A stretch of 33,157 nucleotides of DNA from Alphaproteobacteria bacterium. Its GTDB lineage: Bacteria > Pseudomonadota > Alphaproteobacteria > RF32 > CAG-239. Numbering within the stretch: position 1 is the stretch's first letter; every line of letters starts with the position of its first letter. The position numbers were made by a program, and so were the translations under genes. This document shows positions 1-33,157 of the stretch, piece by piece. The DNA lies in contig JAFUYI010000038.1 in the NCBI GenBank assembly GCA_017470585.1, forward strand, positions 1-33,157. The letters are read 5' to 3'. A model generated the notes under the pieces. It searched no databases and was not told the DNA's origin. It saw only the letters and a program-made list of their open reading frames with translations.

Positions 1-126
1 ATCCAGTACATATATACCGCCTTGTATCTTTAATCTTGCTTTAAGTCTTTATGTCATTATTCTTGCTTTGTAAACTATAAAATTTCCTTTTTACGCTGTT
101 TTTCTCCTCTTCATCATTTTTTTTGC

Positions 127-392
127 TTTACATCAGCAATTTTTTATGCTAGGGTAAAAATTGAAGTGAATGAAAAGTCACTTTGGGGTCTCTAAGCCTC
201 TCATTCATCGTTTGTATCGAACGTATTCGGTATGTCCGGTTTTTATGGCCGGAAGGTTGTGGAATAAGCCAAATCAGACGAATACACAACACTATTATGA
301 ATGATAGTTTAGAGCTTCCGGCCACCTCGCGGGTTTTAATGCTCAACGGGTGGTTTCTTTTTTAAGACAAGAAACCATAAAAGGAAGTTTAG
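127..392 (+). promoter_or_regulatory. Structured leader RNA, copy 1, with promoter and attenuator-like terminator
   Basis: The promoter is -35 TTTACA (127-132), a 17-bp spacer and an extended -10 TGC-TAGGGT (150-155), so RNA should start near 161. The first hairpin is AAGTGA (164-169) with TCACTT (178-183). A three-way junction follows: P1 247-255/315-323 (GGCCGGAAG with CTTCCGGCC), P2 256-261/285-290 (GTTGTG with CACAAC) and P3 291-295/304-308. TCCGG at 235-239 can instead pair with 249-253. A terminator-like stem, CCACC 322-326 with GGTGG 349-353, is followed by a T-rich run and overlaps the 3' arm of P1. A further hairpin, GGTTTCTT with AAGAAACC, lies before the conserved AAGGAAGTTTAG ribosome-binding segment. 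Four other copies occur in the window. Ligand and function are unknown. Confidence 0.8.
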
Positions 393-923
393 ATGATAGC
401 AAACAAAACTTTTTTAATTCTTTTATTAACGGGCATAAGTTACACCGCCTATAACGCCGCAGCCGTTTTCGAAAACTTTGAAATCTCCACCACCATCGAC
501 CACGAAATAACTCTGGGCAATTTTAGAACCTCCGCCGCCGACGGTAATTTAACCAAAACCGGCGACATAGACCTTGGCACTATTTATCTTGATCCTACAA
601 CTTATGCGGAAGCTTCTGTGCAAGTGTTGTATGATGACGAGGGATCAGTTATCTCAAAATACAACGTGATTTCAGTATCTCCGCAAAAAGTAGGATATTT
701 TACCGCCAACATCCCCAATCCTGAAGAATGCAACGGGGAGGATACATGTCATTTTGGTGAACTACTTGTTCATATTGGGGGAGGATATGTTGACTGCCTT
801 GTAAAATATACCGGAAGCGACAATCTTTTCAAGGTATATGGGTATGAATTTTATATTGATAATTTTGAAGAAACTGTTTTTGGGCAATACAGTGAAAGCT
901 TTACAATTACCTACAATCCTTGA
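393..923 (+). CDS. Secreted beta-rich protein, family A, copy 1
   Basis: This is a 176-residue protein with an N-terminal hydrophobic signal segment (about residues 5-24, ending in Ala-Ala-Ala) and a predicted mature domain rich in alternating polar and hydrophobic residues. Family A motifs are present: STTIDHEITLGNF near residue 30, FTANIPNPEEC near residue 105, and a C-terminal strand of the TFTITYNP type. Paralogs lie at 13975-14532 and 24888-25454, and more distant family B members at 20703-21245 and 32134-32649. The pattern of a GTI-x-DP strand, a Gly-rich middle and a final T-x-T-I-x-Y strand resembles DUF4402, pilin or spore-coat-U-like domains, but this is only a resemblance. The start follows AAGGAAGTTTAG, conserved in all copies. 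Likely exported to the periplasm or surface; function unknown. Confidence 0.8.
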   Translation: MIANKTFLILLLTGISYTAYNAAAVFENFEISTTIDHEITLGNFRTSAADGNLTKTGDIDLGTIYLDPTTYAEASVQVLYDDEGSVISKYNVISVSPQKVGYFTANIPNPEECNGEDTCHFGELLVHIGGGYVDCLVKYTGSDNLFKVYGYEFYIDNFEETVFGQYSESFTITYNP

Positions 924-926
924 GCA

Positions 927-969
927 ATAAAAAAAGGCGGGGAAGGTGTTACCTTTCCCGTCTTTTTTA
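927..969. terminator. Bidirectional intrinsic terminator
   Basis: An A-run, a GC-rich stem (GGCGGGGAAGGT paired with ACCTTTCCCGTC around a 3-nt loop) and a T-run lie between the convergent genes ending at 923 (+) and 973 (-). The A/T runs on both sides allow use in both directions. Confidence 0.85.
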
Positions 970-972
970 AAT

Positions 973-1533
973 TCAGCAGCGATTGGAGCAGAACCAAAAA
1001 TCACCTTGTTCTTCCAAGTATTTGCGCATTTGGAAGCTCGCATTTTCCATCCGGCAGACGGAGGAGGCGGGATTTTTGCCAAAGCGGCAGGGAAAACGCT
1101 GGCAGGCAGGCATTGAAACCTCGTGATATTCCAGCACTCCCAGTGTGTCGTGAAAGGCAACCTCATTTTCTTCCAGCAAGCGGTAATCGTCCTCATTGAG
1201 CAGGCGCACACGTTGTCCGAAAAACATCTGTTTTGCGCACCAGTGGTTAATATCGCCGACACACAGAGGATGTTCCAAGAGTATATCACCGCACTCGCCG
1301 TAGAGCGTATTGCGACTGAAACCCAGGACATGGAAGATGGTGTCTTCAATCAAAATGCCTACGAACTGCGCTTCCTTGTCTATGGTGTTGGTAAAGTAAA
1401 AGTGCTGTTCTTGAGGGTCGTAATAAACCAGTTGGAGCTGGGTCTTGCCGCACAAGCGGTTGAGATAGGCCTTAACTTCTCCGATTTTGGGTTTGGTTGC
1501 ATCCCAAATTTTAAATTTTTCGCTTCTTTTCAT
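973..1533 (-). CDS. Hypothetical protein, Cys-containing
   Basis: This 186-residue soluble protein is not recognised. It has no signal peptide and no membrane segment. The C-terminal half is rich in Cys (a C-x5-C pair near residue 145, one Cys about 10 residues later, and CSNRC at the very end), which could bind metal, but no named motif is seen. A strong promoter is visible on the minus strand (TTGACA, 16-bp spacer, TATAAT; plus-strand positions 1574-1601). No clear Shine-Dalgarno sequence precedes the ATG at 1533, so the exact start is less certain. An overlapping 195-residue open frame at 762-1349 on the same strand intrudes into the upstream gene and is rejected. Confidence 0.6.
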   Translation of the reverse strand: MKRSEKFKIWDATKPKIGEVKAYLNRLCGKTQLQLVYYDPQEQHFYFTNTIDKEAQFVGILIEDTIFHVLGFSRNTLYGECGDILLEHPLCVGDINHWCAKQMFFGQRVRLLNEDDYRLLEENEVAFHDTLGVLEYHEVSMPACQRFPCRFGKNPASSVCRMENASFQMRKYLEEQGDFWFCSNRC

Positions 1534-1573
1534 GTTGATAAAAATTAAGTTAATAATAGGATAATCGCCGCCT

Positions 1574-1601
1574 ATTATAGTATTGATAATTTTTTTGTCA
1601 A
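1574..1601 (-). promoter_or_regulatory. Sigma70-type promoter for the gene at 973-1533
   Basis: On the minus strand, -35 TTGACA (complement of 1596-1601), a 16-bp spacer and -10 TATAAT (complement of 1574-1579). Transcription should begin about 35 nt upstream of the ATG at 1533. Confidence 0.75.
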
Positions 1602-1740
1602 ATTTAATTTAAAATGTTTTTTTGAGCTGAAAAAAATCCTATACAATCTTTGATAATGTGAAATGCGGCTGAACCTATCAAGTATTCAAAGAGCGGTACT
1701 TTTACAAGTACCACCTCATCAGTAATTATTTGAGGATAAT

Positions 1741-1942
1741 AATGATGATTTTAAGTATTAAAATCATAACACTCAAAACTTTGATAAAGTCTGTCATCTT
1801 GTCCTTTCATCCGTATATAACGGAGGTTGGAAAAGAAGCTGACTTTTTGCGCAAAACAAAGAAAGCAAAAATTCTTAAAAATTATTATCTTGACTTTAAT
1901 TTTGCTTTGTGCGATACTTCCAATACGGGGAGGAAGTTATGA
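1741..1942 (+). CDS. Possible small protein (doubtful)
   Basis: A 66-residue open frame starts with ATG-ATG at 1741, preceded by TTGAGGAT as a possible ribosome-binding site. The N-terminus is hydrophobic (Met-Met-Ile-Leu-Ser-Ile...) and the middle is Lys-rich. No family is recognised. It lies in a 575-bp AT-rich gap between genes and contains the promoter of a candidate small RNA (1890-1918) in its 3' part, so it may not be a real gene. Confidence 0.2.
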
Positions 1943-2003
1943 GTCAACTTCTTTCCGGATTTTGGAAAAGTCACGGGCTGCGCCCCGTGACTTATTGTTT
2001 TTA
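1890..2003 (+). ncRNA. Candidate small RNA with promoter and intrinsic terminator
   Basis: A near-consensus promoter (TTGACT 1890-1895, 17-bp spacer, GATACT 1913-1918) is followed about 75 nt later by a strong terminator: AAGTCACGGG (1968-1977) with CCCGTGACTT (1984-1993), 6-nt loop, then T-rich sequence. Between them, GGAAGTT and AACTTC around an ATG can form a hairpin. A 37-codon open frame begins at 1939 after a good ribosome-binding site (GGGGAGGA), but it runs through the terminator, so a small RNA or tiny regulated transcript is more likely. No known RNA family is recognised. Confidence 0.45.
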
Positions 2004-2076
2004 TAATATTCTTAAAAATAAGTCAATTGTCATTGTTTTTTTAAGATGAAAGAAATCCCCAAAGGGGGAATAGCAA

Positions 2077-2105
2077 TTTACTTGTTAGGGAAAATCTTTT
2101 ATAAT
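2077..2105 (+). promoter_or_regulatory. Promoter for cobB and the downstream transferase
   Basis: TTTACT (2077-2082), a 17-bp spacer and a perfect TATAAT (2100-2105), 25 bp before the chosen cobB start. Confidence 0.65.
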
Positions 2106-2130
2106 CCCCCATCATAAAAAAGGAATGAAA

Positions 2131-2847
2131 ATGACTGACTATAAGCGCATTGTTATTTTAAGCGGTGCCGGAATTTCTGCCGAATCTGGCTTGGCTACTT
2201 TCCGCGATGAAGACGGGATGTGGAATCATCATCGGGTTGAAGATGTTGCCACCGTGGAGGGATTTGCCAAAAATCCCGAATATGTCCACGATTTTTACAA
2301 TGAACTGAAAAAAGAACTTATCAAAGCAAACCCCAACCCCGCCCATTTAGCCATCACACGCTTACAGCAACAATATCCGGCGCAAACGGCGGTTATTACC
2401 CAAAATGTTGATACCCTGCACGAAAAAGCCGGCAATCAAAATGTTTTTCATATCCACGGGCAGATAGATCAGGCAGTCTGCACAAACTGCGGGCATATTC
2501 TTTCCACATGGGATGATGTTACAACCGAGGATATTTGCCCGCAATGTTCGCTTACCGGGACTTTTAAGCCTAATATCGTTTTTTTCGGCGAAAGTTTATT
2601 GTATATGAACGAAGTTGATGAGCTTTTACGCAGTTGCGATTTATTTATTTCCATCGGTACTTCGGGTGTGGTTTTTCCCGCCAATACCTTCGTTCGTACT
2701 GCTAAATATTATCACGCCGACACAATAGAATTTAATCTTAAACCGACTGTCAACAATTATGAATTTGACCGTCATATAATCGGGCCGGCCGGCGAGACAT
2801 TTCCGAGGTTTGTTGAAGAGTTAATCAACGTCAATGAAAGTATCTGA
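2131..2847 (+). CDS. cobB: Sir2-family NAD-dependent protein deacylase
   Basis: The protein (238 residues from 2131) removes acyl groups from protein lysines using NAD+. The Sir2 signature is complete: GAGISAESGLATFRD near the N-terminus for NAD binding, TQNVDTLHEKAG, the catalytic His in HIHGQ, a zinc ribbon with two Cys pairs (C-x2-C near residue 120 and C-x2-C near 140), and the GTSGVVFPAN nucleotide-binding loop. Length matches bacterial CobB. The upstream ATG at 2125 touches the AAAGGA ribosome-binding site, so the ATG at 2131, 6 nt downstream of it, is preferred. The 3' end overlaps the next gene by 14 bp, indicating translational coupling. Confidence 0.93.
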   Translation: MTDYKRIVILSGAGISAESGLATFRDEDGMWNHHRVEDVATVEGFAKNPEYVHDFYNELKKELIKANPNPAHLAITRLQQQYPAQTAVITQNVDTLHEKAGNQNVFHIHGQIDQAVCTNCGHILSTWDDVTTEDICPQCSLTGTFKPNIVFFGESLLYMNEVDELLRSCDLFISIGTSGVVFPANTFVRTAKYYHADTIEFNLKPTVNNYEFDRHIIGPAGETFPRFVEELINVNESI

Positions 2848-4402
2848 ACTTAAATTTAATTTGCTTTTGGCCGTATTCCTAACTTTCGGCTATAATTTTA
2901 TTTTCTTTCAAAAGCTGTGGGAGAAAGCTCCGGAGTTTTGGTTTAATTTCGCTTTCGGATTGGTGGTGTGCGCGTTGATGATTGCTTTTTGCAATCTTTT
3001 GCTGTTTCGGTTTACAGCCAAACCTTTAGCCGTTACGGCGGTTATCTTAAATTCTTTTTGCCTCTGGTTTATGATAAAATACAATCTTGCCGTTGATAAG
3101 GTTGTTTTGCTCAATGTTTGGGAAAGCGATTTTAAGGAAGCCAAAGACCTGCTTACATGGAGTTTCGGCGGATTTGTGCTTTTGACCGGAATTATTCCGG
3201 CGGCAATGATTCTAAAATGCAAAATAGCATATCATCAAAATCTTTTCCGGCGTTTTGCTGTTGTTGCAGTAGCGTTTATGTTTTGTGTTGCGGTTATTTT
3301 TCCGAATTATAAAAACACAGCGCAATTTTTGCGCAATAACCGAGCGTTAAAATATTATCTTTTGCCGATAAATTACATCGGGGGTGTTATATCGGCCTGT
3401 AAAATTAAGCTTCGCAAACACCACGAGATAATTAAAATCGGCGAAGATGCCGTATTTGAGCCGCAGCGGCAAAATGATAAGAAAAATCTTTTTGTTTTTA
3501 TTGTCGGAGAAACGGCAAGAAGAGCCAACTTCTCACTTGCCGGATATGAACGCGCCACCGATAAGGATTTATTGGAATACGGCGACAACCTTTTATTTTA
3601 CAACAATTTTACGAGTTGCGCCACTTCAACGGCAATATCCGTTCCTTGTATGTTTTCAAATCAGAATCGCAGCCGATTTAATCCTGCAAGTGCCTCCTAT
3701 ACCGAAAATGTTTTGGATATTTTGCAAAAATCTGGATATAAAGTTTTATGGCGGGATAATAATTCCGGTTGCAAGGGAGTATGCAAGCGCGTAAAAAGCG
3801 AAGATTATGATAAATTAGGGCAAAACGATATGATTTTGCTTGATAAATTGGAAGAGGTTATAAAGCAAAACAATACCGATCAGTGGATTTTTTTACATCA
3901 GCAGGGAAGCCACGGTCCGGCTTATTATCGGCATTATCCGGCGGAATTTGGGATTTTTAAGCCCGATTGCCGCAATAAAAATTTATCCCGCTGTTCTAAA
4001 GAAGAGATTATCAACGCTTATGATAATTCACTTTATTTTTCCAACTATATGATTGCCCGAACCATTGAGCTTTTGCAAAAATTTGCAAAAGATTATAACA
4101 CCGCGCTTTTTTATGTTTCAGATCACGGCGAATCGTTGGGCGAAAAGGGCATTTACCTGCACGCCGCACCGTATATCATTGCTCCGAAAGAACAGCTTGA
4201 AATTCCGGTGGTTTTGTGGATTTCTTCGCAGACCTCCGAGGCATTGGGAGTTGATTTAGAATGTTTGCAATCTCACCGCAAAAACGCCTATTCGCACGAC
4301 AATATTTTTCATAGCATTTTAGGTTTAAGCGGGATTAAAACCGCTGAATACAAACCGGAGCTTGATTTGTTTTCTTACTGCCGCGTGGAGCCTAAACTTT
4401 AG
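2834..4402 (+). CDS. Phosphoethanolamine transferase, EptA/sulfatase type
   Basis: This 522-residue inner-membrane enzyme is predicted to transfer phosphoethanolamine to lipid A or another envelope glycan. About five hydrophobic helices occupy the first 165 residues, followed by a periplasmic alkaline-phosphatase-fold domain. The nucleophile is Thr227 in VGETARRANFSLAGY. HQQGSHGPAYY and the zinc ligands Asp430-His431 in VSDHGESLGEKG are diagnostic for the EptA/YhbX/Mcr group. Length is typical (about 540). It overlaps the cobB end, so the two share a transcript. Lipid A modification of this kind often confers cationic peptide resistance, which would suit a host-associated cell; the exact acceptor cannot be read from sequence. 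Confidence 0.88.
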   Translation: MKVSELKFNLLLAVFLTFGYNFIFFQKLWEKAPEFWFNFAFGLVVCALMIAFCNLLLFRFTAKPLAVTAVILNSFCLWFMIKYNLAVDKVVLLNVWESDFKEAKDLLTWSFGGFVLLTGIIPAAMILKCKIAYHQNLFRRFAVVAVAFMFCVAVIFPNYKNTAQFLRNNRALKYYLLPINYIGGVISACKIKLRKHHEIIKIGEDAVFEPQRQNDKKNLFVFIVGETARRANFSLAGYERATDKDLLEYGDNLLFYNNFTSCATSTAISVPCMFSNQNRSRFNPASASYTENVLDILQKSGYKVLWRDNNSGCKGVCKRVKSEDYDKLGQNDMILLDKLEEVIKQNNTDQWIFLHQQGSHGPAYYRHYPAEFGIFKPDCRNKNLSRCSKEEIINAYDNSLYFSNYMIARTIELLQKFAKDYNTALFYVSDHGESLGEKGIYLHAAPYIIAPKEQLEIPVVLWISSQTSEALGVDLECLQSHRKNAYSHDNIFHSILGLSGIKTAEYKPELDLFSYCRVEPKL

Positions 4403-4499
4403 TATAAGCGATTTTTTCTTTAATATATATCGAGTTTTATCCCCTAGCAAAAATATACTTTTTATGCTCTGATATGTAAAAGATCTAAAGGAGGGCAAA

Positions 4500-4721
4500 A
4501 TGAGCGATGATCACAAAAAAGAGGAAGATTATGCCGATAATTTAATGCTTATTGATAAGATTTATCAAAGCTTTGAAGCATTGGAATATACTTTAGGAAA
4601 ACTCAAACTTGAAGAGCCTTTATTTATTACTTATATGGCGAAAAAGTCCTTTGCAAGTACGGTTTTTAAAAAACTCAAACAATACCGCAAAAGACTTTCG
4701 CCGCGAAAATATATGAATTAG
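4500..4721 (+). CDS. Small charged hypothetical protein
   Basis: A 73-residue protein with an excellent ribosome-binding site (AAAGGAGGGC, 4 nt before ATG). It begins with an acidic/Lys-rich stretch, has a probable amphipathic helix in the middle and ends in a basic segment (KKLKQYRKRLSPRK). No signal peptide or membrane segment. Family not recognised. Its 3' end stops 3 bp short of the convergent cysS stop codon. Confidence 0.65.
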   Translation: MSDDHKKEEDYADNLMLIDKIYQSFEALEYTLGKLKLEEPLFITYMAKKSFASTVFKKLKQYRKRLSPRKYMN

Positions 4722-4724
4722 GGC

Positions 4725-6092
4725 TTATTCTTTTTTCCAAGAGGTGCCTTGCGGCGTATCCTCCAAGATTATTCCCTGTTCTTTTAATTGATTGCGGATA
4801 GAATCGGCTTTTGCCCAGTCTTTGTTTCTTTTGGCTTCCGCTCGCTCTTCTATCAGGCGGTCAATTTCATCGACATCATCGGTATTTTTTCCCTTAAACC
4901 AATCTTCGGCATCTTGATACAAAAGCCCCATAATATCGGCACTTTTTAGGAGCAAGGATTTATACTTTTGCTTTTCCTCAAGCGATACCGCTTTGTTCAG
5001 GCTGTTAGCAATATCGTGCAAATAGCTTATTGCCAACGGGGTGTTTATATCGTCGGATAAGGCTTCAACCACACGTTCATCAGGATCTGTTTTTATAACA
5101 GGAATATCTTTTACCCGTAAAAGTGCATTATAAAATTTATCCAAAACCTGTTTGGCCTGTTTTAAGCCGGAGTGAGTAAAATTAAACGGTTGATGATAGT
5201 GCGTGCTGATAAACAGCAAGCGCAGAGCTTCTGCTGGATAGTCTTTGATTATCTCATTGACGGTATAAAAGTTGCCCAAAGATTTTGACATTTTGACACC
5301 GTCAACCATCAACATACCGGCGTGTATCCAATAGTTGGCAAAACTGTCATTGGGATGGGCGCATAAAGATTGCGCGCATTCGTTTTCGTGGTGCGGAAAA
5401 ATCAAATCGGCACCGCCACCGTGAATATCAAAGGAATTGCCCAAATATTTGGAACTCATTGCCGAACATTCAAGATGCCATCCCGGACGACCGTACCCCC
5501 AAGGACTGTCCCAGCCGGGCTGGTCGGCTGTTGAGGGTTTCCACAAAATAAAATCGGCAGGATTTTTCTTGTAGTCAGCAACCTCAATACGCGCTCCGGC
5601 CAACATTTCTTTCATACTGCGGCCGGATAAAAAACCGTATTTCGGCATAGAATCGACCGAAAACAAAATATGCCCATCGGCTTCATAGGCGTGACCGTTT
5701 TTAATGAGTATCTCAACCAGTTCGATCATCTCTTTTACAAATTCGGTCGCACGCGGGCGGTAATCAGGGTCTTTGACGTTAAGAGCGTGCATATCGTCAA
5801 TGTACCATTGATAGGTTTCGGCAGTGATTTCGCTTATGGGCTTGCCGGTTTGTTGGTGTTTGTTTAAGATTTTATCATCAATATCGGTAATGTTTGAAAC
5901 ATAAGTAACGTGTTTATCTCCGTAGACTTGGTGCAAAACGCGGTTTAAGACATCAAACACCACCGCGGATTTGGCATTGCCCAAGTGGGCGCGGTCATAA
6001 ACCGTCGGACCGCAAACATACATCCGCACGTTTTTTTCATCAATGGGGGTGAATTTTTCTTTTCTCTTGGTAAGTGTATTGTGTAAATACAT
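4725..6092 (-). CDS. cysS: Cysteinyl-tRNA synthetase
   Basis: This class I enzyme charges tRNA-Cys. The 455-residue protein has the zinc-ligand Cys27 in CGPTVYD, the HIGH-type motif HLGN (36-39), GWHLECSAMS and HGGGADLIFPHHENE for zinc and substrate binding, and KMSKSLGNF. The C-terminal DALR-like and anticodon region ends in an EDTPQGTSWK tail typical of CysRS. The start at 6092 follows TAGGAG by 8 nt. It is 10 bp downstream of gltX on the same strand, so the two form an operon. Confidence 0.97.
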   Translation of the reverse strand: MYLHNTLTKRKEKFTPIDEKNVRMYVCGPTVYDRAHLGNAKSAVVFDVLNRVLHQVYGDKHVTYVSNITDIDDKILNKHQQTGKPISEITAETYQWYIDDMHALNVKDPDYRPRATEFVKEMIELVEILIKNGHAYEADGHILFSVDSMPKYGFLSGRSMKEMLAGARIEVADYKKNPADFILWKPSTADQPGWDSPWGYGRPGWHLECSAMSSKYLGNSFDIHGGGADLIFPHHENECAQSLCAHPNDSFANYWIHAGMLMVDGVKMSKSLGNFYTVNEIIKDYPAEALRLLFISTHYHQPFNFTHSGLKQAKQVLDKFYNALLRVKDIPVIKTDPDERVVEALSDDINTPLAISYLHDIANSLNKAVSLEEKQKYKSLLLKSADIMGLLYQDAEDWFKGKNTDDVDEIDRLIEERAEAKRNKDWAKADSIRNQLKEQGIILEDTPQGTSWKKE

Positions 6093-6102
6093 ATAAAAAC
6101 TC

Positions 6103-7425
6103 CTAGGCTTTTTGTCCGTTTAAGCGACTGTGAACGCGTTCATAGCCGATTAACGGCAGTAAAATTTTTAGTTCAGGACCGTTATCTGCAGCCGTAATCG
6201 CTTTACGAAGCGGGTGGAAAAGCTCCTTCCCTTTGCGATTGGTGCGATTTTTTATCTCATTTATCCAAGTGTTAAAGGTACTTTCATCCCAAGGCTCGGA
6301 AGGCAAAAGCTCGGCGGCAAGGGATAAAAATGCGGCATCTTCAATCACCGGAGTGATCGTACATCGGCATATATCCTTCCATTGTTTATAATCTCCGACA
6401 ACCTCCAAATTGCCTCTGACGGCGTCCCAAAATTTTTCATCCGCATCAATCCGTGATTTAACGTTCTCATAAGGCATATTGCGCACTAAATGGGTGTTGA
6501 AACGCGCCAAATCCTCTTCACTGAATTTGGGCTGCGAACGTCCCAGTTTGGAAAAATCAAGGGTCTGCGCCAATTTTTTCAAATCATAAAAAGGCTCAAT
6601 TGCTTCCGAGGTGCCGAGTTTGGCCAAATAGGAACAAATAGCCATATTCTCAATGCCTCTTGCTTTTAGATCCAAAACTCCGATACTGCCCAAACGTTTG
6701 GAGAGTTTTCCCTCGGTGCCGGTTAAAAGCGGTAAATGGGCAAATTGCGGGGGAGTGCCTCCGATAGCTTCAAACATTTGAATTTGCGCGGCGGTGTTGG
6801 TAACGTGATCCTCGCCGCGGACAATATGGGTTATGGAAAAGTCAAAATCATCAATAACCGAGGGCAGGTGATAGAGATAACTGCCGTCGGCGCGGATAAT
6901 TACCGGATCGCTTAAATTCGCGGCGTTATAACGGCACTCGCCTCTTACCATATCTTGCCAGACAATATCCCCCTCGTTGAGCTTGAAGCGATAGTGCGGC
7001 TTGCGCCCTTGCGCCTGATAGGTGCTAATCTGATCGGCGGTTAATTTGAGAGCCGAGCGGTCATAAATCGGAGGCTGTCCCTTGGCCATCAATTTTTTGC
7101 GCATAATGTCAAGTTCTTCCGCAGTTTCATAACAGGCATAAATCCGCCCTTGCGCCATGAGCTTTTCCGTGATTTCCCGATAACGTTCCGTGCGTGCCGA
7201 TTGTCTTGCTTCCTCATTCCAAGTCAATCCCAGCCATTGCAAGCTTTCACGAATGGCATCTTCATATTCTTTTTTGGAACGTTCTTTGTCGGTGTCATCG
7301 ATACGAAGCATAAACTCACCGCCCAATTTTTGCGCCAACAGCCAGTTGAATATCGCCGTACGCGTATTGCCGATGTGCATATATCCCGTAGGTGACGGGG
7401 CAAACCTTACCTTAACAGCACTCAT
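6103..7425 (-). CDS. gltX: Glutamyl-tRNA synthetase
   Basis: This class I synthetase is about 440 residues long. It has the N-terminal FAPSPTGYMHIGNTR motif (HIGH variant HIGN), RIDDTDKERS, LYHLPSVIDDFDFSITHIVRGEDH and the KMSKS variant KLSKRLGS. The ATG at 7425 is chosen because it follows GAGG at a good distance and matches the family N-terminus; an upstream TTG at 7440 would put the ribosome-binding site inside the gene. The length is on the short side and fits the GltX2-type found in many alphaproteobacteria, where two GluRS paralogs can share charging of tRNA-Glu and mischarging of tRNA-Gln. Only this one is in the window. Confidence 0.95.
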   Translation of the reverse strand: MSAVKVRFAPSPTGYMHIGNTRTAIFNWLLAQKLGGEFMLRIDDTDKERSKKEYEDAIRESLQWLGLTWNEEARQSARTERYREITEKLMAQGRIYACYETAEELDIMRKKLMAKGQPPIYDRSALKLTADQISTYQAQGRKPHYRFKLNEGDIVWQDMVRGECRYNAANLSDPVIIRADGSYLYHLPSVIDDFDFSITHIVRGEDHVTNTAAQIQMFEAIGGTPPQFAHLPLLTGTEGKLSKRLGSIGVLDLKARGIENMAICSYLAKLGTSEAIEPFYDLKKLAQTLDFSKLGRSQPKFSEEDLARFNTHLVRNMPYENVKSRIDADEKFWDAVRGNLEVVGDYKQWKDICRCTITPVIEDAAFLSLAAELLPSEPWDESTFNTWINEIKNRTNRKGKELFHPLRKAITAADNGPELKILLPLIGYERVHSRLNGQKA

Positions 7426-7561
7426 TTTTAATAACCTCAAAACTAAACAAAACTAATCTCGGATTTTATAAGTTAATCTCGTTAAATTCAAGCTATTTTT
7501 TTAAAAATTCCCTTTTTTTTGCGGGATTGTTGTTTTTTATTGCGCTGAAATTATAAAAACT

Positions 7562-7596
7562 CGGGCGGAGAGTTTGTTTAGCTCCCCGCCAGAATT
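7562..7596 (-). terminator. Terminator of the truncated family B gene
   Basis: On the minus strand, GGCGGGGAG and CTCTCCGCC pair around an AT-rich loop just after the TAA of the 3' gene fragment. The same sequence follows the intact family B gene at 32134, so it was copied with the gene. Confidence 0.6.
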
Positions 7597-7598
7597 TT

Positions 7599-7725
7599 TT
7601 ACAAAATATATTTTATGGTAATCGAGTCGGAATAATTTCCCGATCTCGGAATATTTCCTTTACCTGCATCATACATCCAAAGATCATATTGGAACTTAAA
7701 AGTATTGCCGGAAACGTAAATGACA
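7599..7725 (-). pseudogene. 3' fragment of a family B secreted protein gene
   Basis: Reading the minus strand from about 7725 to the TAA at 7599-7601 gives about 40 residues closely matching the C-terminus of the intact family B protein at 32134-32649: VSGNTFKFQYDL, then a variable turn, then SITIKYIL. There is no start codon, signal peptide or leader. It abuts the oppositely oriented fragment at 7711-8052. Too short for standard gene calling. Confidence 0.75.
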
Positions 7726-8052
7726 TATGTTTCCGCTAACGGAAGAGATTATAGCAAAACAGATAATATAATCTCATACAGCGGATTTTCGGCAGGAACT
7801 TTTACCGCCAATGTTCCCGATTCGTGCAAGGTTAATGGTATTGCAGTTGCGGGTATTGGATCTCCTGTTCATCCCTGTTTTAGAGCCCCGAGGGATGTTT
7901 CTTTTGGAAACGGTACTACTATAGAGCCTAATATTGTATATGATTCGGGAAATAAATTTAAATTTTATTATTTTCATACTGCTTGGGATGACGGAGTTAT
8001 TCCGCAATCCGGAACATTTGACGAAGATATAACGATTGAGTATATTTTATAA
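7711..8052 (+). pseudogene. 5'-truncated family B secreted protein gene
   Basis: From about 7723 the plus strand encodes about 110 residues matching the middle and C-terminal part of the family B protein at 32134-32649: YVSANG, then GFSAGTFTANVPDSCKV (identical core), HPCF, YDSGN and a final TIEYIL. The signal peptide and first beta strands are missing. An ATG at 7720 keeps the frame open, with a stop codon just before it. No promoter or leader RNA precedes it. It is joined head to head with the minus-strand fragment; GGAAAC (7710-7715) and GTTTCC (7729-7734) form an inverted repeat at the junction. Either a remnant or a silent sequence donor. Confidence 0.75.
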
Positions 8053-8059
8053 ACAAATC

Positions 8060-8096
8060 AGGCGGGGATTTTAGATAACTCCCCGCCTGTGTTTTG
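8060..8096 (+). terminator. Terminator after the truncated family B gene
   Basis: AGGCGGGG (8060-8067) pairs with CCCCGCCT (8081-8088), followed by GTGTTTT. It resembles the terminator following other family B members. Confidence 0.65.
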
Positions 8097-8098
8097 CA

Positions 8099-8127
8099 AT
8101 AAAAAGGCAACTCTGCCGCCTTTTTTA
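8099..8127 (-). terminator. Terminator of the DsbA-like gene
   Basis: On the minus strand, an A-run with GGC pairs with GCC and a T-run directly after the stop codon of the gene at 8135-8884. Confidence 0.65.
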
Positions 8128-8134
8128 ACTTTGC

Positions 8135-8884
8135 CTATTTTTTGGCTTCGTTAATTTTGTTCTGGATGAAATCCGGAGAAGGCTGCAGCATTTCGCCGTT
8201 CAGAATCAAAGTCGGAACGCCGCCGATTTGGATTTTTTCAGCCAAAGCGTTGTTAGCTTCAAAAGCTGTACTTACCTTATCGCTCTTCATATCCTCTTTC
8301 ATCTTGGCGACATCAAGACCGGCTTTTTCAGCCAATTCATCTACCAATTCCTCGCTCAAAGGCTTTTGAACCGTGAACAGAGCTGTATGCAATTCGTTGA
8401 ATTTGCCTTGCTCGTTGGCGGCCAATACAGCCTTGGCGGCATATTCGGAATAAGGAGAAACGAAAGCCAACGGACGATATAAAACTTTTACATCGCTGTT
8501 TTTAGCCAAAATCTGATTTAATTCAGGATAGAGTCTGCGGCAATATCCGCAAGCATAATCATAGAACTCAACCATTACGATTTCGGAATCTTTCGCGCCA
8601 TGATAGGGAGCGTTGTCTTCAACAAGAGCTTTCTCACTGGCTTTTACCAAAGCTTTGGCTTGAGCTTCCATCTCTTCGCGGGCTTTATTTTCAAAAGCCT
8701 GCAGAGCGTTGACGACATATTCCGGATGTTCTTTCAACACGGCTTCGACATCAACGTTACCGCTAACTGTTGCTTGAGCGGAATCAGCTGCTTGTTTAGC
8801 GCAAGGCAGATAGTCCTTAACAAAAGCGGCAACCGCGACAAGCAGAGCCAGAACAGAAATAACAAGTGATTTTTTCATTTTCAT
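8135..8884 (-). CDS. DsbA-family thiol-disulfide oxidoreductase (Com1-like)
   Basis: This 249-residue protein is predicted to be periplasmic or membrane-anchored. The N-terminus (Lys-rich, then hydrophobic residues 6-22) is a signal sequence or anchor. A helical linker at residues 40-90 carries the EHPEYVVNAL motif seen in DsbA/Com1-like proteins. The thioredoxin-fold domain begins near residue 98 with FYDYACGYCRR; the redox pair is Cys112-Gly-Tyr-Cys115. The cis-proline loop is GGVPTLILNG. Role: forming or shuffling disulfides in exported proteins. The Cys-containing secreted family proteins of this window are possible clients (inference). AAGGAA precedes the ATG; a second in-frame ATG two codons later is also possible. 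Confidence 0.88.
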   Translation of the reverse strand: MKMKKSLVISVLALLVAVAAFVKDYLPCAKQAADSAQATVSGNVDVEAVLKEHPEYVVNALQAFENKAREEMEAQAKALVKASEKALVEDNAPYHGAKDSEIVMVEFYDYACGYCRRLYPELNQILAKNSDVKVLYRPLAFVSPYSEYAAKAVLAANEQGKFNELHTALFTVQKPLSEELVDELAEKAGLDVAKMKEDMKSDKVSTAFEANNALAEKIQIGGVPTLILNGEMLQPSPDFIQNKINEAKK

Positions 8885-8970
8885 ATTTCCTTAAATTATT
8901 GTTTACGATATCATAAAACAGACCTAATTTAACCTATTCTTGAAAATATTACAAGCATAAAAAATATTTT

Positions 8971-8999
8971 TTAACTTTTATCGGCTATATTTTTATAAA
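8971..8999 (+). promoter_or_regulatory. Probable promoter of the DUF47-pit operon
   Basis: TTAACT (8971-8976), a 17-bp spacer and TATAAA (8994-8999), 24 bp before the DUF47 gene. Only moderately close to consensus. Confidence 0.45.
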
Positions 9000-9022
9000 A
9001 TCGCAAAGGAGACGTAGCAAAA

Positions 9023-9682
9023 ATGTTTAAAATCAGGATTTCCCTCTTTCCGAAAACCAAATCTTTGGAAAACAAAATTGATGATTTTCACGATCGTGTT
9101 CTCGATTCGGCAATTTTATTCCGCAAAGCCATCAAAGTTTTTTTGAGCAATGACGGAAGAGAAGAATACCGCTCTGTTAATAAACAAATCAAAAAAATTG
9201 AACGCAGTGCCGATGACTTACGCCGTGAAATTGAAAATCAGCTTTACGCCCAGAACCTGCTTCCTAACCTGCAGGCCGATGTTTTGGAACTAATTGAAAG
9301 TTTGGATAAAATTAACAATCGCATTAACGATGTGGTTTATAAATTTTATATCGAACAGCCCGAAATTCCCGAAGAAATGCACCGAATGATTGAAATTTTA
9401 TGCAAACAGGTTGCCGAATGCTGTGAAAGTATGGGAATTGCTTCAAGGGGATTTTTTAAGGATTTGAGCATTGTAAGAGATTATATCCACAAGGTTTATC
9501 TTATGGAAAACGAATCGGATTTGACCTGCAATAAAATCAAAAAAGCCATTTTTGCCGCCGATATGGAATTGGCGCGCAAAATCCAGCTTGATTTGCTGAT
9601 AACCGAAATCGCCGAAATTGCCGATATTGCCGAGGATTGTGCCGATAAGCTTTTGATTTTTACCATAAAACGGGATATTTAG
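9023..9682 (+). CDS. DUF47 / PhoU-like accessory protein of the Pit transporter
   Basis: A 219-residue, almost entirely alpha-helical cytoplasmic protein with PhoU-like heptads and acidic metal-binding-type helices (for example LESLDKINNRINDVVYKFY and EIAEIADIAEDCADKL). It matches the DUF47 family, members of which are usually encoded next to Pit-type phosphate transporters and are thought to control them. The gene starts after AAAGGAG and its TAG stop directly abuts the ATG of the transporter, so the two are co-translated. Confidence 0.88.
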   Translation: MFKIRISLFPKTKSLENKIDDFHDRVLDSAILFRKAIKVFLSNDGREEYRSVNKQIKKIERSADDLRREIENQLYAQNLLPNLQADVLELIESLDKINNRINDVVYKFYIEQPEIPEEMHRMIEILCKQVAECCESMGIASRGFFKDLSIVRDYIHKVYLMENESDLTCNKIKKAIFAADMELARKIQLDLLITEIAEIADIAEDCADKLLIFTIKRDI

Positions 9683-10732
9683 ATGATTAGCTTTTTGTTT
9701 TTTTTAAGCAGCGGGATGTTTTTAGGCTGGTCGCTGGGAGCCAATGACGGTGCCAATATTTTCGGAACGGCCGTCGGAACAAAAATGATACGCTTTAAAA
9801 CAGCGGCAATAATCGCTTCTTTTTTTATTGTTTTGGGAGCGGTGTTAGCCGGTGCCGGCGCGGCCGAAACCTTAAATGAATTGGGAGATATTAACGCTCT
9901 TGCCGGAGCTTTTATGGCAGAACTGGCGGCGGCGTTGACTATTTATTTTATGGTTCGGGCAAGGATTTTAACTTCCACTTCGCAGGCTATCGTCGGAGCG
10001 ATTATCGGTTGGAATATATACAGCTCCAAGCCCACCGATTTGTCGCTTGTTTCCAAAATCGCCGCAACATGGATTATCTGTCCGGTTTTATCGGGAATTT
10101 TTGCCGTTGTTATTTACTATTTAATCAAAAGTCTGCTTAAAGTTTCACGGATTTCTCTCCTGAAACAGGATGCCTGCACCCGTGTCGGGTTGATTTTGGC
10201 GGGAGCTTTCGGGGCATACGCTTTGGGAGCCAATAATATGGCAAATGTTATGGGAGTTTTTGTCGGTTCAAATATGCTTCACGCATTGCCGTTGCCTTAC
10301 GGATTGAGTTTATCGCCCACGCAGGTCTTGTTTTTGCTGGGAGGAATTGCCGTGGCAGTGGGAATTTTTACTTATTCCCGCAAGACTATGGACACGGTAG
10401 GCAGAAACATTATGCAGATGAGTCCGATGGCGGCCTTAATTGTAGTAATTGCCCAGTCTTTGGTGCTGTTTTTGTTTGCATCTCCCAATCTGCATAACTT
10501 TTTGGTATTGCATAATCTTCCCACTATTCCGCTGGTGCCGGTTTCAAGTTCTCAGGCGGTAATCGGTGCGGTGATGGCTATCGGTTTGATAAAAGGCGGA
10601 GCGGGGATAAACTGGCATTTAATCGCCAAAATCCTTGTCGGTTGGGTTATAACGCCGATATTAAGTGCGCTGATATGCTATATTTCTTTGTTTGTATTGG
10701 CAAATGTCTTCACTTTACAGGTTTATTATTAA
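9683..10732 (+). CDS. pit: PiT-family inorganic phosphate transporter
   Basis: A 349-residue inner-membrane protein with about ten hydrophobic helices. Both halves carry the PiT signature: SLGANDGANIFGTAVGTK near residue 18 and ALGANNMANVMGVFVG near residue 180; the repeats reflect the internal duplication of this family. The family imports phosphate coupled to H+ or Na+. A late SSSQAVIGAVMAIG motif (and an earlier STSQAIVGAIIGW) is also diagnostic. The length is short compared with E. coli PitA (about 500) but usual for alphaproteobacterial members paired with DUF47. Confidence 0.92.
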   Translation: MISFLFFLSSGMFLGWSLGANDGANIFGTAVGTKMIRFKTAAIIASFFIVLGAVLAGAGAAETLNELGDINALAGAFMAELAAALTIYFMVRARILTSTSQAIVGAIIGWNIYSSKPTDLSLVSKIAATWIICPVLSGIFAVVIYYLIKSLLKVSRISLLKQDACTRVGLILAGAFGAYALGANNMANVMGVFVGSNMLHALPLPYGLSLSPTQVLFLLGGIAVAVGIFTYSRKTMDTVGRNIMQMSPMAALIVVIAQSLVLFLFASPNLHNFLVLHNLPTIPLVPVSSSQAVIGAVMAIGLIKGGAGINWHLIAKILVGWVITPILSALICYISLFVLANVFTLQVYY

Positions 10733-10740
10733 AAAATTTA

Positions 10741-10769
10741 TTGCCAATTTTATCTCTCGGGTGTAATTT
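10741..10769 (+). promoter_or_regulatory. Possible promoter of map
   Basis: TTGCCA (10741-10746), a 17-bp spacer and TAATTT (10764-10769), 30 bp before map. The -10 is weak. Confidence 0.4.
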
Positions 10770-10798
10770 GGGGCAAAATTAAACAGGAGATTAAAAAA

Positions 10799-11605
10799 GT
10801 GAGCAGAAAAAACGCTGATAAAATCACCATCTATGACCCGCAGAAAGATTTTGCCGGAATGCGTAAAGCAGGTCGCCTTGCTGCCGAAGTTTTGGATTAT
10901 ATAACCGATTACGTTGAAGCAGGTGTTTCAACCGAATATTTGGATAATCTTTGTAACGATTATATTATAAGCCACGGAGGAAAATCCGCTTGTATAAACT
11001 ATCACGGATATCCGAAATATACCTGCATATCCGCCAATCATGTTATCTGCCACGGAATCCCTAGTGCTTCGCAAAAACTCTCCGATGGGGATATTATCAA
11101 TATTGATGTTACGGTGATTGTTGACGGTTGGTTCGGCGATACCAGCCGGATGTATTATGTCGGCAAACCCAAAATTAAAGCCTCAAGATTATGTGATGTT
11201 ACTTACGAATGTATGATGAGAGGAATTGAGGTCGTAAAACCAGGGGCGCATTTCGGCGACATCGGAGCGGTAATTGAGGAATACGCCCATAAATACGGCT
11301 ATTCGGTTGTGGATATGTTTTGCGGACACGGTGTGGGAAAAGTTTTTCACGATAACCCCAACGTTATGCACTGCGGGAAAAAAGGCACCGGTCCCGTAAT
11401 GGAAGAAGGAATGATTTTTACCATAGAACCGATGATTAACATCGGACGCAAAGACGGTCTTATTCTGTCTAACGGGTGGACGGCTGTTACCAGAGATAAA
11501 TCTCTTTCCGCTCAATTTGAACACTCTCTGGGAGTGACTAAAGATGGGGCAGAGGTGTTTACTTTCTCACCTCAAGGCCTGCATCGTCCGCCATATAAAA
11601 AATAA
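10799..11605 (+). CDS. map: Methionine aminopeptidase, type I
   Basis: The enzyme removes N-terminal methionine from nascent proteins. The 268-residue protein has the five metal ligands of the pita-bread fold: Asp103 and Asp114 (NIDVT...WFGDTSRM), His177 (CGHGVG), Glu210 (TIEPM) and Glu241 (FEHSLGV). The start is GTG at 10799 behind CAGGAGA. Length is normal for type I enzymes with no extra N-terminal zinc domain. It appears to be a single-gene unit after pit. Confidence 0.96.
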   Translation: MSRKNADKITIYDPQKDFAGMRKAGRLAAEVLDYITDYVEAGVSTEYLDNLCNDYIISHGGKSACINYHGYPKYTCISANHVICHGIPSASQKLSDGDIINIDVTVIVDGWFGDTSRMYYVGKPKIKASRLCDVTYECMMRGIEVVKPGAHFGDIGAVIEEYAHKYGYSVVDMFCGHGVGKVFHDNPNVMHCGKKGTGPVMEEGMIFTIEPMINIGRKDGLILSNGWTAVTRDKSLSAQFEHSLGVTKDGAEVFTFSPQGLHRPPYKK

Positions 11606-11642
11606 AAAAAATAAAAAAAATACCCAAAATTTGACAAAACAC

Positions 11643-11671
11643 TTGACAGAGAGTAACGAATCGTTTATATT
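11643..11671 (+). promoter_or_regulatory. Strong sigma70-type promoter
   Basis: Perfect TTGACA (11643-11648), a 17-bp spacer and TATATT (11666-11671), 44 bp before the gene at 11716. One of the best promoters in the window, suggesting high expression of that small gene. Confidence 0.85.
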
Positions 11672-11715
11672 TTGAGTAACAAACAATTATTATCACAATT
11701 AAAAACAATCGCTTT

Positions 11716-12069
11716 ATGAAAAAGTATGTAATTATCGAGAAAGTCAATCAGGTTGCCAACGACGATCGCCGTCCCAACACGTATCTCAACCAAGAAAACC
11801 GCGTTCACGAGGGCGGAATTTTCCGAGAAGTTGTTGTTTCAAGACAGGTTGCCGTTTGCGATGGTGCCAACTTCCGCGACGTCCGCACCGGAAAGGACAT
11901 TGATGTTGCAGGCAAGAGGATTTCCACGGCTATGCGCGGCATGGTGTTTGTCTATCCTGACGGATATCGGCTCCTGTTGACCAGATTCTGCGATGAGCGC
12001 GGTGTTGCCGCAACGGACAACTTCACTTTCACTCCCTCCATGCGGGTGGTGAATGTTGCAACCGCTTAA
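11716..12069 (+). CDS. Hypothetical protein behind a strong promoter
   Basis: A 117-residue soluble protein, basic in its first half and probably beta-rich. No signal peptide or membrane helix. Family not recognised. The codon use is more GC-rich and biased (many GTC, GAC, CGC codons) than in its neighbours, which together with the strong promoter and strong terminator suggests a highly expressed single gene. No classic Shine-Dalgarno sequence is seen before ATG (AAACAATCGCTTT), which is unusual for a gene with such a promoter. Confidence 0.65.
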   Translation: MKKYVIIEKVNQVANDDRRPNTYLNQENRVHEGGIFREVVVSRQVAVCDGANFRDVRTGKDIDVAGKRISTAMRGMVFVYPDGYRLLLTRFCDERGVAATDNFTFTPSMRVVNVATA

Positions 12070-12114
12070 AAAACTTGCGTTTTTTAGGAGCCTCTGCCGA
12101 GGCTCTTTTTTTTA
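12068..12114 (+). terminator. Intrinsic terminator
   Basis: GAGCCTC (12088-12094) pairs with GAGGCTC (12099-12105), 4-nt loop, followed by eight T. A second short A-run/T-run hairpin precedes it at 12068-12085. Confidence 0.9.
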
Positions 12115-12125
12115 GACAAAAACAT

Positions 12126-12154
12126 TTGCAATATTTTTTTTAGTATGTTATAAT
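12126..12154 (+). promoter_or_regulatory. Promoter of the 12184-13685 gene pair
   Basis: TTGCAA (12126-12131), a 17-bp spacer and perfect TATAAT (12149-12154), 29 bp before the ATG. Confidence 0.75.
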
Positions 12155-12183
12155 GGAATTCAGAATTATTTGGGAGCAAACAA

Positions 12184-13344
12184 ATGAATGATACCGAAGA
12201 GAAAAAATATATGGAATCAAGCATTGAACAGGGATTGCAATACTATGCGCGGGTTTTCAAAAATGCTGATAAAGACGATGTCCTGAAAGAAAAAATTGCC
12301 CAATTTCATTTTAACGCTTCCGACGGCCGCCCCTCAAATTATGCCTTTTGTATGATGTCCGGTGTTATCGGTACTTATATTAAAATGGCGGAAAGAATTG
12401 CTTCTTCTGAATTAAGCGACGAAAATTTAAGAAAAGAGGCTGCCCAATTTAGAAATAATTTTATGAACGGAAGTTCTGTCAAAAAAGAACTGGCTTTAAC
12501 TCCGGAATTTGCCGCCGAATTGGTTGATAAATATATGGCAAGCGATATTGCTGATAAAATGTGGAGTAAAGAGGAATATGAGCTGTTGTCTAATCCGCAC
12601 GATATTTTGGAAGTAGGCAAAAATGCTATTCTGTTAAACCAGTGCATAAACAAAATAATGACTCCAGATAGCAAGACGGCGGGATATTTTTCCGATGAAA
12701 TGGTAGAGCAAACCCTCTCCAAAATGGAAAAAGACTTCGGCAAAGAACGGATGGAGTTTTTTCTTGATTTATACTCTACGCCTGCCGGAGGATATTCTTT
12801 TACTTTGACCAACGATATTGCCTATAATCCTCCCGAGGGAGCAAATTATGCCGGCGGTCCGCAAGAGGTTGTTGCCAACAAATACGATGCCAACCAAATT
12901 ACGGCAATGAAAGATTTGGTAACTCAAAACACAGAAATTGCCTCGTTGACGCAAAGCAGTAAAGACTATCTGCATACGATGAATTTGGTTGATTACGGAA
13001 TGATTATCGCGGGGGGGGGAGATTCTCTTGATACCAAAGAGTTATCGGAAATCTTAAAACAAAATCCCAAAGAAGTGCGCGCTTTAATTGAAATCGCCAA
13101 GAAAAATGAAAAAGAAATCGGCAGTACCGGAGTTGTGATTCATAGTCAGGAAGATCTGCAAAATAAGCTTAAATCACCGCAAATCCGCGCCGTTTCAAGA
13201 CAGATAAGCTATTTGGATCCGGATAACAGCTTGAATACCTTGCGTCAAAATCTCCGCACAACCGACGGACTTGAACGCAATACTTGCAACTCAAACGTTT
13301 TATCTTTGGGAAGTCTTTCTTCGCACCGCGGCGGCTACGAATAA
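12184..13344 (+). CDS. Hypothetical protein with a G9 tract
   Basis: A 386-residue, mainly helical, soluble and acidic protein with no signal peptide or membrane segment; family not recognised. The start follows TGGGAG. It contains a run of nine G at 13011-13019 encoding Ala-Gly-Gly-Gly within YGMIIAGGGD. A one-base slip there would shift the frame and truncate the protein about 275 residues in. The C-terminal 110 residues contain charged helices, then a Ser/Gly-rich tail. The stop codon overlaps the start of the next gene (TAATG), so the two are translationally coupled. Possibly a cytoplasmic or secreted effector-type protein, but nothing in the sequence proves it. Confidence 0.7.
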   Translation: MNDTEEKKYMESSIEQGLQYYARVFKNADKDDVLKEKIAQFHFNASDGRPSNYAFCMMSGVIGTYIKMAERIASSELSDENLRKEAAQFRNNFMNGSSVKKELALTPEFAAELVDKYMASDIADKMWSKEEYELLSNPHDILEVGKNAILLNQCINKIMTPDSKTAGYFSDEMVEQTLSKMEKDFGKERMEFFLDLYSTPAGGYSFTLTNDIAYNPPEGANYAGGPQEVVANKYDANQITAMKDLVTQNTEIASLTQSSKDYLHTMNLVDYGMIIAGGGDSLDTKELSEILKQNPKEVRALIEIAKKNEKEIGSTGVVIHSQEDLQNKLKSPQIRAVSRQISYLDPDNSLNTLRQNLRTTDGLERNTCNSNVLSLGSLSSHRGGYE

Positions 13345-13685
13345 TGAGTAAAGAGCGGATTAACAGCATATCCGAGCTGGTGGTTAAGCTCTGTTCTTAT
13401 CCTTCCGATGATGAAGCCGAAAGGATGATTGATTTCGGTGTTATTTTGGCTCAAAATCCGCAGTATAAAAGGATATGTCTGCAAAATTTGCGCCGCCTCT
13501 ACAATGAAAAGCTAAATTGTGATGAGGAGGAGCCGATGTCTTTTACGCAGTTACAGAAAATTCTTTTTGAAGCAATTAAAAAAGAAAGCGGCGAAGAGGT
13601 TGTAATTGTGCCGCGGACAATGAAACAAAAATCCGTATTCGGAACCTTGCGTAATAAGCTCCGCACCCGAAATCATGAACTTTAG
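13344..13685 (+). CDS. Hypothetical protein coupled to the gene upstream
   Basis: A 113-residue soluble helical protein. The ATG at 13344 overlaps the upstream stop (TAATG), making it the preferred start over an in-frame ATG at 13284 that lies inside the preceding gene. The C-terminus is strongly basic (VPRTMKQKSVFGTLRNKLRTR). Family not recognised. A small partner or chaperone for the 386-residue protein is one guess based only on coupling. Confidence 0.65.
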   Translation: MSKERINSISELVVKLCSYPSDDEAERMIDFGVILAQNPQYKRICLQNLRRLYNEKLNCDEEEPMSFTQLQKILFEAIKKESGEEVVIVPRTMKQKSVFGTLRNKLRTRNHEL

Positions 13686-13718
13686 GCGCATAAATAAGCT
13701 AAACTTTGCATTTTGTGC

Positions 13719-13974
13719 TTGATTTAAATTTTCTTTTTGCTATAATGGTCGTGAAATAGGGAAAATCCTGTTTTGAAGTGTCGTAACTTCCTGTAAGGTG
13801 TCATATCAAGACATAAAAATGCTTTCAGTCGTGTTATGGCTGGAAGGTCGGGAAATATAAAGAATACCCGGCACTGTTCCTTACAGCAGTTACGAACTTC
13901 CGGCCACCTCGCGGGTTTTAATGCCCAACAGGTGGTTTCTTTTTTTAAGATAAGAAACCATAAAGGAAGTTTAG
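13719..13974 (+). promoter_or_regulatory. Structured leader RNA, copy 2, with promoter and attenuator-like terminator
   Basis: The promoter is TTGATT (13719-13724), a 16-bp spacer and extended -10 TGC-TATAAT (13741-13746). The 5' hairpins differ in sequence from copy 1, but a GAAGT/ACTTC hairpin is kept. P1 is GGCTGGAAG 13838-13846 with CTTCCGGCC 13897-13905 (one U-G pair), P2 is GTCGGG 13847-13852 with CCCGGC 13867-13872, and P3 is ACTG 13873-13876 with CAGT 13887-13890. The competing strand CTTTCAGTC (13822-13830) can pair fully with 13838-13846 in RNA. Terminator-like stem CCACCT 13904-13909 with AGGTGG 13930-13935, followed by a T-run, then the GGTTTCTT/AAGAAACC hairpin and AAGGAAGTTTAG. 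Confidence 0.82.
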
Positions 13975-14532
13975 ATGACAGCAAATAAAACTTTTTTAAT
14001 TCTTTTATTAACGGGCATAAGTTACACCGCCTATAATGCCGCGGCAATATCCGAGAACTTTGAGATTTCAACCACCATTGACCACGAAATAGTTTTAGGC
14101 AATTTCAAGGCCGCAAGCTCTGATGCCGATTTAGATGTAACCGATGATATAAATTTAGGCACGATTTATGTTAACCCGGTGTTCAAGGAAAACCATGCTT
14201 GGTTTAGCTATGACGAATTAGGAAAAATGAATAATGTAACAGGCGATTTTATTGTTCGGGCGGATCGTGCTGCTGCTGGCAGATTTACTGCCAATATCCC
14301 TAATCCGGAAGCTTGCACAAATCGAGCTACGTCCTGCGGAGGGTTAAGGACTACACAAGGTATAGCTTTGTTTGGTGGAAGTGCTTCAAGCAACTGGTGT
14401 AATTTTTACATAAAATACAGCGGAAACGATAATGTTTTCACGATATTGCCGAATTGTAGCTTGAATAATCTAGCCGCTATTACTCTCGGACTTCATACGG
14501 CAACTTTTACCATTTCTTACGATCCCGAATAA
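13975..14532 (+). CDS. Secreted beta-rich protein, family A, copy 2
   Basis: 185 residues, with a signal segment nearly identical to copy 1 (KTFLILLLTGISYTAYNAAA) and a mature domain that keeps STTIDHEI, GTIYVNP, GRFTANIPNPEAC followed by a SCGGL loop, and the terminal FTISYDPE strand. The region between about residues 60 and 85 and the SCGGL-to-C-terminus part differ strongly from copies 1 and 3. So the signal peptide and framework are conserved while probable surface loops vary. At least four Cys in the mature part could form disulfides. Expression is expected to depend on the leader at 13719-13974. Confidence 0.8.
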   Translation: MTANKTFLILLLTGISYTAYNAAAISENFEISTTIDHEIVLGNFKAASSDADLDVTDDINLGTIYVNPVFKENHAWFSYDELGKMNNVTGDFIVRADRAAAGRFTANIPNPEACTNRATSCGGLRTTQGIALFGGSASSNWCNFYIKYSGNDNVFTILPNCSLNNLAAITLGLHTATFTISYDPE

Positions 14533-14582
14533 GAAAACTTTTGTTTACACCTATGCGGTGCGATATATAAAAGGAGATGATT

Positions 14583-15020
14583 TTAACTTAACTTATCAAA
14601 TTCCCACGGAAAAACCAACCATTCGCCGCGTTTCTGCAAAACAGCCGGAAAATCAAGCTCGACCGTGTCGTCTTTGCTGTAGATAACCATAACTTTTGCT
14701 GTCGGATATTTTTGTTTGAGATACCGATAAGTATTGCCGGAGTCGTATAAATCATCAACAAATAAAGTCCGTTCATCAATTTTCATATTCGGTTCATTTA
14801 AGCAGGTAACACCTTGGCGGTTATCCTCCCCTTCATAGCTTTTCAAAGCAATACTGCCTACTTCCCGAATATCCGAAAATTGCGCCAATACACACGCCGG
14901 AACCATACCGCCGCGGGTTACGGCAACGATTTTATTAAAGCCTTTATCCTTTATATAAGAGGCTTGTGTGCGGCAATCATTTATGAAATCATTATAAGCA
15001 ATATATTTTTTATTGGTCAT
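14583..15020 (-). CDS. Purine phosphoribosyltransferase, Gpt-like
   Basis: A protein of about 145 residues of the type I PRTase fold, predicted to salvage xanthine/guanine or hypoxanthine with PRPP. The PRPP-binding loop is TLFVDDLYDSGNT; VAVTRGGMVPA is the N-terminal pyrophosphate loop; the C-terminal WLVFPWE is characteristic of XGPRT (Gpt) proteins. The ATG at 15020 gives an N-terminus (MTNKKYIAY) matching E. coli Gpt in length; an ATG at 15029 and a TTG at 15032 are alternatives. It overlaps the end of the YmdB-like gene, so the two are probably co-transcribed. Confidence 0.85.
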   Translation of the reverse strand: MTNKKYIAYNDFINDCRTQASYIKDKGFNKIVAVTRGGMVPACVLAQFSDIREVGSIALKSYEGEDNRQGVTCLNEPNMKIDERTLFVDDLYDSGNTYRYLKQKYPTAKVMVIYSKDDTVELDFPAVLQKRGEWLVFPWEFDKLS

Positions 15021-15810
15021 GTTTTTCATCAATTCTGAACGGAGTTATAGATTTAGCGAGTCCGGTTTTATCATCGGTTTCAACCATGATGGCGCAAACA
15101 CTGCCGCCATGAGTACAAACTTCCAGCTTGTTGGCATTATATCTCTGACAGAGCCTGTCAATCGGAGCCTGTTTTTCAAAACCCAAAACCGAGTCATAAT
15201 TGCCGCACATCCCGACATCGGTTATGTAGGCCGTGCCTTGAGGCATAACTTTGGCATCGGCGGTCGGGACATGGGTGTGCGTACCAGCGACAACGGAAAC
15301 TCTGCCGTCAAGATAACAGCCGAAAGCCAATTTTTCGGAAGTGCATTCAGCGTGAATATCTACAAATATGGCATCTATATTTTTGCCTAGATTATAAGAC
15401 CTCAAGAGATTATCAATTGCAAATGCGGGATTATCGACCGGATCCATAAAAACACGCCCCAACACTTGAGCTATTAAAATCACTCTGCCATCGGCAAGGC
15501 GAAATTCGGTTGCTCCGCGCCCCGATGAATTGGCGGGGTAGTTGAGCGGGCGGATAATCTGTTTGCTGCTGTCTAAAAACGGAACAATATCGCGGTGTTG
15601 CCAAACATGATTGCCGGTTGTCAATACATCTGCTCCGGCGTTAAGAAAAGTTTTGGCAATGTTTTCACTTACTCCGAAACCGTGTGCGGCATTTTCGACG
15701 TTAACGATAATTACATCAGCTGCAAATTTTTGACGCATATATTTAAGATTTTTCAAGACGGCTTCACGTCCGGCACGTCCGACGACATCGCCGCAATAGA
15801 TGATTTTCAA
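15010..15810 (-). CDS. YmdB-like metallophosphoesterase (TIGR00282 type)
   Basis: 266 residues of the calcineurin-like family related to Bacillus YmdB, a 2',3'-cyclic-nucleotide phosphodiesterase. Metal and active-site motifs are in family order: CGDVVGRAGR at the N-terminus, VNVENAAHGFG, TTGNHVWQ, DIHAECTSEK, VAGTHTHVPTAD and the YITDVGMCG segment. No signal peptide, so cytoplasmic. It lies between 6S RNA and the phosphoribosyltransferase on the same strand; many alphaproteobacteria have a 5-formyltetrahydrofolate cyclo-ligase gene at this point, which is absent here. The substrate in this organism is inferred from the family. Confidence 0.92.
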   Translation of the reverse strand: MKIIYCGDVVGRAGREAVLKNLKYMRQKFAADVIIVNVENAAHGFGVSENIAKTFLNAGADVLTTGNHVWQHRDIVPFLDSSKQIIRPLNYPANSSGRGATEFRLADGRVILIAQVLGRVFMDPVDNPAFAIDNLLRSYNLGKNIDAIFVDIHAECTSEKLAFGCYLDGRVSVVAGTHTHVPTADAKVMPQGTAYITDVGMCGNYDSVLGFEKQAPIDRLCQRYNANKLEVCTHGGSVCAIMVETDDKTGLAKSITPFRIDEKHDQ

Positions 15811-15846
15811 TTTATCCTCTCAAATATCAAAGTGCTTATCAAAAAG

Positions 15847-16006
15847 AAGAGAGGCCCATTCGACCGTATAAGCGTACCTTCTCGAACCGCATCTCTATAG
15901 GTGGGCGTCATATACCAAGACCTCAGTCAGGGCAGGGACAACTCCCGAAACAAACTCGAGGCTCGGAGGATCTGCGGAATACTACGAATCGAACAGCACC
16001 TCTCTA
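15847..16006 (-). ncRNA. ssrS: 6S RNA
   Basis: About 160 nt on the minus strand, directly downstream of zapA, the usual location in alphaproteobacteria. The ends pair: 5' GAGAGGTGCTGTTCGA with 3' TCGAATGGGCCTCTC. The middle can fold into the long, interrupted stem with a central bubble that mimics an open promoter and binds RNA polymerase sigma70 holoenzyme. Identified by location, length and closing stem, not by a covariance search. It may be processed from the zapA transcript, as no separate strong promoter was seen. Confidence 0.9.
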
Positions 16007-16014
16007 TTTATATA

Positions 16015-16353
16015 TTACACCGATTCGATAATTTTTGCAATATTTTTTATCTTTTCTTCCAAATTTTGTATGCGAACGGCAACTTTTTGTTCGTCTTCAG
16101 CCGATATTGCCGGCTGATTTTCCGGCTTTGTTGCGGAAGAGGTCAGTTGCTTTCTTGCTTCCATAAGGTCGTCGGCGGTTAAAATGCCGATCATCGCCAA
16201 CATCATATTTTCGCTGATTTTACCGTTAAAGCTTTTTAAAAGCTGGGCTTTCTGCTCCAAAATCTGTGCAAGCTGCATAATGCGGACTTCCTGTCCGTTT
16301 TCACAGGCAATTGGATATTCGCGTTCATTGATGGTTATAACTACTTGCGACAT
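16015..16353 (-). CDS. zapA: Cell division protein ZapA-like
   Basis: 112 residues. The N-terminal domain (VVITINEREYPIACENGQE) matches the ZapA fold that binds FtsZ, and the C-terminal part (LEEKIKNIAKIIESV) is a coiled coil for dimerisation. The family stabilises the Z ring. Start ATG at 16353 overlaps the stop of the upstream small gene (TAATG). 6S RNA follows within 10 bp, giving the alphaproteobacterial order small coiled-coil gene, zapA, ssrS. Confidence 0.9.
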   Translation of the reverse strand: MSQVVITINEREYPIACENGQEVRIMQLAQILEQKAQLLKSFNGKISENMMLAMIGILTADDLMEARKQLTSSATKPENQPAISAEDEQKVAVRIQNLEEKIKNIAKIIESV

Positions 16354-16529
16354 TATTTTTTCGCCCCGTCCAATACCTTAATCAGAGACTCGATTCTATC
16401 AACGGAATCGCGCGCCGAGAGTTTGAGCAATTCAATCTTCTTGGCTTTGGCAAGAACTTTCTGCTCCAAGCTTTCCAAAGCTTTTTCCAGTTTTTCAAGC
16501 TCCATATCAAAAATTGATTTTTCGGTCAT
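16353..16529 (-). CDS. Small coiled-coil protein upstream of zapA (DUF4164-like)
   Basis: A 58-residue protein below the usual size cut-off. It is highly charged with a heptad pattern (ELEKLEKALESLEQK) predicted to form a coiled coil, ends in GAKK, and overlaps zapA by TAATG. In alphaproteobacteria a DUF4164-type small coiled-coil gene is commonly found directly upstream of zapA; position and composition support this, but the sequence match itself is weak evidence. Possibly a ZapB-like partner (inference). Confidence 0.75.
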   Translation of the reverse strand: MTEKSIFDMELEKLEKALESLEQKVLAKAKKIELLKLSARDSVDRIESLIKVLDGAKK

Positions 16530-16605
16530 AAAAGTTCACTTTCTTTTAATCTTATTCGGGCATATTAAAGAAAATAATTAAATTTTCAAGCTGTAATAAA
16601 AGGTT

Positions 16606-17139
16606 ATGCCGAACTTTATTCTTAATATAAATTCAAAAGATGATGATTTGCTGGAAAAAGACCCGCAGATTCAATGTTGTCTTCTTAATACGGAGATGGA
16701 GGAAAATATTTGCTTGAAAATTGCCGAACAGCTCAAAAAAAGTTCTCGTATCTTGCTTTTAACCGGAAAAAATGCACTTGTTTGGTATAAAAAATTGTCG
16801 GCAGACGGTGTTTTGGCGGATTTGAGTTCGTCTTCGGATATAAAAAAAGATATTTTAACGCTTAAAACTAAATTACAATCCGGTGTGCTGGGGATAATTT
16901 GCCGCAATCGCCGCCACGAAGCAATGATTGCAAGCGAAAACAATATTGATTTTATCGCTTTCAGAGTTTGGTATGACGGATGCGCCAAAACCCTGGAGCT
17001 GACACAGTGGTACAATGAGTTGTTTTTACTTCAAATGGCACTTATCCCAAGTGATGAAAAGGTTGATTTTGCGGTCTTTCCGAGTGATATTTTAATTTTA
17101 ACCCCTGAACAATATAAGATTTTTGTTGCGAAAAAATAA
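16606..17139 (+). CDS. Degenerate ThiE-like TIM-barrel protein (tentative)
   Basis: 177 residues, cytoplasmic. Alternating beta/alpha segments (RILLLTGKNALVWYKKLSADGVLADLSS, LGIICRNRRHEAMIASENNIDFIAFR) resemble the thiamine-phosphate-synthase fold, and a ThiE-like gene near efp is a recurring alphaproteobacterial arrangement. The phosphate- and pyrophosphate-binding residues of true ThiE are not evident, so if the fold is right, catalysis is doubtful. No strong ribosome-binding site is visible before the ATG. It precedes efp by about 60 bp. Confidence 0.5.
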   Translation: MPNFILNINSKDDDLLEKDPQIQCCLLNTEMEENICLKIAEQLKKSSRILLLTGKNALVWYKKLSADGVLADLSSSSDIKKDILTLKTKLQSGVLGIICRNRRHEAMIASENNIDFIAFRVWYDGCAKTLELTQWYNELFLLQMALIPSDEKVDFAVFPSDILILTPEQYKIFVAKK

Positions 17140-17197
17140 AGTTTAGGGTAATTATGCAAAAAAAGTATGAAAATATGACAATTTAAGGAGTATAAAA

Positions 17198-17761
17198 ATG
17201 AAGCAACAAGCAGTAGCCATCCGCGTCGGTTGGGTGATCGAATATAAAGGCAAACCGTGGACGGTTGTAAAAGCGGTACACATTAAGCCCGGTAAGGGCG
17301 GAGCCTTTATGCAGGTTGAAATGAAATCGGTTGAGGAAGGCACCAAAACCAATGAACGTTTCCGCTCGGAGGATACGGTTGAAAAGCTGATGGTTGAAGA
17401 AAAAGACTGCCAATTCCTGTATGAGGATTCGCTGGGACTTACCTTTATGGATTCGGAGACTTTTGAACAATTTACCATGCCTGCCGATATGTTGGGCGAT
17501 TCGCGCCCGTTTATGGTTGAGGGAATGACGGTTTATATCAATTTCATCGACGGCAAACCGGTTGCGGTTGAACTCCCCCAACAGACTGTTTGCACCGTTG
17601 TTGAAACCGAACCGGTCGTAAAAGGTCAAACAGCTGCCTCTTCTTATAAGCCGGCAATTCTTGATAACGGTGTGCGCGTAATGGTTCCTCCGTTTATCAG
17701 CCAAGGCGAAAAAATCGTTGTCAATACTTCCGAAGCAACCTATGTTGAAAGAGCAAAATAA
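17198..17761 (+). CDS. efp: Elongation factor P
   Basis: 187 residues with the three-domain EF-P layout. EF-P relieves ribosome stalling at polyproline. The tip loop carries Lys33 in KPGKGGAFMQVEMK, equivalent to the lysine that EpmA beta-lysylates in E. coli. The C-terminal signature (LPQQTVCTVVETEPVVKGQTAA...KPAILDNGVRVMVPPFISQGEKI) is intact. Start ATG follows AAGGAG. The TAA overlaps the ATG of the next gene (ATAATG). Confidence 0.97.
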   Translation: MKQQAVAIRVGWVIEYKGKPWTVVKAVHIKPGKGGAFMQVEMKSVEEGTKTNERFRSEDTVEKLMVEEKDCQFLYEDSLGLTFMDSETFEQFTMPADMLGDSRPFMVEGMTVYINFIDGKPVAVELPQQTVCTVVETEPVVKGQTAASSYKPAILDNGVRVMVPPFISQGEKIVVNTSEATYVERAK

Positions 17762-18564
17762 TGTCATATCTTTCGCCTTTACTTACAATGATGGTGAGTG
17801 TGGTCAAACGAGCCACCTCTAACCTTGACCGTGATTTCAGCGAGCTTGAGCGTTTGCAGTCATCGGTGCGCCCCTATCAGAATTTTGTTGCCAATTCCTA
17901 TAATAAAGTAGCGCAAAATCTGCGGGTCGAGCTGGGGCGCGTAAAACCCGATGCTCAATTTATCGAAAAAAACGTTGAAGAAGTCCCCGCCGAGGGATCT
18001 TGCTTTTTGGTTAATCCGATTGACGGATTGAGCAATTTTTCGCGCGGTATTCCGATGTTTGCAACCACGGTTGCATACTGCGAAAGCGGCGATGTGCGTG
18101 CGGTGGTGATTTATAACCGCGGCAGCGATGAACTGTTTTTTGCCGAAAAAGGTAACGGAGCCTTCAAAGAGGGATTCCGTAATTATGAAAGATTGCGCGT
18201 TTCCGCTAATAAAGACGAGTCGCAAGCTCTCCTGATGGTGCAAAACGGCTATGAAGTCGGTTCGGAAGAATATAACGCCGTTCAGCATAAGATTGCCAAG
18301 TTTTCTTCGCAAATCCGCAATTTCGGAGCGGTTTCCATCGGTATGGCTTACACTGCCGCGGGAAAAGCCGATATGGCTTTGTGTTTCGGCGGTTCCAAAA
18401 ACAGCGTGGTTGCAGGACTCTTGTTGGTTAAAGAAGCCGGAGGCTATCTCTATGATTTGAGTATGAAAAAGATTGCCCCTGCCAAAGCCGATAAAATCTT
18501 AAACTCACCCAATTTGGTCGCCGCTAACACCGGTTTGGAAAATTTGGTTAAAAAATTTAAGTAA
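17761..18564 (+). CDS. Inositol-monophosphatase-like protein, probably catalytically altered
   Basis: 267 residues of the IMPase fold. It is overlapped with efp and followed 9 bp later by the OmpA-like gene, so one operon. The metal-binding motif normally reading D-P-I/L-D-G-T reads N85-P-I-D88-G-L-S here, replacing the first Asp by Asn. The C-terminal W-D-x-A-A-G motif reads N-S-V-V-A-G, replacing its Asp by Ser, while the EAGG that follows is kept. Loss of two of the metal ligands suggests weak or no phosphatase activity. The fold and neighbourhood are clear; the biochemical role is not. Confidence 0.82.
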   Translation: MSYLSPLLTMMVSVVKRATSNLDRDFSELERLQSSVRPYQNFVANSYNKVAQNLRVELGRVKPDAQFIEKNVEEVPAEGSCFLVNPIDGLSNFSRGIPMFATTVAYCESGDVRAVVIYNRGSDELFFAEKGNGAFKEGFRNYERLRVSANKDESQALLMVQNGYEVGSEEYNAVQHKIAKFSSQIRNFGAVSIGMAYTAAGKADMALCFGGSKNSVVAGLLLVKEAGGYLYDLSMKKIAPAKADKILNSPNLVAANTGLENLVKKFK

Positions 18565-18573
18565 GGAGTTGAA

Positions 18574-19401
18574 ATGAAGCGTCGTGTTATTTCATTGACT
18601 ATTGCCGCTCTTCTGCTTGCAAAGGAAGCGGTCGCGGACTATGAAATAAATTTGTCGGTTATTGATGCTTTAGGCGGGGAAAGCACTTCATCTGAACCGC
18701 CGATTCCATCATTAAAACCGCAGTCGCCGCATAAAACGACCGCACAGAAGAAAACCGTGCAAAAAACTTTGCCTTCAAAAGCAAATGAGCTCAAAGACAA
18801 AACCCATCACAAAAACAGCCGTGCGGAAAGTTTAGTTCCGGAGTCTTTATTTGAAACGCTTGAAAATAAAGAAGAAACTGCGCCGAAAACGTCTGAAATC
18901 AAGGAAGAAAAAATAATCTCTGCCGAACAGCCGATTGATAAAACTTCTTTGCAACCGGAAGAAAAAGCCGTCGAAGCTGTCGCTCAAACTAAAGAGCCGA
19001 TTGAAGAAGCTACGGTAACAGAGCCCAAAAAAATTCCGGAGGAACCGGAAATCCTTTTAGAGCAGACAAAGCCTGTTGAGCTGCCTCAAAAGGTCGTTGA
19101 GGATGAACTTGATGATGTGCTTAAATTTTCCGAAAAAGGGGATACTTTGAGCGAAACCAATATCCGCCAGCTTAATAATTTTGCCGATAAGATCAAAAGT
19201 ATTCAAAAACCGTTTAAGATTTTGATTGAAGCTTATAATTATGATGACGGCGAAAACAGTTTTGCCCGCAAGCGTTTAAGTCTTAACCGTGCGGTTACGA
19301 TACGTTCGTATTTGATGGAAAAAGGCTATAAAAGCTTCAATATTAAAATTATTAACACCGAAAATTTTGACTTGCGCAACAGCGTGGCGATAAGTTATTA
19401 A
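18574..19401 (+). CDS. Exported OmpA-like C-terminal domain protein
   Basis: 275 residues. An N-terminal signal peptide (about residues 1-21, ending VADYE) is followed by a long Pro/Glu/Lys/Thr-rich low-complexity linker (about 35-175), then an OmpA-like domain from about residue 180 (LDDVLKFSEKGDTLSETNIRQLNNFADKI...IEAYNYDDG...RKRLSLNRAVTIRSYLMEKG). This domain usually binds peptidoglycan, though the key Asp/Arg pair is only partly evident. The linker could span the periplasm. AAGGAG precedes the ATG; it is the last gene of the efp cluster. Confidence 0.78.
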   Translation: MKRRVISLTIAALLLAKEAVADYEINLSVIDALGGESTSSEPPIPSLKPQSPHKTTAQKKTVQKTLPSKANELKDKTHHKNSRAESLVPESLFETLENKEETAPKTSEIKEEKIISAEQPIDKTSLQPEEKAVEAVAQTKEPIEEATVTEPKKIPEEPEILLEQTKPVELPQKVVEDELDDVLKFSEKGDTLSETNIRQLNNFADKIKSIQKPFKILIEAYNYDDGENSFARKRLSLNRAVTIRSYLMEKGYKSFNIKIINTENFDLRNSVAISY

Positions 19402-19420
19402 AAAAAATATAAAAAAAAGC

Positions 19421-19449
19421 TTGAAATAATTTTTTGTGTAATGTATAAG
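19421..19449 (+). promoter_or_regulatory. Promoter of rpmE
   Basis: TTGAAA (19421-19426), a 17-bp spacer and TATAAG (19444-19449), 31 bp before the rpmE start. Confidence 0.65.
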
Positions 19450-19480
19450 AGCAACAATTATAAAATTTAGGAGTATGAAA

Positions 19481-19711
19481 ATGAAAAAAGGTATTCATCC
19501 GGATTACCACGAGATTAGTTATGTTATGACTGATGGTAGCGTATTTTCTACCAAATCTACATGGGGAAAAGCCGGAGACAAAATGAATTTGGAAATTGAC
19601 CCGAAATCCCATCCGGCATGGACCGGCGTTCATCGTTTGGTTGATACCGGCGGACAGCTTTCCAAGTTCAAGAATAAGTTTGGTGCTTTTGGTATTAAAA
19701 CCTCAAACTAA
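19481..19711 (+). CDS. rpmE: Ribosomal protein L31
   Basis: 76 residues starting [12 protein letters not shown], with [24 protein letters not shown] and FKNKFG typical of L31 in the large subunit. There is no Cys, so this is the zinc-independent (C-minus) form. The ATG at 19475 lies 1 nt from the GGAG ribosome-binding site, so ATG 19481 is preferred and fits the family N-terminus. An intrinsic terminator follows. Confidence 0.95.
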
Positions 19712-19734
19712 AATTAAAACGTTTAATAAGTGTA

Positions 19735-19767
19735 AGCCTGCGTTCATATTTTGAACGTAGGTTTTTA
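19735..19767 (+). terminator. Terminator after rpmE
   Basis: CCTGCGTTC pairs with GAACGTAGG around a short AT-rich loop, followed by TTTTT. Confidence 0.75.
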
Positions 19768-19795
19768 CCGACAACTGCACAGAAAGGATAACAAA

Positions 19796-20635
19796 ATGAG
19801 CGCACCTTTAATGCCCAAAGCAACTGCCGTATGGCTGGTTGATAACACGACTCTTACTTTCCGCCAAATCGGCAAATTCTGCGAACTGCATGAATTGGAA
19901 GTACAGGCAATTGCCGACGGTGCCGTCGGTGCCAATATTGTGGGAATCAGCCCGATTGCCACCGGACAGTTGACAATGGAAGAAATTAAACGTTGTCAGG
20001 CAGATAAGAATGCTGAATTGGTCGGCAGTGAGCTGGAGGGCAATGTTAAAGGCTTAAACCGCAAAAATAAACGCGTTTTGTCTCCCTCGCAGCGCAGCGA
20101 TAAACCGGCGGCAATTTTGTGGATTATCCACAACTGTCCGGAAATTTCCGATGCTCAAATTTGCAAGCTTGTCGGCACAACTAAAAACACCATTGATTCT
20201 TTGCGTAACGGAACTCATCGTGATATGGATGAATTGGAACCGAAAAATCCCGTTGCCGTTGGATTGTGCAAAGAAAAGGATTTAGAGGAGGCGATAGCCG
20301 TTTCCAAGCGTCAGGCAGAATTGAAATTGGCAAAAGAAAACGCCCCGAAAAAGGCAAAAAAGACGGAGAAGGCAACTGCCAAGAAAACGACAGCCAAAGC
20401 CGCAGTAAAGAAAACGGTTGCCAAAAAGACCTCAGCTAAAAAAGCAACTGCCAAAAAGACTGCGACCAAAAAGTCCGTTGCCAAGAAAGCAACCGCAGAA
20501 AAAAAGACAACCAAAAAAGTAACTGTTAAAAAAGCGGATTCAAAGAAAACGACTGCTAAAAAGACAGTAACCAAGAAAGCTGCGGCTAAAAAAACAACCA
20601 AAAAGGCTACTGCTAAAAAGACACCAGCCGAATAA
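19796..20635 (+). CDS. trcR: TrcR (DUF1013) cell-cycle regulator with a Lys/Ala-rich tail
   Basis: 279 residues. Residues 1-180 match the alphaproteobacterial DUF1013 family, known as cell-cycle transcriptional regulator Trc[49 protein letters not shown], and an HTH-like segment in [34 protein letters not shown]. From about residue 183 the protein continues in a roughly 97-residue histone H1-like tail of repeated Lys-Lys-x-Thr/Ala-Ala units, which the core family does not need. The tail should bind DNA non-specifically. Start chosen at ATG 19796 after AAAGGATAAC. An in-frame ATG at 19751 lies in the rpmE terminator region and is rejected. Confidence 0.85.
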
Positions 20636-20649
20636 TTACTGATGTTTTA

Positions 20650-20690
20650 TCAAACAGGCGGGGTATCTAAACTCCCGCCTGTTTTTTACC
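20650..20690. terminator. Bidirectional terminator between trcR and a family B gene
   Basis: AACAGGCGGG (20653-20662) pairs with CCCGCCTGTT (20674-20683), followed by T6. It lies between two convergent genes. Confidence 0.85.
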
Positions 20691-20702
20691 CCAAATTTTC
20701 CA

Positions 20703-21245
20703 TCAACTGGCTGTATAAGAGATAGTGATGGTTTTCGTGTGTTTACCGGGCTTGTAATAGGTAAGATTCATTGCTATACAATGTTGTGGATAAACCTTAA
20801 AAGTGTTTCCCGCTGAGTGAATAATTTGTAAATCACATTCATTACGACGATCATCATCACCGCTTAATATTCCGAAAAGTGCGCCATTATTCAAACCGTC
20901 AAATCCCAAACCACCGCAAGAAGATGACGGCGTATTGCAAGCAGAAGGATTAGCTATGTTTGCGGTAAAAGAGCCTAATGTGGTTCCGCTTACCGAGATT
21001 ATAGAATCTACTTTACTTGTAACGCTTCCCGAAGAATCCATATAAAATTCCTGGTTATAACAGCTAAAGCATGCACCAGCATCTATGGTAATGGTACCAA
21101 TATCTAAATCTTGAGTAACGCTCAAACTGGCATCGTGGGCGATTGTGGCGGTAACGGTCATTGTTGCCGAGTTGCCCGCGTATGCGCAGTATGAACCTAT
21201 GGAAACTGCGGCAACGCCAAGTAATAAAATATAATTTTTCATCAT
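20703..21245 (-). CDS. Secreted beta-rich protein, family B, copy 1
   Basis: 180 residues with a signal peptide (MMKNYILLLGVAAVSIGSY, cleavage likely after the Ala-Tyr-Ala that precedes Gly-Asn-Ser). The mature part begins with Ala/Thr-rich strands (TMTVTATIAHDASL), then DLDIGTITIDAG, GSFTANIANPSAC, a SCGGL loop, SAGNTFKVYP and the final TITISYTAS. Several Cys pairs could form disulfides. The motifs GTI-x-D, FTANI and a T-x-T-I-S-Y end link it to family A, so A and B are probably one superfamily. A DUF4402-type surface protein is possible but unproven. The first of two tandem ATGs is used, at the same distance from AAGGAAG as in the other copies. Confidence 0.8.
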   Translation of the reverse strand: MMKNYILLLGVAAVSIGSYCAYAGNSATMTVTATIAHDASLSVTQDLDIGTITIDAGACFSCYNQEFYMDSSGSVTSKVDSIISVSGTTLGSFTANIANPSACNTPSSSCGGLGFDGLNNGALFGILSGDDDRRNECDLQIIHSAGNTFKVYPQHCIAMNLTYYKPGKHTKTITISYTAS

Positions 21246-21489
21246 CTAAACTTCCTTATCTATTGTTAACAAAGAAAAACCACCCCGACGAACAGACGAG
21301 GTGGTTGGAAGTTGAAGACTGTTATGTGCAACAGTGTTGGGTATTCTTTATATTCCCCAACCTTCCAACCATAAAAGGCTGAAAGCATTTTACATCTTTT
21401 TGCAGATGGCACATAAGAGGTCTTCACACCTCAAAGTGACTTTTCATTCACTTCAAAACCACCCTAGCATAAAAAAACTTTTATGTAAA
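21246..21489 (-). promoter_or_regulatory. Structured leader RNA, copy 4, with promoter and attenuator-like terminator
   Basis: Minus strand: -35 TTTACA (complement of 21484-21489), 17-bp spacer, extended -10 TGC-TAGGGT (complement of 21461-21466). The first hairpin AAGTGA/TCACTT is followed by GAGGT/ACCTC. P1 is GGTTGGAAG (21362-21370) with CTTCCAACC (21303-21311); P2 is GTTGGG with CCCAAC (21356-21361/21336-21341); P3 is ACTGTT with AACAGT (21330-21335/21318-21323). The competing strand CTTTCAGCC (21377-21385) pairs fully with the first arm of P1. The terminator-like stem AACCACC/GGTGGTT (21300-21306/21278-21284) shares four bases with P1. The T-tract is interrupted (TTTTTCTTTG), unlike family A leaders. 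Confidence 0.82.
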
Positions 21490-22541
21490 GCAAAATTTTG
21501 CACTTTTTGCTTTCCCTTTTTTGCCTCCCTCCCGCCGTCATGCCTCGAAAGCAACCGTATGGTTGCTTTCGTCAAGGCATCTTCAGAAATTTACGCACAA
21601 TTTCCATTACGTCAATTGCCGGACTTGATCCGGCAATCCAGGTCTATAAATAAGCAAATTGTTTTACCTGGACGCCGCATCAAGTTCGGCTTTGACACTG
21701 GAAAAGTAAGTCTAAACGCCAGTTTTTGTCGTCCATTCTCCCCCCCCCCTTATGTCTATCCTGCCCCAATTGTCGTCCTAAACTCCCACTTTGTCGTCCC
21801 GAACACACCCAATTGTCGTCCTGAACTTGTTTCAGGACCTCTAAAAAATAGATTCCGAAACAAGTTCAGCAAGACAAGCGGGGTGACGGTCAAAAGATCC
21901 CATGATCTTGCTCGTTTCTCGCTCGGAGGGGACGAGAGGGAATGGTCGGGAGACCCCATGACTATTACTAACCTAATCGAGGAGTGACGAGGAGGGTAAA
22001 CCTCAAAAAAAGATGCCGTGTCAAGCACGGCATTGACAAGGGAGAGTAAGACTATACACCATTTTTGTCATCCTGAACTCGTTTCATGATCTCTAACCTA
22101 GATGCTGAAACAAGTTCAGCAAGACAAGCGGGGTGCTGTCCCTCCCGATGTCATCAATGCCGGGCTTGACCGGATTATCCATTTCCCTCACTGACGTCAT
22201 CAATGCCGGACTTGATCCAGCAATCCAGGTCTATAAATAAGCAAATTGTTTCACCTAGACGCCGCATCAAGTGCGGCGTGACATGGGAGGGGAGGAATGC
22301 CGAATATATGGGCGCGTGACATAGGAGGGGAAGGACACCGAATAGATGGGTGTGTGACATAGAGGGAAAGAACGCCAAATAGATGGGTGACGGGGAGGAA
22401 ATCTCTCAAAAAATAGATTCCGAAACAAGTTCGGCTTTGAGATTGGGAGTGGTTGCTTCGTGCGAGGGGCGAGAGCGGAGGCAAAGAGCGATGGTTACAA
22501 AAAGCAATAGCGGCAGTACTTTTATTTTCGGCAATAGATAT
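21490..22541. repeat. Gene-poor region of interspersed palindromic repeats
   Basis: No convincing gene. It holds dispersed palindromes common in alphaproteobacteria. Unit a, CGAAAGCAACC/GGTTGCTTTCG inside ATGCCT...AGGCAT, is at 21538-21582 (copy near 32957-33000). Unit b, about 85 bp, carries GCCGGACTTGATCCGGC, a shared spacer and CGCCGCATCAAG; it is at about 21615-21698 and 22196-22285. Unit c contains CCTGAACTTGTTTCAGG and its partner GAAACAAGTTCAGCAAGAC; it is at about 21815-21885 and 22063-22133, with a half unit near 22400-22440 and another at 33115 to the window end. A run of ten C lies at 21740-21749. Open frames here are long only because of repeat composition. Confidence 0.75.
22279..22387. 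repeat. Three tandem degenerate repeats of about 38 bp
   Basis: Three head-to-tail units start with TGACAT at 22279, 22317 and 22355, each with a purine-rich GGGAGG-type block, then a CCGAATA-GATGGG-type block. The last is 33 bp, and a partial TGACGGGGAGG follows. They lie inside the palindromic repeat region. Confidence 0.6.
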
Positions 22542-22655
22542 CCACCAGTAAACTGGTGGTACTATTGACGCACAAACCTTGCGGTTTGACCGCACTTTCA
22601 GTGCGCAACGGCGTTATTCTAACGCCTTAACATTCATCCCCGTATAAATACGGGG
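22542..22655. repeat. String of five short perfect hairpins
   Basis: In 114 bp, five inverted repeats with tiny loops follow one another: CCACCAGT/ACTGGTGG (22542-22559), AAACC/GGTTT (22574-22587), CGCAC/GTGCG (22591-22605), GGCGTT/AACGCC (22610-22626) and CCCCGTAT/ATACGGGG (22638-22655). No gene overlaps. It may be the end of a lost IS200/IS605-type element, a miniature hairpin element or a structured RNA. Confidence 0.6.
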
Positions 22656-22675
22656 TTTTCTGCAAGGCAACTAAT

Positions 22676-22708
22676 AAAAAACTCGAAACAGTGTTATACT
22701 GTTTCGAG
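22676..22708 (-). terminator. Terminator of the gene at 22727-23161
   Basis: Perfect 11-bp stem CTCGAAACAGT (22682-22692) with ACTGTTTCGAG (22698-22708), 5-nt loop; on the minus strand it is followed by a T-run. It lies 19 bp downstream of the minus-strand stop codon. Confidence 0.85.
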
Positions 22709-22726
22709 CAGAAGAGAAAGAGAAAA

Positions 22727-23161
22727 TCAATGGACAATTTCCAACACACGGTCGGGGTTTTTATGCACATCGAGTTGTTCGGTGTATATTGCCATTGTTT
22801 TCTCGGCATCATCATTTACGGGGATGAACTCTGTGCCTACTTTTTTTACTTCCGTCTGATTCAAGTCAAAAGGCTCTCCTCCGGGGTGAATTACTTCATC
22901 AAGCAGGATTTTGCAGTTGCGATGACGAAAACCGAAACTCAAAGGCACGGTAATAATCAACGAATCGTCGCCCTCCTTGAATACAGCCCACTCTATGGTT
23001 CGCAGGATTATTCCGTTATCAACCTGAATATAGCTGCGAAGCAATTCGGCGCGGTAGGCTTGTTTGTTTTCATCTTCGATTGACCAAGCGGCAGTCCATG
23101 CTACGGCATTGGCAGATTTGTTGTGTAAATACATATAATAGTTATTAAAATTATAAAACAT
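22727..23161 (-). CDS. Hypothetical protein
   Basis: 144 residues, soluble, probably alpha/beta. The start at 23161 is supported by GAGGGG 5 nt upstream; an internal Met (MYLHNKSANA) has no ribosome-binding site. No signal peptide, membrane segment or recognised motif. It has its own strong terminator and is divergent from the DNA methyltransferase gene. Confidence 0.6.
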   Translation of the reverse strand: MFYNFNNYYMYLHNKSANAVAWTAAWSIEDENKQAYRAELLRSYIQVDNGIILRTIEWAVFKEGDDSLIITVPLSFGFRHRNCKILLDEVIHPGGEPFDLNQTEVKKVGTEFIPVNDDAEKTMAIYTEQLDVHKNPDRVLEIVH

Positions 23162-23226
23162 TGCCCCTCATTATCTCATAAAATGTTGCAATTGTCAAGT
23201 ATCAGCGTATAAATCTAAACCCTCTC

Positions 23227-23255
23227 TTGAAAAAGTTTATAAAACGCGCTAAAAT
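23227..23255 (+). promoter_or_regulatory. Promoter of the methyltransferase gene
   Basis: TTGAAA (23227-23232), a 17-bp spacer and TAAAAT (23250-23255), 28 bp before the ATG. Confidence 0.7.
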
Positions 23256-23283
23256 CCCCTTTGATTAACGGGGAGAAAATATA

Positions 23284-24228
23284 ATGCCGGATAAAATCAG
23301 AGCTGCACGCAACCGAACTTTGAGCCTCAACGAAGACGAAAAAATCCGTCTTCTTCCGCGGCTTGTTCAAGCCTCACAGCTTGCAAACCTCACAAATTTT
23401 GACAATAAAACCATAAATGGCGATTTATTGCAAGTTCTGCCTTTTATTCCCGATAATTTTGCCGATTTAATCATTGTCGATCCACCCTATAATTTGAGCA
23501 AGAATTTTCACGGTACCAAATTTAATTCAATGCCGGAAGATGATTACGAGGATTTTTTAACCTCGTGGTTTGAGCTTCTTTGCCAAAAATTAAAACCCGC
23601 CGGAAGCCTCTATATGTGCGGCGATTGGAAATGCACATCCGCTCTTCAGCGTGTGATTGCGCGCCGTTTAACCGTTATCAATCGCATAACATGGCAGCGC
23701 GACAAAGGAAGAGGTGCAAAAAATAACTGGAAAAACAATATGGAAGATATTTGGTTTGCGGTTAAAAATCCTCGCGATTACTATTTTAACGCCGCCGCCG
23801 TTATGCAAAAAAGGCGGGTTTTGGCTCCGTATAAAATAAACGGACACCCCAAAGATTGGGAAGAAACCGCGAACGGCAATTTCCGCTTGACATATCCGGC
23901 AAATTTCTGGGACGACATCAGTATTCCGTTCTGGTCAATGCCGGAAAATACCGATCATCCGACACAAAAGCCGGAAAAACTTTATGCCAAGCTCATTTTG
24001 GCATCATCACGCCCCGGGGATATGGTTTTTGATCCTTTTTTAGGCAGCGGCACCGCAAGCGTGGTGGCCAAAAAACTCAACCGCCGTTACTGCGGAGTTG
24101 AAATCAATAAAGAATATTGCCTTTGGGCGGAAAAAAGATTGGAAAACGCGGTTGATTGCAATTCCATTCAAGGCTATGCCCAAGGTGTTTTTTGGGAAAG
24201 AAATTCCACACTGACCACAAAATCATAA
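23284..24228 (+). CDS. Orphan beta-class DNA methyltransferase (adenine N6 or cytosine N4)
   Basis: 314 residues. The catalytic motif IV is DPPYN at 66-70, ahead of the AdoMet-binding motif I region DPFLGSGTASVVA at 250 onward, the beta-class order shared with CcrM and many type II enzymes. HPTQKPEKLYAKLI (motif X) precedes motif I, and CGVEINKEYCLWAEKRL follows it. A target-recognition region lies in the middle (ITWQRDKGRGAKNNWKNNMEDIWF). No restriction endonuclease is adjacent, so it may be a solitary regulatory or protective enzyme. It lacks the C-terminal CcrM extension, so it is unlikely to be CcrM itself. Specificity cannot be read. Confidence 0.88.
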   Translation: MPDKIRAARNRTLSLNEDEKIRLLPRLVQASQLANLTNFDNKTINGDLLQVLPFIPDNFADLIIVDPPYNLSKNFHGTKFNSMPEDDYEDFLTSWFELLCQKLKPAGSLYMCGDWKCTSALQRVIARRLTVINRITWQRDKGRGAKNNWKNNMEDIWFAVKNPRDYYFNAAAVMQKRRVLAPYKINGHPKDWEETANGNFRLTYPANFWDDISIPFWSMPENTDHPTQKPEKLYAKLILASSRPGDMVFDPFLGSGTASVVAKKLNRRYCGVEINKEYCLWAEKRLENAVDCNSIQGYAQGVFWERNSTLTTKS

Positions 24229-24579
24229 TTGCGGAATTTTGGATAAAACCGCCTCGCGGCGTTTTTCATCGGTTGAGGGCAGGGCGGCAAAATCTTGCAT
24301 AATCTTGATAATTTCGCCTTTGTGTTTGTGGGAGTTCTGTGCGATTTTGCCCAAATAATACAGGGCGGCTTCAAAAATTTGCTCTTGTTCACTACTCAAC
24401 TGTTCGGCGATTTTTTTATATGCCGGAGAAGCGATTTTAAGTGATTCGCGATTGCGTTTGTCGGAGGCTTGTTTTTGAATCTTGCGCGCCGATGATTCGT
24501 TGATGGATAAATAGCCGGAACGGAAAATTTTTTTGGTTTTGGCAATGAACCTTCCCAAACGCAAGGATAATTTCACCAT
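24223..24579 (-). CDS. Small basic helical hypothetical protein
   Basis: 118 residues with an excellent ribosome-binding site (AAAGGAGG before ATG at 24579). It is basic in the first half, mostly helical, with no signal peptide. Family not recognised. Its 3' end overlaps the convergent methyltransferase stop by 6 bp, so the two transcripts could interfere. Confidence 0.65.
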   Translation of the reverse strand: MVKLSLRLGRFIAKTKKIFRSGYLSINESSARKIQKQASDKRNRESLKIASPAYKKIAEQLSSEQEQIFEAALYYLGKIAQNSHKHKGEIIKIMQDFAALPSTDEKRREAVLSKIPQL

Positions 24580-24628
24580 TTTTTATACCTCCTTTTAGGT
24601 TAATATAATATTTCGGTAAAAAAAATCT

Positions 24629-24887
24629 TTACAAAATGATTCTTTTTTGTTATCATTGAGAGCGAAACGGAGGATTTTCGTTTCGGGGTTTGACGACCTC
24701 GCAAGAAGCGTTAGAAAAAACGTAAAGACTTTCAGCCGTATGTTATGGTTGGAAGGTGTGGAAATAAGGGAGACCAAATACCACACACTGTTCTTCTTGG
24801 CAGTCGTCAACTTCCAACCACCTCGCGGGTGAGTGCCCAAAAGGTGGTTTCTTTTTTTAAGATAAGAAACCATAAAAGGAAGTTTAG
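24629..24887 (+). promoter_or_regulatory. Structured leader RNA, copy 3, with promoter and attenuator-like terminator
   Basis: The promoter is TTTACA (24629-24634), a 17-bp spacer and TATCAT (24652-24657). 5' hairpins are CGAAACG/CGTTTCG and GGGGT/ACCTC. P1 is GGTTGGAAG 24747-24755 with CTTCCAACC 24811-24819; P2 is GTGTGG 24756-24761 with CCACAC 24781-24786; P3 is ACTG 24787-24790 with CAGT 24801-24804. The competing strand CTTTCAGCC (24729-24737) can pair with 24747-24755. The terminator-like stem CCACCT 24818-24823 with AGGTGG 24842-24847 is followed by TTTCTTTTTTT, then GGTTTCTT/AAGAAACC and AAGGAAGTTTAG. Confidence 0.82.
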
Positions 24888-25454
24888 ATGACAAACAAAA
24901 CTTTTTTAATTTTTTTATTGGCAGGCGTATCTTATACTGCCTATAACGCCGCAGCCGTTTCCGAAAATTTTGCAATCTCCACCACCATTGACCACGAAAT
25001 AACTTTGGGCAGTTTCAGAGCCGCAAGCACCGATGCTGAATTGGATGTGTTTTATGACTTAAATATGGGAACTATAGTTATCAATCCGGCGGCAACGGAA
25101 TTGACCGGCTGGATGTATGATAGAGGTGGTGCTTTTGACCTTGTGCTGGGAGATGCCGTAGTGTCAGCAGATAATCTGTATGAAGGCGGTTTTGATGCCA
25201 ATATACCAAATCCAGAGGCTTGTGATAGAGACTCTTCTTGTGGAGGATTGAGTATTACCGGAAATGACGGCAGTAGCATTTATAACATATTCGGCGGTAA
25301 TGATAGGAGCAATGTTTGCGATTTTAGGATACGCTATTTTTCAGGTACTACATTTGCCGTCACGACTCTTTGCACCATATTTCCGGGAGGAGCTTCCAAA
25401 ATAACGGCAGGACCGCACGAAGGCAGGCTGACTATTTCCTACAATCCGGAATAG
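24888..25454 (+). CDS. Secreted beta-rich protein, family A, copy 3
   Basis: 188 residues. Signal segment NKTFLIFLLAGVSYTAYNAAA, then STTIDHEITLGSFRAAS, MGTIVINP, GGFDANIPNPEAC with a SCGGL loop, and the terminal LTISYNPE strand. Compared with copies 1 and 2 the framework is kept but the segments around residues 60-90 and 125-165 differ strongly. Cys residues occur in pairs that could form disulfides. The gene lies alone between two convergent neighbours and is preceded by its own leader. Confidence 0.8.
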   Translation: MTNKTFLIFLLAGVSYTAYNAAAVSENFAISTTIDHEITLGSFRAASTDAELDVFYDLNMGTIVINPAATELTGWMYDRGGAFDLVLGDAVVSADNLYEGGFDANIPNPEACDRDSSCGGLSITGNDGSSIYNIFGGNDRSNVCDFRIRYFSGTTFAVTTLCTIFPGGASKITAGPHEGRLTISYNPE

Positions 25455-25483
25455 AATTTTCGGGGAGGTGATCCCCGAAAATT
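25455..25483. terminator. Strong hairpin between convergent genes
   Basis: An 11-bp perfect stem AATTTTCGGGG (25455-25465) and CCCCGAAAATT (25473-25483) with a 7-nt loop lies between the stops of the genes at 25454 (+) and 25482 (-). No separate T-run beyond the stem, so terminator efficiency is uncertain. Confidence 0.6.
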
Positions 25484-26339
25484 AAGCTATTTTTATCTGC
25501 ATTTGCTTTTTGAGGAAATTAAAAGCGCGGTTAGCTGTTTCCATAATGTGCCGTTGCAAGGGATTGAGCTTGGCAATATCCTGCGGCATGGCGGCAAATT
25601 TGTCCTCCATCAGTTTTTCCACAACCGGAAACCGTGACCAGTCTTTTTGTTTTTCTGCCGCCTGCCATATATCTTTGTAGAGCAGGCTCAAAAACTCCTG
25701 ATTGCGGCAATCGGAAAATTTTTCCCGATTAAGGGCGGAAATGTCAATATCGGTTTGATATACCGAGTTAAATTCAGCTAAAATATTTTCCAACAACTCA
25801 ATCTTTTTGCGGTATTCCAAAGGATGCCCCTCTAAATACTCTTTTAGGTTGGCAATGCTTTGCAGACGGTGGCAGAATTGATCGCAATATAAAAGTTCCT
25901 GTTTGGTAAAATCAGGCGGCAATTTTAAGTTTAAGAGCAGAATTTTGATTTTTTCACCGTAGTCTGCAAAAGTTTTTCGGTTTAAATCAGAAGCTTCTTT
26001 GTCATTATCAAAAACATCAATAACCAACCCGTCAAGCAATTCCAATTTCTTTTTATCATTAAGAGCGGCAATTTTTTTTAAGTCAAGAACGGATAATTGC
26101 CGAAGGCTTGCCTCCCTTCGTTTCAAATCATCGTTTTTGCGCTTAAAATTGAGTTCGCGTGAGATTTTGCTCCACTCTTCAAATGACGGGTAAGTTAAAC
26201 TTTTTAGGATAAGGCGCAGTTTTCCCTGATTGTTGGCGTTTTTGGGCTGGATAATGGCGTACTTACGCCCCTTATAAGCCCCGAGCATAAGATTGCAGTT
26301 CTGTCGAATCCAGCGGTATTCCGATACATTCAGCTTCAT
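25482..26339 (-). CDS. Hypothetical helical protein
   Basis: 285 residues, highly charged and predominantly helical (for example LKKIAALNDKKKLELLDGL, YRKKIELLENILAEF). No signal peptide or membrane segment. Family not recognised. It is divergent from the gene at 26510. Confidence 0.65.
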   Translation of the reverse strand: MKLNVSEYRWIRQNCNLMLGAYKGRKYAIIQPKNANNQGKLRLILKSLTYPSFEEWSKISRELNFKRKNDDLKRREASLRQLSVLDLKKIAALNDKKKLELLDGLVIDVFDNDKEASDLNRKTFADYGEKIKILLLNLKLPPDFTKQELLYCDQFCHRLQSIANLKEYLEGHPLEYRKKIELLENILAEFNSVYQTDIDISALNREKFSDCRNQEFLSLLYKDIWQAAEKQKDWSRFPVVEKLMEDKFAAMPQDIAKLNPLQRHIMETANRAFNFLKKQMQIKIA

Positions 26340-26455
26340 GTCGATTTCCCGTTATAATTACAACATCGTAACATTATTGTAACACATTTTAAAGCGTTTT
26401 CCAAGAGGAAAATAGTTATAAAACCGATAAAAAATGATAATATTTGAAAATAGAC

Positions 26456-26484
26456 TTGCCAAATATATAAAATAATCCTATATT
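26456..26484 (+). promoter_or_regulatory. Promoter of the gene at 26510
   Basis: TTGCCA (26456-26461), a 17-bp spacer and TATATT (26479-26484), 25 bp before the ATG. In the same divergent gap, two direct GTAACA repeats 11 bp apart (26368-26373, 26379-26384) could be an operator for the minus-strand gene, but this is weak. Confidence 0.65.
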
Positions 26485-26509
26485 CGCAATTGATTTAAGG
26501 AGTATTGAA

Positions 26510-27991
26510 ATGTCGGGAAGCATTGATTTTCATGATTTAGACTATATTGCCCAGCACCGTGATTTTTTGAAGAAAAGCACTTGGGAAGAGGCTTCGGAAA
26601 TGTTTTGCAAAATTCAGCCCGAGCCTTTGCAGTTAGAGCGTTTTAAGGATAAGCAAAACAAGCTTGTGGAAGAGTTAAAGCCGCTGCTTGATGAGGCTGA
26701 TGCAAGGGATAAAAAAATATCCGAGATTAAAGCGTTGCAAGAGGGCGAATATCAAACATTATCAGAGATTGCCGAATTTAAATCCTCACTTCTTTCTCTT
26801 CTGCCCGAAAAATTTTTGGATGAAGGGCGGCACTTCTTAAATAACTTTATCACCCGTCATGATGATAACAATTATTTTCCCGGCGAGGGACCGGAATATA
26901 ATGATTTTAAGGCCAAAGCCCAAAAAGTTTTATATGCCGGAAAACTCAACCGCTTTAAAGAGGCTTTTTTGCAGAAAAGCAAGGAATTCAAGGCTTTTTG
27001 CCCGCGCTTTGATGTCTGTGCCGATAAAAAAACGGTTGAGGAGGATATTTTATCCTTTTACGGTCTTGCAGAATTGCAAAAACAGCGCGATGATTTGGGG
27101 CAAAAAATCAATGAAGTTGAGCAAAAACAAAGAGAGTTAGCCCTGCTTGCCGGCAATGAACGTATGGCACTTTCCAAAAAATTGGAACATCTTAAAAGCT
27201 ATTACGACAGAAAACTCTACACTCCGCAAGACTATTCTTCGGTTGCCTTTTCTCCTGATAAAGAGGAAGAGTTGGCAGGTTTTGAACGGGCAAGCATGAC
27301 ATGGCAAGGACTGATAAGAGAAAGCAAAATGAGAGGTATTCGCTTCGGAGAGGTTTCTTCCATACTTAAAGATGATTTGCCGATTGCCGCAATTTTTGAT
27401 AAAGAACTTAACCGTATTTTGTGCAACAAAAACTTTTGCATAAGCGAACAGATTCTGGAAGTGGCGCAAATTTTGCTTGAGAAAAAACAACAGCCTTTGG
27501 GCGGAGATTATAATATAAAATCACGCTATCAATTTGAACTTTGCCGCGTTGCCGAGCAGGGGACCAAATTGGTGGTTATGGCGGATGAATTTTCCTCATT
27601 TCTTCCGTCGATAAAAAGTCGGGTGATTATGATGTATCCCGATGAAATGTCCGCTTATTACAGTTTAGGAACTGCCGAAAAACGTTATGTGAATACTTTT
27701 ATAAAATTACTGTCATCTTCTAAACTGCGGAAAAGAGTTGCGGATTCGGTATATGAAATGTTGCAGGAAAGTCAAAAGGTTGTTATTGATAAAAAAGATA
27801 AATTATCGCTGCGGGCTTTAAGCTTGGGCGAGATTATAAGTCCTTTTGTAAGCCGCGGCGCGCCGCTTATCAGCGAGCATCCGGAAATGAAAATCATATT
27901 TTCAAAAATTCCCGCGGCGGATAAACAAAAATTGCAGTCTCTTGCCAATAATGATGAGGATTACAGCCTCGCCGATATGGATGATATGTGA
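26510..27991 (+). CDS. Hypothetical coiled-coil protein
   Basis: 493 residues behind AAGGAG. Long charged helices (EELKPLLDEADARDKKISEIKALQEG and a second coiled-coil block near residues 190-235) flank globular parts. The later half contains a beta/alpha segment (YQFELCRVAEQGTKLVVMADEFSSFLPSIKSR) and ends in an acidic DNDEDYSLADMDDM tail. No signal peptide or membrane helix; family not recognised. It ends 21 bp before the ABC transporter gene and may be co-transcribed with it. Confidence 0.65.
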   Translation: MSGSIDFHDLDYIAQHRDFLKKSTWEEASEMFCKIQPEPLQLERFKDKQNKLVEELKPLLDEADARDKKISEIKALQEGEYQTLSEIAEFKSSLLSLLPEKFLDEGRHFLNNFITRHDDNNYFPGEGPEYNDFKAKAQKVLYAGKLNRFKEAFLQKSKEFKAFCPRFDVCADKKTVEEDILSFYGLAELQKQRDDLGQKINEVEQKQRELALLAGNERMALSKKLEHLKSYYDRKLYTPQDYSSVAFSPDKEEELAGFERASMTWQGLIRESKMRGIRFGEVSSILKDDLPIAAIFDKELNRILCNKNFCISEQILEVAQILLEKKQQPLGGDYNIKSRYQFELCRVAEQGTKLVVMADEFSSFLPSIKSRVIMMYPDEMSAYYSLGTAEKRYVNTFIKLLSSSKLRKRVADSVYEMLQESQKVVIDKKDKLSLRALSLGEIISPFVSRGAPLISEHPEMKIIFSKIPAADKQKLQSLANNDEDYSLADMDDM

Positions 27992-28012
27992 TAACAACAA
28001 TCAAGGTTACTT

Positions 28013-29776
28013 ATGCTGAAAAAACTTAAAGAAAAGATTTTATCACTTAATTTTATAGTGAACTACAAAAAAATACTGCCCTATGTCAAACCTTATTGGG
28101 TGAGGGCGTTGGCGGCTGTATTGATAACAATCCCCATCGGCTCGATGGATGCGGTTATTGCGTGGTCATTAAAACCCTATATGGATGTGGTTATGGTTGA
28201 AAAATCAACTTCCGCCACCAACTATATTCCGATTTTAATTATTGTTTTCAGCTGTCTGCAAAGTTCGCTCAACTATGCCGCAACCTATCTCAATACTTGG
28301 GTGGGGCGTAAAATTGCCAACGATGTTAAAATAGATTTGTTTGATAAAATGATGTTAAACGAAGCAAGCTATTTTGACACGACCACTTCGGGCAATATCA
28401 TTTTCCGCTATAACAGCGATGTTGATCTTGCCTGCAACGGTCTTTTATCAAACTTAAAATTGTTTACGACAAGGGTTTTTTCTTCGCTTTCTTTGATATG
28501 TGTTTTGTTTTATAACTCTTGGCAGCTTGCCTTGATTGCGGTAGTGATTCTGTTCGGTGCGCTCTATCCTTTAACCACCGTCCGCCGCCGTATAAAATCG
28601 GTTATGGATAAAACCATATTTTCCGGTGCCGCGGTTATGAGTCATTACAACGAAACCTACAACGGAAATCGTATAATTACTTCCTATAATTTGTACGAAT
28701 ACCAATTATCGCGCTTTAAAAATACCTTAAAATCAGTCTTTAAGCTGGGAATTAAAATGATTCAAAGAACCGGTATGATGTCGCCTTTGATGCACTTTAT
28801 TGTATCATTGGGCATTGCGTTGGTTATTTGGACGGGAAGCTATTTGATTGTTCACAAAGAAATTACCGCCGGAAACTTTGTTTCTTTTATTACCGCGTTG
28901 ATTATGCTTTATAATCCGATTAAATCCATCGGCAACAATTACAATAATGTGCAGATGGCGTTTATGGCGATGGAGCGGGTATTCTCATTGATGGAGCGGA
29001 CACCGCTTATCAGAAATTGCCCCTCTCCTTTGAAATTAGAAAAAGTCAAAGACTGCATTGAATATAAAAACGTCTGCTTTTCTTATATCAAAAACAAACC
29101 GGTTCTGAAAAATGTCAATCTTTCAATCAAGGTCGGGCAGACAATAGCTTTTGTCGGTAACTCGGGCGGCGGCAAAACCACACTGGTTAACCTCTTGCCG
29201 CGTTTTTACGATGTAGCATCAGGCGAAATCTCTATTGACGGCGTTGACATCCGCAAATATGAACTTAATTCTCTTCGTGACAATATCGCGATTGTTTTTC
29301 AGGATAACTTTTTGTTTGCCGGAACGATTCGTGAAAATATTCTCTTGGGCAATGAAAATGCCAGCGATGAAGAAATTGCTCATGCCGTTAAATATGCCTG
29401 TTTGGAAGAGTTTGTGGCAAGTCTTGATAAAGGGCTTGATACCGAAATCGGTGAACGCGGAGTTCTTCTCTCCGGCGGACAGAAGCAACGTATTGCCATT
29501 GCTCGAGCGTTTATTAAAAACGCACCGATAGTCATTCTTGACGAGGCAACCTCGGCACTGGATAACAAATCGGAAGCCGTTGTTCAGCAGGCTATAGATA
29601 ATTTGATGAAAGACCGCACGGTGTTTATTATCGCGCATCGCTTATCCACGGTTCGCAACGCCGACAGGATTGTGGTTGTCAATTACGGAGAAATTGCCGA
29701 AAGCGGCACCCATGAAGAACTTTTAAATAAAGAAAACGGTGTTTATGCGTCGCTGTATAAAAGCCAGCTCAAATAG
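28013..29776 (+). CDS. MsbA-like ABC exporter
   Basis: 587 residues: an N-terminal transmembrane domain of about six helices (residues 25-320) fused to a nucleotide-binding domain (from about 345). Walker A is GNSGGGKTT with Lys388, the signature is LSGGQKQRIAIARA, Walker B is IVILDEATSALD, and the His switch is IIAHRLST. Length and layout match MsbA lipid A flippase and related multidrug exporters; the GNSGGGKTT Walker A (rather than GRSGSGKST) is usual in alphaproteobacterial members. The substrate is probably lipid A or another lipid (family inference). It is followed 9 bp later by the U32 gene. Confidence 0.92.
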   Translation: MLKKLKEKILSLNFIVNYKKILPYVKPYWVRALAAVLITIPIGSMDAVIAWSLKPYMDVVMVEKSTSATNYIPILIIVFSCLQSSLNYAATYLNTWVGRKIANDVKIDLFDKMMLNEASYFDTTTSGNIIFRYNSDVDLACNGLLSNLKLFTTRVFSSLSLICVLFYNSWQLALIAVVILFGALYPLTTVRRRIKSVMDKTIFSGAAVMSHYNETYNGNRIITSYNLYEYQLSRFKNTLKSVFKLGIKMIQRTGMMSPLMHFIVSLGIALVIWTGSYLIVHKEITAGNFVSFITALIMLYNPIKSIGNNYNNVQMAFMAMERVFSLMERTPLIRNCPSPLKLEKVKDCIEYKNVCFSYIKNKPVLKNVNLSIKVGQTIAFVGNSGGGKTTLVNLLPRFYDVASGEISIDGVDIRKYELNSLRDNIAIVFQDNFLFAGTIRENILLGNENASDEEIAHAVKYACLEEFVASLDKGLDTEIGERGVLLSGGQKQRIAIARAFIKNAPIVILDEATSALDNKSEAVVQQAIDNLMKDRTVFIIAHRLSTVRNADRIVVVNYGEIAESGTHEELLNKENGVYASLYKSQLK

Positions 29777-29785
29777 GAGAGATTT

Positions 29786-32050
29786 ATGAAACAAGAACTT
29801 TTGGCACCGGCAGGGGATATTGAGGCCGGATATGCGGCTTTATATTACGGAGCCGATGCCGTTTATTTGGGGTTAAAACGCTTTTCGGCGCGTGCCGGAG
29901 CCGTTAATTTCAGCGAAGGGGAATTAGACGAGTTTACGGCTTACGCTCACAGCCTTAAACGCAAAGTTTATGTAACAATCAATACTCTTATTCAGGAATG
30001 CGAATTAAAAGAGTTAATGCAAACCTTGGATATATGTTCAAACTGCAAGGTTGACGGGATTATTTTGCAGGATTTAGGCGTTGCCGGAATTATTTGTAAG
30101 TACTATCCGGAATTGGAACTCCATGCCAGTACGCAAATGGCGGTTCATAACCGCGCGGGAGCATTGGCATTGCAGAAACTGGGCTTTAAGCGTGTGGTTT
30201 TGGCGCGAGAACTCTCTCTTGCGGAAATTAAAGATATTGCCTCAATCTCGGGTCTTGAAACCGAGGCGTTTATTCATGGAGCATTGTGTTATTCATATAG
30301 CGGATTGTGTTTGTTTTCTTCTCTTGATGAGGGCCGAAGTGCCAACCGTGGCAAATGTATGTATCCCTGCCGGCAGGAGTTTAAGGCAGGAGAAGAGCAA
30401 AAACACTGGTTTTCTATGAAAGATATGGCGTTATCTGCGGATGTTTTGAAACTGCCGGTAACATCTCTTAAAATTGAGGGGCGCAAAAAAAATGCTCTTT
30501 ATGTCGCGGCGGTAACCGATTATTACCGCAATATTTTAGACGGACACGGGAGTATAGTTAAAAAGGAAGAAAACATCAAACAGATTTTTTCGCGCCCGTG
30601 GTGCAAATTTATGTTGCACGGCAAAGATAAATCAGTGGTTGATCGTGATTTTGTCGGGCATCGCGGACTTTTTATCGGCAAGGTTGAAGAAATATTTCCA
30701 AGCACTATAAGTTTTAAGACTTCGCATAAAATTGCCCGCCATGACGGATTGCAGATTGAAACAAAAAAACAGGAAAAACCTTTTGGCTTCGCAATTAAGG
30801 AATTGAGAATAAATAAAAAATCTGTCTTTGAGGCAGAGGCGGGAGAACGTGTTTTTATATCACTCCCGCCGAATGCGGCAGGGATTGTCAAAGGCGATAA
30901 AATTTATTTGGCATCATCAAGCGAGGTCAAGGGGAGTTATGACTATGTTAAACCCAAAACAGGAGAGTATAAAAACCGCTTCCCGATAAATGTTGAGCTT
31001 ACGGTAACACCGCTTTTGATTACAGCCAAAGCTTTGCAGACAGAAGTGTCAATAAAAGGAGAGTTTCCAAAAGCAGAAGAGGAATCAAAAACTTTTTTAT
31101 CTGCGCAAAAAGCGTTTGCCAAAACCGGAGATACGGAATTTGTCTTGGAAAAATTGCAGTTTGATAATCCGCAAGGTCTGTTTGTGCCGATTTCAATGTT
31201 AAATGAATTGCGAAGAATGCTTTATGCTAAATTGAGAGTTTCAAAAAAACAAATCTCGCTTCCTCTTTCTCTGCCATTGAGAGATAAAACTTCTCCCAAA
31301 TGGATTGTCCGCAGTGATAACCTTGCCAATCTCGCATTGATTGATGTTAACGAAATTAACGAAGTTGAGGTTGTAATTTCTCCGGAATTTGAGGCGGAAA
31401 AATTACAAACACTGCCCAAGGCTAAAGTGCGGATAGTTTTGCCGGCACTCGCCCGCAATTATAAATCATACGCGCGGATAATTGAAAAACTGATTGCTGC
31501 CGGCTATAAGAAATGGTGTATAGGCAACTTCTGGGCGCGTGAAATGTTGCCGCAGACAGGTATAGATTTGAGCTTTGATATGAGTATATACACCCTCAAT
31601 ACACAATCAATTTTATTTGCACAAAAAGCTGGTTCCTCAAGGGTTTGCCTTTCGGTTGAGGATACTTTGGAAAATTGGCAGAGTTTGGGAGAGTATTCGC
31701 CGTTACCTTTGGTTTTGCCGATATATCAAGATGTTTTGCTTTTTTCAAGTGCGGTTTGCATAAGAAACAATCCCTGTTCGCAATGCCCGCGCGGTAAAAA
31801 AATTATCAATCTGCAAAAAGGAGAGGAAAAATATATTGCCATATCGGAAAATTGCCAAACCTTTGTGATAAGTCAAAGAGCTTTTTGCGCTGCTCAAGAG
31901 GCGATGGCGGTGAATGCCGATTTTTATCGTGTGGATTTCTGCTATCGTGAATATGATGCTAAAACGGCGGCAAAAATTTGGCAAGCCGTGCGAAGTTTTA
32001 CGGATATTCCCCATTGCCGTAAGGGAAATCTGAAAAATCGCAATTTTTAG
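29786..32050 (+). CDS. U32-family protein, RlhA/YdcP-like
   Basis: 754 residues with the U32 signature: APAGDIEAGYAALYYGADAVYLGLKRFSARA at the N-terminus, ELHASTQMAVHN, FIHGALCYSYSGLCLFSS, and the Cys-containing NRGKCMYPCRQEF; then SLKIEGRKK and a C-terminal collagenase-like U32 domain. U32 proteins once called peptidases include RlhA, needed for hydroxylation of C2501 in 23S rRNA, and TrhP, acting on tRNA. The long two-part form here fits the RlhA group best. Cys clusters (CSQCPRG near residue 665 and CMYPC) may hold an iron-sulfur cluster. AGGAGA precedes the ATG; probable operon with the ABC exporter. Confidence 0.85.
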   Translation: MKQELLAPAGDIEAGYAALYYGADAVYLGLKRFSARAGAVNFSEGELDEFTAYAHSLKRKVYVTINTLIQECELKELMQTLDICSNCKVDGIILQDLGVAGIICKYYPELELHASTQMAVHNRAGALALQKLGFKRVVLARELSLAEIKDIASISGLETEAFIHGALCYSYSGLCLFSSLDEGRSANRGKCMYPCRQEFKAGEEQKHWFSMKDMALSADVLKLPVTSLKIEGRKKNALYVAAVTDYYRNILDGHGSIVKKEENIKQIFSRPWCKFMLHGKDKSVVDRDFVGHRGLFIGKVEEIFPSTISFKTSHKIARHDGLQIETKKQEKPFGFAIKELRINKKSVFEAEAGERVFISLPPNAAGIVKGDKIYLASSSEVKGSYDYVKPKTGEYKNRFPINVELTVTPLLITAKALQTEVSIKGEFPKAEEESKTFLSAQKAFAKTGDTEFVLEKLQFDNPQGLFVPISMLNELRRMLYAKLRVSKKQISLPLSLPLRDKTSPKWIVRSDNLANLALIDVNEINEVEVVISPEFEAEKLQTLPKAKVRIVLPALARNYKSYARIIEKLIAAGYKKWCIGNFWAREMLPQTGIDLSFDMSIYTLNTQSILFAQKAGSSRVCLSVEDTLENWQSLGEYSPLPLVLPIYQDVLLFSSAVCIRNNPCSQCPRGKKIINLQKGEEKYIAISENCQTFVISQRAFCAAQEAMAVNADFYRVDFCYREYDAKTAAKIWQAVRSFTDIPHCRKGNLKNRNF

Positions 32051-32092
32051 ACCATAGGGTAAAAAATCGCAACCGGAAACAAAACTGCAAAA

Positions 32093-32132
32093 CACGGGCG
32101 GAGAGTTTGTTTAGCTCCCCGCCTGAAGTTTT
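32093..32132 (-). terminator. Terminator of family B copy 2
   Basis: On the minus strand, GGCGGGGAG pairs with CTCTCCGCC shortly after the stop codon, followed by a T-rich stretch. Nearly the same sequence follows the truncated family B fragment at 7562-7596. Confidence 0.7.
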
Positions 32133-32133
32133 T

Positions 32134-32649
32134 TTATAAGACATATTTTATGGTAATCGAGCCGGAATAATCTCCTGATGTCGGAACAACTCCTGGACCA
32201 TAGTTCCAAAAATCATACATAAAACTAAAAGTATTGCCGGAAATATATTCTACCGATGGTTCATAAATAATTGTATTTCCAAAATACAACTCTGTATCTG
32301 CCTCAAAACAGGGGTGATGATCTGCAGTTCTACTATCAGCAAAATTAGAAACTTTGCACGAATCGGGAACATTGGCGGTAAAAGTACCAGCGGAAAATCC
32401 GGTTAAAGATATAATGCCGCCGTTTTTACCAAGAATCGAGCCATTAGACGAAATATATATCTGCGCTTCCTCTATATTAGACGGGTCGATAGTTAGTGTT
32501 CCCATATTAAGAGGCGATGTTGCAACCAAACTAACATCATGAACGATCGTTGCGGTAACGGTCATTGTTGCCGAGTTGCCCGCGTATGCAGCGTAACTGC
32601 CTAATGCGACACCGGCAATACCGAGCATTAAAATATAATTTTTTATCAT
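32134..32649 (-). CDS. Secreted beta-rich protein, family B, copy 2
   Basis: 171 residues. Signal peptide MIKNYILMLGIAGVALGSYAAYA, then the same GNSATMTVTATI start as copy 1, PLNMGTLTIDP, QIYISSNG, GFSAGTFTANVPDSCKV, HPCF, EYISGNTF and the end SITIKYVL. It differs from copy 1 in the second half and lacks the SCGGL loop. Two fragments at 7599-8052 derive from genes of this subtype. Exported, probably at the cell surface; function unknown. Confidence 0.8.
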   Translation of the reverse strand: MIKNYILMLGIAGVALGSYAAYAGNSATMTVTATIVHDVSLVATSPLNMGTLTIDPSNIEEAQIYISSNGSILGKNGGIISLTGFSAGTFTANVPDSCKVSNFADSRTADHHPCFEADTELYFGNTIIYEPSVEYISGNTFSFMYDFWNYGPGVVPTSGDYSGSITIKYVL

Positions 32650-32906
32650 CTAAACTTCCTTATCTATTGTTAACAAAGAAAACCACCTGTTAGCTCTTTA
32701 GAGCCGCGAGGTGGTTGGAAGTTACGAACTGTCGAAAGAAACAGTGTAGAGTATTTGGTTAAACCTTATTTCCCTACCTTCCAACCATAGTACGGTTGAA
32801 AGCAATTTTTTGTCTTGTTATGACATCTTTCGAGAGGTTCGTACACCTCAAAGTGACTTTTCATTCACTTCAAAATTAACCTAGCATAAAAAATTGCGAT
32901 TGTAAA
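32650..32906 (-). promoter_or_regulatory. Structured leader RNA, copy 5, with promoter and attenuator-like terminator
   Basis: Minus strand: -35 TTTACA (complement of 32901-32906), 17-bp spacer, extended -10 TGC-TAGGTT (complement of 32878-32883). AAGTGA/TCACTT and GAGGT/ACCTC hairpins follow. P1 is GGTTGGAAG (32778-32786) with CTTCCAACC (32713-32721); P2 is GTAGGG with CTCTAC (32772-32777/32746-32751, one G-U pair); P3 is ACTGT with ACAGT (32741-32745/32728-32732). The competing strand is CTTTCAACC (32794-32802). The terminator-like stem AACCACCT/AGGTGGTT contains an extra inner GCTC/GAGC stem, and its T-tract is interrupted as in copy 4. Confidence 0.82.
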
Positions 32907-33157
32907 GCAAAATTTGCACTTTTTGCTTTCCCCTTTTTTACCTCCCTCCCGCCGTCATGCCTCGAAAGCAACCGCATGGTTGCTTTCGTCAAGGCATCCC
33001 CTGAAACTTATACACATTGTCCCTTATAATCAAAAGACCCTTTGAATTTTTTGCCTCTTTTTTTCCGTCATTCCTTCTTATGTCTATCCCCAATTGTCGT
33101 CCTGAACTCCCTCAATTGTCGTCCTGAACTTGTTTCAGGACCTCAAGAAAATAGATA
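32907..33157. repeat. Interspersed repeats upstream of leader copy 5
   Basis: No gene. Positions up to about 33010 repeat, with few changes, the DNA upstream of leader copy 4 (about 21490-21590), including the CGAAAGCAACC/GGTTGCTTTCG palindrome at about 32957-33000. Near the right edge, CCTGAACTTGTTTCAGG and a following AATAGAT stretch repeat the unit near 21815 and 22400, and the unit is cut by the window end. Confidence 0.7.

Follow-up and report, generated by a model that had tools for sequence, protein, structure and literature searches.

The locus considered here raises the question of what kind of RNA is carried by a structured leader that recurs through a window of 33,157 nucleotides (the whole stretch of DNA that was analysed), and of how it may act on the genes that follow it. 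The initial annotation described five such leaders sharing one fold. All five were found where it had placed them, each directly 5' of a paralogous gene, as judged from the sequence and from covariance-model matches (Table 1), but the count was incomplete: BLASTN gave at least 40 copies in the same genome, R1, a covariance model built from 26 of its leader copies, gave at least 150, and a pattern made of the P1' strand and the start of the terminator occurred at 252 places with at most one mismatch, versus 2 for the reversed control. The family totals about 250 copies in this gut alphaproteobacterial genome, which at a genome size of 1.55 Mb amounts to ~1 leader per 6.2 kb, so that five leaders in 33 kb represent the typical density. 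Among the sampled copies of this genome, the leader always lies just before a start codon with promoter-like sequence upstream, and a TATGCTA-like -10 element ends 28-30 nt before the core model in most of 92 leaders. Integron attC sites were considered an unlikely alternative, the copies being dispersed on both strands among ordinary genes, each directly before a start codon.

Table 1. Leaders in the window and parts of the focal leader (window positions; CM, covariance model)
Feature	Position	Strand	Basis or remark
Leader copy 1	CM match 182-329; C4-like core 247-326	+	before gene 393-923 (start 393)
Focal leader (copy 2)	CM match 13772-13911; core 13838-13908	+	before gene 13975-14532 (start 13975)
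Leader copy 3	CM match 24682-24825; core 24747-24822	+	before gene 24888-25454 (start 24888)
Leader copy 4	CM match 21297-21435; core 21300-21370	-	before gene 20703-21245 (start 21245)
Leader copy 5	CM match 32707-32852; core 32710-32786	-	before gene 32134-32649 (start 32649)
Promoter-like elements, focal leader	TTGATT 13719-13724; TATAAT 13741-13746	+	16 nt apart; sequence
5' hairpin GAAATAGGGAAAATCCTGTTTT	13753-13774	+	sequence and fold; stem letters vary, pairing kept in other copies
Hairpin H1	13775-13790	+	100% paired; loop contains segment a (TCGTAAC, 13781-13787)
Segment b (TGTAAGG)	13792-13798	+	pairs with b' 13879-13885
Hairpin H2 (TGTC...GACA)	13799-13813	+	98.7% of cells paired; both-side changes in 3 of 4 pairs
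Anti-P1 strand GCTTTCAGTC	13821-13830	+	can pair with P1 5' strand
C4-like core, 71 nt	13838-13908	+	3' end CCACC, TTAT directly 5'; covariation; sequence; RF02221 match 13838-13913
Core: P1 5' strand	13838-13846	+	covariation
Core: P2 with RAATA elements	13847-13872	+	covariation
Core: P3	13873-13890	+	b' within P3 loop; covariation
Core: a'	13889-13895	+	at P3-P1 junction; covariation
Core: P1'	13897-13905	+	covariation
Intrinsic terminator-like hairpin and T-run	13904-13946	+	5' strand has two nucleotides in common with P1'
Shine-Dalgarno sequence GGAAGTTT	13965-13972	+	complementary to AACTTCC of a'/P1'
Secreted pilin-like protein gene, 185 aa	13975-14532	+	sequence; AlphaFold2 model is of paralogue 20703-21245

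The P1, P2 and P3 helices, the terminator-like hairpin with its T-run and the RAATA...RAATA element in P2 are present in the five leaders as first described, and the proposal that pairing kept through sequence change reflects a selected RNA fold is borne out by the covariation. In the 26 copies, 98.0% of cells are paired and the covariation score is 0.518, against 0.177 for shuffles, which do not remove kinship, and 0.045-0.098 for slid partners, which keep the relatedness; the corresponding values for 99 distinct copies are 99.3% and 0.564, against 0.177 and 0.04-0.10, and none of 500 shuffles reaches the real score in either set. The covarying three-way junction was correctly recognized in the initial annotation, but the strongest covariation lies in two long-range helices that had not been seen, a:a' and b:b', in which both partners have changed in 11 of 12 pairs and no pair is altered on a single side (26 copies). 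Column identity is 0.36 in b and 0.50 in a, the latter carried in the loop of the GAGG/CCTC stem of H1, versus ~0.9 in P1, H1 and P3. Also missed was a competitor of P1, the anti-P1 strand, which can pair with the P1 5' strand (707 Watson-Crick, 141 G-U and 24 other cells over 99 copies, 16% G-U; the G-U share of P2 is 11% in the same set). The overlap of the terminator with the fold is real: besides the P1 5' strand, P1' has the terminator as a possible pairing partner for its last two nucleotides, position 8 of P1' covaries with the terminator 3' strand (C-G 85, T-A 8, T-G 1), and the hairpin between core and gene has a folding energy of -14.4 kcal/mol, versus -5.6 when shuffled. The leader being a structured RNA under selection, with a three-way junction and an overlapping terminator, is thus supported.

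The initial annotation did not recognize the fold as a described RNA class, and no known Rfam class reaches its gathering threshold in the window; the architecture nevertheless corresponds to the C4 antisense RNA known from phages P1 and P7, and RF02221 (sRNA-Xcc1) matches over its full length below its cut-off. C4 comprises P1, P2 and P3 and is cut by RNase P before P1, with a' conferring specificity and b' covering the ribosome-binding site (PMC5320573); the part carrying a1 and b1 has been listed as motif 'c4-a1b1' by Weinberg et al. 2010 (PMC2864571). In the annotated phage P1 record, a1 (48255-48261) and b1 (48269-48276) precede C4 (48343-48419), followed by a2, b2 and icd. The window leaders show the same order and topology, namely a and b upstream in the same transcript and complementary to the variable a' and b', then a P1-P2-P3 cloverleaf with b' in the P3 loop and a' at the P3-P1 junction. 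P1 C4 starts with GGT after TTAT, ends with CCACC and is 77 nt long, and the window cores start with GG after TAT, end with CCACC and span 71-80 nt, a context that, judged from the sequence, would agree with the RNase P maturation site of P1 C4. As in immI, the RNA sits in the leader of the gene or genes that it regulates. The differences are equally clear, in that the window leaders have an intrinsic terminator between core and gene and number ~250 copies before surface proteins, whereas C4 controls icd/ant from one copy; control of a phage antirepressor operon was not found, 94 of 95 sampled copies preceding a secreted pilin-like family. The RF01695 (C4) model gave no match in this genome at E <= 1 and no leader reaches it, and R1 did not find phage P1 C4.

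The link to sRNA-Xcc1, classed as a free-standing small RNA of 88 nt, is closer at the level of models. RF02221 aligns with the focal leader over positions 1-87 at 32.2 bits (cut-off 53) and gives 25 full-length matches in this genome (24.3-36.9 bits, best E 5e-5), none of which reaches 53 bits; no match occurred in 14 control genomes, and the nine matches beyond those listed for R1 are all leaders by R1. Reciprocally, R1 finds three sRNA-Xcc1 loci with matches over the full length of R1 (E 7.5e-4 to 0.012), and one locus in genome G248 is matched by both RF02221 and R2, an alphaproteobacterial model. Reports place sRNA-Xcc1 in Xanthomonas and further Pseudomonadota, where it precedes symE in integron cassettes (PMC12444791); among the papers searched, a single one names it together with C4 and, in the relevant passage, treats the two as separate families, and RF02221 carries no clan in Rfam 15. 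Our search found RF02221 matches in 58 of 398 sampled Pseudomonadota genomes, above the cut-off in 39. In 30 such loci the long layout consists of a in a hairpin loop, b, and a cloverleaf with b' and a', and the upstream a/b match averages 8.7 nt within a locus versus 5.9 nt across loci. A second a and b often flank the Shine-Dalgarno sequence, as in locus L108, with CCGAAAAC and CAACAAG upstream and CCGAAAA-GGAG-CAACAAG before the ATG; this downstream match is 6.97 nt self versus 5.35 cross. With these loci as positive control, a2/b2 around the ribosome-binding site are absent from the leaders of the window genome (5.16 nt self versus 5.21 cross). The window RNAs thus resemble sRNA-Xcc1 in the P1-P2-P3 core, the RAATA-type elements in P2, the upstream a and b and the full-length model match at 24-37 bits, but differ in that sRNA-Xcc1 loci keep a2/b2 and occur in few copies per genome.

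As a side observation on these 30 loci, sRNA-Xcc1 seems to be the 3' portion of a longer leader of C4 type, in which a1/b1 lie upstream and a2/b2 often surround the ribosome-binding site. The genes that follow appear to be phage antirepressor (Bro-N, KilA-N, P22_AR_N, Rha) or symE genes, seven of nine scanned downstream proteins being SymE, Bro-N (two), KilA-N, P22_AR_N and Rha (two).

Taken with the phage record, the three-way junction of the leaders is the C4 cloverleaf, and we are confident that the leader is a C4-type RNA of shared origin. Since some of the tested features fail, we do not file the leaders as RF01695 or RF02221, although they very probably work like a C4-type RNA and share its origin. 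Without a2/b2 at the ribosome-binding site, the family cannot simply be assumed to act as the phage RNA does. In their place, the leaders have GGAAGTT as Shine-Dalgarno sequence, which is unusual and forms the complement of AACTTCC in a'/P1'; GGAAGT occurs in 87 of 92 leaders of this genome and GGAAG upstream of none of 20 other window ORFs. In relatives, the Shine-Dalgarno sequence mostly tracks P1' (CTTCC/GGAAG, CCTCC/GGAGG, CTCCC/GGGAG or GGAG), with exceptions in which the two are mismatched, and GGAGG is also a common default. It is also of note that the U-tract 3' of the terminator can base-pair with AAGAAACC just 5' of the Shine-Dalgarno sequence (GGTTTCTT...AAGAAACC, window 13936-13964), as in other copies before the KTFLILLL subfamily of proteins, different sequences being found there in the other subfamily.

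The genes behind the leaders form essentially one group. The 94 of 95 sampled leaders with an ORF noted above (including two, L147 and L155, set aside by a strict motif test) precede members of a single family, proteins of 140-200 aa whose N termini resemble signal peptides, the sole sampled exception lying before a lipoprotein of PEGA type similar to those found in relatives. Pfam and PDB sequence searches gave no Pfam domain at cut-off for this family, with weak similarity to DUF4402/SCPU in few members. The AlphaFold2 model of the paralogue at 20703-21245 (pLDDT 86.9) shows an N-terminal helix and a beta-sandwich, for which Foldseek returned nothing significant and VIA-align ranked chaperone-usher pilins first (Caf1, PapK, PapE; Z 4.5-5.4), which may mean only a common arrangement; Caf1, the best structural neighbour, is a weak match (Z 5.4, rmsd 3.4 over 110 residues). 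Lying among the surface genes, an EptA/EptB-like phosphoethanolamine transferase gene at 2834-4402 (Pfam Sulfatase, EptA_B_N) adds a further envelope-modifying function.

The most distinctive property of the family is the sequence of a and b, which gives nearly every copy a code of its own. Across 99 distinct copies, a:a' comprises 487 Watson-Crick, 1 G-U and 2 other cells and b:b' 678, 3 and 3. Among 96 complete leaders, 95 different a+b sequences occur and 93 match themselves at all 12 code positions, whereas the mean match across copies is 5.05 of 12 and is complete in 2 of 9120 ordered pairs, both due to a single recently duplicated leader (window 182-329; contig C101). That nearly every copy has a self-matching code of its own points to separate, RNA-based control of the individual surface genes. 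The code also diverges in its own way: leaders at least 96% identical elsewhere already differ at half of it, and its difference is nearly independent of divergence elsewhere (r -0.12, versus -0.46 for P2). Because code difference hardly tracks divergence elsewhere, stepwise compensation through G-U is unlikely to be the sole source of the codes; neutral compensatory evolution as the only origin of the a/b helices is likewise disfavoured by the near absence of G-U intermediates and by transitions making up 21 of 79 single-pair differences in b. A better fit, we infer, would be homogenization of the rest of the leader by gene conversion together with selection for self-matching, distinct codes, or else active diversification, and the nested a-b...b'-a' order would let b and b' move together.

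These observations lead us to favour the reading that the leader is a domesticated, immI-like C4-type switch with cis-acting control of the downstream gene, which we consider probable. The pairings that it draws on are those that covary; which fold would be ON and which OFF, and whether RNase P cutting, termination and trans action take place, we infer from them, and the logic proposed here is possible but tentative. The nascent leader would choose between two folds. In the OFF fold, a:a', b:b' and anti-P1:P1-5' would form and hold the core open, leaving P1' free to cover the Shine-Dalgarno sequence, and the terminator, as a second gate, would end most transcripts. In the ON fold, the cloverleaf would form and P1' would be taken up in P1, freeing the Shine-Dalgarno sequence, and RNase P could cut before P1 and permanently remove the inhibitory arm. 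When folds are compared by nested energies, a calculation that ignores pseudoknots and kinetics, 88 of 92 leaders favour the structure containing a:a', b:b' and anti-P1 over the one containing P1, the mean difference being 9.8 kcal/mol. The code differences would keep the ~250 leaders, and any C4-like RNAs released from them, acting only on themselves without cross-talk. More speculatively, and with considerable doubt on our part, the genome may hold ~250 mutually orthogonal, barcoded C4-type switches giving each pilin-like gene an on/off control addressed to itself, which might even be inherited if released C4-like RNA acted back on leaders of the same code, that is, RNA-coded surface variation derived from phage immunity.

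A cis-acting switch has to be weighed against a set of trans-acting sRNAs, in which terminated, RNase P-processed C4-like RNAs would regulate other mRNAs through a' and b' and the downstream gene would be read through at times. C4 of P1/P7 acts in trans, and both a terminator and an RNase P-type site are present in the leaders. In A. baumannii AB5075, the Group 1 set of 21 C4-like sRNAs has variable a' sequences and apparent processing at GGW, and trans regulation has been proposed for it (PMC5320573). The window RNAs share with Group 1 being multi-copy, chromosomal and of C4 type, but Group 1 has been described as sRNAs without known targets rather than as leaders of one surface-protein family, with no self-matching upstream code reported and an order of magnitude fewer copies. 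Moreover, the best partner of each code is its own upstream a/b (perfect in 93 of 96), almost every copy is followed by a protein gene that has the matching Shine-Dalgarno sequence, and code targets elsewhere in the stretches around leaders, which cover part of the genome, numbered 120 against 84-135 for reshuffled codes, with no excess. We therefore regard trans action as the main role of the leaders as unlikely.

Two further readings were weighed. If the junction and the RAATA/RAATA elements bound a metabolite or protein that stabilized P1 and so controlled the terminator, the leader would be a ligand-binding riboswitch and a:a' and b:b' ordinary tertiary contacts; the conserved junction with RAATA and the competition of P1 with anti-P1 and with the terminator do resemble expression platforms. 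Such a device would have no need of near-unique, almost purely Watson-Crick codes that do not track divergence elsewhere, its closest relatives are antisense RNAs, the regulated genes encode surface structures rather than one pathway, and no Rfam riboswitch matched the window leaders, which makes this reading quite improbable. Alternatively, the leader could be mainly a DNA feature, with conserved flanks that stimulate conversion between surface genes and hence antigenic variation by recombination, and with an RNA fold left over as a remnant. Pairs of leaders that are 96-98% identical apart from the code do bear different codes, some pairs have b in common but not a, as conversion of a b...b' block would give, and leader L168 is a chimera with a broken code. 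Yet 93 of 96 copies show Watson-Crick matches at 12 of 12 positions, which a remnant would have lost, and relatives with 1-10 copies keep the fold before unrelated genes, so that we hold this last reading to be very improbable, while gene conversion at the leaders may well be a secondary process. L168 (201-348) lies at a contig end, and its upstream half and C4-like core carry non-matching codes, which could reflect a natural recombinant or an assembly join.

If the preferred reading of a domesticated C4-type switch is true, a phage immunity RNA now serves cellular bacteria as a regulatory code across the genome, each gene having a near-unique Watson-Crick code, with ~1 copy every 6 kb. The comparison also ties sRNA-Xcc1, a family of poorly understood function, to the C4 mechanism through a1/b1 and a2/b2 before antirepressors and symE, and the family offers a tractable case for how many orthogonal RNA-RNA specificities arise and stay apart in one cell.

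The leader is not confined to this genome. A search of related genomes with a covariance model found it in 74 of 101 genomes of the family and in 16 of 240 sampled across the class, the named relatives being uncultured gut Alphaproteobacteria of rabbits, ruminants and deer. Relatives mostly carry 1-10 copies per genome, before outer-membrane beta-barrel, lipoprotein, glycosyltransferase, pilin-like and PMP-repeat genes. One genome, G009, has three short tandem leaders without H2 (L070, 1501-1623, 1747-1870 and 1995-2119), ~120 nt apart and therefore with no gene between them. In genome G440 (L264-L273) and in the rabbit-gut MAGs CANQUX and CANREI (L171-L250), the leaders are multi-copy and precede type IV pilin-like proteins; these are separate expansions, with the N-terminal motif RSMIEMLGVLAIIGVLS or RSMVEMLGVLAIIG.
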